From the NCBI GenBank assembly GCA_017555805.1, contig JAFZFR010000040.1, positions 1 to 52,189 on the forward strand: 52,189 bases of DNA, read 5' to 3'. Shown one piece after another: positions 1 through 52,189 of this stretch. Numbering within the stretch: the first letter of the stretch is position 1; each line of letters starts with the position of its first letter. The translations under genes were made by a program, and so were the position numbers. The stretch comes from Alistipes sp. (GTDB taxonomy: Bacteria; Bacteroidota; Bacteroidia; Bacteroidales; Rikenellaceae). The notes under the pieces were generated by a model that did not search any database, was not told the origin of the DNA, and was given only the letters and a program-made list of their open reading frames with translations.

Positions 1-833
1 CATTGGCGGCGCAGACAGACCCCTGCAAGACATTCGTTTGTGCAGATTTCAATCAGGGTAAGATTTTTGAGTTCCAGGATGGTAAAATCGTGTGGGAGCA
101 TCGTGCCCCAGCCTCAAATGATGTGTGGGTGTTGAAGAACGGCAACCGCCTCTTCTCCACAGGTCGTGGCGTGTTGGAGGTTACGGTTGAGAAGGATACC
201 GTATTTTGCTATAAATCTCCTGACAGTGAGGTCTTTGCGTGTCAGCGCCTGAAGAATGGCAACACCTTCGTGGGCGAGTGTACATCGGGACGATTGCTGG
301 AGATAAACAAGAAGGGCAAGATTGTCAAGGAGGTGAACATCGGTCCTGGCGACCCATACTTTATGCGTAATGCCCGCCGTCTTGACAACGGACACTATCT
401 GATAGCCCACTACGGCGGTAAGCGCGTTGCGGAGTACGACAAGAGAGGTCGTCTTGTGTGGGAGGCACCAATCGCGGGTGGCGCTCACTCGGTTGCTTGC
501 CTGAAGAATGGTCATATCATTGTTGCATCGACCGACAAGGCTCGTGACCCAAAAATCACCGAGTTTGACAAGAAGCGCAATGTCGTGTGGGAGTTGTCGA
601 ATGCCGACCTTGAGGGCAACCCAATGCAGTTTATGTCGGGCTTCCAGTATCTGCCCGAGAGTGACTCGTTCCTTTTGACCAACTGGAAGGGTCACAATAT
701 GGCATCCGATGTGCCGCTTATCCTGTGGGTGAGCCGCGACAAGAAGATTCTCGGCACTATGCCCGCACACGAGCGTCTGGTGACAGTTGCATCAATCTTT
801 ATAGAAGGCAGTTCAACTCGCCATAACCACTAA
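1..833 (+). CDS. Secreted beta-propeller repeat protein, 5' end cut off by the window
   Basis: The frame is open from the first bases and no convincing start is visible, so the gene begins upstream of the window. The first residues (LAAQTDPC) look like the end of a signal peptide with a cut near Ala-Ala-Gln, which would place the product in the periplasm or outside the cell. The roughly 275 visible residues contain recurring blades of the type LKNGN/LDNGH followed by a short hydrophobic strand and then EYDKRGRLVWE or EFDKKRNVVWE. This is the pattern of PQQ-like or WD40-like beta-propellers. Substrate and function cannot be told from sequence; such folds often serve as binding scaffolds or as enzymes on sugars or lipids. 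The gene ends with tandem stop codons and converges on aspS across a bidirectional terminator. Confidence 0.7.
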   Translation, partial: LAAQTDPCKTFVCADFNQGKIFEFQDGKIVWEHRAPASNDVWVLKNGNRLFSTGRGVLEVTVEKDTVFCYKSPDSEVFACQRLKNGNTFVGECTSGRLLEINKKGKIVKEVNIGPGDPYFMRNARRLDNGHYLIAHYGGKRVAEYDKRGRLVWEAPIAGGAHSVACLKNGHIIVASTDKARDPKITEFDKKRNVVWELSNADLEGNPMQFMSGFQYLPESDSFLLTNWKGHNMASDVPLILWVSRDKKILGTMPAHERLVTVASIFIEGSSTRHNH

Positions 834-851
834 TAAACCACTGATAAAGAC

Positions 852-884
852 AAGAAAGGCGACCCGAAAAGGTCGCCTTCTCTA
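852..884. terminator. Bidirectional terminator between the propeller gene and aspS
   Basis: Inverted repeat AAGGCGACC (856-864) / GGTCGCCTT (871-879) with a 6-nt loop. T-rich sequence follows it on the plus strand and a short T-containing stretch on the minus strand. It sits between two convergent genes. Confidence 0.8.
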
Positions 885-902
885 TTATAATAAGGTAAAA
901 CC

Positions 903-2657
903 TTACTCTGGCTTAACCAGCGAGAGGTACAACTCGTCGAGCTGCGACTGGTCGATAACTGATGGAGCATCCAACATCACATCGCGACCCGCATTGTTCT
1001 TTGGGAATGCGATGTAGTCGCGGATAGACTCCGAGCCACCGAACAACGAGCACAAACGGTCGAAACCGAATGCCAAACCACCGTGAGGAGGCGCACCGAA
1101 CTTAAACGCGTTCATCAGGAAGCCGAACTGCTCCTCTGCCTTCTCTGGTGTGAAGCCCAAAATCTTGAAGATGAGTGCCTGCAACTGTGCATCGTGGATA
1201 CGGATTGAACCGCCACCAATCTCTGTGCCGTTACATACAAAGTCGTATGCGTTGGCGCGTACACGACCTGGGTCGCTCTCAAGATACTGAACATCCTCTG
1301 GCTTTGGCGATGTGAATGGGTGGTGCATAGCGTAGTAGCGCTCTGTCTCGTCGTCCCACTCGAACATTGGGAAATCGACAATCCACAATGGAGCGAACTT
1401 CTTTGGGTCGCGCAAGCCGAGCAACTCGCCCACATGCAGACGCAACGCGCAGAGTTGAGTGAGAGCCTTGAACTTCTTGCCGCAGAGTACCAACATAAGG
1501 TCGCCTGGCTTTGCCTCCATACGCTCGGCGATAGCCTGCAAATCCTCTGGTGAGAAGAACTTATCGATTGATGACTTGAGGTTGCCCTGCTCGTCCATAC
1601 GAATCCATACCAAGCCCTTTGCACCCACTTGTGGACGCTTTACATAGTCTGTGAGGGCGTCAATCTGCTTGCGTGTGTAGCCCGCGCAACCAGTAGCGGC
1701 GAAACCTACAACATACTCCGCATCGTCAAACACTGGGAATGAGTGGCCGTGTGCGAGGTCGGTGATGTCGTGGAACTCCATACCGAAGCGCAAGTCTGGC
1801 TTATCTGAACCATACTTCTCCATCGCCTCAATCCAAGGCATACGCTGGAATGGCTCGTTGAACTCGATGTTCATCACATCCTTGAACATATACTTTGCCC
1901 AGCCCTCGAAGATCTCCAATACATCCTCCTGCTCAACGAATGACATCTCGCAGTCAATCTGTGTAAACTCTGGCTGACGGTCAGCACGGAGGTCCTCATC
2001 GCGGAAGCAACGCACAATCTGGAAGTAGCGGTCGTAACCTGCCACCATCAAGAGTTGCTTCAGGGTCTGTGGTGACTGTGGGAGGGCGTAGAACTGGTTA
2101 GGGTTCATACGGCTTGGCACCACGAAGTCACGCGCACCCTCTGGAGTAGAGCCCACAAGGTAAGGAGTCTCAATCTCGAGGAAACCCTCCTTGTCGAGGA
2201 ATGTGCGGATAGCAATCGCCATGCGGTGACGCAACTCCATATTGCGCTGAAGAGGTGGACGGCGAAGGTCGAGGTAGCGGTACTTCATACGGAGGTCGTC
2301 GCCACCGTCAGAGTTTTCCTCGATAGTGAATGGAGGTGTCTGTGCCTCGTTGAGGATTTTAACCTCCTGGGCAGCAACCTCGATGTCGCCTGTAGGCATC
2401 TTTGGGTTCTTTGATGAGCGCTCGATAACATTACCTGTTACCTGAAGAACGAACTCACGACCCAACTTCTGTGCAGCCTCGCGAGCCTGCTCTGGCGAGT
2501 TCTCCTCCACTACAATCTGTGTGATGCCGTAGCGGTCACGCAGGTCGATGAATGTCATCGCACCCAGGTTACGCACCTTCTGCACCCAACCAGCGAGTGT
2601 AACGCTCTGACCTACATTTTCGATGCGCAACTCGCCACAAGTATGACTTCTATACAT
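903..2657 (-). CDS. aspS: Aspartate--tRNA ligase
   Basis: This is a class II aminoacyl-tRNA synthetase of 584 residues that charges tRNA-Asp with aspartate in the cytoplasm. An N-terminal OB-fold anticodon-binding domain covers about residues 1-110 ([20 protein letters not shown]). The catalytic domain carries motif 2 at 218-231 ([14 protein letters not shown]) and motif 3 near 526-535 ([10 protein letters not shown]). Between them lies the insertion domain typical of bacterial AspRS, at roughly residues 290-420. Length is normal for the bacterial family. It is transcribed alone from a TATCTTTG box, with an estimated 5' leader of only about 25 nt. Whether it also charges tRNA-Asn (a non-discriminating enzyme) cannot be settled here. 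Confidence 0.97.
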
Positions 2658-2689
2658 TTTATTTCGTTTTTAGTTTGTTTCCTATCACG

Positions 2690-2697
2690 CAAAGATA
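2690..2697 (-). promoter_or_regulatory. aspS promoter, -7 box
   Basis: The minus strand reads TATCTTTG, an exact match to the Bacteroidota -7 consensus TAnnTTTG, 33 nt before the aspS ATG. No clear -33 TTTG is seen. Confidence 0.6.
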
Positions 2698-2767
2698 ATA
2701 ATTTTTGTAGAATGTTAAATCGTTATTCGCCGATATTTGCTCTTTGCCTCCGCCCAAGGGCGAAAAA

Positions 2768-2799
2768 TTTGTTTATTTTCGTTGATTTTACTATTTTAG
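2768..2799 (+). promoter_or_regulatory. Candidate tadA promoter
   Basis: TTTG at 2768-2771, a 20-bp spacer, then TATTTTAG (one mismatch to TAnnTTTG), ending 20 nt before the chosen tadA start. The spacing equals that of the stronger promoters in this window. Confidence 0.45.
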
Positions 2800-2819
2800 T
2801 CGGGTTAAAAAGCACAGAA

Positions 2820-3269
2820 ATGGAGAAAAATAGCATCGAAACGGATAAAAAGTTCATGAGTATGGCAATAGATGAGGCACGCCTTGCGTTAAAGGAGAAA
2901 GAGGTGCCCATCGGAGCGGTTGTCGTGTGTCAGGGCAGGGTGATTGGTCGTGGTCATAACCTTGTGGAGACTCTTTGCGATGCTACGGCTCACGCCGAGA
3001 TGCAGTCGATAACGGCTGCGGCGGCGATGCTGGGTGGCAAGTACCTGAAGGGGTGTACATTGTATGTGACGGTCGAGCCCTGCATAATGTGTGCTGGAGC
3101 GCTGGCGTGGAGTCAGATTGACCGCATAGTATATGGTGCCGACGACCCCAAACGAGGCTACACCACCGTCGAGGGCAGAATCTTACACCCTAAGACCCAG
3201 GTCGAGAGGGGCGTGTTGAGAGAGGAGTGTGAGCAGTTGATGAAGGATTTTTTTAAGTCGTTGCGATAA
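2820..3269 (+). CDS. tadA: tRNA-specific adenosine deaminase
   Basis: TadA converts adenosine 34 to inosine in the wobble position of tRNA-Arg(ACG). The 149-residue product has the cytidine-deaminase fold: zinc ligand and proton shuttle His58-Ala-Glu60 (HAEMQSI) and the second zinc motif PCIMC with Cys88 and Cys91. The reading frame stays open back to 2643, but I chose the ATG at 2820 because it gives the normal family length, the extra N-terminus resembles nothing, and a promoter-like element lies just upstream. It is divergent from aspS, and no terminator is seen before the next promoter at 3307. Confidence 0.93.
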   Translation: MEKNSIETDKKFMSMAIDEARLALKEKEVPIGAVVVCQGRVIGRGHNLVETLCDATAHAEMQSITAAAAMLGGKYLKGCTLYVTVEPCIMCAGALAWSQIDRIVYGADDPKRGYTTVEGRILHPKTQVERGVLREECEQLMKDFFKSLR

Positions 3270-3306
3270 AATTACCATAAATATGTAATAGTGCGCGGGT
3301 TAAAAT

Positions 3307-3337
3307 TTTGCAGTAACGAAAAAATACCCTAACTTTG
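3307..3337 (+). promoter_or_regulatory. Promoter of the secreted TPR gene
   Basis: TTTG (3307-3310), 19-bp spacer, TAACTTTG (3330-3337). This is a textbook Bacteroidota promoter. It leaves an A/T-rich 5' leader of about 55-60 nt before the ATG at 3400, common in well-expressed genes of this phylum. Confidence 0.8.
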
Positions 3338-3399
3338 CCCCTCGAAATTGGGATAAGAAATAATTTAATAACCTATAAACAATTAATTAACTCAAAATT

Positions 3400-4365
3400 A
3401 TGAAAAAGTTTGTTTTGATGGTAGTAGCGGTTTTGGGCTTCTCATTCGCCCAGGCGCAGAGCGTAGTAGAGACCTACAACGAGGCTTCAAAGGCTGTTCA
3501 GGCGAAGGATTTCGCAAAGGCTGCTCAGCTCTATGAGACAGTTATCGCTGAGGGTTCAGAGGAGGAGGACGCAACTATCGTTGGTTGTGTGAAGAACGCA
3601 AAGAACAACCTCCCAGTAATGTATGTTTACATGGGTAAGTTGGCTGCAGGTGCTGCAACAAAGTTGGAGGATGCAGAGGCTAAGGATGCAAAGTTTGCCG
3701 AGGCTATCAAGGCTTTGGAGACTGCTGTTGCGAAGGCAAAGTCTTACCGCAACACAAAGGCACAGGCAACTGCTAACACTACAATTGCACAGGTTTACCA
3801 GACTCACGGTGGTGGCTATTTCAACAATGGCGACTACGCAAAGGCTATCGAGATCTTCTCGAAGGGTTACGCCGCTAACAACAAGAATACTGATCTTGCT
3901 ATGATGCTCGCAGAGAGCCACTTCAAGTCAAACAACTACGCCCAGGGCGTTAAGATTTGCTCGGAGGTTGCTGCTTTGCCAAGCCCAAAGTATGATGCTG
4001 CTATCGCTGCTGCAAAGGCAAAGATGGGTCTTTATACTAACAACAAGATTGCAGAGTTGCAGAAGGCTAACGACTTCGACGGCATCATCGCAATGTCGGA
4101 GACTATCGCTGACAAGGCTCTCGCACAGAAGGTTTTGGTTCAGGCTTACTTCTTGAAGAAGGACTACGCAAAGGTAATCGAGATTGGTGAGGCTGCTGCT
4201 GCATTGCAGACTGACGACGAGAGCAAGAGCGCAGTTTACTTCAACCTCGGTTCTGCTTACAATGCAAAGGAGAACAAGGCGAAGGCTATCGAGTGCTTGA
4301 ACAAGGTTACAGTTGAGCCATACGCAACACCAGCGAAGGCTGCCGTAGCAGAGTTGTCAAAGTAA
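3400..4365 (+). CDS. Secreted tetratricopeptide repeat protein
   Basis: The 321-residue product starts with a clear signal peptide (MKKFVLMVVAVLGFSFAQAQS, cut near residue 20), so it is exported to the periplasm. The rest is helical and built from TPR-like units, for example GGYFNNGDYAKAIEIFSKGY and AVYFNLGSAYNAKENKAKAI, rich in Ala and Lys. TPR proteins act as protein-protein scaffolds; the partner here is unknown. Codon choice is strongly biased (aag Lys, ggt Gly, gct/gca Ala), as in susC and susD, which together with the strong promoter suggests high expression. It is monocistronic, closed by a hairpin terminator. Confidence 0.85.
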   Translation: MKKFVLMVVAVLGFSFAQAQSVVETYNEASKAVQAKDFAKAAQLYETVIAEGSEEEDATIVGCVKNAKNNLPVMYVYMGKLAAGAATKLEDAEAKDAKFAEAIKALETAVAKAKSYRNTKAQATANTTIAQVYQTHGGGYFNNGDYAKAIEIFSKGYAANNKNTDLAMMLAESHFKSNNYAQGVKICSEVAALPSPKYDAAIAAAKAKMGLYTNNKIAELQKANDFDGIIAMSETIADKALAQKVLVQAYFLKKDYAKVIEIGEAAAALQTDDESKSAVYFNLGSAYNAKENKAKAIECLNKVTVEPYATPAKAAVAELSK

Positions 4366-4384
4366 TTTAACCTTACTTGCAAAT

Positions 4385-4416
4385 AAAACCCGCATCCTCA
4401 AGGTGCGGGTTTTTTG
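4385..4416. terminator. Terminator between the TPR gene and malQ
   Basis: Stem ACCCGCA / TGCGGGT, extended inside by CCT/AGG, followed on the plus strand by a T6 run. On the minus strand the hairpin is followed by TTTTATTT, so it can also end the malQ transcript. Confidence 0.85.
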
Positions 4417-4484
4417 TGTGCCTATGTGGGGCGGTGTCGCTTGTTTGCGGTTGTTGCAACGCGTTGCCACCCGTCTGACTGCTT

Positions 4485-6938
4485 TTATCGCAGGTCGGTG
4501 AGTTGCTTTATGGCGGCGTTGAACGATTTTGCGCCGAACAACTGCTCCAATGTGATATGCATACGGTAGCGCCAGTAGTGGTTAGGATCGGCGGGGATGT
4601 TGATGCGCTCGCCCTCGGGGTCACGCTGACGCAGTGACTCATCTATCGCCAGCCAGTCCTGCAACGGCAGAATGGCAAGGATTGAGTTCGAGAGCATCTC
4701 GCGCTCGACAATCTTGTGCGCCGTAGCACCCGAGCAGACAGCCTCTGCTTCGCCCTTCAGACCCAGCACCTCGTTCCAGTATTGCTGTGTGAGGGTTTTA
4801 TCCTCCTGCCACCAGCCGCGGATGTTCGACATATCGTGAGTGGATGTGGCTGCCACCGAGAGGTATGGGTAACGGCTTGTGTCACCGAAGTTTACGCCCA
4901 TCTGCTTTGGCATTCGCTCAATCTCCAGCGAGAGTATCTTCTCATCGTTCATCACCTCGGGCACGCACGCAGGAATCATACCCAGGTCCTCGCCGCAGGT
5001 GAGCATCTTTGTAGATGACATCAGCGCTGGCAGACGCTTCAGCGCACACTCGCGCCAGAAGTCGTTGTGGCGGTGATAGAAGAACTCCTCGTGCAACTGC
5101 ATATATCTCTGCTGCTGGCTCTCGGTAAGGCTCTTGAACGCCTCGGTCTTGTAGCCCTCGATGCGTGGCGTGTAGCCGCCCTCGGGGTAGGGGACAAAGA
5201 GCGCATCGGTCGAGGTGTAGTCCGCCTCGTCGTATGTTGGAAGGTCGAGCGTCAAACCGCATTGGGCAATCTCCTGCTTGGTGTAGGGGCGCGAAGGGTA
5301 GAAGTGACCCAGAATAGCGCTCTGCGCCTGGCGTGGCACCTCCCAGATGCGGAAGAAACCGAGGATGTGGTCGATGCGGTAGGCGTCGAAGTAACGCGCC
5401 ATCTTCGCCAGTCGGCGCTGCCACCACTTATATCCATCCTCCGCCATCTTTGCCCAATTATATGTCGGGAAACCCCAGTTCTGACCATCGGCGGCAAAGG
5501 CATCAGGCGGAGCACCCGCCGACATCGAAGTGTTGTAGAGTTCAGGCTCGCACCAAACATCCACGCTGCGTGGCGATACGCCGATAGGGATGTCGCCCTT
5601 GAGCGCCACACCCAGCGAGTGGGCATAACGACACACCTCGCTTAACTCTGCGTCAAGCAGATATTGAATAAAGTAATAAAAATTTACTTTTCGATAATTC
5701 TTTTTGATATAGCGCTCCACCTCCTCGCCGTTGTAGGCAGAGAGTTCCGCCCACTGCGTAAAGTCGGTTGTGGAGTACTTGTCGCGCAGGGTGCAGTATG
5801 TCGCATAAGGTGTCAGCCAAGCCTCGCTCTCGGCGAAGAATGAAAGGTAGGACTTTGTAGCCAAAACCGCCTCGCCGCAGAGTTTGTAGAGTTCCTTTAA
5901 GAAACTCATCTTCAACTTGATAGACTTTTCGTAATCAACCACGCTCTTCTTGTTGAGCGCAGCGCCACGCGCGCTATATTTTTCTACGATGGCGTCAATC
6001 TGCTCGCCCACAGCCTCGCCCACAGCCGCCTTGCAACACTCTGCCGCCGCCTTTGCGCCGAGGTAGAGTGGGTGGAGAGCGAAGGATGAAATGGCGTTGT
6101 AGGGGTAGGAGTCGCGCCACGAGAATGATGCCGAGGTGTCGTTGATAGGCAGGGTCTGGATGATTGACATACCCACCGCCTTCGCCCAGCGCGCCATAGG
6201 CTTCAGGTCGCTGAACTCGCCCACGCCCCAACTGCTCTCGCTACGGAGTGAGAAGATAGGTATCGCAACGCCCGCACCGCGCCACAACTTCTGGTCGGTG
6301 GTGCGTAGTCGCAGACCGCTCACAACGGTAATCTCCGAGTCGGTGAATGGGATAAGGCGGTTGTCGCCACACTCGAAACGCTTGAAGTTGCCCTCAAGGT
6401 CGGTCGTGATGAATTTATACTCTGCGCCAGCGCTCTCCTGTGGGATAAGCACACGCCATACGGGGGCTGCGGCATCGTTCATCGCAAGAGCCTTGTCGGT
6501 GCACCATCCGCCGAGGGCAGAGTTGCCACCCACAACGGCCAGTCGCTCGTCGGGGCGCAGGGTAGGTGCCTCCACCTCAAGCAAAATCTTTCCCGCCGTG
6601 GGCTTTAGTTGCTTGCGGTCGCGCTTTGTGCGGCGCAGAGCACCCTCGGTGAAGAAGGACGAGTAGAACGGCTGCTCGGCTGGCATATCCCACCAGCGGT
6701 CGTAGATTGTGACGGAGCAGTCAGCCGCCGCAATTTTGCGTGAGTGCTTCTCCTTACGCGCTACCTTGCCGTCAGTACCGCGCACCTCATAGTGGTAGGT
6801 GGCGTTTGGCTTCACATCGCAAGTGGCGCTCCAGAGTCCGTTGCCACCCTGATGCATCGCGTGGCTCTTGCCCGCAATGACAATGTGCAGCGACTCATTG
6901 GAAGGAGTAAAATATTCAATGCAGAATCTGATTTTCAT
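4485..6938 (-). CDS. malQ: 4-alpha-glucanotransferase (amylomaltase) with tandem starch-binding domains
   Basis: MalQ transfers alpha-1,4-glucan segments between malto-oligosaccharides and releases glucose; it is a cytoplasmic enzyme. The 817-residue chain has two N-terminal CBM20-like modules (about 1-95 and 115-210), then a GH77 catalytic domain from about 222. The putative nucleophile is Asp523 (RIDHILGF) and the acid/base is Glu650 (CGEDLGMIP). The family segment SRYPYLSVAATSTHDM is also present. The tandem-CBM20 architecture resembles the long amylomaltases of Bacteroidota and plant DPE2 rather than the shorter E. coli enzyme. It begins 17 nt after the upstream outer-membrane gene and is probably cotranscribed with it. 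No amylase or maltose regulator lies nearby. Confidence 0.93.
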   Translation of the reverse strand: MKIRFCIEYFTPSNESLHIVIAGKSHAMHQGGNGLWSATCDVKPNATYHYEVRGTDGKVARKEKHSRKIAAADCSVTIYDRWWDMPAEQPFYSSFFTEGALRRTKRDRKQLKPTAGKILLEVEAPTLRPDERLAVVGGNSALGGWCTDKALAMNDAAAPVWRVLIPQESAGAEYKFITTDLEGNFKRFECGDNRLIPFTDSEITVVSGLRLRTTDQKLWRGAGVAIPIFSLRSESSWGVGEFSDLKPMARWAKAVGMSIIQTLPINDTSASFSWRDSYPYNAISSFALHPLYLGAKAAAECCKAAVGEAVGEQIDAIVEKYSARGAALNKKSVVDYEKSIKLKMSFLKELYKLCGEAVLATKSYLSFFAESEAWLTPYATYCTLRDKYSTTDFTQWAELSAYNGEEVERYIKKNYRKVNFYYFIQYLLDAELSEVCRYAHSLGVALKGDIPIGVSPRSVDVWCEPELYNTSMSAGAPPDAFAADGQNWGFPTYNWAKMAEDGYKWWQRRLAKMARYFDAYRIDHILGFFRIWEVPRQAQSAILGHFYPSRPYTKQEIAQCGLTLDLPTYDEADYTSTDALFVPYPEGGYTPRIEGYKTEAFKSLTESQQQRYMQLHEEFFYHRHNDFWRECALKRLPALMSSTKMLTCGEDLGMIPACVPEVMNDEKILSLEIERMPKQMGVNFGDTSRYPYLSVAATSTHDMSNIRGWWQEDKTLTQQYWNEVLGLKGEAEAVCSGATAHKIVEREMLSNSILAILPLQDWLAIDESLRQRDPEGERINIPADPNHYWRYRMHITLEQLFGAKSFNAAIKQLTDLR

Positions 6939-6955
6939 ATCTCTATAAGGTTGTT

Positions 6956-9361
6956 TTAGAAGTCTTTACCCTCGAAGATAGTGCCCTGCGTCACAGCGCC
7001 CGTATGCTCCTTGTGCTTTGAGTTGAAGGCGTAACTTAACGAGAATACTATGTTAGGGTATTTGGGTTTTACGCGTGTTACGGAGTTCAGCGTGGGCGAG
7101 ATGCGGTAGTTGTCGTATCGCGCCGTACGCAGTATGTCGTGCATCACAACCGAGGCGGTCAGGCGGTTGGAGAATAGTTGCTGGCGCAGAGCCACATCGA
7201 AGTAGTAGTAGGCATCCTCGCGACCCTGCGAGAGGACGGTAGGACCTACGACATTGGCATCCACCTGAAGGCGTGTGCTCTTGCCGAGTGTGAAGTTGTT
7301 TATCATCGAGGCCGCGTAGCCAGTGTTTGTGGCGTCGGTGCAACCCTCGTATTTTGCCGTGAACTTATAGTCGTAGAGGCTGCCGTTCAGCGTGATATCC
7401 CACTTTGGTGTTGCCTTGATGCGGGCACTTAACTCCACGCCCCAACTGCGGTCGTCACCCGCATTGATAAGCGAGTCGAGCGTCACACCTGGCTCATACG
7501 CCACCCTGACGCGCTCCCTGACATCGGTCCTGTCGCGGTAGAAGGCGGTGAGGGCGAGCGAGTGCTTCTCGGCTATGCGCTTGCGGTAACCCACCTCGGC
7601 GGAGTGGATATATTCGGGTGCGATGTCGGGATTACCCGTCATCTTGGTGTAGTAGTCCTCGTAGGTGATGTAGGGCTCCAACTGCCAGATACCTGGTCGG
7701 TTAGTGCGGTAGGAGTAACCCGCAGTGAGGGTGTTGTTATCGTTCAGCGCGTACGCCAGGTGCGCCGAAGGGAACAACTCTGTACGCTTGATGTAACGGC
7801 TTGCGCCCTCGATGGCGATAGTCATCTCGTCGATGGTGTGGTCGGCGCGCACGCCAGCATCCACCTCGAGGTTGCCGAATGAGTGGTTGAGCATCAGGTA
7901 TGCAGAGTGAATCTGTCGGCGGTAGTAGAATGGCGTGTAGAGGTCATCCTGCCAGATGAAATCATGCGCTGGGCGGTCCCAGTACTTGATGTTGTAGTCG
8001 CCGTGCTCGCTGTATGATGTGAACTGATAGCCCACCTCCGCCTTGCCCTTGGGCGAGTAGTTGAGCGTATAGTTCGCTGCGGCGTCGATGTCCCAGTGGT
8101 GCTCGCTCTCGTAGCCGCGTGTGCCCTCGTAGCGTGTACCCGAGAGTTCAAACATATTGCTCTCGGTGTACTCCAGCGCGTACCAGTCGTAGCGTATGCG
8201 GCTCGTAAGGCTGAATATGTCGCCGCGCTCATTTATCTTCCAGACATAGTCGGTTGAAATCTGCGCCAACTGCTTCTCGTTGGAGTAGCGGTCGTGGCTG
8301 TTGAAAATCTGGTCGATGATGATTTCGCCGTTGCGTCTGCGGTCCTCATCGTAGAGCATATCGCCGCCACGCGCGGTCTTCATCATTCCGCTCTGCGCCT
8401 CGATGGCGAGCGAATGGTCATTTTTTGCGAACTCCCAGCCCAGACGACCCACATAGGTCGAGTTGTTGCGCTGGCGTGTGCCGTTTGCGACGGAGGTTGT
8501 GGTGAACTCATCCACGATGGTGGTCTTGGTCTGGTCGAAGTCACTCTTACCCCTATCCTCGGCCGCCGTGCCGCCAATGTAGAAGCGGCTGTTGCCCTGC
8601 TTGTAACTCAATGTAAGGTCGGTGTTCCACGCCCCTATGGTGCTGCCCGAGGCGGTCATCGTGCCACTGAAACCCTCGTCGGCACTGCGCTTGGTGATGA
8701 TGTTGATGATACCCACATCGCCATCGGTCTTGTATCGCGCCGATGGGGTGGTGATAATCTCTATATCCTCGATGTTGGCGGCGGGAATCTGCGCCAAGGC
8801 CTGTGTGCCCTCCAAGGCACTCTGCTTGCCGTCAATATAGACCAGGAAACCAGTGCTGCCGCGGAACGATACGCCACCGTCGGCGTCGATGCGGATTGAG
8901 GGCGTCGAACTCAACACATCAATGGCCGTTCCGCCCGCTGCCGAGAGCGAGGCGTCGCCACTAATGCGCTGGCGGTCAAGTTTATAGACAATCTTATTCT
9001 TCTCGCCCGTAACGACAATCTCCTTTAGTCCAGTCTCAACCTCCTCAAGCGCGATTGTGCCGAGGTCGATGCTCTTGTCGCCAAACGCGATTTTCTCGCT
9101 GGTGTAGGGTTGGTAGCCTACGAGCGTTACCGAGAGATAAAACTCGCCCTTACGCACTCTTTCAATCGAGAAGAAACCATCGTTTACCGTAGCCGTCGCG
9201 ATTGTCGCATTGGCGTCGTCTGTTATGACCACATTAGCAAAGGCGATAGCCTGCTTCGATGCGCTATCCACCACGCGACCCTGAACTGCGGGCTCGGTCT
9301 GCGCCACCGCCGCAAGACCGACGAGCGCGAAAAATATAGATATAAGGTATCTTAACTTCAT
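6956..9361 (-). CDS. TonB-dependent receptor-like outer-membrane beta-barrel protein
   Basis: The product is 801 residues from the ATG at 9361, which begins a good signal peptide (MKLRYLISIFFALVGLAAVAQ). The open frame reaches 9439, but the extra 26 residues have no signal character. After the signal comes a carboxypeptidase-regulatory-like Ig domain (about 28-105, VQGRVVDSASKQAIAFANVV), then a plug-like segment (about 120-235, with DVLSSTPSIRI and GDVGIINIITKR), then a long aromatic-rich beta-barrel. This order fits the outer-membrane barrel family close to TonB receptors (OMP_b-brl_3 type). The ligand is unknown. Its place before malQ could hint at a glucan, but that is inference only. No SusD partner is next to it. 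Confidence 0.82.
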   Translation of the reverse strand: MKLRYLISIFFALVGLAAVAQTEPAVQGRVVDSASKQAIAFANVVITDDANATIATATVNDGFFSIERVRKGEFYLSVTLVGYQPYTSEKIAFGDKSIDLGTIALEEVETGLKEIVVTGEKNKIVYKLDRQRISGDASLSAAGGTAIDVLSSTPSIRIDADGGVSFRGSTGFLVYIDGKQSALEGTQALAQIPAANIEDIEIITTPSARYKTDGDVGIINIITKRSADEGFSGTMTASGSTIGAWNTDLTLSYKQGNSRFYIGGTAAEDRGKSDFDQTKTTIVDEFTTTSVANGTRQRNNSTYVGRLGWEFAKNDHSLAIEAQSGMMKTARGGDMLYDEDRRRNGEIIIDQIFNSHDRYSNEKQLAQISTDYVWKINERGDIFSLTSRIRYDWYALEYTESNMFELSGTRYEGTRGYESEHHWDIDAAANYTLNYSPKGKAEVGYQFTSYSEHGDYNIKYWDRPAHDFIWQDDLYTPFYYRRQIHSAYLMLNHSFGNLEVDAGVRADHTIDEMTIAIEGASRYIKRTELFPSAHLAYALNDNNTLTAGYSYRTNRPGIWQLEPYITYEDYYTKMTGNPDIAPEYIHSAEVGYRKRIAEKHSLALTAFYRDRTDVRERVRVAYEPGVTLDSLINAGDDRSWGVELSARIKATPKWDITLNGSLYDYKFTAKYEGCTDATNTGYAASMINNFTLGKSTRLQVDANVVGPTVLSQGREDAYYYFDVALRQQLFSNRLTASVVMHDILRTARYDNYRISPTLNSVTRVKPKYPNIVFSLSYAFNSKHKEHTGAVTQGTIFEGKDF

Positions 9362-9380
9362 TGGGTTGGTATATATATTA

Positions 9381-9388
9381 CAAAGATA
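9381..9388 (-). promoter_or_regulatory. Promoter of the outer-membrane barrel-malQ unit, -7 box
   Basis: The minus strand reads TATCTTTG, 20 nt before the chosen ATG at 9361. This supports that start, because the longer alternative would begin upstream of the promoter. No -33 element is clear. Confidence 0.55.
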
Positions 9389-9442
9389 GAAAAAATAGTG
9401 AATATTTATAGGATACGCTGCATAAATATATACCACCACAAA

Positions 9443-9473
9443 AGAAAAAAGGCTGCCAAACGAATTGACAGCC
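9443..9473 (-). terminator. Terminator after the rbsK-permease unit
   Basis: On the minus strand, GGCTGTCAA / TTTGGCAGCC forms a stem of about 9 bp with a TTCG-type loop, followed by TTTTTTC. It lies 25 nt after the permease stop codon. Confidence 0.85.
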
Positions 9474-9497
9474 CCAAAGTGTGTGAATCAGAGGGAA

Positions 9498-10508
9498 TTA
9501 ATTTCCGCCCGATACTACAATCACGCCCAAACCTACGATGAAGAACAGGAACATCACGCCGAGCAAGAGGTTAGTCTTCTTGTCGCTGCCCTTGAACTCC
9601 TTCCAGATGAATACGCCCCAGATAGCGGCAATCATTGGTGCGCCCTGACCCAAAGCGTAAGAGATAGCGGCACCAGCCTTACCTGCTGCGATGTAACTGA
9701 ACGCAGTACCCAAACACCAGATGCAACCGCCGAGGACACCTACCAGGTGAGTCGAAAGTGAACCCTTGAAGTACTCCTTGTATGACACTGGCTCGCCAAC
9801 GAATGGACGACGCATAACAAAGGTGTTGAAGATGAAGTTGCTGAGCAATACACCGATTGAGAAGATGAAGATTGCTGAATATGGAGTAAGCATACCCGCT
9901 GTTGGCTGCTCGAAGTTGTCCAAATCCATACCCTTAATCACAAAGCGGTAGAATGTTGACATCAACAAACCAGCGATGATTGCGAGGATAGCGCCCTTCT
10001 TATTGTTTGAGCCGCTGTTACCCTGCTTCGATACGCGACCTGCTGCCATACCGTTGCAGATAATTGCAACTACAATCAATGCAACGCCCAATGCGAGCAA
10101 CACTGGATTACCCTTACTCTGCTCAAGATAGTTGTTGATAACGCCCAACACCAATGCAAGACCACAACCAAGAGGGAAGGCAACTGCCATACCTGCAAGC
10201 GATGTAGATGCGCTCAAGAGGATATTAGATGCGTTGAAGATTACGCCACCGAGGATTACCCAACCCACAGAAGCGCCGCTCGCCTGCATCAAATCCTGCA
10301 CGAAAGGACGACCCTGGTCGCCGATGCTACCCATAGTGAAGCCCAGCAAGAGGGTGAAGAGTACCATACCGATAACATAGTCCCAGTAGAAGAGTTCATA
10401 ACGCCAGGTCTTGCCCGCCAACTTCTGTGTGTTGCCCCAAGAGCCCCAGCAGAGCATAGTGATAAAGCAGAATACAACTGCCAAAAGATAACTTTGAATG
10501 ATAAACAT
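9498..10508 (-). CDS. Sugar permease of the DMT superfamily (GRP/RhaT type), probably ribose
   Basis: The 336-residue protein is almost wholly hydrophobic with about ten membrane helices and short loops (for example YLLAVVFCFITMLCWGSWG at the N-terminus). This is the layout of the glucose/ribose porter and rhamnose-symporter branch of the drug/metabolite transporter superfamily. It would carry a sugar across the inner membrane, probably with protons. It starts 20 nt after the ribokinase stop codon in the same transcript, so ribose is the most likely substrate; related permeases sit beside ribokinases in Bacteroides ribose loci. The specificity is inferred from context, not from residues. Confidence 0.8.
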   Translation of the reverse strand: MFIIQSYLLAVVFCFITMLCWGSWGNTQKLAGKTWRYELFYWDYVIGMVLFTLLLGFTMGSIGDQGRPFVQDLMQASGASVGWVILGGVIFNASNILLSASTSLAGMAVAFPLGCGLALVLGVINNYLEQSKGNPVLLALGVALIVVAIICNGMAAGRVSKQGNSGSNNKKGAILAIIAGLLMSTFYRFVIKGMDLDNFEQPTAGMLTPYSAIFIFSIGVLLSNFIFNTFVMRRPFVGEPVSYKEYFKGSLSTHLVGVLGGCIWCLGTAFSYIAAGKAGAAISYALGQGAPMIAAIWGVFIWKEFKGSDKKTNLLLGVMFLFFIVGLGVIVVSGGN

Positions 10509-10528
10509 AGTGATATAAGTTTAAGGTT

Positions 10529-11446
10529 TTACTTCTTCATTGCCTGAATCTCGGCGCGCGTAGGTGCCGCTGGCTGTGCGCCCATACGGGTTACGCTGAT
10601 TGCGCCCGCGATGTTTGCCTCGTGTACTGCGTCGATAAGGCTCTTGCCCTCGGCGATGACGCTCGCCAACACGCCGTTGTAGGTGTCGCCCGCTGCGGTT
10701 GTGTCCACCGCCTCGACCTTGATAGCCTCCACTCGCATCATCATATGACCGTCAAAAACCAGTGAACCCTCGCTACCCAGCGTCACGATAACATTCTTTG
10801 CGCCCATATCGTAGAGCGCAAGTGCCGCGCGCTGTGCAGATGCGAGGTCAGTCACCTCGATGCCAGTCAGGCGAGATGCCTCGCTGCGGTTAGGTGTGAT
10901 GAGGTAGAGGTTGCTGATAAGTTCCTTGCTCAATGGCTCGGCTGGTGCTGGCGCAGGGTTCAAAATCACGCGCACGCCCGCTTCGGCTGCCATCTTCGCT
11001 GCATACTCAACGGTTGCGATAGGGGTTTCAAGTTGCATCAGGACAACATCTGCGCCCGTAACCTCCGCCTTTGCCTTGTCGATATCCTCTGTTGAGAGGT
11101 ACATATTTGCGCCACCCGCAACCACGATGCAGTTCTCTGCCTCCTGATTGATGGTGATGAGTGCCACGCCCGATGGGTGCTCCTTGTCGATGAATACATA
11201 GTCAGTGACGATGCCGTCCTCCTTCATCGCCTTGCGTACCTGCTCGCCAAAGAGGTCGTCGCCAGTCTTTGCCACGAACACCACGCGGTTGCCGTAGCGT
11301 GCCGCCGCAACTGCCTGATTGGCGCCCTTGCCGCCCGCATTCATAAAGAAATCGCCGCCCAACACTGTCTCGCCGCCTGCTGGCAGGTGAGAGGTCTTGA
11401 CAACCATATCGGTGTTGCTGCTACCAATTACAACGATATTTTTCAT
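10529..11446 (-). CDS. rbsK: Ribokinase
   Basis: RbsK phosphorylates D-ribose to ribose 5-phosphate with ATP. The 305-residue PfkB-family product shows the N-terminal substrate motif (GSSNTDMVVK), the glycine-rich GGKGANQAVAAARYG motif and the C-terminal anion-hole and catalytic-base motif DTTAAGDTYNG, whose Asp is the base. The frame is open to 11527, but the ATG at 11446 gives the normal length, matches family N-termini and lies 40 nt downstream of a -7 box. It is the first gene of a two-gene operon with the sugar permease and follows the deoD terminator. With DeoD upstream it fits salvage of ribose and nucleosides. Confidence 0.95.
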   Translation of the reverse strand: MKNIVVIGSSNTDMVVKTSHLPAGGETVLGGDFFMNAGGKGANQAVAAARYGNRVVFVAKTGDDLFGEQVRKAMKEDGIVTDYVFIDKEHPSGVALITINQEAENCIVVAGGANMYLSTEDIDKAKAEVTGADVVLMQLETPIATVEYAAKMAAEAGVRVILNPAPAPAEPLSKELISNLYLITPNRSEASRLTGIEVTDLASAQRAALALYDMGAKNVIVTLGSEGSLVFDGHMMMRVEAIKVEAVDTTAAGDTYNGVLASVIAEGKSLIDAVHEANIAGAISVTRMGAQPAAPTRAEIQAMKK

Positions 11447-11485
11447 CTCAATTAATAGTTGTTGGTTAAAATTATTCTTAATATC

Positions 11486-11517
11486 CAAAGATAATCGTTT
11501 TTTGCCGTAAAAACAAA
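11486..11517 (-). promoter_or_regulatory. rbsK promoter
   Basis: On the minus strand, TTTG (11514-11517), 20-bp spacer, TATCTTTG (11486-11493). The -33 element lies inside the T-run of the deoD terminator. Confidence 0.75.
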
Positions 11518-11541
11518 AAACGGGCAAACTTTATGCCCGTT
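11510..11541 (-). terminator. Terminator after the nagB-deoD unit
   Basis: ACGGGCA / TGCCCGT stem (11520-11526 and 11534-11540) followed on the minus strand by TTTTTTGTTTTT. It lies about 20 nt after the deoD stop. Confidence 0.88.
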
Positions 11542-11562
11542 CTCTGTGATTATTGGTCCAAT

Positions 11563-12273
11563 TTATATGATATCGAATGCAATCTCCATCATATTTGTAA
11601 AACTTGTCTGGCGCTGCTCTGCGCTGCAAGCCGTGCCGTGCACCAGCGAATCGGATATGGTGCAGATGCAGAGGGCCTTGTTGCCGCTGCGTGCCGCATT
11701 CATATAGAGTGCCGCCGCCTCCATCTCAACAGCCAACACACCCATCTTCTGCCACGCGTGCCAGCGGGTCGCATCGTCACCGTAGAACACATCGCTCGAG
11801 AGCAGGTTGCCCACCTTGTAGTTGATACTCATCGCCTCGGCCTTCTCCACTGCGGCTCTCGCCATCGCGAAGTCGGCAATAGGGGCAAATGTGCCTGGAA
11901 GGTTGTACTGCGCTCCGTAGTTAGAGTCGGTGCAAGCGCCGATGCCGATTACAACATCGCCCAACCCGAGGTCGGGGTGGTAAGCGCCAGCCGAGCCCGT
12001 ACGGATGATGCTCTTCACGCCGTAGAAGTTATACAATTCGTAAGTGTAGATACCAATCGAAGGGATACCCATACCATGTCCCATCACCGACACTCGCTTG
12101 CCCTTGTAGGTGCCAGTGAAGCCCAACATACCACGCACATTGTTGAACTGTACGGGGTTTTCCAGGTAACGCTCCGCCATAAACTTGGCACGCAGCGGGT
12201 CGCCCGCCATAATTACCTTCTCGGCAATCTCGCCGAGTTGCGCTCCGATGTGGGGTGTGGGTGTTGATGACAT
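11563..12273 (-). CDS. deoD: Purine-nucleoside phosphorylase, DeoD type
   Basis: DeoD cleaves purine (deoxy)nucleosides with phosphate to the free base and (deoxy)ribose 1-phosphate. The 236-residue sequence closely follows the hexameric E. coli enzyme: TPHIGAQ at the start, the phosphate loop [47 protein letters not shown] for ribose binding, and ISDS containing the catalytic Asp that protonates N7 of the base. It is the last gene of the NagB-LmbE/nagB/deoD unit, 24 nt after nagB, and is closed by a terminator. Pairing with amino-sugar genes suggests joint scavenging of cell-wall and nucleic-acid debris, which is inference. Confidence 0.95.
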
Positions 12274-12297
12274 AGTGTTGAGTATTAATCGTTTATA

Positions 12298-13089
12298 CTA
12301 CAAGTTTGCCTTCTCGATATCCTTGAAGTAGCGGTAGGTGTTCACCTTCAACTCGCCAACAGCAGGCTCGTCGCATACGAGGATGCCCTTTGGGTGCATC
12401 TGCAATGCTGTGATAGTCCAGGCGTGTGACACAGCGCCCTCTACGCACTGCTGTACGGCGCGCGCCTTCTTGTGACCCAATGCCAATACCATAACCTGCT
12501 TTGCAGCACATACAGTGCCAACACCAACTGTGAGCGCCAACTTTGGCACCTTGTTCACATCGTTATCGAAGAAACGAGAGTTCACGATGATAGTGTCCTC
12601 TGTGAGGGTCTTGATACGAGTGCGTGAGTTGAGTGATGAGAAAGGCTCGTTGAATGCCAGGTGACCATCCTCGCCTACGCCACCGATAAAGAGGTCGATG
12701 CCACCAGCAGCCTCGATGCGTGCCTCATAATCAGCGCACTCTGCGTTGAGGTCGGCTGCGTTGCCGTTCAGGATGTTTACATTCTCCTTCTTGATGTCGA
12801 TGTGTGAGAAGAAGTTGTTCCACATAAATGAGTGGTAACTCTCTGGGTGCTCCTCTGGAAGACCTACATACTCGTCCATGTTGAATGTAACAACATTTGC
12901 GAACGATACCTTACCCTGCTTGTAGAGGTCGATAAGACCATTGTACATGCCGAGTGGGGTAGAACCAGTAGGCAAACCCAATACGAATGGCTCGCTGCTA
13001 ACGGCAGCCTTTGCATTTATCTGTGACGCCACATACTCTGCTGCCCAACGACCAGCCTCTGCGGCTGTGTTTTCGATGATAACTCTCAT
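12298..13089 (-). CDS. nagB: Glucosamine-6-phosphate deaminase
   Basis: NagB converts glucosamine 6-phosphate to fructose 6-phosphate and ammonia. The 263 residues include every catalytic position at the same number as in E. coli: Asp72 (FNMDEY), Asp141, His143 and Glu148 ([14 protein letters not shown]). The segment [15 protein letters not shown] contributes to the active site and the allosteric region in the E. coli enzyme. It begins 2 nt after the stop codon of the upstream NagB-LmbE fusion gene, which indicates cotranscription and perhaps translational coupling. This copy appears fully active, unlike the NagB half of its neighbour. Confidence 0.96.
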
Positions 13090-13091
13090 AA

Positions 13092-15026
13092 TTATAATTT
13101 CATTTTAACAAATACTTCAATTGCCTGATACTCCGCCATACCCAACAAGTCGTAGAGACGAGCGGTGTTCTGTGTGCGCTCCTCGGCACGCTGCCAGAAC
13201 TCGCGGCTGTCGTCGCCTGGGAATGGAACGATATCCTTCTGTGAAAGGTGGCGGTAGATAGCGTGACGCTTCTTGATGAGTTCCTCTGGGCTCAATGGCA
13301 CTGCCATATCGACCATACCAATCTCCCACTCCATCCAAGCACCACGATAGAGCCATACGACGCAATCCTCAATCCACTTCTCGCCCTTGTCCTTCAGGCG
13401 GTAGAGTGCCTCGAGAACTGACTCTGTGCAGACGCGGTGTGTGCCGTGTGGGTCAGCAAGGTCACCAGCCAGGTAAACCTGATGTGGCTGAACCTGCTGC
13501 AAGAGCTCGGTGATAATCTCAATATCCTTCTCTGTGCGCTCGCCCTTCTTGATGCCGCCAGTCTCGTAGAATGGCAAGTTCAGGAAGTGTGCGTTAGTGT
13601 CCTCGTTCAAACCGAATGAGCGAACTGCACCACGAGCCTCTGCGCGGCGGATAGCGCCCTTGAGCTCGAGCAATGCGCGTGGCTCTGGCTCACCCTTCTT
13701 CTTCGATGCGATAATCTGCTTAACCTCCTCTACGCGGTCGCCGTAGCCCAACTCGCGAGCCGAGTCGATGTGCTGCATCACAACATCATCGTGAACTGCC
13801 ACATTACCAGAAACCTGATAAGCAACATGTACATCGTGACCCTGCTCAACCAAGCGGATGAATGTACCACCCATCGAGATAACATCGTCATCAGGGTGTG
13901 GCGAGAAGATAATCACGCGCTTTGGGAATGGTGTCGATGGCACAGGACGAGTCGAGTCGTCAGCGTTTGGCTTACCACCTGGCCAGCCAGTGATTGTGTG
14001 CTGCAAGTCGTTGAATACCTTGATGTTGATGTCAGAGTACTCCATGCCTACAACCTCCAGCATCTCGCCGAGTGAGTTTGTGATGTAGTCTTTATATGTG
14101 AGTTTAAGGATAGGCTTCTGAACAACCTCACAGAGCCATACCACAGCCTTGCGTACCAAGCGTGGAGTCCAGTCGCAAGGACCTACCACCCAAGGAGTCT
14201 TCTTCACTGTGAGTTGTGCTGCCGCTGTGTCATCCACAACAGCCTCGATAGCGTGGTGGTTCTGCAACATTGATGCAGGGATGAGGCGTGTAGCATCCTC
14301 CTCCACAGTCTTGTGGATGATGTCGGCCTTATCCTCGCCCCAAGCCATCAGGATGATGCGCTTTGCGCTCATCACTGTGTTCAGACCCATCGTGATTGCC
14401 ATCTTTGGAGTGTTCTCCGCGCCGTGGAACAAACCAGCCTGCTGCTTGCGTGACTGGTAGGTGAGCTGCACAAGACGAGTAACCGACTTTGCATAGGTAC
14501 CTGGCTCGTTGAAGCCAATCTGACCCTGCTCGCCCATACCGATAACCATCAGGTCGATGTTGCGGGCCTTGCGGTCGAAGTCGGCGCAATATTTAGTAAT
14601 CTCGCTTGTAGGGACTGAACCGTCGAGGATGTGTACATTCTCTGGCTTGAGGTCCACCTGGCTTACCAAGTCCTCGTGGATGCGGAAACTGCGGCTCTGC
14701 AGCTCCTTTGCCTTGATAGGGTAGAACTCGTCGAGGCTGAAGACCTCCACATTTTTGAATGAAACCTCGCCAGCCTTGTAGCGGCGTACCAACTCCTGAT
14801 ACACGCCAAGAGGTGTTCGACCTGTTGTAAGACCCAAAGCGAATGGGCGCTCCGATGAGTCGTGGGCGTTGATTGCCTTTACAATCTCACCTGCAACATA
14901 CTCGGCACCTTGACCCTCGGTGGGGAATACTGATGTTGGGATTTTTTCATAACGGTGGATGATGTCGGCAGGAGTGCCGTCCATGATGATGCCACCGTCA
15001 TACGGAAGTGAGTATTTGCTCTCCAT
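13092..15026 (-). CDS. NagB-like domain fused to an LmbE/PIG-L-type deacetylase
   Basis: The 644-residue protein has two parts. Residues about 30-290 are a NagB/RpiA-fold domain ([29 protein letters not shown] with Asp99). Residues about 365-644 are a LmbE/PIG-L domain with the zinc motif HPDDD at 377-381 and a later DPHGTHR motif. LmbE-type enzymes remove N-acetyl groups from GlcNAc-containing substrates, so the fusion could join deacetylation to an amino-sugar phosphate step. In the NagB half the motif reads [13 protein letters not shown]: positions matching E. coli Asp141 and His143 are Gln167 and Gln169, while Glu174 is kept. Deaminase activity is therefore doubtful. Databases usually label such proteins glucosamine-6-phosphate deaminase on fold alone. 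It heads the nagB-deoD operon. Confidence 0.85.
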
Positions 15027-15072
15027 AGTAATGTATTTTGTTGTTTTGCTTTATATACAAACAGTCATTATG

Positions 15073-15080
15073 CAAATTTA
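15073..15080 (-). promoter_or_regulatory. Promoter of the NagB-LmbE/nagB/deoD unit, -7 box
   Basis: The minus strand reads TAAATTTG, an exact TAnnTTTG match, 46 nt before the ATG. No clear -33 box. Confidence 0.5.
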
Positions 15081-15226
15081 GAAAAATTATTTATATAAAT
15101 AAAGAATTTGGGCAAAAAATCGGCAAGAAAATGCTATCAGATGCCCCTCTGGCGGGTTTTTCGTGCGGGAGGTGTTGGCTGGAGGTTGGAATTTTAATTT
15201 TTAGCGCCTGTTTTCGGCGGTAGGGG

Positions 15227-15257
15227 TTGCATTTTTGAGCCATAATTTCTAACTTTG
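15227..15257 (+). promoter_or_regulatory. Promoter of the glycerophosphodiesterase gene
   Basis: TTG (15227-15229), 20-bp spacer, TAACTTTG (15250-15257), 29 nt before the ATG at 15287. The rest of the 15081-15226 interval shows nothing I can name. Confidence 0.65.
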
Positions 15258-15286
15258 CTATATTATTAACCTACACGAAACTTTAT

Positions 15287-16048
15287 ATGAAAAGACTTTT
15301 CCTCTCATTATTGGCACTTTGTGCCGTTGCGACCGCGTCGGCGCAGACAAAGGTGATTGCTCACCGTGGCTTCCACGCAACGCAGAACTCTTACGACAAC
15401 ACAATCTCTGCGTTGAAGCACGCCCAGGCGTTGCGCGTATTCGGCTCGGAACTTGATGTGAACGAGACTACTGATGGCGAACTTATCGTTATCCACGGCG
15501 CTCGTCACCGCGATATTCCAAATGTGCAGGCTGCCGATTTCCAGACAGTTAGAGCATTGCCTTTGATAAATGGCGAGGTTGTACCAACCCTTGACGAGTA
15601 CCTCAAGCAAGGTCGCAAGAGCAAGGCTACGAAACTTATCATCGAACTCAAGCGCCACGCTACGCCCGAGCAGGAGGCGCGCGTTGTGGCGAAGACCTTG
15701 GCGGCGGTGAAGAAGCATAAGTTGAACAAGCGCGTGGAGTATATCTCGTTCAGCCGCTACATCTGCGACGAGTTGGCTCGCACAGCACCAAAGGGCACGC
15801 AGATTGCCTACCTGAATGGCGAACTCTCGCCAGCGCAGTGCAAGGAGCGCGGTTTTACAGGTATCGACTACCACATCAACACCCTCAAGCAGCACCCCGA
15901 GTGGATTAAGCAGGCGCACGATTTGGGTATGACGGTGAATGTTTGGACTGTGAACGATGCAGAGACTATGCAGTGGTTTATTGACCACGGCGTGGATTAC
16001 ATCACAACCGATAACCCATTGGAACTTAATCGCTTGCTCGGTAAGTAA
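15287..16048 (+). CDS. Periplasmic glycerophosphodiester phosphodiesterase
   Basis: GDPD enzymes hydrolyse glycerophosphodiesters to an alcohol and glycerol 3-phosphate. The 253-residue product has a signal peptide (MKRLFLSLLALCAVATASAQ) and a TIM-barrel GDPD domain. The catalytic pair His26-Arg27-Gly28 (IAHRG), metal ligands Glu55 and Asp57 (GSELDVNETTDG) and His70 are present. At the third motif the usual His-Asp is His-Gly (VIHGARHRD), a mild departure, and the PENT segment is NSYDNT. Later motifs IIELK and VNVWTVND fit the family. It is monocistronic, ended by a strong hairpin. Likely role is recycling of phospholipid headgroups in the periplasm. Confidence 0.9.
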   Translation: MKRLFLSLLALCAVATASAQTKVIAHRGFHATQNSYDNTISALKHAQALRVFGSELDVNETTDGELIVIHGARHRDIPNVQAADFQTVRALPLINGEVVPTLDEYLKQGRKSKATKLIIELKRHATPEQEARVVAKTLAAVKKHKLNKRVEYISFSRYICDELARTAPKGTQIAYLNGELSPAQCKERGFTGIDYHINTLKQHPEWIKQAHDLGMTVNVWTVNDAETMQWFIDHGVDYITTDNPLELNRLLGK

Positions 16049-16072
16049 TTCCCACACGCAGGAGCAATATAG

Positions 16073-16106
16073 GTCGCCGATTTAATAAAATTGGCGGCTT
16101 TTTTTG
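16073..16106 (+). terminator. Terminator after the glycerophosphodiesterase gene
   Basis: CGCCGATTT (16075-16083) / AAATTGGCG (16088-16096), a 9-bp stem with one G-T pair and loop AATA, then GCTTTTTTTG. Confidence 0.88.
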
Positions 16107-16134
16107 TTTGTTCGGCGGCGATGGAGTATCTTTG
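16103..16134 (+). promoter_or_regulatory. Promoter of the NCS2 permease gene
   Basis: TTTG (16103-16106), 20-bp spacer, TATCTTTG (16127-16134), 18 nt before the ATG. The -33 box is the end of the preceding terminator's T-run. Confidence 0.75.
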
Positions 16135-16152
16135 CTTAATAATTTTTGAGAT

Positions 16153-17436
16153 ATGGATTTGAGATATAGACTTGATGACCGCCCGAAGATGGGCATTCTG
16201 CTGATGTATAGCCTCCAGTGGTTTGTGCTGGCGGTGGCGGTGGTGATTACCTCGCTCTTTATTGCGGTGGGCTCGCCTGCCGAGCGTGTGTTGTATGCCC
16301 AGAAGGTCTTTGCGCTGATGGGTGTTGCGACCGTAGTGCAGGCTCTGTGGGGGCATCGTATGCCGCTTGTTGTGGGTCCGGCATCGGTGTTGCTGGTGGG
16401 TATCATCACGGCTATGGCAGCACAGGGTGATGCGCTGAATACCAACAAGATATACACCTCGGTGCTGATTGGTGGCGCTGCCGTTACGCTGCTCTCGGCG
16501 GGTCGCGCGATTGAGTACCTGCAGCGCATCTTCACGCCTCGCATCGTGGTGGTGATTTTGATGCTTATTGCCTTCACTTTAGGCCCTACAATCAAGAACC
16601 TGATATTCCCCGCTGGCGGCGAGGTGCGCTATGCTTTTGGCTTGTGGTTCACGCTGTTGGGCATTCCGACTATGGCGTTTGCGGCCAATAAGTTGCGTGG
16701 TGTGGCGAAGTCGCTGCTTATTCCTGCGGCGTTGTGCGTGGGTTGCGTGGCTTACTATTTGATATATGGCGGTTTTGGCGATGCGCTGGCGAAATCTGCC
16801 TCTTCGGAGGGGGCTCTGCTGTTGCCTCGTCTGGAGCTTGACTGGAGTATGATTGCAGCCTTTATGTTTTGCTATATCGCGCTGCTTATCAATGATATAA
16901 GTTCTGTTCAGTCGCTCGGCGCGATGCTCGGTGCTGATGGCTTGCAGAAGCGTTGCCGCCGCGGTGTCGGACTGACTGGTCTGTTTAATATGGTTGCGGG
17001 CGGAATGGGTATTATCGGCCCTGTGAACTACTCGATGTCGCCTGGCGTGATTGCCTCGTCGGGTTGTGCTTCGCGTTACGCCATTGTGCCTGCGGGCGTG
17101 GCATTGGTGTTGTGCGCCTTTGTGCCCGATGTGTTGGCGGTGATGACATCAATCCCCAATACGGTCATCGGCGTCATCTTGCTCTACCTGATGGGAACGC
17201 AGTTGGCGGCGTCGCTCTCGATGATTGCTAACTCGCAGAGCGCCAAGACCTTCGAGGAGTGCCTGATTCTCGGCCTGCCTATTATGGTTGCGCTCGTTTT
17301 CGGTATTATCCCTATGAGCGCTATCCCCGCGATTTTGCGTCCGATTGTTGGTAACGGCTTTGTGATGGGTGTTATTACGGTGATGTTGCTCGAACACCTG
17401 ATTCTCCGCCAGCGAGCGAAAAAGGACCAGAAATAG
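16153..17436 (+). CDS. NCS2-family (uracil/xanthine permease-like) transporter, divergent
   Basis: The 427-residue membrane protein has about 12-14 hydrophobic helices and the general NCS2 plan, including GHRMPLVVGPASVLL in the third helix region. NCS2 members are proton symporters for uracil, xanthine, urate or guanine. Here the signature that coordinates the base in helix 10 (Q/E-N-x-G, as in QNNG or ENIG) is replaced: the aligned stretch is SMSPGVIASSGCASR at 294-308, keeping only the Gly and the later Ser-Arg. The helix 8 acidic motif (AEHIG in UraA) reads LINDISS near 245-251. The fold is therefore clear but the substrate is not; a nucleobase is only one option. It has its own promoter and terminator. 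Confidence 0.8.
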   Translation: MDLRYRLDDRPKMGILLMYSLQWFVLAVAVVITSLFIAVGSPAERVLYAQKVFALMGVATVVQALWGHRMPLVVGPASVLLVGIITAMAAQGDALNTNKIYTSVLIGGAAVTLLSAGRAIEYLQRIFTPRIVVVILMLIAFTLGPTIKNLIFPAGGEVRYAFGLWFTLLGIPTMAFAANKLRGVAKSLLIPAALCVGCVAYYLIYGGFGDALAKSASSEGALLLPRLELDWSMIAAFMFCYIALLINDISSVQSLGAMLGADGLQKRCRRGVGLTGLFNMVAGGMGIIGPVNYSMSPGVIASSGCASRYAIVPAGVALVLCAFVPDVLAVMTSIPNTVIGVILLYLMGTQLAASLSMIANSQSAKTFEECLILGLPIMVALVFGIIPMSAIPAILRPIVGNGFVMGVITVMLLEHLILRQRAKKDQK

Positions 17437-17460
17437 ATATATTATATATAGGTATATATG

Positions 17461-17502
17461 GAAGTGGGGCGAACATTGGGTCGCCTCACTTCTTGTTTTT
17501 TA
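17461..17502 (+). terminator. Terminator after the NCS2 permease gene
   Basis: GAAGTGGGGCGA (17461-17472) / TCGCCTCACTTC (17481-17492), a 12-bp stem with one G-T pair, then TTGTTTTTTA. Confidence 0.9.
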
Positions 17503-17503
17503 T

Positions 17504-17558
17504 CGTATGCCATAAATATGCGCTCTTTTGCATACGAAAAATGGTTACAAACTGTAAC
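17504..17558. repeat. Two inverted repeats upstream of the susC promoter
   Basis: CGTATGC (17504-17510) is matched by GCATACG (17530-17536) across 19 nt, and GTTACA (17544-17549) by TGTAAC (17553-17558) across 3 nt. They lie 88-140 bp before the susC -33 box in the 304-bp gap after the permease. They could be operator half-sites or small hairpins (the second is followed by T5). The rest of the gap up to the promoter is plain A/T-rich sequence. Confidence 0.4.
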
Positions 17559-17645
17559 TTTTTGTAGAAATAATATTTATTACTGTAATCATAATGCATA
17601 AAGTCCCACTAATTATTAAACAATGTTAAATTAATATTAATTTTT

Positions 17646-17677
17646 TTTGATAAATTGGTTTTTTATGCCTAATTTTG
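17646..17677 (+). promoter_or_regulatory. susC-susD promoter
   Basis: TTTG (17646-17649), 20-bp spacer, TAATTTTG (17670-17677), giving an A-rich 5' leader of roughly 60 nt before the ATG at 17741. Confidence 0.75.
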
Positions 17678-17740
17678 CACTTGTATTTTTCCATTTTAGA
17701 AAGTGTGAACAAATACACATATAAATAAACAAAAAAATTA

Positions 17741-20700
17741 ATGCTTATGGTTAGAAAAATTGTACTTTCTATCTTCGCAGTTTTGGCAGTATGCGCAGTC
17801 GCATTTGCACAGAATTTGCAGGTGACCGGTACGGTTAAGGACTCAGCTGGTAAGGCTGTTGTCGGAGCAGCTGTGTTCGTTGAGGGCACAACTCTCGGAA
17901 CCACTACTGGTGTGGATGGTAGCTTTAAGCTACAGGTGCCAGCAGATGCCAATCTTTATGTATCTTTCATGGGTTATGAGGATCAGAAGATTGCCGTTAA
18001 TGGCAAGAGCTTGATTAACATCGTATTGAAGGATGATTATCAGGCAATCGACGAGGTCGTAGTTCAGACCTTCGGTGAGGTTAAGAAGAAGGACTTGACT
18101 GGTTCTATCACAGCGGTTTCTTCTAAGGACTTGCAGAAGATGACAGTTTCTTCTGTTACAAAGGCTTTGGATGGTGCTGTTGCAGGTATTCAGTCATACT
18201 CTTCATCAGGTCAGCCAGGTGATGACTCATCAATCGTGATCCGTGGTATCGGTTCTATTAATGCGTCACAGACTGCTTTGATCGTTGTTGATGGTGTGCC
18301 TTATCCTTCTTCACTTTCTACAATCAACCCTCTTGACATCGAGTCAGTTGTTGTATCAAAGGACGCTGCCGCTAACGCATTGTACGGTTCTCGTGCTGCA
18401 AACGGTGTCGTATTCGTAACAACAAAGAAGGGTGCTCGCAATCAGAAGGCTAACATCACTTTCGAGGCAAAGTGGGGTTGGAACGAGCAGGGTATCTCTG
18501 AGCACAACACAATGCAGAACCCTGGTGATTACTACGAGTATGCTTTTGCTGCTTTGCGTAACTACGCTACTGCTGCTACAGGTGATGCTGCGTTTGGTGC
18601 AAGTTGGGCAAACGCTAACTTGATGCCTGCTCTCGGTAACTACATGGCTTACCGTTTGCCAGACAACGCTCCTGCAAATGCTACTCCAATCAACCCAGCT
18701 ACTGGTAAGATTTGGGATGGCGCTGAGTTGCTCTACGCTGAGAACTATGATGATTACCTCTTCACAAAGCAGTTCCGTCAGGAGTACACTGTAAGTGTAT
18801 CAGGTGGTTCAGAGCGTATGGACTACTATGTATCTGGTAGCTTCTTGGAGGATCCTTCTTACACAATCGGTTCAGCTTTCGGTCGTACATCAGTTCGTGG
18901 TGCTATGAACGCACAGGCTACAAAGTGGATGAAGATCGGTACTAACTTCTCTTGGACTCGCCGCAATCAGGACGCTCCTGGTTACTCAGGTGCTAACACT
19001 GGTAATGTCTTCTTGTGGACTATGTGGCAGAACCCAACCGTTCCTTACTATGCACGCGACCTTGAGGGTAAGATCCGTCTTAACGAGGATGGTTCAAAGA
19101 TGCTTGAGAACGGTCTTGGTTCAACATTGTCTCCTTATGGTGCTACAATGGATGTGTTCAACTCACTCAACGAGGCTCACCCAGAGGCATCAATGTTGCG
19201 CGATATCTTCAACACTACAAAGGATAACATTTCAGCTTCGGCTTATGTTGATATCACCTTCTTGAAGGACTTCAAGTTCACTGCTAACGCAACAATGAAC
19301 AATGTTTACACTCACGAGACTTCATTCCAGAACAACGAGGAGGGTTATGCAGCTACTCCTACTGTAAATGGTTGGATTGGTAAGGCAATGTCTTTCTATG
19401 AGACAATTAACACTCAGCAGTTGTTGAACTACTCAAAGACTGTAAACGATGTACACGCTATCAACGCTATGCTCGGTCACGAGTTCAGCTACGAGAAGTC
19501 TTCAGGTATGTCTGCAGCGAAGATGAACATCTTCTACCCAGGTATCCCAGAGCTCTCTAACGCTGTTGTTGATGACGCTAATGGTGGTTCATCTTCTACA
19601 TCTCGTTCAGCTATCGAGGGTTACTTCTTCCGTGGTAACTATACTTACGACAACCGCTACGCAGCTTCTGTATCTTATCGTTATGACGGTTCTTCACAGT
19701 TCGCTTACAACCAGTGGGGTCACTTCTGGTCAGTAGGTGGTTCTTGGAGAGCTTCAGAGGAGGAGTGGATGAAGGACGCTTCTTGGGTTGACGATTTGAA
19801 GGTTCGTGCTACTTATGGTGTATCAGGTAACCAGTATGGTGGTTCATTCCCTTACACTAACCTTTGGTCAATCGGTGTATCTGGTGGCGAGCACACTTTG
19901 AGCTTGTCTTCAGTAGGTAATCCTAACCTCTCTTGGGAGCGTAACCACCAGTTTGACTTCGGTGTTGATTTCCGCTTCTTCGACCGCGTTTACGGTTCGT
20001 TGGATTACTACAACCGTCGTACTCACGACTTGATTTGGAACCGTCCAACTCCTGCTTCTACAGGTTTGACATCTCGTTTGGAGAATGTTGGTGTATTGGG
20101 CAATGTTGGTTTCGAGTTCGATGTAACAGTTGACCTTATCAAGAACGAGAACTTCTACTGGAACTTGAACCTCACAGGTGCAGTTTCACAGAACAAGTTG
20201 ATCGAGTTCCCAGAGGAGTTGGGTAACCCTAACCTCGGTGGTGACTATGTATCAGGTTCTTACTTGCGTGGTAAGGGCAAGTCATACTACAACCTCTACC
20301 TCTTCGACTACGCTGGCATCAACCCAGAGAACGGTCAGGAGTTGTTCTGGAAGGATGTTAAGGACGCAGAGGGTAATGTTGTAGGTCGCGAGACTACAGA
20401 GGTTTACGCTGAGGCTACTCAGTATGAGTTCGGTGATGCACTTCCAGACCTCGTAGGTGGTATCCGCACTTCTTTCCAGTGGAAGAACCTTGACTTCTCT
20501 GCACAGATGGCTTACCAGCTTGGTGGTCACCAGTGGGATGGTAACTCTGCAAACCTCTATGACCCAGGTCGTGTTGGTTTCACAGTATCTGACGACTTGA
20601 TCGGCAATACTTGGACTCCAGAGAACCCTAACGCAGAGTTCGGTCAGTTGAAGTATGGTGGTACTTGGAACTCTGTAGCTTCACGCTGCAACCGTTTGTT

Positions 20701-20932
20701 CCGTTCAGCTGCTTACTTCAACCTCAAGAATGTTAATGTTGGTTATACATTGCCTCAGAAGTGGACTTCACGCGCTGCTATCCAGTCAATGCGTGTATTC
20801 TTCAACGCTGACAACTTGTGCTTCGTAACTGAGCACGATGGTTTCGACCCTCGTACAGGTTACACTGGTCAGAACGGTTTCGGTTTCCCACAGGCTCGTA
20901 CATTTACATTCGGTATCACACTTAATATGTAA
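17741..20932 (+). CDS. SusC/RagA-family TonB-dependent outer-membrane transporter
   Basis: The 1063-residue protein imports a bulky nutrient through the outer membrane with energy from TonB. It has a signal peptide (LSIFAVLAVCAVAFAQ), a carboxypeptidase-regulatory-like domain (about 27-95, VTGTVKDSAGKAVVGAAVFV), the SusC-type link DEVVVQTFGEVKKKDLTGSI, a plug domain (about 110-235, with IVIRGIGSINASQTALIVVDG), and a large barrel ending in the expected aromatic-rich strand (RTFTFGITLNM). No extra N-terminal STN signalling domain is present, so it is probably not tied to an anti-sigma factor. A second in-frame ATG at 17747 could be the true start. Codon use is strongly biased toward tct/tca, ggt and gct. 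The substrate is unknown because no glycoside hydrolase, protease or regulator lies alongside. Confidence 0.95.
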   Translation: MLMVRKIVLSIFAVLAVCAVAFAQNLQVTGTVKDSAGKAVVGAAVFVEGTTLGTTTGVDGSFKLQVPADANLYVSFMGYEDQKIAVNGKSLINIVLKDDYQAIDEVVVQTFGEVKKKDLTGSITAVSSKDLQKMTVSSVTKALDGAVAGIQSYSSSGQPGDDSSIVIRGIGSINASQTALIVVDGVPYPSSLSTINPLDIESVVVSKDAAANALYGSRAANGVVFVTTKKGARNQKANITFEAKWGWNEQGISEHNTMQNPGDYYEYAFAALRNYATAATGDAAFGASWANANLMPALGNYMAYRLPDNAPANATPINPATGKIWDGAELLYAENYDDYLFTKQFRQEYTVSVSGGSERMDYYVSGSFLEDPSYTIGSAFGRTSVRGAMNAQATKWMKIGTNFSWTRRNQDAPGYSGANTGNVFLWTMWQNPTVPYYARDLEGKIRLNEDGSKMLENGLGSTLSPYGATMDVFNSLNEAHPEASMLRDIFNTTKDNISASAYVDITFLKDFKFTANATMNNVYTHETSFQNNEEGYAATPTVNGWIGKAMSFYETINTQQLLNYSKTVNDVHAINAMLGHEFSYEKSSGMSAAKMNIFYPGIPELSNAVVDDANGGSSSTSRSAIEGYFFRGNYTYDNRYAASVSYRYDGSSQFAYNQWGHFWSVGGSWRASEEEWMKDASWVDDLKVRATYGVSGNQYGGSFPYTNLWSIGVSGGEHTLSLSSVGNPNLSWERNHQFDFGVDFRFFDRVYGSLDYYNRRTHDLIWNRPTPASTGLTSRLENVGVLGNVGFEFDVTVDLIKNENFYWNLNLTGAVSQNKLIEFPEELGNPNLGGDYVSGSYLRGKGKSYYNLYLFDYAGINPENGQELFWKDVKDAEGNVVGRETTEVYAEATQYEFGDALPDLVGGIRTSFQWKNLDFSAQMAYQLGGHQWDGNSANLYDPGRVGFTVSDDLIGNTWTPENPNAEFGQLKYGGTWNSVASRCNRLFRSAAYFNLKNVNVGYTLPQKWTSRAAIQSMRVFFNADNLCFVTEHDGFDPRTGYTGQNGFGFPQARTFTFGITLNM

Positions 20933-20937
20933 TAAAT

Positions 20938-20943
20938 AGGAGG
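20938..20943 (+). promoter_or_regulatory. Shine-Dalgarno site of susD
   Basis: AGGAGG lies 8 nt before the susD ATG at 20952. It is one of very few perfect Shine-Dalgarno sequences in this window; most starts here have only A-rich leaders. Confidence 0.75.
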
Positions 20944-20951
20944 AAACAGAT

Positions 20952-22412
20952 ATGAAGAAATATATTTTTGCAATTGTCGCTTTGGCGGCTATGGTTTTCA
21001 CCTCTTGCGATAGCATGTTGGATGTTGAGCCACAGGGTGGTTCAGTTTCAGACGAGCAGTTGCAGGTGTTGATTCAGAAGGATGCTGATAAGGTGCTCGC
21101 ACCAATGATGCTCGATATGGTAAACTACTTGCACACTGGTTACTATTCAAGCTCAACTAACGGTCAGGGCTTTATGAACTGGCACCTCGGTATGGACCTC
21201 CAGGGTAATGACATCGTTTTGTCACAGACTAATAACTGGTGGGCTGACGAGTACACATTTGAGAACTTGCGTCAGCAGACTGCAAGTTACACAGCAGAGC
21301 GTTGGTACTGCTACTACAAGATGGTTTACAAGGCAAACCAGATTCTTTACCTTATCCCAGAGGGTGCTACTGGTCAGGCATTGGTTTACAAGGCACAGGC
21401 TTTGACTTATCGTGCATTGGCATACTACTACTTGGTAAACATCTACCAGGCATCTTATATGCACGGCGGTAAGGACGCAGCAGGTGTTCCTATGTACCTC
21501 TCAACTGGTGACCCAACAACAGGCCGTACTCCAGTTGCTACAATCTACACACAGATTACAAAGGACCTTCAGGAGGCTGTTGCAGCGTTCGAGACAACAG
21601 AGTATGACTCACACGCAACATTCACTGATATCGACGGCGCAGTTGCTAACATGGTTTTGGCTCGCGTTGCTTTGACTTCAGGTCAGTATGACATCGCAGC
21701 AGCTGCTGCTGGCAAGGTAATCTCTGCAGGTTACTCATTGATGGACGAGGAGACTTACACAACTTCTGGTTTCCAGGAGGGTACTCTCTCTGAGACTCTT
21801 TGGGCTTACGACTGGGCACAGGCTACTTCTTTGGAGAACTCAGCTTTCGCTTCTTGGGTTTCTAAGACAGCTATCGACAGCGGTTCTAACAAGGGTATCT
21901 ATATGTGTATCGACCAGCAGCTCTACGATCAGATTCCTGCTACTGACTACCGCAAGGCTAACTTCGCTGCTACTGCAGAGGGTTCTTACCCAGCTTACAT
22001 CAGCTCGAAGTTCAACACTGCAACATATCGTCAGGATGAGGTCTTCATGCGTCTTTCAGAGGCTTACCTCTTGAAGGCTGAGGCTGAGGCTCGCAACCAG
22101 CAGTACTCTGCAGCACAGGCTACATTGTTCGCTTTGGTATCAGAGCGTGACTCTGCTTACACAAAGTCAACAAAGACTGGCGATGCTCTCTTGAATGAGA
22201 TTTATGTTCAGAGCCGTATCGAGTTGTGGGGTGAGGGTCACGAGTGGTTCACTAACAAGCGTTTCAACAAGGGCGTGGATCGTACAGCTTCTGCTAACCA
22301 CAGCCACAAGGTTAAGATCGCTGCAGGTAAGGAGTTCACTTATCAGATTCCTCTCTCAATCGAGATCAACTCTAATCCTAACATCAAGGATTCTGACCAG
22401 AACCCATTGTAG
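20952..22412 (+). CDS. SusD/RagB-family surface lipoprotein
   Basis: SusD proteins are lipid-anchored lids on the outer face of the SusC barrel that bind the nutrient. The 486-residue product has a lipoprotein signal with lipobox FTSC (Cys19), a helical TPR-rich middle (YKAQALTYRALAYYYLVNIY) and the typical C-terminal finish IPLSIEINSNPNIKDSDQNP. It is 19 nt downstream of susC with a strong ribosome-binding site, so the two are expressed together. Overall it is shorter than many glycan-binding SusD proteins. The motif QASYMHGGKDAAGVPMYLST is family-like but does not name the ligand. Codon bias matches susC. A strong terminator follows. Confidence 0.94.
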   Translation: MKKYIFAIVALAAMVFTSCDSMLDVEPQGGSVSDEQLQVLIQKDADKVLAPMMLDMVNYLHTGYYSSSTNGQGFMNWHLGMDLQGNDIVLSQTNNWWADEYTFENLRQQTASYTAERWYCYYKMVYKANQILYLIPEGATGQALVYKAQALTYRALAYYYLVNIYQASYMHGGKDAAGVPMYLSTGDPTTGRTPVATIYTQITKDLQEAVAAFETTEYDSHATFTDIDGAVANMVLARVALTSGQYDIAAAAAGKVISAGYSLMDEETYTTSGFQEGTLSETLWAYDWAQATSLENSAFASWVSKTAIDSGSNKGIYMCIDQQLYDQIPATDYRKANFAATAEGSYPAYISSKFNTATYRQDEVFMRLSEAYLLKAEAEARNQQYSAAQATLFALVSERDSAYTKSTKTGDALLNEIYVQSRIELWGEGHEWFTNKRFNKGVDRTASANHSHKVKIAAGKEFTYQIPLSIEINSNPNIKDSDQNPL

Positions 22413-22452
22413 TAGGATGACCTAATCGAAATTTATTTAGATTAGATATTCG

Positions 22453-22486
22453 GACCGCTATCCCTCGGGATGGCGGTCTTTTTTTT
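22453..22486 (+). terminator. Terminator after susD
   Basis: GACCGCTATCCC / GGGATGGCGGTC, a 12-bp stem with one G-T pair (22453-22478), then a run of eight T. Confidence 0.93.
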
Positions 22487-22690
22487 GTCTATTATTGTGG
22501 GGTAGGGGCGTGCGAGGAGTATGTGCGAGGCGGGCGTGTGAAAGGAGGAAGATATGGAATGAAAATTATCTTTTGATGCGGGCGGGGGGCGCGCTACGCC
22601 TCCAAAGAAAAACCTATTGCGAGGCGTGTTTTAGCGCGTCATTGCGATGACGAGGAGTTTAGTCTGATGCGTAAATCCCTAATATATAGA
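22487..22690. other. Gene-free, structured G-rich intergenic stretch
   Basis: No coding frame, tRNA or promoter is recognised. Two inverted repeats stand out. CGCGCT-ACGCCTC (22590-22602) faces GAGGCGT-gtttt-AGCGCG (22621-22638), and CGTCAT (22637-22642) faces ATGACG (22647-22652) across TGCG. This could be a small structured RNA, a degenerate repeat element or a decayed terminator region. I cannot choose between them from one copy. Confidence 0.35.
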
Positions 22691-22729
22691 AACAAAAAAA
22701 TAGGCTACACTTTGCGGTGTAGCCTATCA
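22691..22729 (-). terminator. Terminator after the yccF-like gene
   Basis: TAGGCTACAC (22701-22710) / GTGTAGCCTA (22717-22726), a perfect 10-bp stem, extendable by one A-T pair, with a T7 run on the minus strand. Confidence 0.92.
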
Positions 22730-22744
22730 ATTTTCAAATTATCC

Positions 22745-23119
22745 TTATCGTCTTACTACCTCGTGACCGAATGGCATAAGAGCCAAAACCATCAACTTGA
22801 AGTGCTGCAAGCCGAATGGGATGCCGATGATGGTGCAGCAGAAGATAACGCCCATTGTCAAGTGACCCAGCGCCACCTCGATACCACCAAAGATAATCCA
22901 GAGGATGTTGAGCACCAGCGCCATACAGCCCATAGGCTTATCGCCCTGTGTCACCTCGCCACCAAATGGCCAGAGGGCAAACATACCCAACTTCATCACC
23001 TTGATGCCGAATGGAATACCAACGATAGTGAGGCAGAGCACCAAACCACCGATGAGGTAGCCCAACGAGAGGAGCAAACCTCCGAAAACTACCCAGATAA
23101 TGTTACCGATAAAATTCAT
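22745..23119 (-). CDS. YccF-domain inner-membrane protein
   Basis: The 124-residue protein consists of two similar halves, each with a hydrophobic helix pair and a copy of the YccF motif: LTIVGIPFGIKVMKLGMFALWPFGG in the first and CTIIGIPFGLQHFKLMVLALMPFG in the second (motif stretches shown in shortened form in the family are IGIPFG and LxPFG). The physiological role of YccF proteins is poorly known. It lies 45 nt downstream of ilvA with no terminator between, so it may receive read-through from the ilv-leu operon, but it also has its own -7 box. Confidence 0.85.
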   Translation of the reverse strand: MNFIGNIIWVVFGGLLLSLGYLIGGLVLCLTIVGIPFGIKVMKLGMFALWPFGGEVTQGDKPMGCMALVLNILWIIFGGIEVALGHLTMGVIFCCTIIGIPFGLQHFKLMVLALMPFGHEVVRR

Positions 23120-23147
23120 ATTCTTTACAGTTTAGGTTAAAACTATA

Positions 23148-23177
23148 CAAATATACAAAAATTTTTATCCAATCAAA
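23148..23177 (-). promoter_or_regulatory. Candidate yccF-like gene promoter
   Basis: The minus strand has TTTG (23174-23177, inside the 3' end of ilvA), an 18-bp spacer and TATATTTG (23148-23155), 28 nt before the ATG. The spacer is one base short of the usual 19-20. Confidence 0.5.
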
Positions 23178-24427
23178 AACTCAAACAGACTTGGGTTCTC
23201 GTTCAGATACTGATAGTCGATGTTGTGCTCGACCATTCGCTGCGTCAAGCCACTGAAATCGTCGGGGTTCTGCAACTCGATACCAATCAGTACGGGACCC
23301 TTGTCGCGGTTGGTCTTTTTGTTGTACTCGAAGTAGGTGATGTCGTCGTGCGGACCCAAAACATTGGTCACAAAGTCCTGCAACGCACCCGCGCGCTGTG
23401 GGAAGCGCACCACGAAGTAGTGCTTCAGACCCTCGTAGAGCAGCGAGCGCTCCTTGATATCCTCCATTCGCACGATGTCGTTGTTGCTGCCGCTGATGAC
23501 GCACACCACATTCTTACCCTTAATCTGCTCGGCGTAGTAGTCCAATGCGCTGATACTCAACGCGCCAGCAGGCTCTACGACGATAGCGTCGAAGTTGTAG
23601 AGGTTAAGGATTGTCGAGCAGACCTTGCCCTCGGGCACTACGATGATGTCATCGAGCACCTGACGGCAGATGTCGAAGGTGATGTCACCCACGCGCTGTA
23701 CCGCCGCACCATCCACGAACTTGTCAATCTCTGGGAGGGATGTCACCTCGCCTCGCTCGATTGAGAGTTTCATACTCGCCGCGCCCGCAGGCTCAACACC
23801 GATAATCTTGGTGTGTGGCGACATCTGTTTATATACCGCACCGATACCCGACGCCAGACCTCCGCCACCGATAGGCACGAAGATGTAGTCGATAGGGGTG
23901 CTGCTCTGCTGCAAAATCTCAAGACCGACGGTCGCCTGACCCTCGATAATCTTTGGGTCGTTGAATGGCGGGATGAAGGTTTTGCCCTCCTGCTCGCACG
24001 CACGCTCCGCCGCGGCATTCGCCTGGTCGAAGGTGTCGCCCGAGAGGACAACCTCAATCTGACTGCCGCCAAACATCTTCACCTGGTTAATCTTCTGCTT
24101 TGGGGTCGTTACAGGCATAAATATCTTACCCATAATGCCCAACTTATTGCACGAGAGTGCCACGCCCTGTGCGTGGTTGCCCGCGCTGGCGCAGACGATA
24201 CCTCGCTCGCGCTGCTCGGCGGTGAGGCTACGAATCTTGTTGTATGCGCCGCGTATCTTGTACGAGCGCACCATCTGCAAGTCCTCACGCTTGAGCGAGA
24301 TGTTGGCATCGAACTTCTGCGAGAGGGTGCGATTGTGAAGCATCGGCGTAGGCTCAAGTATCTCCTTGAGTGTGTGCTCCGCCGTCATCACATCGTTCAG
24401 TGCAGGGAAATATCTCTTTTCGCTCAT
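23165..24427 (-). CDS. ilvA: Threonine ammonia-lyase (threonine deaminase), biosynthetic
   Basis: IlvA converts threonine to 2-oxobutanoate, the first step to isoleucine. The 420-residue enzyme has the PLP lysine at Lys57 (RSYKIRGA), SAGNHAQGVA, a glycine-rich phosphate-binding loop (PIGGGGLASG) and a single C-terminal ACT-like regulatory domain (about 335-420, YFVVRFPQRAGALQDF). One such domain, against two in E. coli IlvA, is usual for this shorter form and suggests feedback control by isoleucine. It is the last gene of the ilv-leu operon, 11 nt after leuB, which supports a biosynthetic rather than a catabolic role. Confidence 0.95.
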   Translation of the reverse strand: MSEKRYFPALNDVMTAEHTLKEILEPTPMLHNRTLSQKFDANISLKREDLQMVRSYKIRGAYNKIRSLTAEQRERGIVCASAGNHAQGVALSCNKLGIMGKIFMPVTTPKQKINQVKMFGGSQIEVVLSGDTFDQANAAAERACEQEGKTFIPPFNDPKIIEGQATVGLEILQQSSTPIDYIFVPIGGGGLASGIGAVYKQMSPHTKIIGVEPAGAASMKLSIERGEVTSLPEIDKFVDGAAVQRVGDITFDICRQVLDDIIVVPEGKVCSTILNLYNFDAIVVEPAGALSISALDYYAEQIKGKNVVCVISGSNNDIVRMEDIKERSLLYEGLKHYFVVRFPQRAGALQDFVTNVLGPHDDITYFEYNKKTNRDKGPVLIGIELQNPDDFSGLTQRMVEHNIDYQYLNENPSLFEFLIG

Positions 24428-24438
24428 AGCCCGTCGTG

Positions 24439-25506
24439 TTAGATGTTAGATGCAATGAAGTCGCCCACCTCGCTTGTCGAGCGTGGTGTCACGCCCTCGG
24501 GTGCGATGTCCTCGGTCACGAAGTTCTGCTCGATAGAGAGGTCCACTGCGCGACGAATGGCCGCGCCCGCCTCCATATCGGCAAAGGCGTATTCGAACAT
24601 CATCGCCGCCGAGAGAATCGTTGCGATAGGGTTGGCGATGTTCTTGCCCGCCGCCTGTGGGTATGAGCCGTGGATAGGCTCGAAGAGCGATGTGTATGTT
24701 CCAATCGAAGCCGATGGCAACAGACCGAGTGAGCCAGTGATTACGCTTGCCTCGTCGGTGAGGATGTCGCCAAACATATTCTCCGTTACGACCACATCGA
24801 AGTGGCGTGGCTGCTGGATAATCTTCATCGCAGCGTTGTCCACAAACATATACTCTACCTCCACATTTGGATAATCCTTCTCCATTGCCTTCGCTGTCTC
24901 TCTCCAGAGGCGTGATGTAGCAAGCACATTTGCCTTATCCACTACGGTGAGTTTGCCGCGACGCTTTGCCGCATACTCGAAGCCGAGTCGGCAGATGCGC
25001 TCAATCTCGGGGCGTGTATATACGCAGGTGTCGTAGGCAGTGTTGCCATCCTCCGAGCGCCCCTGTGGGCGTCCGAAGTAAAGACCGCCCGTAAGTTCGC
25101 GCACGCAGAGGAAGTCAGCGCCCTCCACCAGGTCATAGCGCAGTGGCGAGCGGTGCAGGAGCGAGGCGAATGTGTTCACGGGGCGCAGGTTGGCATACAG
25201 GCCCAACTTCTTACGCATAGCCAAAAGACCCTGCTCGGGGCGCACCTTTGCCTCGGGGTTGTTGTCGAAGCGAGGGTCGCCGATAGCGCCGAACAACACC
25301 GCGTCGGCAGCCATACACACCTCGTGCGTAGAGTCAGGGTAGGGGTTACCGCAGTCGTCGATGGCGGCAGCGCCCACCTTGGCGTGAGTGTAGTTTACCT
25401 TATAGTCGAATTTTGCAGCGACGGCATCCACCGCCTTCACAGCCTGTGCAACAATCTCTGGACCGATACCGTCGCCAGGCAGAACTGCAATATTAATCTC
25501 TTTCAT
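24439..25506 (-). CDS. leuB: 3-isopropylmalate dehydrogenase
   Basis: LeuB oxidises and decarboxylates 3-isopropylmalate with NAD+ to 2-oxoisocaproate precursor in leucine synthesis. The 355 residues show the family start ([17 protein letters not shown]), the substrate region [17 protein letters not shown] and [10 protein letters not shown], the catalytic stretch [16 protein letters not shown] with its metal-binding Asp residues, and the NAD site with [19 protein letters not shown]. Length is normal. It begins 3 nt after leuD, an arrangement typical of tightly coupled operon genes. Confidence 0.96.
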
Positions 25507-25509
25507 AGT

Positions 25510-26097
25510 TTATCTCTTTTGTTCAAACTGCTGAATCTCCTCGCGGATGCTCACCAGATAATCGACATCGTCGTAGCCGTTCATCAGGCACTGCTTCTTG
25601 TAGGGTGCAATCTCGAATGACTCCTTCTGCTCTGCGCCCACAATCTCGATAGTCTGCGCCTGAAGGTCAATCTTGAGTTCAGTTGCGGGGTTAGCCTCCA
25701 CCGCCGCGAAGATTGCTGCAAGCATCTGCTCGCTAACGGTCACTGGCAACAAGCCATTGTTCAGGGCGTTGTTGCGGAAAATGTCTGCGAAGAAACTCGA
25801 TACTACGGCGCGGAAGCCAGCGCCCTCAATCGCCCAGGCTGCGTGCTCACGGCTTGAACCACAACCGAAGTTCTTGCCCGCGATGAGAACCTCGCCCGTA
25901 TAGAGCGGTGAGTTCATCACAAACTCTGGCTTTGGGTTGCCCTCCTTGTCGTAACGCCAATCGCGGAAGAGGTTCTCGCCGAAGCCCTCGCGTGTGGTCG
26001 CCTTCAGGAAGCGTGCGGGGATAATCTGGTCGGTGTCGATGTTCTCGATGGGCAGAGGTACTGCCGTTGAGATGAGTGTAGTGAATTTATTTCTCAT
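25510..26097 (-). CDS. leuD: 3-isopropylmalate dehydratase, small subunit
   Basis: LeuD is the swivelling small subunit that, with LeuC, isomerises 2-isopropylmalate to 3-isopropylmalate. The 195-residue product has the family hallmarks [13 protein letters not shown] near the N-terminus and [14 protein letters not shown] (about 72-85), which takes part in substrate binding, followed by [19 protein letters not shown]. Length and sequence are normal. It follows leuC by 20 nt. Confidence 0.96.
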
Positions 26098-26117
26098 AAT
26101 ATCTCCTCCTTGTTGGT

Positions 26118-27512
26118 TTACATCAAATCTCGTGGGTCGGTAACAACGCCCGTCACAGCCGCTGCGGCAGCCACCAACGGACCAGCCAGCATTGTGCGTG
26201 CATCGGGACCCTGACGACCCTCGAAGTTACGGTTAGAGGTTGCCACGCAGTACTTGCCTGCTGGAATCTTATCCTCGTTCATAGCCAAACAAGCCGAGCA
26301 ACCGGGCTGGCGCAACTCAAAGCCCGCCTCGTTAAGAATCTCTTTCAAGCCCTCCTCGATAGCCAAGCGCTCCACCTCCTTGCTGCCTGGGACAATCCAG
26401 GCGGTGATGTTATCGGCCTTCTTCTTACCCTTTACGAAGTGTGCGAAGGCGCGCAAATCCTCGATGCGGCCGTTTGTGCAACTGCCCACAAAGACATAAT
26501 CTACCTTCTTGCCAATCATCTTCTCGCCCTCGCTGAAGCCCATATAGCCCAGTGCCTTGGCGTAAGATACCTTCGATGCCTCGTCCAAACCCTCCGAAGT
26601 AGGGATTGTGCCGCTGATGCCGATACCCATACCTGGGTTTGTGCCGTAGGTAATCATAGGCTCGATGTCTGCGGCATCGAAAGTGACCTCCTTGTCAAAT
26701 ACGGCGTCGTCGTCAGAGCGCAACTTGCTCCAGCGCTCCACAGCCTCGTCCCAGGCCTTGCCCTGTGGTGCGAACTCGCGACCCTTCAGGTAGTCGAATG
26801 TGGTCTGGTCGGGGGCAATCATACCGCCACGCGCACCCATCTCGATACTCATATTGCAGATGGTCATACGCGCCTCCATAGAAAGCGAGCGGATAGCCGA
26901 GCCTGCAAACTCAACGAAGTGACCTGTGCCACCGCCAGTGCCGAGTTTCGAGATGATGTAGAGGATAATATCCTTTGAGCAGACGCCCTCCTTTAGTTCG
27001 CCCTCGATGTTGATTCGCATACTCTTTGGCTTCGATTGAAGGATGCACTGCGATGCGAGAGCCATCTCAACCTCGCTTGTACCGATACCGAAGGCGATGC
27101 AACCCAGCGCTCCGTGAGTAGAGGTGTGGCTGTCACCGCAGACGATAGTCATACCAGGCTGCGTGAGTCCAGTCTGTGGACCGATGACATGGATAATGCC
27201 GTTGTGCGCCTCGCCGATAGGGAAGATGGTGATGCCAGTTTCGGCGCAGTTCTTCACCAGCGTGGCCACCTGCTCGGCCGACTGGGGCTCTGCGATAGGG
27301 AGGTGCTGGTTCTGCGTCGGGATGTTGTGGTCGGGGCTTGCCGTCACCTGCTGGGGGCGGAACACCTCGATACCACGACGGCGCAAGCCCGCAAATGCTT
27401 GCGGACTTGTCACCTCGTGAATGTATTGTCGGTCGATATAGAGCACACACGAACCACCGTCGATGGTCTTGACCGTGTGCGTATCCCATATCTTATCGAA
27501 AAGCGTATTCAT
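26118..27512 (-). CDS. leuC: 3-isopropylmalate dehydratase, large subunit
   Basis: LeuC is the catalytic aconitase-family subunit with a [4Fe-4S] cluster. The 464 residues include the cluster ligands in [12 protein letters not shown] (first Cys) and [13 protein letters not shown] (the Cys-x-x-Cys pair), [11 protein letters not shown] near 135, and [10 protein letters not shown] near the C-terminus. The length is that of the bacterial heterodimeric enzyme. It begins 2 nt after the leuA stop codon. Confidence 0.97.
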
Positions 27513-27514
27513 CG

Positions 27515-29011
27515 TTAGTTGATTTTTGATATTGCATCAATGAATGACTCTACCGAAGCGGTCACGATGTCGGTGTTAGCACCGAAGCCGTGATATATCT
27601 TGCCCTTGTGAGAGATTGACATATGCACCTTACCCAAGTCGTCGCTACCGCGCGTGATAGCCTGCACGAGGTACTCCTCGATGTGTACGCGGCGCTTGGT
27701 GATGTTCTTAACGGCGGTGATTGCCGCATCCACAGGACCATTACCGCAAGCCGTCTCGGTGAAGGTGTCGCCATCGAAACTAATCTGTACGGTTGCCGTA
27801 GGGATGCTCGACTTACCGCAGACAATCTGCAAGCCAGTGAGCTGTATGCTCATACGGCGGCGTGATGAAGCGGTGCCAATCAATACCTCAAGGTCGCGCG
27901 TTGTGACCATCTTCTTCTTGTCGGCGAGTTCAAGGAAACGCTGGTAGATGTCGTCCAACTCCTCATTCTCTGGGTTGTAGCCAATCTCGGCGAGGTGGTG
28001 CTTCAATGCTGCACGACCACTGCGGGCAGTGAGCACGATGCTTGACTGATCAACGCCAACCTCCTCTGGGTCGATAATCTCGTATGTCTCGCGGCTCTTC
28101 AAAACGCCATCCTGGTGGATGCCCGATGAGTGTGCAAAGGCGTTGCGACCAACGATAGCCTTGTTTGCCTGCACTGGCATACGCATCAAGTTAGATACGA
28201 GTTTGCTGGTTGTGATAATCTGCTTTGAGTCGATGCCAATCTCGAAGTCGAGGTTCTTGTGGCACTTGATAGCCATCACAACCTCCTCCAGAGCAGTGTT
28301 ACCCGCGCGCTCGCCCAAGCCGTTGATTGTCACCTCCACCTGACGCGCACCATTCTGCACCGCCGCCAGGGTGTTGGCTGTCGCCATACCGAGGTCATTG
28401 TGGCAGTGTGTTGAGATGATAGCCTTGTCGATGTTAGGCACATTGTTCTTCAGGTAGGCAATCTTTGCTCCGTACTCGCTTGGAAGGCAGTAGCCCGTAG
28501 TGTCTGGAATGTTCACAACGGTAGCACCCGCTGCGATGACAGCCTCTACCACGCGAGCCAGGAACTCCTCGTCAGTACGACCAGCATCCTCGGCGTAGAA
28601 CTCCACATCATCAACGAAGCGACGGGCATACTTCACTGCCTCCACCGCCTGCTCCATAACGGTCTCGGGAGTCATACGCAACTTCTCGTAGATGTGGTAT
28701 GTCGATGTGCCGATACCTGTGTGGATACGACCACGCTTTGCGAACTCCAAAGCCTGCGCCGCAACCTCAATATCCTTCTTTACGGCACGGGTGAGGGCGC
28801 AGATGGTAGGGTTGCTCACCGCCTTTGAGATCTCAACTACCGAGTTGAAATCGCCTGGGCTTGAGATTGGGAAACCCGCCTCGATGATGTCCACGCCCAA
28901 CTTCTCCAACTGACGCGCCACCTCAATCTTCTCGATGGTGTTGAGCTGGCAACCTGGCACCTGCTCGGCGTCGCGGAGAGTCGTGTCGAATATATATACT
29001 TTTTCGCTCAT
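27515..29011 (-). CDS. leuA: 2-isopropylmalate synthase
   Basis: LeuA condenses acetyl-CoA with 2-oxoisovalerate, the first committed step to leucine. The 498-residue protein has an N-terminal HMGL-type TIM barrel with the metal/substrate motif [13 protein letters not shown] (Ala where many homologues have Gly), [12 protein letters not shown] with metal-binding His residues, and [15 protein letters not shown]. The C-terminal third (about 395-498) is the regulatory LeuA dimer domain where leucine feedback normally acts. The length suits a feedback-controlled LeuA. It lies 15 nt after ilvC. Confidence 0.95.
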
Positions 29012-29026
29012 AAAATTCTTCGGTTA

Positions 29027-30073
29027 TTAGTTATTCTCTGGGCGGAGCTTACGAACTACCGCACCTGCCTGCCACATCTCAGTCTCGCGCATCTCCTTGA
29101 GTTCTGCCTCAAGCTTTGTGCGGTAGTCAGGCTGTGAGTTGGTGTCGATACTGCGCTGTGCCTCGTTACCGCAAGCAACCTCGCTGTAAAGCTCCTCGAA
29201 TACTGGCATAGTAGCATCGCGGAACTTCTTCCACCAGTCGAGTGCACCGCGCTGTGCAGTAGGAGAGTAGTTAGCGTACATCCAGTCCATACCGTTCTCG
29301 GCGATGAGTGGCATAAGACTCTGTGAAAGCTCCTCTACGGTCTCGTTGAACGCCTCCGATGGAGTGTGACCATTCTGGCGCAAAACCTCATACTGCGCTG
29401 CGAAGATACCCTGGATAGCACCCATCAAAGTACCGCGCTCACCTGTGAGGTCAGAATATACCTCGCGCTTGAATGTTGTCTCGAACAAGTAACCTGAACC
29501 AACACCGATACCGAGTGCGATTACGCGGTCCCAAGCCTTACCAGTTGCATCCTGGAAGATAGCGTAGCTTGAGTTCAAACCGCGACCCTGCAAGAACATA
29601 CGGCGAAGTGATGTACCCGAGCCCTTTGGAGCAACCAAGATAACATCAACATCTGCTGGAGGAACGATACCTGTGCGCTCCTTGTAGGTGATGCCGAAGC
29701 CGTGTGAGAAGTAGAGTGCCTTGCCTGGGGTGAGGTATGGCTTGATTGTAGGCCATACAGAAATCTGACCAGCGTCAGAGAGCAAGTACTCGATGATGGT
29801 TGCCTTCTGGCAGGCCTCCTCAATCTCGAACAATGTCTCGCCTGGTACCCAGCCGTCCTCTACTGCCTTGTCCCAGCTCTTTGAGCCCTTACGCTGACCA
29901 ACGATTACATTGAAACCGTTGTCACGCAAGTTGAGTGACTGACCAGGACCCTGCACACCATAACCGATAACTGCGATAGTCTCATCCTTCAATGTCTCCA
30001 AGGCCTTTGCCAATGGATATTCCTCTCGTGTTACGACATTCTCTTCAACGCCGCCAAAAATCATCTTTGCCAT
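29027..30073 (-). CDS. ilvC: Ketol-acid reductoisomerase (NADP+)
   Basis: IlvC isomerises and reduces acetolactate and acetohydroxybutyrate to the dihydroxy acids of valine and isoleucine synthesis. The 348-residue class I enzyme has a Rossmann motif GYGVQGPGQSLNLRDNG (the PGQ form typical of Bacteroidota), the cofactor loop GQRKGSKSW, whose Arg and Ser favour NADPH, FSHGFGI with the catalytic His, and SDLTGERGTLMG carrying metal-binding Asp and Glu. An A-rich 40-nt leader separates it from ilvN, giving it its own translation start region. Confidence 0.96.
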   Translation of the reverse strand: MAKMIFGGVEENVVTREEYPLAKALETLKDETIAVIGYGVQGPGQSLNLRDNGFNVIVGQRKGSKSWDKAVEDGWVPGETLFEIEEACQKATIIEYLLSDAGQISVWPTIKPYLTPGKALYFSHGFGITYKERTGIVPPADVDVILVAPKGSGTSLRRMFLQGRGLNSSYAIFQDATGKAWDRVIALGIGVGSGYLFETTFKREVYSDLTGERGTLMGAIQGIFAAQYEVLRQNGHTPSEAFNETVEELSQSLMPLIAENGMDWMYANYSPTAQRGALDWWKKFRDATMPVFEELYSEVACGNEAQRSIDTNSQPDYRTKLEAELKEMRETEMWQAGAVVRKLRPENN

Positions 30074-30113
30074 AATTGTAAATTTTTTTATTGTTTTTAA
30101 TTTTTTATTCTTT

Positions 30114-30653
30114 TTATTTTGTCTCGCTTAAAATGCGATCTCTCTTTTCGTTTACATATTTCAAATACTCGTCAAGCAACTCTCGGCGTGACTTGATGAT
30201 TGCCACCTGACCCGAACTTACGAACTGATAGATGCCGTAGGGGGCGAGTATCTGGTAGAGTTCATCCAACTCCGCCTTGTGACCTGTCTTCTCGAGGACG
30301 ATGTACTCGTCGTGAATTTCCAGGATGCGTACATTGTGGCGGCGTACCAACTCCTCCACATTGCGGCTGCGCTTAACCTTGTAGAGTGCCAACTGCTGCA
30401 TAACAACCTCGCTGGGCGAGTAGCAGAATACCTTAAGCACATCGACCTTCTTCTCTATCTGCTTCACAAGGTTTGCCACGCGCTCGGGGTCATTCTTCAC
30501 TGCGATGGTGTATTTGTGGATGCCCTCGATAGCCGATGGTGAAGCGGCGATTGACTCAATGTTTACATTACGATGGGTGAATACGGTTGTCACCTGACTC
30601 AAGATACCCACCTTGTTCTCCGAAAATATGGTAATGATAAATTCTCTCTCCAT
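30114..30653 (-). CDS. ilvN: Acetolactate synthase, small regulatory subunit
   Basis: This 179-residue subunit activates IlvB and makes it sensitive to valine. The N-terminal ACT domain (about 1-78) begins FIITIFSENKVGILSQVTTVFTHRNVNIESI, of which the segment NKVGILSQV carries the effector-contact glycine. A C-terminal small-subunit domain follows (about 90-170, with HNVRILEIHDEYIVLEKTG). The family is called ilvN or ilvH in different species. It lies 42 nt after ilvB. Confidence 0.95.
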   Translation of the reverse strand: MEREFIITIFSENKVGILSQVTTVFTHRNVNIESIAASPSAIEGIHKYTIAVKNDPERVANLVKQIEKKVDVLKVFCYSPSEVVMQQLALYKVKRSRNVEELVRRHNVRILEIHDEYIVLEKTGHKAELDELYQILAPYGIYQFVSSGQVAIIKSRRELLDEYLKYVNEKRDRILSETK

Positions 30654-30695
30654 TTTTGTAAATTTTAGGGAGGTTCTATAAATTAGGTCGAGTGG

Positions 30696-32429
30696 TTACT
30701 CAAGTCTAATATCGTGTACTGGTGCGCCTGCTGGCACCATTGGGAATACATTTTCCTCCTTCTCTACGCGGCACTCCAGAAGGAACGCTCCTTCGGTAGA
30801 GTGCATTTCGCGGATGGCATCGTCCAAATCCTCGTGACGCTCCACACAGCGGTAGGCGATGCGGTTTGCCTTGGCGAGTAACTCAAAGTCGGGGTTTACA
30901 AGTTCGGTGAACGAGTAGCGCTTGTCGTAGAAGAGTTCCTGCCACTGGCGTACCATACCGAGGTAGCCGTTGTTCATCAGGATAATCTTCACGCCCACCT
31001 GCGACTGGTAGATTGTGCCCAACTCCTGCGATGTCATCTGCAAGCCGCCGTCACCCACAAACAAACATACATCTCGCTCTGGCGCTCCAATCTTTGCGCC
31101 GATGGCTGCTGGCAGGCCGAAGCCCATTGTACCCAGGCCGCCCGATGTGATGATGCTACGGCTGCGCTTGAACTTAAAGTACTTCGAGGCGAACATCTGC
31201 TGCTGACCTACATCCGTCACGAGTATTGCATCGTCAAACTCCTTCGATACGGCATCCACCACCTCGCCCATACGCAGATGCGCTCCGCGGCGCTCGATGG
31301 CTGGGTCGATGATGTCCTCGCGCTCGATGTTGGCACATACTCTGAACTCGTCAATCCACTCCGAGTGGTCGTTTTGCGAGATGCGCTCGGTAATCATTGG
31401 CAACGACTCCTTGATATTGCCCAGCACTGGAACATCGGCATAAACAATCTTGTTAATCTCCGCAGGGTCAATCTCCAGATGGATAATCTTGGCGTTGATA
31501 CCGAACTTCGATGGGTCGCCCGTCACTCTATCGTCGAAACGCATACCGATTGCAATCAGCAGGTCGCAGTCGCGGTTCTTGATGTTTGGACCATAGTTGC
31601 CGTGCATACCCAGCATACCTACATACTGCGGATGGTCGCTTGGCAGGGCCGACAGACCCAAGAGGGTAGAGGCTGCGGGGATACCGCTCTTCTCCAAAAA
31701 CTCCTTCAACTCCTGCTCGGCGTTGGCGAGGATTACACCCTGACCAACCAGCGCCATAGGCTTGCGTGAGAGGTTAATCAGACGCACCGCCTCCAAAATC
31801 TGGTCGCTACAGATGTCGGCGTAGGGCTGATAACTGCGGATAAACTTGATTGGGTTATAATCGAAGTTGGTCAAGCCATTCTGTGCATCCTTCGTGATAT
31901 CGACCACCACAGGACCTGGGCGGCCGCTTGATGCGATGTAGAAGGCGCGTGCGATAGCCGCTGGGATATCCTCGGCGCGCTTCACCTGACAGTTCCACTT
32001 TGTAACGGACTGCGTAATCTCGATGAAGTTAATCTCCTGAAAGGCGTCTGTGCCGAGTTGGCTTGATGCCACCTGACCACTGATAAGCACGATAGGGGTT
32101 GAGTCGAGCAGTGCATCCGCCAGACCCGTTACGGTGTTCGTAGCACCTGGACCCGAGGTCACGATGCAGACGCCCGTCTTGCCCGTTACACGCGCATAAC
32201 CCTGCGCTGCGTGGATGGCACACTGCTCGTGACGCACCAGGATGTGGTTGAGTCGGTCGCGGTAGTCATAGAGCGCATTATATACGGGGATGATAGCACC
32301 GCCTGGGTAGCCGAAAATTGTCTCCACGCCCTCTGCGATGAATGAGCGGATGACAGCCTCCGAGCCCGTGATGCGGGGCAACTCCTTGGCGGGTTGAGCC
32401 GCCGTTATATCTGAAAAACCTGAATTCAT
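30696..32429 (-). CDS. ilvB: Acetolactate synthase, large catalytic subunit
   Basis: IlvB joins pyruvate to pyruvate or 2-oxobutanoate, the shared first step to valine, leucine and isoleucine, using thiamine diphosphate, Mg2+ and FAD. The 577 residues contain the N-terminal pyrimidine-binding domain with the catalytic Glu68 (RHEQCAIHAAQGYA), a central FAD-binding domain, and the C-terminal diphosphate domain with GDGGLQMTSQELGTI followed by the NNGYLGMVRQW loop. Length and motifs are standard for the biosynthetic enzyme. It follows ilvD by 19 nt. Confidence 0.96.
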   Translation of the reverse strand: MNSGFSDITAAQPAKELPRITGSEAVIRSFIAEGVETIFGYPGGAIIPVYNALYDYRDRLNHILVRHEQCAIHAAQGYARVTGKTGVCIVTSGPGATNTVTGLADALLDSTPIVLISGQVASSQLGTDAFQEINFIEITQSVTKWNCQVKRAEDIPAAIARAFYIASSGRPGPVVVDITKDAQNGLTNFDYNPIKFIRSYQPYADICSDQILEAVRLINLSRKPMALVGQGVILANAEQELKEFLEKSGIPAASTLLGLSALPSDHPQYVGMLGMHGNYGPNIKNRDCDLLIAIGMRFDDRVTGDPSKFGINAKIIHLEIDPAEINKIVYADVPVLGNIKESLPMITERISQNDHSEWIDEFRVCANIEREDIIDPAIERRGAHLRMGEVVDAVSKEFDDAILVTDVGQQQMFASKYFKFKRSRSIITSGGLGTMGFGLPAAIGAKIGAPERDVCLFVGDGGLQMTSQELGTIYQSQVGVKIILMNNGYLGMVRQWQELFYDKRYSFTELVNPDFELLAKANRIAYRCVERHEDLDDAIREMHSTEGAFLLECRVEKEENVFPMVPAGAPVHDIRLE

Positions 32430-32448
32430 AAGTTTGGGTTATCTAATG

Positions 32449-34269
32449 TTACTCTTCTGGAACGATTCTCACTGCGCCCTGGTCGGCTGAACTCACCAGC
32501 AGCGAGTAGGCACGCAACGATTGTGGAATCTGTCGGTCGCGGTTTGCTGGCTTGTGGATTGTCCACGCCGCCATTCTCTCTGCCAACTCCTCGCCAGTGA
32601 TGCGGAGGTTGATTGAGCGTGCCGCGATGTCGATGTCGATGATGTCACCGCTCTGGATGATACCAATCTCACCGCCCGAAGCGGCCTCTGGTGAGATGTG
32701 ACCGATTGACAGGCCTGATGTTCCGCCCGAGAAGCGACCGTCGGTAATCAGCGCACACGCCTTGTCCAGATGCTTCGACTTGAGGTAAGAGGTAGGGTAG
32801 AGCATCTCCTGCATACCTGGACCTCCCTTTGGCCCTTCGTAGCGGATGACCACCACATCGCCAGCCTCGACCTCGCCGCCCAGGATGCCGTTCATAGCCT
32901 GCTCCTGCGACTCAAAGACCTTCGCCTTGCCCGAGAACTGCATCAGGGAGTTATCTACGCCAGCGGTCTTTACGATACAACCCTTGCGGGCGATATTACC
33001 AGTCAGCACCGCCAGACCGCCATCGCGGAAGTAGCAATGCTCCATATCGCGGATGCAACCCTCGGCGTGGTCAGTGTCCATCTGCTCGTAGAAGCACTCC
33101 TGTGAACCCATCTCGCGGCTGTAGCGATTTGCTGGTGCGCTGCAATATATCTTGCGAGCCTCATCCGAGAAGTTCTCCGAGCCGAAGTAGTACTCGTCGA
33201 TTACCTCTGCCAACGATGGTGCATCCACGCGCTTTGCCGAGGTGTCAATCAAACCATTCTTCGCAAGTTCGCCGAGGATGCCCATAATGCCACCCGCGCG
33301 GTTCACATCCTGAATGTGGTAGTGACCATTTGGCGCAACCTTGCAGAGCACTGGAATCTTGCGTGAGAGGCGGTCGATGTCCGCCATTGTGAAGTCCACA
33401 CCCGCCTCGTGAGCCACAGCCAGGAGGTGGAGGACTGTATTTGTCGAGCCACCCATCGCGATGTCGAGCGACATAGCATTCTCGAAGGCAGCCTTCGTTG
33501 CGATTGAGCGTGGAAGAACCGACTCATCACCCTCGAAGTAGTAACGCTTGGCGTTCTCGACGATAAGTTTCGCCGCCTTCGCAAAGAGAGCCTTGCGATT
33601 GGTGTGAGTTGCAACGATTGTTCCGTTGCCAGGCAATGCCAAGCCGATAGCCTCGTTTAGGCAGTTCATTGAGTTCGCAGTGAACATACCCGAGCACGAG
33701 CCGCAACCTGGGCAGGCGCACGCCTCAATCTCGTCGGCGTCAGCGTCGGTGCAGTTCTCGTCGGCACTCATCACCATCGCATCAATCAGGTCGGCACCTC
33801 GTCCGCGGAAGTTACCCGCCTCCATAGGTCCGCCCGAAACGAAGATGGTTGGGATGTTCAGGCGCATCGACGCCATCAACATACCTGGAGTAATCTTGTC
33901 GCAGTTGCTGATGCATACCAGCGCATCCACCTTGTGGGCGTTTGCCATATACTCGACGCTGTCGGCGATGATGTCGCGCGAAGGCAACGAGTAGAGCATA
34001 CCATCGTGACCCATTGCGATACCGTCATCGATGGCGATGGTGTTGAACTCTGCGGCGAAGCAACCCTGCTCCTCGATTAATGACTTTACATATTGACCTA
34101 TCTTGTGGAGGTGAACATGACCTGGCACCATCTGTGTGAAGGAGTTTGCGATGCCGATAACGGGCATTCCCATCTGCTCCTTCTTCATTCCGTTAGCCCT
34201 CCAGAGGGCTCTTGCTCCCGCCATGCGACGACCGATAGTCGTGATGGCACTTCTTAACTGGTGTTTCAT
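32449..34269 (-). CDS. ilvD: Dihydroxy-acid dehydratase
   Basis: IlvD dehydrates the dihydroxy acids to the 2-oxo acids that give valine and isoleucine. The 606-residue enzyme shows Fe-S ligands Cys123 ([10 protein letters not shown]) and the Cys cluster in [19 protein letters not shown] near 192. The early position that is Cys in [2Fe-2S] homologues is not Cys here (ANSFTQM), suggesting the oxygen-sensitive [4Fe-4S] type seen in E. coli; this is an inference fitting an anaerobe. It is the first structural gene of the nine-gene operon, and its start codon lies just 13 nt behind the attenuator hairpin. Confidence 0.96.
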
Positions 34270-34282
34270 AATTTTTAATGTT

Positions 34283-34316
34283 AAAAGCCCTTCTCCATAT
34301 CGGAAGAAAGGCTCTT
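34283..34316 (-). terminator. Attenuator terminator (3:4 hairpin) of the ilv-leu operon
   Basis: On the minus strand, AAGAGCCTTTCTTC (34316-34303) pairs with GGAGAAGGGCTTTT (34296-34283) in a 14-bp stem with three G-U pairs and a 6-nt loop. The U-run is short (four) and is followed by AACATTAAAAATT. It sits before the first structural gene rather than after a gene, as expected for an attenuator. Confidence 0.8.
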
Positions 34317-34354
34317 AATAATATCGTCAAATATATACATACAACCTTTCTCCC
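34302..34354 (-). promoter_or_regulatory. Antiterminator (2:3 hairpin) of the ilv-leu leader
   Basis: GGGAGAAAGG (34354-34345), starting 1 nt after the leader stop codon, can pair along its full length with CCTTTCTTCC (34311-34302), with one G-U pair. The second segment is most of the 5' arm of the terminator, so the two hairpins exclude each other. Confidence 0.75.
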
Positions 34355-34386
34355 GTTATCTGCGCAAGACCACGAGGTTTAGGTTG
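34342..34386 (-). promoter_or_regulatory. Pause/protector (1:2 hairpin) of the ilv-leu leader
   Basis: CAACCT (34386-34381, within codons 10-11 of the leader peptide) pairs with AGGTTG (34347-34342), and CTC (34376-34374) with GAG (34352-34350). It uses the same bases as the antiterminator. A ribosome stalled on the Ile/Leu/Val codons would block it and free segment 2. Confidence 0.6.
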
Positions 34387-34412
34387 ATGATAATTGACAA
34401 ATTGCTTAACAT
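34356..34412 (-). CDS. Leader peptide of the ilv-leu operon (attenuation sensor)
   Basis: An 18-codon reading frame encodes MLSNLSIIINLNLVVLRR and stops with TAA. Ten of 18 residues are Leu (5), Ile (3) or Val (2), the three end products of the operon downstream, including Ile-Ile-Ile and Leu-Val-Val-Leu runs. It is the functional counterpart of ilvL in enteric bacteria, though homology need not exist. It begins about 60 nt after the likely transcription start, has no clear Shine-Dalgarno, and ends 1 nt before the antiterminator segment. The peptide itself probably has no function beyond being translated. Confidence 0.85.
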   Translation of the reverse strand: MLSNLSIIINLNLVVLRR

Positions 34413-34441
34413 ATACTCTAACTTTACTAACCTATAACATC

Positions 34442-34470
34442 CGCCCTCGGGGAAAATCTCTTTCGGGGCG
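34442..34470 (-). promoter_or_regulatory. 5'-end hairpin of the ilv-leu mRNA
   Basis: CGCCC (34470-34466) faces GGGCG (34446-34442) on the minus strand, starting within about 5 nt of the predicted transcript 5' end. It may simply protect the RNA end; no known riboswitch consensus is recognised. Confidence 0.4.
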
Positions 34471-34480
34471 ATTGTTAGTG

Positions 34481-34511
34481 CAAATGTAATAGTAAAAATT
34501 ATTAAAAACAA
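34481..34511 (-). promoter_or_regulatory. ilv-leu operon promoter
   Basis: On the minus strand, TTG (34511-34509), 20-bp spacer, TACATTTG (34488-34481), an exact TAnnTTTG. It predicts a leader of about 205 nt before the ilvD ATG. From here to about 34812 on the plus strand I see no gene; only a weak GCGA-GCC-TCGC hairpin with a T-run near 34690-34710. Confidence 0.78.
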
Positions 34512-34812
34512 GAAGAAATGACGCTTTTTTTGCATAAAAATTCCATATTGTCATCTATTCTCTGCACTTTTTGCTCTGCGTGGTGGTCTGGTGCGGGTTG
34601 CTATTGGATAATTATTGTGTGATAAATCGTAATGCGGGGGTGTAGAGAGTGTGATTTTATTCATCGTAAATGCTTGCTTTTGGGTGCGAAGGGGCGAGCC
34701 TCGCTTTTTATTTGTTGGCGAATTTGGCGCTCGATTTCGCTTCCGCACAATAAATGCGCTAAAAGGAAATGGATGAAAAAGCGAGGTTGGAAGCAAAAAG
34801 AGTTGTCGCGAT

Positions 34813-34843
34813 TTTCAAAATTGCGTAAAAATTCGTAAATTTA
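34813..34843 (+). promoter_or_regulatory. Weak candidate promoter of the DUF2148-luxS unit
   Basis: TTTC (34813-34816), 19-bp spacer, TAAATTTA (34836-34843), one mismatch in each box, 21 nt before the ATG at 34865. Confidence 0.35.
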
Positions 34844-34864
34844 TCCCGCTAAAAACTTAAAATT

Positions 34865-35440
34865 ATGATTTACAACGAAAGAGATATCCGTAATCAGACG
34901 GTAAAGAGATTGGCAGAGGCTGTGATGGCGGCTGCCCGCACAGCACCCAAGGCGAAGGGTCGTGATTTGGTGGAGGTGGCGATGATCACCGACGAAGATA
35001 TTGAGCGTCTGTCGCAGACAATGCTCCAGATGAGCGCCGAGTCAGGTATGAAGTTCCTGTTGCGCGACGCAGCCAATGTGTTGGAGGCGGAGGCTGTGTT
35101 GGTGGTAGGTATCCAGTGTGAGAACTCGGAGTGTGGTCTTAACTGCGGCTACTGCGGCTACAAGGCTTGTCTTGAGAAACCAGCCTGCACACCTTGTGTG
35201 ATGAATGGTGTCGATGTGGGTATCGCTATCGGTGCTGCCTGCTCGAAGATTGCCGACTTCCGTCTCGACTCGCGCGTGATGTTCTCGGCAGGATGGGCGG
35301 CAAAGCGTATGGATGTGCTGAATGGTGCTGACCTTGTATTCGCTATCCCATTGAGTTCTGCATCGAAAAACCCATTCTTCGACCGTAAGTCTCCACGCAA
35401 GGAGCAGCCACAGCCAGCGGCAGAGCCAGCAAAGCAGTAA
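34865..35440 (+). CDS. DUF2148 ferredoxin-like domain protein
   Basis: The 191-residue protein carries a cysteine-rich centre, CENSECGLNCGYCGYKAC followed by CTPC (about 84-118), the mark of DUF2148 proteins, which are thought to bind an Fe-S cluster. The N-terminal half is helical and the end is a Pro/Ala-rich tail. No enzymatic role is established for the family. It is the first gene of an apparent operon with luxS, the Pfs-like nucleosidase and a ZIP transporter, 23 nt before luxS. A link to sulfur or methyl-cycle chemistry is possible but unproven. Confidence 0.85.
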   Translation: MIYNERDIRNQTVKRLAEAVMAAARTAPKAKGRDLVEVAMITDEDIERLSQTMLQMSAESGMKFLLRDAANVLEAEAVLVVGIQCENSECGLNCGYCGYKACLEKPACTPCVMNGVDVGIAIGAACSKIADFRLDSRVMFSAGWAAKRMDVLNGADLVFAIPLSSASKNPFFDRKSPRKEQPQPAAEPAKQ

Positions 35441-35463
35441 TTAATAAATATAATATAGAATAT

Positions 35464-35982
35464 ATGGAGAGCAAAAAATCAGTAGTCTCATCATTTGATG
35501 TTGATCATATCACCCTGAAGGCGGGTCTTTACTTGCGTTCGGTATATACCATTAACGACGAGTTTGCAGTTCATTCGTGGGATATGCGTTTCCGCGCACC
35601 TATGGACCACGCTCCACTCGGTGCCGAGGAGGTGCACACCATCGAGCACCTGATGGCATACTATCTGCGCCTTGACCCAGTTATCGGTCACAGCATCGTG
35701 TCGTTCTGCCCAATGGGTTGTAAGACAGGCTTTTACCTCTCGACAATGAACGACATCACAGCCGAGCAGATTCGCGAGGCGTTGGCACGCGTCTATAAGC
35801 AGGTGTTCCCGCTCAAGTCAAAGGATGATATCGTAGGCTTGAACGAGGTGCAGTGCGGTAACCCAGGTCTTTACGCCATTGCGACAACAAACTTCGCTAT
35901 GGCGCAGTATATGCGTGCGCTCTATACTCCCGAGGAGGCTAAGGGGGCAGGTATTGAGTCAATCTATAATTGCGTTTGGTAA
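35464..35982 (+). CDS. luxS: S-ribosylhomocysteine lyase
   Basis: LuxS cleaves S-ribosylhomocysteine to homocysteine and DPD, the precursor of autoinducer 2. The 172-residue product has the metal motif His58-x-x-Glu61-His62 (HTIEHL), the catalytic Cys86 in FCPMGCKTGFY and the third metal-ligand Cys in EVQCGNPG. Length is normal. Its TAA stop overlaps the ATG of the next gene (TAATG), so the nucleosidase that makes its substrate is translationally coupled. This is a compact activated methyl cycle unit. Confidence 0.97.
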   Translation: MESKKSVVSSFDVDHITLKAGLYLRSVYTINDEFAVHSWDMRFRAPMDHAPLGAEEVHTIEHLMAYYLRLDPVIGHSIVSFCPMGCKTGFYLSTMNDITAEQIREALARVYKQVFPLKSKDDIVGLNEVQCGNPGLYAIATTNFAMAQYMRALYTPEEAKGAGIESIYNCVW

Positions 35983-36569
35983 TGAAGTACTTAATCATTG
36001 CTCCTACCGAGAGAGAGTATCGCAACATCACTCGCGCTCTTGAGAAGAGAACCACCGAGAACCAGTATCTTGTGACCCGTTGTGGCGTGGGTAAGGCTTT
36101 GGCGGCGGCAAATACGGCGCTTGCCATTGCGCAGCTCAACGGCGAACTCAACCGCGTGGCTGTTATCGGCTATGCCGCTTCGACTCTGGGTCGCAAGCGT
36201 GGTGAGTTGGTAGCCCCTCGTGTGGCTCGCTACCACGATTGCCGCATCCCTGGCGACTTCGTTCCCGAACTCACAGACCCACACCCTCTGCTTGGTCACG
36301 ATGATGCGGTGGTGTGGACTGGCGATTCGTTTGTTGATGGCGAGATTATTGCCGATGTTAAGGCAAAGTATGGCTTGAAGTCGGGTCTTTTCGATATGGA
36401 GGCTACGGCGGTGTGTCAGGCGGCGGAGTTGTTCGACCTGCCCGTGGTGGTTATCAAGATGGTGTCGGATGTTCCCGAGGAGGGCGACAACGAGCACTCT
36501 TACGATGAGTTCGTGGACTCTCACTCCGACTTTAACCCATTCATTGATTACCTTGAGGCGTTGAAATAG
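35982..36569 (+). CDS. 5'-methylthioadenosine/S-adenosylhomocysteine nucleosidase-like protein (Pfs family)
   Basis: Members cleave adenine from S-adenosylhomocysteine and methylthioadenosine. The 195-residue product starts at the ATG overlapping the luxS stop (the frame is open 12 nt further, inside luxS). It has the nucleoside-phosphorylase fold with GVGKALAAANTALAI, FDMEATAVCQAA for ribose binding and KMVSDVPEEGDNE, whose Asp is the catalytic acid. It is shorter than E. coli MtnN (about 232) and only moderately similar, so mtnN is likely but not certain. Position after luxS strongly supports SAH cleavage. Confidence 0.85.
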   Translation: MKYLIIAPTEREYRNITRALEKRTTENQYLVTRCGVGKALAAANTALAIAQLNGELNRVAVIGYAASTLGRKRGELVAPRVARYHDCRIPGDFVPELTDPHPLLGHDDAVVWTGDSFVDGEIIADVKAKYGLKSGLFDMEATAVCQAAELFDLPVVVIKMVSDVPEEGDNEHSYDEFVDSHSDFNPFIDYLEALK

Positions 36570-36577
36570 TTTGCGCG

Positions 36578-37360
36578 ATGACTCCTGAAATTGCATACGG
36601 TCTGCTGCTCCCGTTCCTTGGAACGACATTGGGTGCGTCGATGGTCTTTCTGCTGCGCGGCGAGATGTCGTCGTGGTTGCAGAAACTCCTGCTCGGCTTC
36701 GCGTCGGGCGTGATGATTGCTGCCTCGGTGTGGTCGCTGCTCATCCCCTCGATTAATATGTCGGCGGAGTTGGGTATGGTCGAGTGGTTGCCTGCGGTGG
36801 TGGGCTTTCTGGGCGGTATGTTCTCGCTGCTTATCTTCGATAGCGTCGTTCCGCATCAGCACCTTGACTCCGATGAGCCAGAGGGTATGAAGTCGGGGCT
36901 TGGCAGGTCGGCGATGCTGGTTATGGCGGTCACGCTGCACAACATACCCGAGGGTATGGCTGTGGGCGTAGTGCTGGCGGGCGCGTTGAGCGAGAGCGCG
37001 GGCATAACATTGGCGGGTGCGCTTGCCCTGTCGGTGGGTATCGCTATCCAGAATTTTCCCGAGGGCGCGATTGTCTCAATGCCACTCAAGCAGAGCCTCA
37101 AGAGTCGCTGGAAGGCGTTTGCCTATGGTGCTGGCTCGGGTATCGTGGAGCCCATAGCGGGACTTTTGACCATATTGATGATTGATGTGATGCAACCCAT
37201 CTTGCCCTATCTCTTGGCATTTGCCGCGGGCGCAATGGTCTATGTGGTTGTCGAGGAGTTGATTCCCGAATCGCAGAGCGGTCATCACTCGAATATAGCG
37301 ACAATAGGAGTTGCACTCGGTTTTGCCCTTATGATGGTTTTGGACATCGCATTAGGATAG
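36578..37360 (+). CDS. ZIP-family divalent metal transporter
   Basis: ZIP proteins import Zn2+, Fe2+ or other metals through the inner membrane. The 260-residue product has about eight helices and the two conserved metal-site motifs HNIPEGMAVG (helix 4) and IQNFPEGAIVSMPL (helix 5), where E. coli ZupT has His in place of the Gln-Asn pair in part. A short acidic/His loop (HQHLDSDEPEG) links helices 3 and 4. It starts 8 nt after the nucleosidase stop. LuxS needs a divalent metal, so the grouping may be functional, but that is inference. Confidence 0.9.
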   Translation: MTPEIAYGLLLPFLGTTLGASMVFLLRGEMSSWLQKLLLGFASGVMIAASVWSLLIPSINMSAELGMVEWLPAVVGFLGGMFSLLIFDSVVPHQHLDSDEPEGMKSGLGRSAMLVMAVTLHNIPEGMAVGVVLAGALSESAGITLAGALALSVGIAIQNFPEGAIVSMPLKQSLKSRWKAFAYGAGSGIVEPIAGLLTILMIDVMQPILPYLLAFAAGAMVYVVVEELIPESQSGHHSNIATIGVALGFALMMVLDIALG

Positions 37361-37362
37361 AA

Positions 37363-37394
37363 AATAGGTTGCCAATCGGCAACCTATTCTTTTT
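37363..37394. terminator. Bidirectional terminator between the ZIP gene and the ispD operon
   Basis: AATAGGTTGCC (37363-37373) / GGCAACCTATT (37378-37388), a perfect 11-bp stem with loop AATC, then CTTTTT on the plus strand and TTCT on the minus strand. Confidence 0.9.
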
Positions 37395-37944
37395 ATATCG
37401 CTTCCTGAACTTCCTCCTTCTCGGCCTCCTCGTCCTGCTCCTGGCAGAGCGCCTTGGCTTGCAGGATGGTGTTTATCAGGTTGTCGGCTTCGCGGCACGA
37501 AACGATTGTGCGCGAGTCGTAGATGTCGGTAATCTCCACGAAGTTATCCCACTCCGAAGCGTAGATTGTCACAATCTCAAACTGCTTCAAATCGAGGTAT
37601 TTGCCATAATAACCGAAGAATCCCGCAGCGCCAAACAATCTAATCACCCAGCGCATCTCCCTTGGCTCCATCTTACGCATCGAGGCTATCTCGCGCACAT
37701 CAAACTCGGTGATGTCGCAGACGCATTGTATCTCCACGCGGTCGTCAAGCAATACTATGCGGCGGGGGATGGAGAGCACCATCAGTCCCACGAGCGCCGC
37801 CATAAATGAGAGAAACCACGCCGAGAAGAAACCTCCCGTGTAGAGCAGGTATAGCGCCACCGCGATGAGCAACACGCCGATGAGCGTGAATGCCGTCGAG
37901 AGTTTTGTTCGGCGGTTGAAATTATAACTAAAACTGCGTATCAT
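37393..37944 (-). CDS. Small membrane protein with a PH-like cytoplasmic domain, function unknown
   Basis: From the ATG at 37944 the product is 183 residues; a start 15 nt upstream is possible but overlaps ispD more. Two membrane helices (about 15-35 and 41-58) are followed by a beta-rich domain, PRRIVLLDDRVEIQCVCDIT and later DNFVEITDIYDSR, resembling small bacterial PH-like domains. The tail is very acidic (QEQDEEAEKEEVQEA). I do not recognise a named family with confidence. It overlaps the end of ispD by 17 nt and is the last gene of the M23-YhbP-ispD unit. Confidence 0.6.
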   Translation of the reverse strand: MIRSFSYNFNRRTKLSTAFTLIGVLLIAVALYLLYTGGFFSAWFLSFMAALVGLMVLSIPRRIVLLDDRVEIQCVCDITEFDVREIASMRKMEPREMRWVIRLFGAAGFFGYYGKYLDLKQFEIVTIYASEWDNFVEITDIYDSRTIVSCREADNLINTILQAKALCQEQDEEAEKEEVQEAI

Positions 37945-38617
37945 TCTCCTGGGCGGCAATTATCGCCTCGGCAATCGTAATGTCCGAAGGCGTGGTGATT
38001 TTGATGTTTTCGCGCTCACCCTCGATGAGCGTGATAGTGTGACCCGCAGCCTCCATCACCGATGCATCGTCGGTAAACGATGCCGAGAATGGTTGCTCGT
38101 ACGCCTGGCGCAGAGCCTCGGCAGAGAAGCATTGTGGGGTCTGTATCATTCGCAGCAACGAGCGGTCGATGATGCGTGAGCCCTCGCCCTCGATGATGCG
38201 GTAGGAGTCGGCAGGCGCAACGGCTGGGATGACGGCGTTGTGGTTCTCGCCCTCGAGCACCAACTTGATAATCAACTTCTTTGATACAAGTGGGCGTACA
38301 CCATCGTGGATGGCGATGGTCTCAACATCTGCGCCAAGAGCCTCGATGCCGTTCTTTACGGAATGAAAACGCTCCGCTCCGCCCGTTGCAATCTTATGTT
38401 GTGCGATGTCGAAACGAGCGGCGATGTTACGCCACAACTCGATATGCTCGGCTGGCAACACCACAACAATCTCCGCCGCTGGCAACGCCTCGCGCATACG
38501 GTTGATTGTTCTGCCCAGAATAGGCATATTGCCCAGCATCATAAACTGCTTTGGCAGCGCAGCGCCCATACGGCGTCCCGAGCCACCAGCCACTATCACT
38601 ACTCCTGTTTTTGCCAT
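37928..38617 (-). CDS. ispD: 2-C-methyl-D-erythritol 4-phosphate cytidylyltransferase
   Basis: IspD attaches CMP to methylerythritol phosphate in the non-mevalonate isoprenoid pathway. The 229-residue product has the nucleotidyltransferase start VIVAGGSGRRMGAALPKQF, GGAERFHSVKNGI, AIHDGVRPLVS with the metal-binding Asp, and IQTPQCFSAE, and ends ENIKITTPSDITIAEAII. All are standard for the family. It overlaps the upstream YhbP-like gene by 19 nt. Confidence 0.96.
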   Translation of the reverse strand: MAKTGVVIVAGGSGRRMGAALPKQFMMLGNMPILGRTINRMREALPAAEIVVVLPAEHIELWRNIAARFDIAQHKIATGGAERFHSVKNGIEALGADVETIAIHDGVRPLVSKKLIIKLVLEGENHNAVIPAVAPADSYRIIEGEGSRIIDRSLLRMIQTPQCFSAEALRQAYEQPFSASFTDDASVMEAAGHTITLIEGERENIKITTPSDITIAEAIIAAQENDTQF

Positions 38618-39018
38618 ATCAGTTTCTTCCCAAATCCGAGTCTGTTATCGGTAAGTTTCATAAAGTCGGCCTCGATGCGCCACAGCGTGAGGTCAGCAAC
38701 GGCGGCATAGGGAAAACTCTTGATGTAAGCCATCTTGTCGCCCTCCTTGGCGGGCATCACCGTGCCCGTGATTTGCAGACCCTGCACCTTGCCTACGGTG
38801 CGAGTTTCGAGCACCACAGATGCAGCCACGCGAGGGTTTGCCAACATCATCTCGCCGTGAAGAGTGGTCTTGTCGGATGTAAAGACAAACGCCTGCTCAT
38901 CAGCGCGGTAGGCGAAGAATGCGTTGCAGCAGTAGGGCGCACCATCTTTGGTTGCCGTGGCGAGCGTCAGCACATGGTGCTCGTCGATAAATGCTGCTAT
39001 CTTTTGTAAATTATCCAT
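38599..39018 (-). CDS. YhbP/UPF0306-like flavin-fold (split-barrel) protein
   Basis: The 139-residue protein has the pyridoxamine-phosphate-oxidase-like split barrel: HHVLTLATATKDGAPYCCNAFFAY at the N-terminus and a C-terminal TDNRLGFGKKLIW that matches the end of E. coli YhbP closely. Members may bind FMN or F420-type cofactors, but no reaction is known for YhbP. It begins 1 nt after the M23 lipoprotein gene and overlaps ispD, so all are coexpressed. Confidence 0.85.
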   Translation of the reverse strand: MDNLQKIAAFIDEHHVLTLATATKDGAPYCCNAFFAYRADEQAFVFTSDKTTLHGEMMLANPRVAASVVLETRTVGKVQGLQITGTVMPAKEGDKMAYIKSFPYAAVADLTLWRIEADFMKLTDNRLGFGKKLIWQKQE

Positions 39019-39019
39019 C

Positions 39020-40357
39020 TTACTTCCTCTTTTTTGAGCTCTTCTCCTCCTTTGTCTCTACCTCCTCGGCGGGAGCGCTCTCGTTTGCGACGGGCGCTAC
39101 CACAACGCTGTCGAGTTGGGTGACAATCATATCGGGCGTAGCCGTGCCGTTGAGTTCGGCAATGACGCGGTCACGAATATGCTCGAATGCCGCTCTGTTC
39201 TCCTTCTTGATTGGCTCGGCGGGCTCTTGTGGCACCTTGAGTGGGTCGATGTTCACGCCATTCTTCCAGATGCGGTAGTCGAGGTGAGGACCCGTAGATG
39301 TACCAGTGCTACCCACATAACCGATGAGTTCGCCCTGTCGTACGCGTGAGCCCTGCTTGATGCCCTTGGCGAAGCGACTCAAGTGGAGGTATCCCGTCAC
39401 GAGGTTGCCAGCGTGCTTGATTTTCAGCGTGTTTCCGCCTCCGCCACCCCAGCCTTTGAAGGTGACAACACCATCCGCTACGGCGTGTACTGGTGTGCCC
39501 GTAGGTGCGGCGTAATCGACGCCCAGGTGAGGACGATATACGCGGTGTACGGGGTGAAGTCGTGCGCGTGAGAAGCGCGAACTGATGCGCGAGAACTTAA
39601 GTGGCGCTTTCAACAACTGCTTACGCAGCGAAGCACCATCCTGTTCCCAGTATTGTATCTTGTCATCCTGCTTGAATGGGATGGCATAGACATCCTTGCC
39701 CGCATGGTTGAACTTCGCGCCCCAGATGCGACCGATGCCAACCGATACGGTGTCGATAAGTTTCTCGTCGTAGATTACGGTGAAGTGGTCGCCCTTCTGG
39801 ATGCCGAAGAAATCGACTGTCCACTGGTATATATCCTCCAACTCTGCCGCCAGCGAGTATGGCAGGCTGTCGCGCATAATAGCGCCCCAGAGCGACGATT
39901 CGATGGTCGAAGAGCGCATCTGTCGGCGGATGGTGACATCCTTCTCTCCCTTGGTTACGGTGAGTGAGTCGCCCTTGAAACCGAATACCACATACTCGAT
40001 GATATCCTTCTCATATACAAGATAATCGAGTCTGTCGCCCGCCACCGAATCCTCGGCGATAAATGCTGTGTAGGGGCGGTCGGCGCGAATCTGCTTGAGT
40101 GGGAAAATATCCTTTGCCGCCTTGTCCAACTTGTCGATTGTGACGGCCGAGATGCCATATTTCGAGAGGATTTGACCCATAGTCTCGCCTCGACCTACTG
40201 AGTCGGTCTGGAGTCGGTAGTCGTCGGCGATGATGCCAAAAAGTATTGTTGGTTGCTTCTCAACCTCCTCGGTGGGTGTGGTCGCAGAGCCACCCTTACA
40301 CGCTGTGAGGGCGACGAAAAGCGATAGTGTCAGTGTTGTAAGTATAAATCTTTTCAT
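39020..40357 (-). CDS. M23-family peptidoglycan endopeptidase-like lipoprotein
   Basis: From the ATG at 40357 the product is 445 residues, beginning with a lipoprotein signal (MKRFILTTLTLSLFVALTAC, lipobox LTAC). The longer open frame to 40528 runs through the promoter and has no signal character. A LysM/OapA-like region follows (GRGETMGQILSKYGIS, about 50-95), then a C-terminal M23 domain (about 290-400) with HLGVDYAAPTGTPV holding two zinc ligands and GYLHLSRF. The last motif reads GPHLDYRIW where many peptidases have HLH, so the third zinc ligand is Asp or the protein is a regulator. Likely role is cell-wall remodelling from the inner face of the outer membrane or the inner membrane. Confidence 0.87.
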   Translation of the reverse strand: MKRFILTTLTLSLFVALTACKGGSATTPTEEVEKQPTILFGIIADDYRLQTDSVGRGETMGQILSKYGISAVTIDKLDKAAKDIFPLKQIRADRPYTAFIAEDSVAGDRLDYLVYEKDIIEYVVFGFKGDSLTVTKGEKDVTIRRQMRSSTIESSLWGAIMRDSLPYSLAAELEDIYQWTVDFFGIQKGDHFTVIYDEKLIDTVSVGIGRIWGAKFNHAGKDVYAIPFKQDDKIQYWEQDGASLRKQLLKAPLKFSRISSRFSRARLHPVHRVYRPHLGVDYAAPTGTPVHAVADGVVTFKGWGGGGGNTLKIKHAGNLVTGYLHLSRFAKGIKQGSRVRQGELIGYVGSTGTSTGPHLDYRIWKNGVNIDPLKVPQEPAEPIKKENRAAFEHIRDRVIAELNGTATPDMIVTQLDSVVVAPVANESAPAEEVETKEEKSSKKRK

Positions 40358-40364
40358 AGTCACG

Positions 40365-40372
40365 CAAAAATA
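40365..40372 (-). promoter_or_regulatory. Promoter of the M23 lipoprotein operon, -7 box
   Basis: The minus strand reads TATTTTTG, a TAnnTTTG match just 8 nt before the ATG, which would give a very short or nearly absent leader. No -33 box is clear. Confidence 0.35.
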
Positions 40373-40445
40373 CGCAAAATATCCAACAAATGGGAAACTT
40401 GGCAAGTTAAATGATGTTAAATAATTAAAAAAAACATCTAAATGG

Positions 40446-40476
40446 TTGTTTTCTAAATAATAAATGGTTATCTTTG
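40446..40476 (+). promoter_or_regulatory. lpxK promoter
   Basis: TTG (40446-40448), 20-bp spacer, TATCTTTG (40469-40476), predicting a leader of about 60 nt before the ATG at 40544. Confidence 0.75.
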
Positions 40477-40543
40477 ACCAAATTGTATAGGTGCCTGACT
40501 GCGGTTGTGGTTGGGCGTGTAGCGGCAAAGAGGCCTTGATGAT

Positions 40544-41611
40544 ATGAAGTTAATACTCAAATTGATATCGTATATTTACCGATTGGTGATTTCCATTCGC
40601 CATTGGTTGTTCGATTGTGGCTTCCTGAAGAGTCACTCGTTCAAGACTCCTATCATCTGTGTGGGCAACATCACTGTGGGCGGTACGGGCAAGACGCCGA
40701 CTGCCGAGATGATTATCGAGAATATGACCCCTTACTATCGCGTGGCGCTCCTCTCGCGAGGTTATGGACGCCGCACGAAGGGTTATATGGAGGTGAGCCC
40801 AAACTCATCCTACCGAGATGTGGGCGACGAGCCGTTGCAGATTAAACTCAAATATCCCGAGACACTTGTTGTGGTGTGCGAGAAGCGCGTGGATGCCATC
40901 CGCAGAATCGAGGCGGAGCACCCAGAAATCAACCTCATCGTGATGGATGACGGCTTCCAGCACCGCTATGTCGATCCCCGCATAAATGTGATTATCATCG
41001 ACTCTACGCGCTCTATTTTCGAGGATGATTTTCTTCCCGCGGGCTCGCTGCGCGATAAGGTCGAGGCGTTGGATAGAGCGCATTACTTCATCGTGACAAA
41101 ATGTCCGCTCGGTATGTCGCCGCTCGACCAGCGCATCTGGCGCAAGGGTTTGCTGAACTACGCTTATCAGCGCATCTACTTCACGCAGGTAGTGCCTACC
41201 GAGGCGGTGTCGCCATTCTTCCCCGAGAATAGATTGGAGAAGGGCTCGGAGGTGATTGTGATGTCGGGTATCGGCAATCCAAAGGCCTTTGTGAAGGGCG
41301 TGAGAAGGGAGTATAAGGTTGTGTCGAAGATGATTTTGCCCGACCACCATGTCTATACGGTGGCGGATTTGAATCGTCTGGTGGCGCTCTTTGAGAAGTA
41401 TCCTAACGCCAAGTTGCTCACAACCGAGAAGGATGCCGTTAAGTTGCGCCGCAGTAAGAAGGTGCCCGTGATTATCCGCGAGAGGATGTTCTATCAGCCT
41501 TTGAAGGTGGAGTTCCTGGAGGGCTCTGATTCCGATTTCTTCAGCACTCTGAAGGATGATTTGGACGGCAAGATTCACCTTGGCGACCTGAAAATTGATG
41601 GAGAAGAGTAG
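40544..41611 (+). CDS. lpxK: Tetraacyldisaccharide 4'-kinase
   Basis: LpxK phosphorylates the 4' position of the lipid A disaccharide at the inner membrane. The 355-residue product has an N-terminal hydrophobic helix (about 1-25), the P-loop GNITVGGTGKTP (41-52), SRGYGR, the DDGFQHR motif characteristic of LpxK and a C-terminal LTTEKDAVKLR segment. It indicates a Gram-negative envelope with lipid A. It is followed by ssb 19 nt downstream. Confidence 0.95.
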   Translation: MKLILKLISYIYRLVISIRHWLFDCGFLKSHSFKTPIICVGNITVGGTGKTPTAEMIIENMTPYYRVALLSRGYGRRTKGYMEVSPNSSYRDVGDEPLQIKLKYPETLVVVCEKRVDAIRRIEAEHPEINLIVMDDGFQHRYVDPRINVIIIDSTRSIFEDDFLPAGSLRDKVEALDRAHYFIVTKCPLGMSPLDQRIWRKGLLNYAYQRIYFTQVVPTEAVSPFFPENRLEKGSEVIVMSGIGNPKAFVKGVRREYKVVSKMILPDHHVYTVADLNRLVALFEKYPNAKLLTTEKDAVKLRRSKKVPVIIRERMFYQPLKVEFLEGSDSDFFSTLKDDLDGKIHLGDLKIDGEE

Positions 41612-41630
41612 ATTAAAATAAAGTTTAGAT

Positions 41631-42104
41631 ATGATTAATAAGGTAATTTTAGTAGGAAATGTAGGTATTGACCCCGAGGTGCGTACCACCGAGTCGGGCG
41701 TTAAGGTTGCGCGCGTGCGTTTGGCAACATCAGAGCGTTATGTAGATAAGCAGAGCGGCGAGCGCAAGGAGCTCACCGAGTGGCACACTATCACTTTGTG
41801 GCGTGGTTTGGCGGATGTTGTTGATCGCTATGTACACAAGGGTTCGCAGATTTATGTTGAGGGTCGCCTCCGTACACGCGAGTGGGTTGATAAGGATCAG
41901 GTGAAGCGTTACACAACCGAGATTCTCGCTGACAATATGCAACTTTTGGGTAGTCGCAGCGACAACAACGGCGGTCAGGCATCTGCACCAGCCGCAGCGC
42001 CCGCAGCACCAGCATATCAGCAGCCAGCGCAATCTTATCAGGCGCCAGCCGCACCTGCTGCTATTCCAACTGCGCAGGAGGATCCAGATGATTTACCATT
42101 TTAG
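41631..42104 (+). CDS. ssb: Single-stranded DNA-binding protein
   Basis: SSB coats single-stranded DNA in replication and repair. The 157-residue product has an N-terminal OB fold (about 1-108, NKVILVGNVGIDPEVRTTESG, with YVEGRLRTREW), a flexible Ala/Pro/Gln linker, and the acidic partner-binding tip ending DDLPF. All parts of a functional tetrameric SSB are present. It shares the lpxK transcript and is closed by a strong hairpin. Confidence 0.96.
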   Translation: MINKVILVGNVGIDPEVRTTESGVKVARVRLATSERYVDKQSGERKELTEWHTITLWRGLADVVDRYVHKGSQIYVEGRLRTREWVDKDQVKRYTTEILADNMQLLGSRSDNNGGQASAPAAAPAAPAYQQPAQSYQAPAAPAAIPTAQEDPDDLPF

Positions 42105-42109
42105 GACAA

Positions 42110-42146
42110 AAAGAAAAGTCGCTGATTTCAGCGACTTTTCTTTTAT
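42110..42146. terminator. Bidirectional terminator between ssb and the dCMP deaminase gene
   Basis: AAAAGTCGCTG / CAGCGACTTTT stem with loop ATTT, followed by CTTTT on the plus strand and TTTTTGT on the minus strand. Confidence 0.9.
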
Positions 42147-42160
42147 CTTTATTTCGCGAA

Positions 42161-42595
42161 CTACTCCTCCTCGCGCTTGACGCACTCGATGCCGACGCGC
42201 TTCAGGAGGTTGAGTCCATCCTCCGAGCGGTAGTCGTCGAGATATACAACGCGCTTGATACCCGCCTGGATAATCAACTTTGAGCACTCGATGCAGGGCG
42301 CAGCCGTGATGTAGAGCGTCGCTCCATCGCAGTTGTTTGCGCTCTTGGCAACCTTGGTGATTGCGTTTGCCTCGGCGTGAAGTACATAGGGCTTTGTCTT
42401 GCCCGTAACCTCATCCTCGCAGATATTCTCAAAACCCGATGGCGTGCCGTTGTAGCCATCCGAGATAATCATCTTATCCTTGACAATCAGCGCTCCCACC
42501 TGACGGCGCACGCAGTATGAGTTCTCTGCCCAGATGCGCGCCATACGCAGATAGCGCGAGTCCAATTGTCGAAGCTTCTCCTCTTCGTATCCCAT
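42161..42595 (-). CDS. dCMP deaminase-family protein
   Basis: These enzymes convert dCMP to dUMP for thymidylate synthesis. The 144-residue product has the zinc His in LHAEANAIT, the PCIECSKLI Cys-x-x-Cys motif, and the family N-terminal part with an extra metal or structural Cys region (RQVGALIVKDKMIISDGYNGTPSGFENICED). It lies 41 nt after secA across a GC-rich hairpin. The comEB-type enzymes of Gram-positives belong here; no competence role is implied. Confidence 0.9.
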   Translation of the reverse strand: MGYEEEKLRQLDSRYLRMARIWAENSYCVRRQVGALIVKDKMIISDGYNGTPSGFENICEDEVTGKTKPYVLHAEANAITKVAKSANNCDGATLYITAAPCIECSKLIIQAGIKRVVYLDDYRSEDGLNLLKRVGIECVKREEE

Positions 42596-42611
42596 TTCAA
42601 GAGTATATTTT

Positions 42612-42631
42612 GGGGCGGACAGCGCCGCCCC
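42612..42631 (-). other. Intercistronic hairpin between secA and the dCMP deaminase gene
   Basis: GGGGCGG (42612-42618) / CCGCCCC (42625-42631) with a 6-nt loop begins 5 nt after the secA stop codon. It has no T-run on the minus strand (it is followed by AAAATATAC), so it is not a standard terminator. It may protect the secA mRNA 3' end or lower read-through. Confidence 0.6.
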
Positions 42632-42636
42632 GATTA

Positions 42637-45600
42637 TTACATATTCTTACCGTGGCAGTGCTTGTACTTCTTGCCGCTACCGCAAGGGCAGAGGTCGTTA
42701 CGACCCACTTTCTTCTCAACCTTGATAGGTGCTGGCTTGCTCTTCTCGCCCTGACCAGCCGCCGCAGCCGCCGCCATACGAGATGCCTGAAGTTTGTTCA
42801 CATCCACCTTCGCCTGCTGGCGACGCTCCTGCTGAACGCTCTGTGGGTTGTTCTCGCGTGTTGGGATGTATGACTTGTTCAACACTGCAAGTGCATCGCG
42901 GTTCACCTTCTCGAGCATCTTCGCAAAGAGGTTGTAAGACTCCAGTTTGTAAATCAACAATGGGTCCTTCTGCTCGTAGGTAGCGTTCTGTACGCTCTGG
43001 CGCAACTCATCCATCTCGCGCAGGTGCTCACGCCAAGCATCGTCGATAGTCGTGAAGAGCACAATCTTCGAGAATGCCTTGTAAATCTCTGCACCATCGG
43101 TATCCTTGCAACGCTGCAACTCAACTGGCACATGGAAGCCCAGGTGACCATCGGTGATAGGGAAGTGGATGACGCGGTCCATCTGGTGCTCGTTATCCTT
43201 GTAGATAGCCTCCATAGTTGTGCGAACGGTGTCGGCAACAGCCTTCTGGCGGCGAGCAAAGAGCGTGCGCATATCCTCTACAATCATCTCCACGAGCTGC
43301 GCTGGCTTTGCAGAGTTATATGTCGCCTCATCGAACGATGGCTGGAGAGCCACCTCGCGGATAAGGTCGTAAGTAGCGTTCTCGTAGTCCACGCCATCGT
43401 GCTCGCGAACGAAGCCCTCGGCGTAGTCGTACATAATGTTGTTGAGGTCAATCTCAATCTGCTCACCGTAGAGCGCGTGGCGACGACGAGTGTAGATAAC
43501 CTCACGCTGTGAGTTCATCACATCATCATACTCGAGCAGGCGCTTACGCACACCAAAATGGTTCTCCTCGACCTTCTTCTGTGCACGCTCGATGGCGTTG
43601 GTCATAATCGAGGCCTGGATAACCTCGCCCTCCTCGATGCCCATACGGTCCATGATGGCAGCGATACGCTCTGAGCCGAACAGGCGCATCAGGTTGTCCT
43701 CCAACGATACGAAGAACTGTGAAGAACCTGGGTCACCCTGACGACCTGCACGACCGCGCAACTGACGATCCACGCGACGGCTCTCGTGGCGCTCCGTACC
43801 GATGATGGCAAGACCACCCGCAGCCTTTGCCTCTGGCGAGAGTTTGATGTCGGTACCACGACCCGCCATGTTGGTGGCGATGGTAACCTGACCCACGCGA
43901 CCAGCCTCGGCAACAATCTGCGCCTCCAACTGGTGCTGCTTTGCGTTCAACACATTATGCTTGATGCCGCGCAACTTAAGCATACGGCTCAATAACTCTG
44001 AAATCTCGACCGATGTAGTACCCACCAAGACTGGGCGCTTTGCCTCCACCAGGCGTACAATCTCCTCGATTACGGCGTTGTACTTCTCGCGCATAGTCTT
44101 GTAAACCAAGTCCTCGCGGTCGTCGCGGACTACTGGGCGGTTTGTTGGAATCACAACAACATCCAACTTGTAGATGTTCCAGAACTCTGATGCCTCGGTC
44201 TCGGCGGTACCTGTCATACCCGCTAACTTGTGGTACATACGGAAGTAGTTCTGCAATGTGATAGTTGCGAATGTCTGCGTAGCAGCCTCCACCTTCACGC
44301 GCTCCTTCGCCTCGATAGCTTGATGCAAGCCATCCGAGTAGCGGCGTCCGTCGAGGATACGACCAGTCTGCTCATCGACAATCTTCACCTTGTTGTCCAT
44401 CACCACATACTCCACATCCTTCTCGAACATTGAGTATGCCTTCAGGAGCTGGTTTACGGTGTGTACGCGCTCTGACTTAATAGAGTAGTCGTTGATAATC
44501 TCATCCTTCTTCTGCGCCTTCTCCTCTGGTGTAAGACCGCTCTTCTCCAACTCGGCTACCTCGCTGCCGATGTCAGGCAACACGAAGAAACGCTCCTCGT
44601 TGAAGTACTTTGACAACACCTCGTGACCCTTGTCGGTAAGCTCCACCGAGTTCATCTTCTCGTCGATAACGAAGTAGAGGTCATCGGTAATCTCGTGCAT
44701 ACGGCGGTTGTTGTCCTGCATATAGACATTCTCGGTCTTCTGGAACTGCACCTTGATGCCCTGCTCCGAGAGGAACTTGATGATAGGCTTATACTTTGGC
44801 AGACCCTTGTGAGCACGATAGAGCAGGATACCTCCCTCCTCTGGTTTGCCCTCGGCGAAGAGTTTGCGCGCCTCGGCAACGAGCGAAGTCACAAAGTTCT
44901 TCTGGAGGTTGTAGAGGTGCTCGATTGATGGGCGGTAGTTCTCGAACATCTGGTCATCACCCTTTGGCACTGGACCAGAGATGATGAGCGGAGTACGAGC
45001 GTCGTCAATCAATACCGAATCGACCTCATCGACGATTGCGTAGTGGTGCTTGCGCTGTACCAAATCCTTTGGCGATGATGCCATATTGTCGCGCAGGTAG
45101 TCGAAGCCATACTCGTTGTTTGTACCGAATGTGATGTCGGCGAGGTATGCCTTGCGGCGAGCCTCCGAGTTTGGCTGGTGCTTGTCGATGCAATCCACCG
45201 ACAGACCGTGGAACTCATACATAGGACCCATCCACTCCGAGTCACGGCGTGCCAGGTAGTCGTTCACTGTCACAACATGCACACCCTTGCGAGCCAACGC
45301 GTTCAAGAATACTGGCAGGGTAGCCACCAAGGTCTTACCCTCACCCGTAGCCATCTCGGCAATCTTACCCTTGTGGAGTACAACACCACCGAAGAGCTGT
45401 ACATCGTAGTGTACCATCTCCCACTTGATGTCGTTACCGCCCGCAGTCCAGTGTGTGGCGTAGAGAGCCTTGTCGCCCTCGATAGTCACGAAGTCCTTGT
45501 GGGCTGCGAGGTTGCGGTCGAAGTCGTTTGCTGTAACCTCCACCACCTCGTTCTGGGTGAATCGGCGAGCCGTATCCTTCATAATGGCGAAAGCCTCGGG

Positions 45601-45930
45601 CAGAATCTCGTCGAGTTTCTGCTCAATCTTATCGTCAATGCGCTTCTTTGTTGTCTCGATATCCTTTGAGATCTTCTCCTTCTCCGAGAGTGATGTGTTA
45701 GAGAGTTCCAACTTCGCCTTCTGCTCCACGATGTGAGCCTCGTCAGCGGCGATGAACTCTGCAATCTGCTGCATCAGAGCGGCACTGCGTGCACGCAACT
45801 CATCGTTCGAGAGACGCTCAATAGAAGGATATACCTCCTTGATCTTCTGCACATAAGGCTCAATCTGCTTGCGATCCTTATCTGCTTTCGATCCGAAAAA
45901 GAATTTGATAATGTTGCTTAATATATCCAT
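42637..45930 (-). CDS. secA: Preprotein translocase ATPase SecA
   Basis: SecA drives unfolded proteins through the SecYEG channel. The 1097-residue protein has DEAD motor domain 1 with Walker [15 protein letters not shown] and Walker [21 protein letters not shown], the preprotein cross-linking domain, motor domain 2 with [12 protein letters not shown], the helical wing and scaffold, and a C-terminal zinc SEC-C motif ([14 protein letters not shown]). It is longer than E. coli SecA (901), as usual in Bacteroidota, because of insertions in the first motor domain and in the later half. It has its own strong promoter. Confidence 0.98.
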
Positions 45931-45969
45931 TTTGTCTTGCTTTATATTTCTTGAAAAATTTTCATCCTA

Positions 45970-46000
45970 CAAAGATAGGGATTTCTTTCTAATTTTCAAA
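45970..46000 (-). promoter_or_regulatory. secA promoter
   Basis: On the minus strand, TTTG (46000-45997), 19-bp spacer, TATCTTTG (45977-45970), both boxes exact; the ATG lies 39 nt further. Confidence 0.82.
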
Positions 46001-46019
46001 ATATTACGCCCCGCTTTTC

Positions 46020-46985
46020 TTATTCCCCGTGCAGTTGCTTCTCCTCGATAGTAGCCATTATCTGTCTGCCCACGATACACTCCTCGCATCGCTGGTGGCG
46101 GCAATACTCAAACGAGAGTTGCAGTAGAGCCTGACTATCGAATGCCGTTTGCGCTATCGGGCCATAACTTTTCCACTGCGCGATGATGGAATTGCTCTCG
46201 GCGGGAAGGTCCTCGAGCATCGATATTGCGCGGTTGCGAAGGGTGTCGTTGTTGATGTAGTCGCCGTAGGCATATTGCATCTGCGCCACGAGATTTATCG
46301 CCAGAAGGTCGGTCTTGGTGCGGCCTATGCGCTTGGCTATGCTCTGCTGCTTGGTGGATGCGGGTGTGTAGTGATTTAGCCAGTAAGGCAATGATTCACA
46401 ACTGAATAACTTATTGACATCCTCGCCCGTGCGGCACGCCAGCATACGGTCCATAATGTCGCTGGTGTGGGTCAGTAGGGTGGCAATCTGCGAGAGTCGC
46501 AGGATAGGGTGGTTGTTGGGGTAAATCTTTGTGATTTTCCACTCCTCGGGCTCCATTGGCTCGATGGAGTATTTGGCTGCGAGGTAGGCGAAGTTGCGCT
46601 TCAGGTTGAGGATATACTCATCGTGAGGGTACAAATCCAGAAGACCCGATGCGCCAATCAGCATCGCCTCGATGTTTTGCGGCACCATCCTCTCGCGCAG
46701 AATCATTGCGTATGCCACGCGGCGCGACAGGGTGTCGAATGCCTGCTTGTTATCCACGCCGCCCATAGTGCGGAGCAGCATAATGTAGAATGTCTGCTGC
46801 CAGTTCTGCTCGCTCTCGAGGAATATCTGCTTGATGTCGCCATACTTGCGGTTGAGGCGCTCGAAACTCAAGGTGTTGTAGATGGCCAGGCGCTGCAGCG
46901 TCCCTATCTTATGCAAAAAACCGCCACAGCCGAAGTACGATGCCCCGGCTTTCAGACGGTTTATATGACGCTTCATCTCGTCCAT
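46020..46985 (-). CDS. DUF2851-family protein, short form
   Basis: The 321-residue protein matches the middle and C-terminal parts of the DUF2851 family: NWQQTFYIMLLRTMGG, NIEAMLIGASGLLDLY, a WKITKIYPNNHPILRLSQIA segment and a Cys-containing end (CRHQRCEECIVGRQI). DUF2851 proteins are common in Bacteroidota and usually longer by roughly 100 residues at the N-terminus. An in-frame stop lies 15 nt upstream, so this copy begins where it appears to. No function is known. It is the last gene of the ABC-F to SufE string, and no terminator is visible before the secA promoter. Confidence 0.75.
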   Translation of the reverse strand: MDEMKRHINRLKAGASYFGCGGFLHKIGTLQRLAIYNTLSFERLNRKYGDIKQIFLESEQNWQQTFYIMLLRTMGGVDNKQAFDTLSRRVAYAMILRERMVPQNIEAMLIGASGLLDLYPHDEYILNLKRNFAYLAAKYSIEPMEPEEWKITKIYPNNHPILRLSQIATLLTHTSDIMDRMLACRTGEDVNKLFSCESLPYWLNHYTPASTKQQSIAKRIGRTKTDLLAINLVAQMQYAYGDYINNDTLRNRAISMLEDLPAESNSIIAQWKSYGPIAQTAFDSQALLQLSFEYCRHQRCEECIVGRQIMATIEEKQLHGE

Positions 46986-46997
46986 ACTTTTCCCTGA

Positions 46998-47318
46998 TTA
47001 GAGGAGATTGAGTTCCAGCAGAGCCTCCTCGCTCATCATCGAACGATCCCAGGGTGGGTCGAATGTGAGGATGATGTTCACCTCGTTCACGCCGTTAATC
47101 TTCTTCACCTGCGTGTTGATGTCCTCGATGAGCATATCCGCCATCGGGCAGTTTGGCGCGGTGAGGGTCATACGGATGTTTGCCACGCCCTCGGGGTCGT
47201 AGTCAATCTCGTAGATAAGTCCCAGGTCGTAGATGTTTACGGGAATCTCTGGGTCGTATATGTTTTTGAGTGTCAGCACGATGTCGTGCTCCACGCGTAA
47301 AATATCTTCGGGTGTCAT
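46998..47318 (-). CDS. SufT/MIP18-type (DUF59) Fe-S assembly factor
   Basis: The 106-residue protein is a single DUF59 domain, with the marks TLKNIYDPEIPVNIYDLGLIY, RMTLTAPNCPMADMLIEDI with the conserved Cys, and VNIILTFDPPWDRSMMSEEA. Such proteins help mature Fe-S proteins together with the SUF system. It starts 9 nt after sufE, which supports that role and makes PaaD-like phenylacetate function unlikely. Confidence 0.92.
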   Translation of the reverse strand: MTPEDILRVEHDIVLTLKNIYDPEIPVNIYDLGLIYEIDYDPEGVANIRMTLTAPNCPMADMLIEDINTQVKKINGVNEVNIILTFDPPWDRSMMSEEALLELNLL

Positions 47319-47327
47319 TTCTGCGTT

Positions 47328-47747
47328 TTATGCTTGACGGGATGTGAGCGCCAGGGCGTACATCTTCATCTGTTTAATCATTGCGATGAGTCCATTGCTG
47401 CGTGTTGGTGAGAGGTTTTCACCCAGACCGATAGCGTCAATGAAGTAGAGGTCGAGATCGACAATCTCCTGCGGTGTGCGACCATTCATCACGCGGATGA
47501 GCAGTGCGATGATGCCCTTGGTGATGATGGCGTCGCTGTCGGCAGCGTAGAAAATCTTGCCATCCTCCACTCGCGCATCAACCCACACGCGCGACTGGCA
47601 ACCCTTGATGACATACTGCTCGGTGCGGTGCTCGTCGGCAATGGCGGGCAGTGAGTCGCTCAACTCGATGAGGTAGTCGTACTTGTCCAGCCACTCGTCA
47701 AAGACTGCGAACTCCTCGATAATCTCTTCCTGAATAGTATCTTTCAT
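47328..47747 (-). CDS. sufE: Cysteine desulfurase activator SufE
   Basis: SufE takes persulfide sulfur from SufS and hands it to the SufBCD scaffold. The 139-residue product has the acceptor Cys50 in VIKGCQSRVWVD and the family segment ITKGIIALLIRVMNGRTPQEI. SufB, C, D and S are not in this window and must be elsewhere. It lies 12 nt after the phosphatase-like gene. Confidence 0.95.
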   Translation of the reverse strand: MKDTIQEEIIEEFAVFDEWLDKYDYLIELSDSLPAIADEHRTEQYVIKGCQSRVWVDARVEDGKIFYAADSDAIITKGIIALLIRVMNGRTPQEIVDLDLYFIDAIGLGENLSPTRSNGLIAMIKQMKMYALALTSRQA

Positions 47748-47759
47748 AGTTTCAATGCG

Positions 47760-49385
47760 TTAAAAAATATCCAATACCTCGCCCTCGGCAGCCGATGGGG
47801 TGCTCACGCCCAGCATATGCGCCTGCGTAGCCGCCAGCGAGGTTATATCGACCTTCTCGGTGCGTCGCGCCGCAGCCAAGCCGCCACCATAGATAATCAG
47901 CGGCACATGGGTGTCGTAACGATACATCGAGCCCGACATCGAGCGGATGTTGTTCTGCTCGGTAATCCAGCCGGGCATAAGGTTTATTATCACATCGCCC
48001 GAACGGCGGGGGTAGAATCCATTTTGCACCTTGCGACCATAGCCGCTACCGAAGTAACTGCTACGCAGAGCCTCTGCCGAGAGTGCGTGAGCCACGCCGC
48101 GCAACTGCATCACGAATGTCGCTACATCGTACTGCATATCGGCAATCGAAAGACCCTTGTCGTAGATGAGGTTGTGGTTGAGGTAGATAGCGTTGTCAAT
48201 CACGCCCAGCACCCAGTCGCCGTTGCCGTGCTGTGCACCGATGAAGGCGTTGGTGATAACCTCTGCCTGACGCACATTGAAGCGCTCCAACTCCTTGCCC
48301 TGGGCGTTGTACGCGGGGCTTGAGCCGTGGTCGGAGGTGAGTGTGATGATGATGTCGCGTGGGTCGGTCACCTGTGCCAAGGTGAATGTAAGGAACTCCT
48401 CAAGGTCGCGGTCAAGGCGGTAGAGCATATCCTCATACTCGATTGACTCCACACCATAGCGGCCGCTGATGAGGCGTGGCGTGTCAAGCACGATGTTGAG
48501 CACATCGACCTGCTCGTCGCTACCCATATCGTTCTTTGCGATGGTCTGCTTGGCGAAGGCGAGGATGGCGGTGTTGCCCGCTGGGGTGTAGCACATCTGC
48601 TCATAGACATCTATCAGGTTGCCCGTAGCCAGTGGCGCAGTGTCCTCCAGGCAGTTGATGCGCTTGTTGGGGCTATCCTTGGCTACATTTATGCTGATAA
48701 CCTGCGAATTAACATACTTGTCGATGTCAAACAGAGGTGTCCAACTCTTGATGATAAAGTCCTCGTTGCTGTCGTTTCGGTTGTAGTCCAGAATCCAGCG
48801 TGGGAGTTCTTTGGTGTAGTATGACGATGTTGTCCAGTCGCTCTGCAAGTTCTCCATCCAGTACGCCTCGCCCGCGTGACCCGCCATAACGATGGCTGAA
48901 AGGGGCTCAACGGCTATGGTGCGGATGATGCTCTGGTCGTTGGACTCTACTACGGCGTCGCTGATGGTCTCGGCGTGGAGTTGGCGGGGCGAGTAGTTGC
49001 CCGAGCCGCTACTGTAATTCACGCTCTGCTCCTTGCTGTCGTCGATGAGGTTCACCTGCTTGTTGCCCACATAGTCAAACCAGCGGTCCGACACTACGCC
49101 GTGCACCGATGGCTGCGCTCCCGTTGAGATTGTAGCCAACGAGACGGGTGTTGTGGTCTGCATATAGTCGTAGGATGCGTTTGTGAACCATACGCCCTCG
49201 TTCTTCAGACGCGCAAAACCTCCGTTTGTGAAGTTTGCGGCGTAGCGGTTGAGGTCGTTGGCGTGCATCGAACTCACCACGATGTTCACCATCAGGCGTG
49301 GCTTGCTCGCAGGCTCCTGCGCTGATGCAGTGTAAGTCGTTAAGAGAACGACAATTAGAGTGATATATCTGAATATTCTTGCCAT
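47760..49385 (-). CDS. Periplasmic alkaline phosphatase-superfamily protein (PafA-like), altered metal site
   Basis: From the ATG at 49385 the product is 541 residues with a signal peptide (MARIFRYITLIVVLLTTYTASAQ). It resembles PafA-type phosphatases of Bacteroidota: NRYAANFTNGGFARLKNEGV, the nucleophile region TTTPVSLATISTGAQPSVHGV with Thr79, the metal pair in TSDHGSSP, and YDTHVPLIIYGGG. Where such enzymes have a metal-binding Asp in VVDQM, this one has VVSSM (Ser38), and the usual GH after the nucleophile reads SL. It may use metal differently or have lost activity. Natural substrate unknown. It is cotranscribed with GSCFA upstream and sufE downstream. Confidence 0.8.
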   Translation of the reverse strand: MARIFRYITLIVVLLTTYTASAQEPASKPRLMVNIVVSSMHANDLNRYAANFTNGGFARLKNEGVWFTNASYDYMQTTTPVSLATISTGAQPSVHGVVSDRWFDYVGNKQVNLIDDSKEQSVNYSSGSGNYSPRQLHAETISDAVVESNDQSIIRTIAVEPLSAIVMAGHAGEAYWMENLQSDWTTSSYYTKELPRWILDYNRNDSNEDFIIKSWTPLFDIDKYVNSQVISINVAKDSPNKRINCLEDTAPLATGNLIDVYEQMCYTPAGNTAILAFAKQTIAKNDMGSDEQVDVLNIVLDTPRLISGRYGVESIEYEDMLYRLDRDLEEFLTFTLAQVTDPRDIIITLTSDHGSSPAYNAQGKELERFNVRQAEVITNAFIGAQHGNGDWVLGVIDNAIYLNHNLIYDKGLSIADMQYDVATFVMQLRGVAHALSAEALRSSYFGSGYGRKVQNGFYPRRSGDVIINLMPGWITEQNNIRSMSGSMYRYDTHVPLIIYGGGLAAARRTEKVDITSLAATQAHMLGVSTPSAAEGEVLDIF

Positions 49386-49405
49386 AGCGGTAAATGTTGT
49401 GAATG

Positions 49406-49413
49406 CAAAATTA
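49406..49413 (-). promoter_or_regulatory. Possible internal promoter of the phosphatase-like gene
   Basis: The minus strand reads TAATTTTG (TAnnTTTG), 20 nt before the ATG at 49385, inside the gap after the GSCFA gene. The nearest TTTG is 23 bp away, longer than usual. Confidence 0.35.
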
Positions 49414-49422
49414 CTATAAAAT

Positions 49423-50394
49423 TTATAAATGTGCGACAAAAGACTCTTTTTCCTCGCTGAAATCGAGTGTGGGGTAGTGTCGCAGAATATCCTCAATCTC
49501 GCCCAGTTGCTTGCGGCAGAAGAGTTTGTGGCTCTCTGACTGTGAGTCGAATGGGCGGTGTGATGCCGCGCGCGAAATCTTCTCCAGGCGCTTGATTAAC
49601 TCCAGCGTCTCGGCGGAAAATGCCACTTGTGAAAACCTCTGCCAGATGTAGTCAATCGCCAGTGGCGAGGGGTGAACCATATCCTCGGCATAGAAGCGGT
49701 AGTCGCGCAGTTCATCGTTCATAATCTCAAACGAGGGGAAGTATGAAGCGTTCTCCGTGCGCCCAATTATCTCGGCAATCGCTACGCGCAAGGTCGCCTT
49801 GCTCAATGAGTTCTGCTCCAGACCATCGCCCAGGTGGCGGATGGGACTAACGGTGAAAATCACGCGCTTACCCTTTAGCGCGGTGTTCATCAACTCGCTC
49901 CAGCGCGTGGCAATATCCTCTGCGGAAAGCATCGTGCGCTGAAAGAGCGACTGCGGCTGCTTGTGGCAGTTGGCAACAACGGTGCCACTCTCCCCAAGGC
50001 GATAGACCCACGCCGTACCGAAGGTGATGATGATGGTGTCCGCCTGCTTAAGTGCCTCTGCGCCCTTTGAGAGTGCCGACTGCATCGCGTTGAGAGCCTG
50101 CTGCTTGTCGGCGGCAGAGAATGAGGAGTGGAAATCGTAACTGAACCAGTGGCCATTAGCGTGGTGCAGTTCCTCCTCCGCAATGCCCCTGCCCGATACC
50201 ATTCGCTCGATGGATGCGGCGATGGATTCGGGGTTGAAAAGTATGCCTGTGGGCGAGGATGTGGTGTGGAATTTCGCACACTTCAGGCGCTCTGCCATAT
50301 TCTGGGCAAAGCACGACCCGATGGAGAAGATTTTGGCGCAGTGGTCAATCTTCTCGGCGAAGGGGTTAATTGCTATGTGCGTAAAAAATTCCAT
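49423..50394 (-). CDS. GSCFA-domain protein
   Basis: The 323-residue protein shows the name-giving motif IGSCFAQNMAERL (about residues 26-38), then SFFSAADKQQALNA-like helices and IIITFGTAWVYR, with FTVSPIRHLGDGLEQNSLSKATLR further on. GSCFA belongs to the SGNH/GDSL hydrolase-like fold; Ser-Gly-Asn-His blocks can be traced (GSC, the TFGTAW block, SPIRH). It may be an esterase or acyltransferase of the cell envelope, but no substrate is known. It begins 1 nt after the ABC-F gene. Confidence 0.87.
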   Translation of the reverse strand: MEFFTHIAINPFAEKIDHCAKIFSIGSCFAQNMAERLKCAKFHTTSSPTGILFNPESIAASIERMVSGRGIAEEELHHANGHWFSYDFHSSFSAADKQQALNAMQSALSKGAEALKQADTIIITFGTAWVYRLGESGTVVANCHKQPQSLFQRTMLSAEDIATRWSELMNTALKGKRVIFTVSPIRHLGDGLEQNSLSKATLRVAIAEIIGRTENASYFPSFEIMNDELRDYRFYAEDMVHPSPLAIDYIWQRFSQVAFSAETLELIKRLEKISRAASHRPFDSQSESHKLFCRKQLGEIEDILRHYPTLDFSEEKESFVAHL

Positions 50395-50395
50395 C

Positions 50396-52189
50396 CTAAA
50401 TCTCGCTTAACTCCAACCAACGCATCTCCTTCTCCTCCAATGAGTTGATTATATCTGCAATCTTTGCGGCTGTGGAGGTTAGTTCCTCGTGCGAGAGCGT
50501 GCCCGACGAGAGCAGAGCCTCCAACTCGCCTTTCTCCTGCTCCAGCGCAGGAATATCCTTTTCCAACTGCTCCAACTCGCGCTGCTCCTTGAACGAAAGT
50601 TTGTGGCGCGAAGGTGTGGCGCTGGTCTGTGGTTTCGTGTTCTTTTGTGCCTTCTCGGCGGCGATGCGTGCCTCACGCGCCTGCTCTGCCTCCTGCTCCT
50701 TGATATATTCGCGGTACTCGCTGTACTGACCCACAAAGTCCTTCACCGCACCGCCCTCACGGAAGATGAAGAGGTGATCGACGGTCTTGTCAAGGAAGTA
50801 GCGGTCGTGCGATACAATCAGCAGACATCCCTTAAACGATGAGAGATACTCCTCCAGTACATTCAGCGTGAGGATGTCGAGGTCGTTTGTCGGCTCATCG
50901 AGAATCAGGAAGTTGGGGTTACGCATCAGCACTGTGAGCAGATAGAGTCGGCGCTGCTCGCCACCGCTCAAAATCTCCACGCGCTTGTTGAGTGTTTCGG
51001 GCGGGAAGAGAAAGCGGTTGAGCATCGAGGTTGCCGATATGCTGTGTCCGTCGGCGGTGGTGACTGTCTCGGCGATGTCGTGTACGATGTCGAAGACGGT
51101 CTGACCAGACTTGAAGTTGATTCCGCTCTGGCGGTAGTAACCGATGCGGAGTGTCTCGCCGCGCTCGATTGTGCCGCTGTCGGGCAGAAGCGCACCTGTC
51201 ATCAGGTTGAGGAAGGTACTCTTGCCCACGCCGTTCTTGCCCACGATGCCCACGCGCTCGAAGCGTGAGAACTTATAGGAAAATCTGTCGAGCATTCTGC
51301 GCTCGCCGAAGTTGAGCGTAACATCCTCGCAGTCAATAATCTTACCACCCAAGCGTGATGTCGCAACATTGATTGACATCTCTGCGCGTGAAAGCGATAC
51401 CGAGGCGCGGTCCTTCAGGTCGTAGAAGGCATTTATGCGGTAACGCGCCTTGCCCGTACGCGCTTGTGGGGTGCTTCGTATCCACTCCAACTCGCGACGC
51501 AGCAGGTTGCGTGCCTTGTCGATGTTTGCCTGCATATTTGTGTAGCGCTCCTCGCGCTTTTCGAGGAATGTGGCGTAGTTGCCTCGGTAGGCTATGAGTT
51601 CGCCCCTGTCCAACTCGAAGATAGTGTTGCAGACCCTATCCAGAAAGTAACGGTCGTGAGTCACCATCAGCAGCGTGCAACGCGACTTTTGGAGATGACC
51701 CTCGAGGTATTCGATAACATCAATGTCGAGGTGGTTTGTCGGCTCGTCCATAATAAGGAAATCGGCCTCCTGCAACAACATCAGCGCAATGGCCGCGCGC
51801 TTCGCCTCACCACCCGACAACTCGCCCATAGGCTGGTCGAGTCGCGAAAGTTTCATCGACGATAGCACCTGCTTCACCCTCTGCTCGGCGCTCCAGCCAT
51901 CTACGGCATCCATCGCCGCCATAGCCTGCGCTATGCGCTGCTCGTCGCCCGAGTCGATAGCATCCTGATAGCGCTTGATGACCTCGTAGGTGTTGCCCAT
52001 ACGGGAATATACTTCATCGAAGAGTGTGTTGGTGGGGTTGAAGTCGCAAGTCTGGTCGAGGAAGGCTACCTTGATATCCTTCATAAACTTAATCTCGCCA
52101 CCTCTGTCCGACGAGTCCAATCCCGCAAGAATTTTCAGTAGAGAACTCTTTCCCGTGCCGTTGGGTGCGATGAGGGCAATCTTATCACC
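50396..52189 (-). CDS. ABC-F family ATPase, 5' end cut off by the window
   Basis: The frame runs off the right edge; the visible 598 residues start just before the first Walker A motif (APNGTGKSSLL). There are two ABC domains: signature LSGGEAKRAAIA and Walker B LIMDEPTNHLD in the first, Walker A GKNGVGKSTFL, signature LSGGEQRRLYL and LILDEPTNDLD in the second. There are no membrane helices. The C-terminus is a coiled coil (about the last 90 residues), as in Uup-type proteins. ABC-F proteins act on the ribosome; this one is more likely a housekeeping Uup-like factor than a drug-resistance protein, which is inference from operon context. Confidence 0.93.
   Translation of the reverse strand, partial: GDKIALIAPNGTGKSSLLKILAGLDSSDRGGEIKFMKDIKVAFLDQTCDFNPTNTLFDEVYSRMGNTYEVIKRYQDAIDSGDEQRIAQAMAAMDAVDGWSAEQRVKQVLSSMKLSRLDQPMGELSGGEAKRAAIALMLLQEADFLIMDEPTNHLDIDVIEYLEGHLQKSRCTLLMVTHDRYFLDRVCNTIFELDRGELIAYRGNYATFLEKREERYTNMQANIDKARNLLRRELEWIRSTPQARTGKARYRINAFYDLKDRASVSLSRAEMSINVATSRLGGKIIDCEDVTLNFGERRMLDRFSYKFSRFERVGIVGKNGVGKSTFLNLMTGALLPDSGTIERGETLRIGYYRQSGINFKSGQTVFDIVHDIAETVTTADGHSISATSMLNRFLFPPETLNKRVEILSGGEQRRLYLLTVLMRNPNFLILDEPTNDLDILTLNVLEEYLSSFKGCLLIVSHDRYFLDKTVDHLFIFREGGAVKDFVGQYSEYREYIKEQEAEQAREARIAAEKAQKNTKPQTSATPSRHKLSFKEQRELEQLEKDIPALEQEKGELEALLSSGTLSHEELTSTAAKIADIINSLEEKEMRWLELSEI

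Follow-up and report, generated by a model that had tools for sequence, protein, structure and literature searches.

The attenuators of the enteric ilvGMEDA, ilvBN and leu operons (E. coli, Salmonella) are built from a leader peptide rich in the end products, with its stop codon at strand 2, and from an antiterminator and a terminator that exclude each other. The Corynebacterium ilvBNC attenuator has a leader frame or hairpins ahead of its ilv genes (PMC11857589, PMC10272879). For the ilv-leu attenuator of Staphylococcus aureus, PMC5794164 reports a leucine-rich attenuator peptide for branched-chain amino acid synthesis, naming leucine for the peptide and CodY for isoleucine. Predicted cis-regulation of amino-acid operons has also been noted in Bacteroidota. 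The Bacteroid-trp motif RF01692 is listed in PMC2864571, and PMC9723704 reports hints of attenuation by leader peptides ahead of amino-acid operons in Flavobacterium (F. psychrophilum), in a passage that names no ilv details. Leader-peptide-like frames are mentioned for B. thetaiotaomicron in a passage of PMC7366714. A sequence-only reading of the DNA analysed here had called such leaders little characterised in the phylum; this is a fair description, but the passages on Flavobacterium and the Bacteroid-trp motif qualify it.

In this study, we analysed a DNA stretch of 52,189 nucleotides, hereafter the window, from an Alistipes genome of the order Bacteroidales (incomplete assembly, 2.0 Mb, 114 contigs, 83% complete). 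The region upstream of ilvD shows the design of the enteric attenuators, whereas it shows no sequence relation to them by Rfam, places one leader at the head of a combined ilv-leu cluster, uses the Leu-Val-Val codons just before the stop as strand 1 and carries a predicted Bacteroidota promoter. The Corynebacterium attenuator belongs to another phylum and to an operon of other content, the S. aureus attenuator belongs to the Firmicutes, and Bacteroid-trp gives no match to the window. Comparison of sequences and a folding model together make it very probable that a ribosome-mediated transcription attenuator controls the ilv-leu operon. The mechanism is classical; the element matches no Rfam family and is common among relatives. 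Among the titles and abstract openings listed in literature searches, none dealt with this ilvD element; the survey of Lopatovskaya et al. 2010, reportedly a comparative study of attenuation, could contain it.

Such operons are known in general to be T-box-controlled in Firmicutes, and the leader RNA could on that ground be a T-box or a ligand-binding riboswitch in which the frame is incidental. This is extremely improbable, since Rfam 15 gave no match in the window at the gathering threshold for leader, T-box or riboswitch families, and the permissive matches scored far below their thresholds. Rfam 15 also gave no match at the leaders of 20 ilvD and hisG loci, where the only hits were two tRNAs and one FopS sRNA.

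Table 1. Positions of the predicted regulatory features and of the ilv-leu genes in the window.
Feature	Position	Strand	Description
Bacteroidota-type promoter (predicted)	34481..34511	-	TAnnTTTG at 34488-34481, TTG about 20 nt upstream
Leader peptide frame and stop	34356..34412	-	ATG 34412-34410, 18 codons, TAA 34358-34356; product MLSNLSIIINLNLVVLRR
Outer extension of hairpin 1:2	34342..34386	-	CAACCT (34386-34381) with AGGTTG (34347-34342)
Hairpin 1:2	34352..34376	-	CTCGT.GTCT (34376-34367) with AGAT.ACGGG (34361-34352); overlaps the Leu13-Val14-Val15 codons and the start of strand 2
Antiterminator 2:3	34302..34354	-	GGGAGAAAGG (34354-34345) with CCTTTCTTCC (34311-34302); 10 bp, one G-U
Intrinsic terminator 3:4	34283..34316	-	AAGAGCCTTTCTTC (34316-34303) with GGAGAAGGGCTTTT (34296-34283); 14-16 bp, then a short U run
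ilvD, dihydroxy-acid dehydratase	32449..34269	-	NF009103, TIGR00110 above cut-off
ilvB, acetolactate synthase large subunit	30696..32429	-	TIGR00118 above cut-off
ilvN/ilvH, acetolactate synthase small subunit	30114..30653	-	TIGR00119 above cut-off
ilvC, ketol-acid reductoisomerase	29027..30073	-	TIGR00465 above cut-off
leuA, 2-isopropylmalate synthase	27515..29011	-	TIGR00973 above cut-off
leuC, isopropylmalate dehydratase large subunit	26118..27512	-	TIGR00170 above cut-off
leuD, isopropylmalate dehydratase small subunit	25510..26097	-	TIGR00171 above cut-off
leuB, 3-isopropylmalate dehydrogenase	24439..25506	-	TIGR00169 above cut-off
ilvA, threonine ammonia-lyase	23165..24427	-	TIGR02079 above cut-off

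As shown in Table 1, the leader frame, the 10-bp antiterminator and the 14-bp terminator that the sequence-only reading had described are all present on the minus strand, and Leu, Ile or Val account for 10 of the 18 leader codons. The terminator stem reaches 16 bp in the minimum-energy fold (14 bp as first drawn) and is followed by a short U run (CTTTTAAC). The third pairing of that reading, CAACCT with AGGTTG, exists as well, but it is only the outer extension of hairpin 1:2. This main early hairpin, in which the Leu13-Val14-Val15 codons and the next base are paired, had been missed. The leader stop codon abuts strand 2, which in turn can pair with the 5' arm of the terminator. None of 200 dinucleotide shuffles folded as well as the 206-nt leader of the window (z -3.6), the best structure of which holds the 16-bp form of the terminator and a hairpin within the leader.

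The genes downstream of the leader make the amino acids that it would sense. NCBIfam models named all nine of them in the order ilvD to ilvA, as had been proposed, and the intergenic gaps are 19, 42, 40, 15, 2, 20, 3 and 11 bases in that order. The nine genes likely form a single transcript. The further proposal that the leader serves the entire combined pathway fits the nine genes of the window, but this extent is not general, as other Alistipes species showed only ilvD-B-N-C in six loci of 11 kb and one of 11.8 kb (L130-L133, L135, L136 and L132's group).

Of 180 genomes of the genus, 45 (among them the window's) have ilvD at E<=1e-100, which suggests that branched-chain amino-acid synthesis is often lost within the genus. 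At the same threshold, 18 of 70 high-quality genomes of the genus had ilvD. The 45 loci were combined with one sister-genus locus (L008, closely related IlvD, 87% identity). Relatives without the leader or the hairpins had been named as evidence against an attenuator; the opposite was found, with a Leu/Ile/Val-rich leader and then a terminator upstream of ilvD in all 46 loci. Every one of these leaders contains Leu, Ile and Val, which together make up a mean fraction of 0.52. The bare leader criterion is weak, being met in 17-19% of shuffled upstream regions, so it is the combination of leader and terminator that carries the weight; the combination occurred in none of 920 dinucleotide shuffles of the 46 upstream regions. 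The position of the leader stop was parsed in 44 loci: it falls 4 bases or 1 base short of strand 2 or, in 10 loci, 13 bases inside it. In those 10 loci, a single extra base beyond the Leu-Val codons displaces the leader end. A test of the frame by distance modulo 3 can have only one outcome by construction and was given no weight.

These data bear on whether the leader is a chance open frame placed before a constitutive terminator or processing site. AT-rich DNA has many Ile and Leu codons, and the frequency of such frames in shuffled regions would favour chance, but a chance frame would account neither for conservation of all three residues in the whole set nor for stops at the same places relative to strand 2 (-4, -1 or +13). 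The nearest upstream gene in the window, at 34865, encodes a DUF2148 protein and runs divergently from ilvD, so the 3:4 hairpin is not the terminator of a same-strand upstream gene. Together with the choice of leader residues, which follows the operon as described below, this makes a chance frame very unlikely. The divergent neighbours at 34865-37360 (+) encode the DUF2148 ferredoxin-domain protein, LuxS and a ZIP-family transporter.

Bacteroidota promoters follow a consensus other than that of sigma-70. A scan with the sigma-70 consensus found no promoter on the relevant strand of the window and is uninformative for this reason. The box TAnnTTTG, the Bacteroidota promoter consensus, lies ahead of the leader in 46 of 46 loci; when these upstream stretches were shuffled by mononucleotide, 470 of 4600 shuffles had such a box. 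Because of the box at 34488-34481, a transcription start near 34475 is plausible in the window.

We then examined the pairings in a MAFFT alignment of 45 sequences, in which L113 also stands for L114 (the two look identical over the stretch compared). Pair counts were taken from the alignment columns, and the shuffle tests take no account of relatedness. The shared arm CCTTTCT is invariant. Its partners, the antiterminator 5' arm and the terminator 3' arm, vary almost only from A to G and keep the pairing with U, so that both structures survive. In the terminator, 98.1% of cells are paired, compared with 96.1% in shuffles, and the covariation score is 0.234 against 0.192, with none of 500 shuffles as high. 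Two-sided change was seen at one of 11 terminator pairs, from G-C to A-U in 17 sequences, which may reflect few events. An anchor-based count had given two-sided change at 5 of 13 terminator pairs. It located CTCGT, GGGAG and CCTTTCT and picked the terminator 3' arm for best pairing, which leans towards pairing, and this figure was set aside in favour of the single pair from the MAFFT columns. The antiterminator has 94.4% of cells paired, falling to 54-70% when slid by 1-3 columns, with no two-sided change in the 45 genus-level sequences. Hairpin 1:2 has 96.0% of cells paired, with eight of its nine pairs kept in 43-45 of the 45 sequences and the innermost in 32, and showed no covariation beyond shuffles in this set. 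Its outer extension is partly kept, at 16 to 43 of 45 sequences per pair by the anchor-based count. Covariation of the three hairpins, the check proposed beforehand, was therefore obtained for the terminator, at one pair, but not within the genus for the antiterminator or hairpin 1:2.

The position of the 3:4 hairpin bears on two other readings. In translational attenuation, the hairpin would hide the ilvD start region and a stalled ribosome would open it. In the window, 14 nt separate the end of the hairpin arm from the ilvD ATG, and this distance is 14-29 nt in 24 of 45 sequences; the short U run of the window would also suit this reading. However, the hairpin ends at least 45 nt before the gene in the other 21 sequences, at least five T occur in the 9 nt after the 3' arm in 41 of 45, and the start codon lies outside the hairpin arms as drawn. 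We regard translational attenuation as unlikely, and transcription attenuation as the better account of the hairpin. Re-initiation was proposed for leader genes close to the structural gene in PMC4833913, with a distance peak of 11-14 bp in Bacteroidetes, and a short frame does precede ilvD here. A leader that mainly boosts ilvD translation in this way is nevertheless highly doubtful, as 86 nt lie between its stop and ilvD in the window and at least 84 nt in relatives, except for the forms with the stop 14 nt further in; these distances are outside the 11-14 bp range, and a terminator stands between.

Conservation of the predicted transcription attenuator was examined beyond the genus. Among 148 Bacteroidales genomes, 64 (one of them the window's) have ilvD. 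The order set held 64 loci from 63 other genomes, of which 60 were usable (L213, L215, L218 and L231 were excluded for lack of a recognised gene start). A leader was present in 49 of the 60 loci and a leader with terminator in 44, compared with 2 of 1200 shuffles; 16 loci failed the combined criterion. With 200 shuffles per locus, the strand at the leader stop was complementary to the terminator 5' arm in 32 of the 44 loci at p<=0.05 and in 23 at p<=0.01, leaving 12 that failed at p<=0.05. At least one of these failures, L178, carries strand 2 within a longer frame, beyond the stretch that was tested. The three-strand design is retained across the order while the sequences differ widely, and the antiterminator is kept in quite different sequence, for example AATCGGTATGT with ACATGCCGATT. 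This complementarity of strand 2 in divergent sequence is the strongest evidence for the predicted antiterminator.

Other lineages of the same family gave a different result. They supplied 55 ilvD loci in addition to the genus set. We read 53 of them (G032 and G105, at contig edges, were left out), and only 2 had a leader with terminator. Leader loss or operon replacement is possible in these lineages. L018 and L067 have leader-like peptides below the combined criterion. The leader-like frame of L067, from another genus of the family, ends in VVAIAAIIIAIIIIQT and is followed by a long GC-rich hairpin and a T run before ilvD; this locus went unscored because the hairpin loop is larger than the limit of the scan. 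In L021-L070, from these lineages and mostly without leader, ilvB is 49-57% identical to that of the window where it was found. In the phylum outside the order (L139-L167), 59 other genomes had a match and 29 of these were read. Leu/Ile/Val-rich frames precede ilvD in 13 of 29 loci, with a terminator as well in 7. Strand 2 complementarity was found in none of these 7, and we make no claim for those classes.

A search that made no use of the gene was performed with strands 2 and 3 as an exact sequence pattern, which matched 38 stretches among 84,980 species genomes. A Leu/Ile/Val-rich frame precedes the motif in all 38 matches (in L104 it was read from TTG, as the contig stretch starts too late), and 31 of them are followed by ilvD on the same strand after 35-127 bases. 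The seven matches without ilvD behind the element are L078, L085, L089, L100, L101, L104 and L108. Since six of these seven loci have an ilvB match, the operon may retain the leader when ilvD is lost or relocated; ilvB directly adjoining the element was read for L078 only.

We also investigated another amino-acid operon of the order. A hisG match was found in 36 of 60 genomes, and the best 30 of 37 places were read. A His-rich leader precedes hisG in 25 of these 30 best loci (L232-L261), and it is followed by a terminator in 24; at least one locus, L255, has a short left flank, was read at the wrong offset and counts as a miss. In the window's own genome, MTLTLNIHHYHYILRKIG and a terminator precede hisG (L254). 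The ilvD loci had a Leu/Ile/Val leader with terminator in 44 of 60 and a His leader with terminator in 1 of 60, while the hisG loci had a His leader with terminator in 24 of 30 and a Leu/Ile/Val leader with terminator in 5 of 30. On these counts, the predicted choice of leader residue follows the operon. Because His-rich leaders are so frequent before hisG, attenuation looks general in the order. We think it probable that leader-peptide attenuation is a default control of Bacteroidales amino-acid operons, with Leu/Ile/Val leaders for ilvD and His leaders for hisG, each unmatched in Rfam and with its own rapidly changing triplet of strands 2, 3 and 4.

The effect of ribosome position was modelled by folding 45 sequences with strand 3 transcribed and strand 4 not, assuming an E. 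coli-like footprint that reaches to +13 relative to the A site. Averaged over the sequences, P(2:3) stayed at 0.98-0.99 while the A site lay between the sixth codon ahead of the conserved Leu CTC and the third codon beyond it, which in the window means codons 7-16. It then decreased to 0.87 at codon 17, 0.39 at codon 18 and 0.05 at the stop. The shape of this response stayed for footprints of +10 to +16 in the 15 of 45 sequences that were run. The model thus predicts antitermination with the ribosome at codons 7-16 and termination with the ribosome at the stop. With no ribosome, P(2:3) was 0.03 in the window and 0.46 on average over the genus, which is a mixed default. The modelled antiterminating stretch takes in 8 of the 10 Leu/Ile/Val codons of the window (Leu2 and Leu5 are outside the model), so a shortage of any one of the three amino acids should suffice to induce. 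The earlier proposal of one leader for all three amino acids agrees with this predicted response and with the composition of the leaders in the 46 loci.

Based on these findings, RNA polymerase would start at the TAnnTTTG promoter, followed by a ribosome that translates the 18-codon leader. With ample charged Leu-, Ile- and Val-tRNA, this ribosome would reach the stop codon and cover strand 2, the 3:4 hairpin would form, and transcription would end before ilvD. When any one of the charged tRNAs is short, the ribosome would halt upstream and mask strand 1, leaving strand 2 free to form 2:3 before strand 4 is made, and polymerase would read into the operon. In the window species, the absence of a ribosome would let hairpin 1:2 and its outer extension tie up strand 2, giving default termination.

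The element looks common in a major order of gut bacteria and, if it works as we infer, ties amino-acid supply to expression of the pathway. Bacteroidota initiate translation mostly without Shine-Dalgarno pairing. If attenuation is the default across Bacteroidales, it would imply close coupling of translation and transcription in the phylum, and an element working in this way would offer a genetic test of whether ribosomes closely trail RNA polymerase in Bacteroidota.
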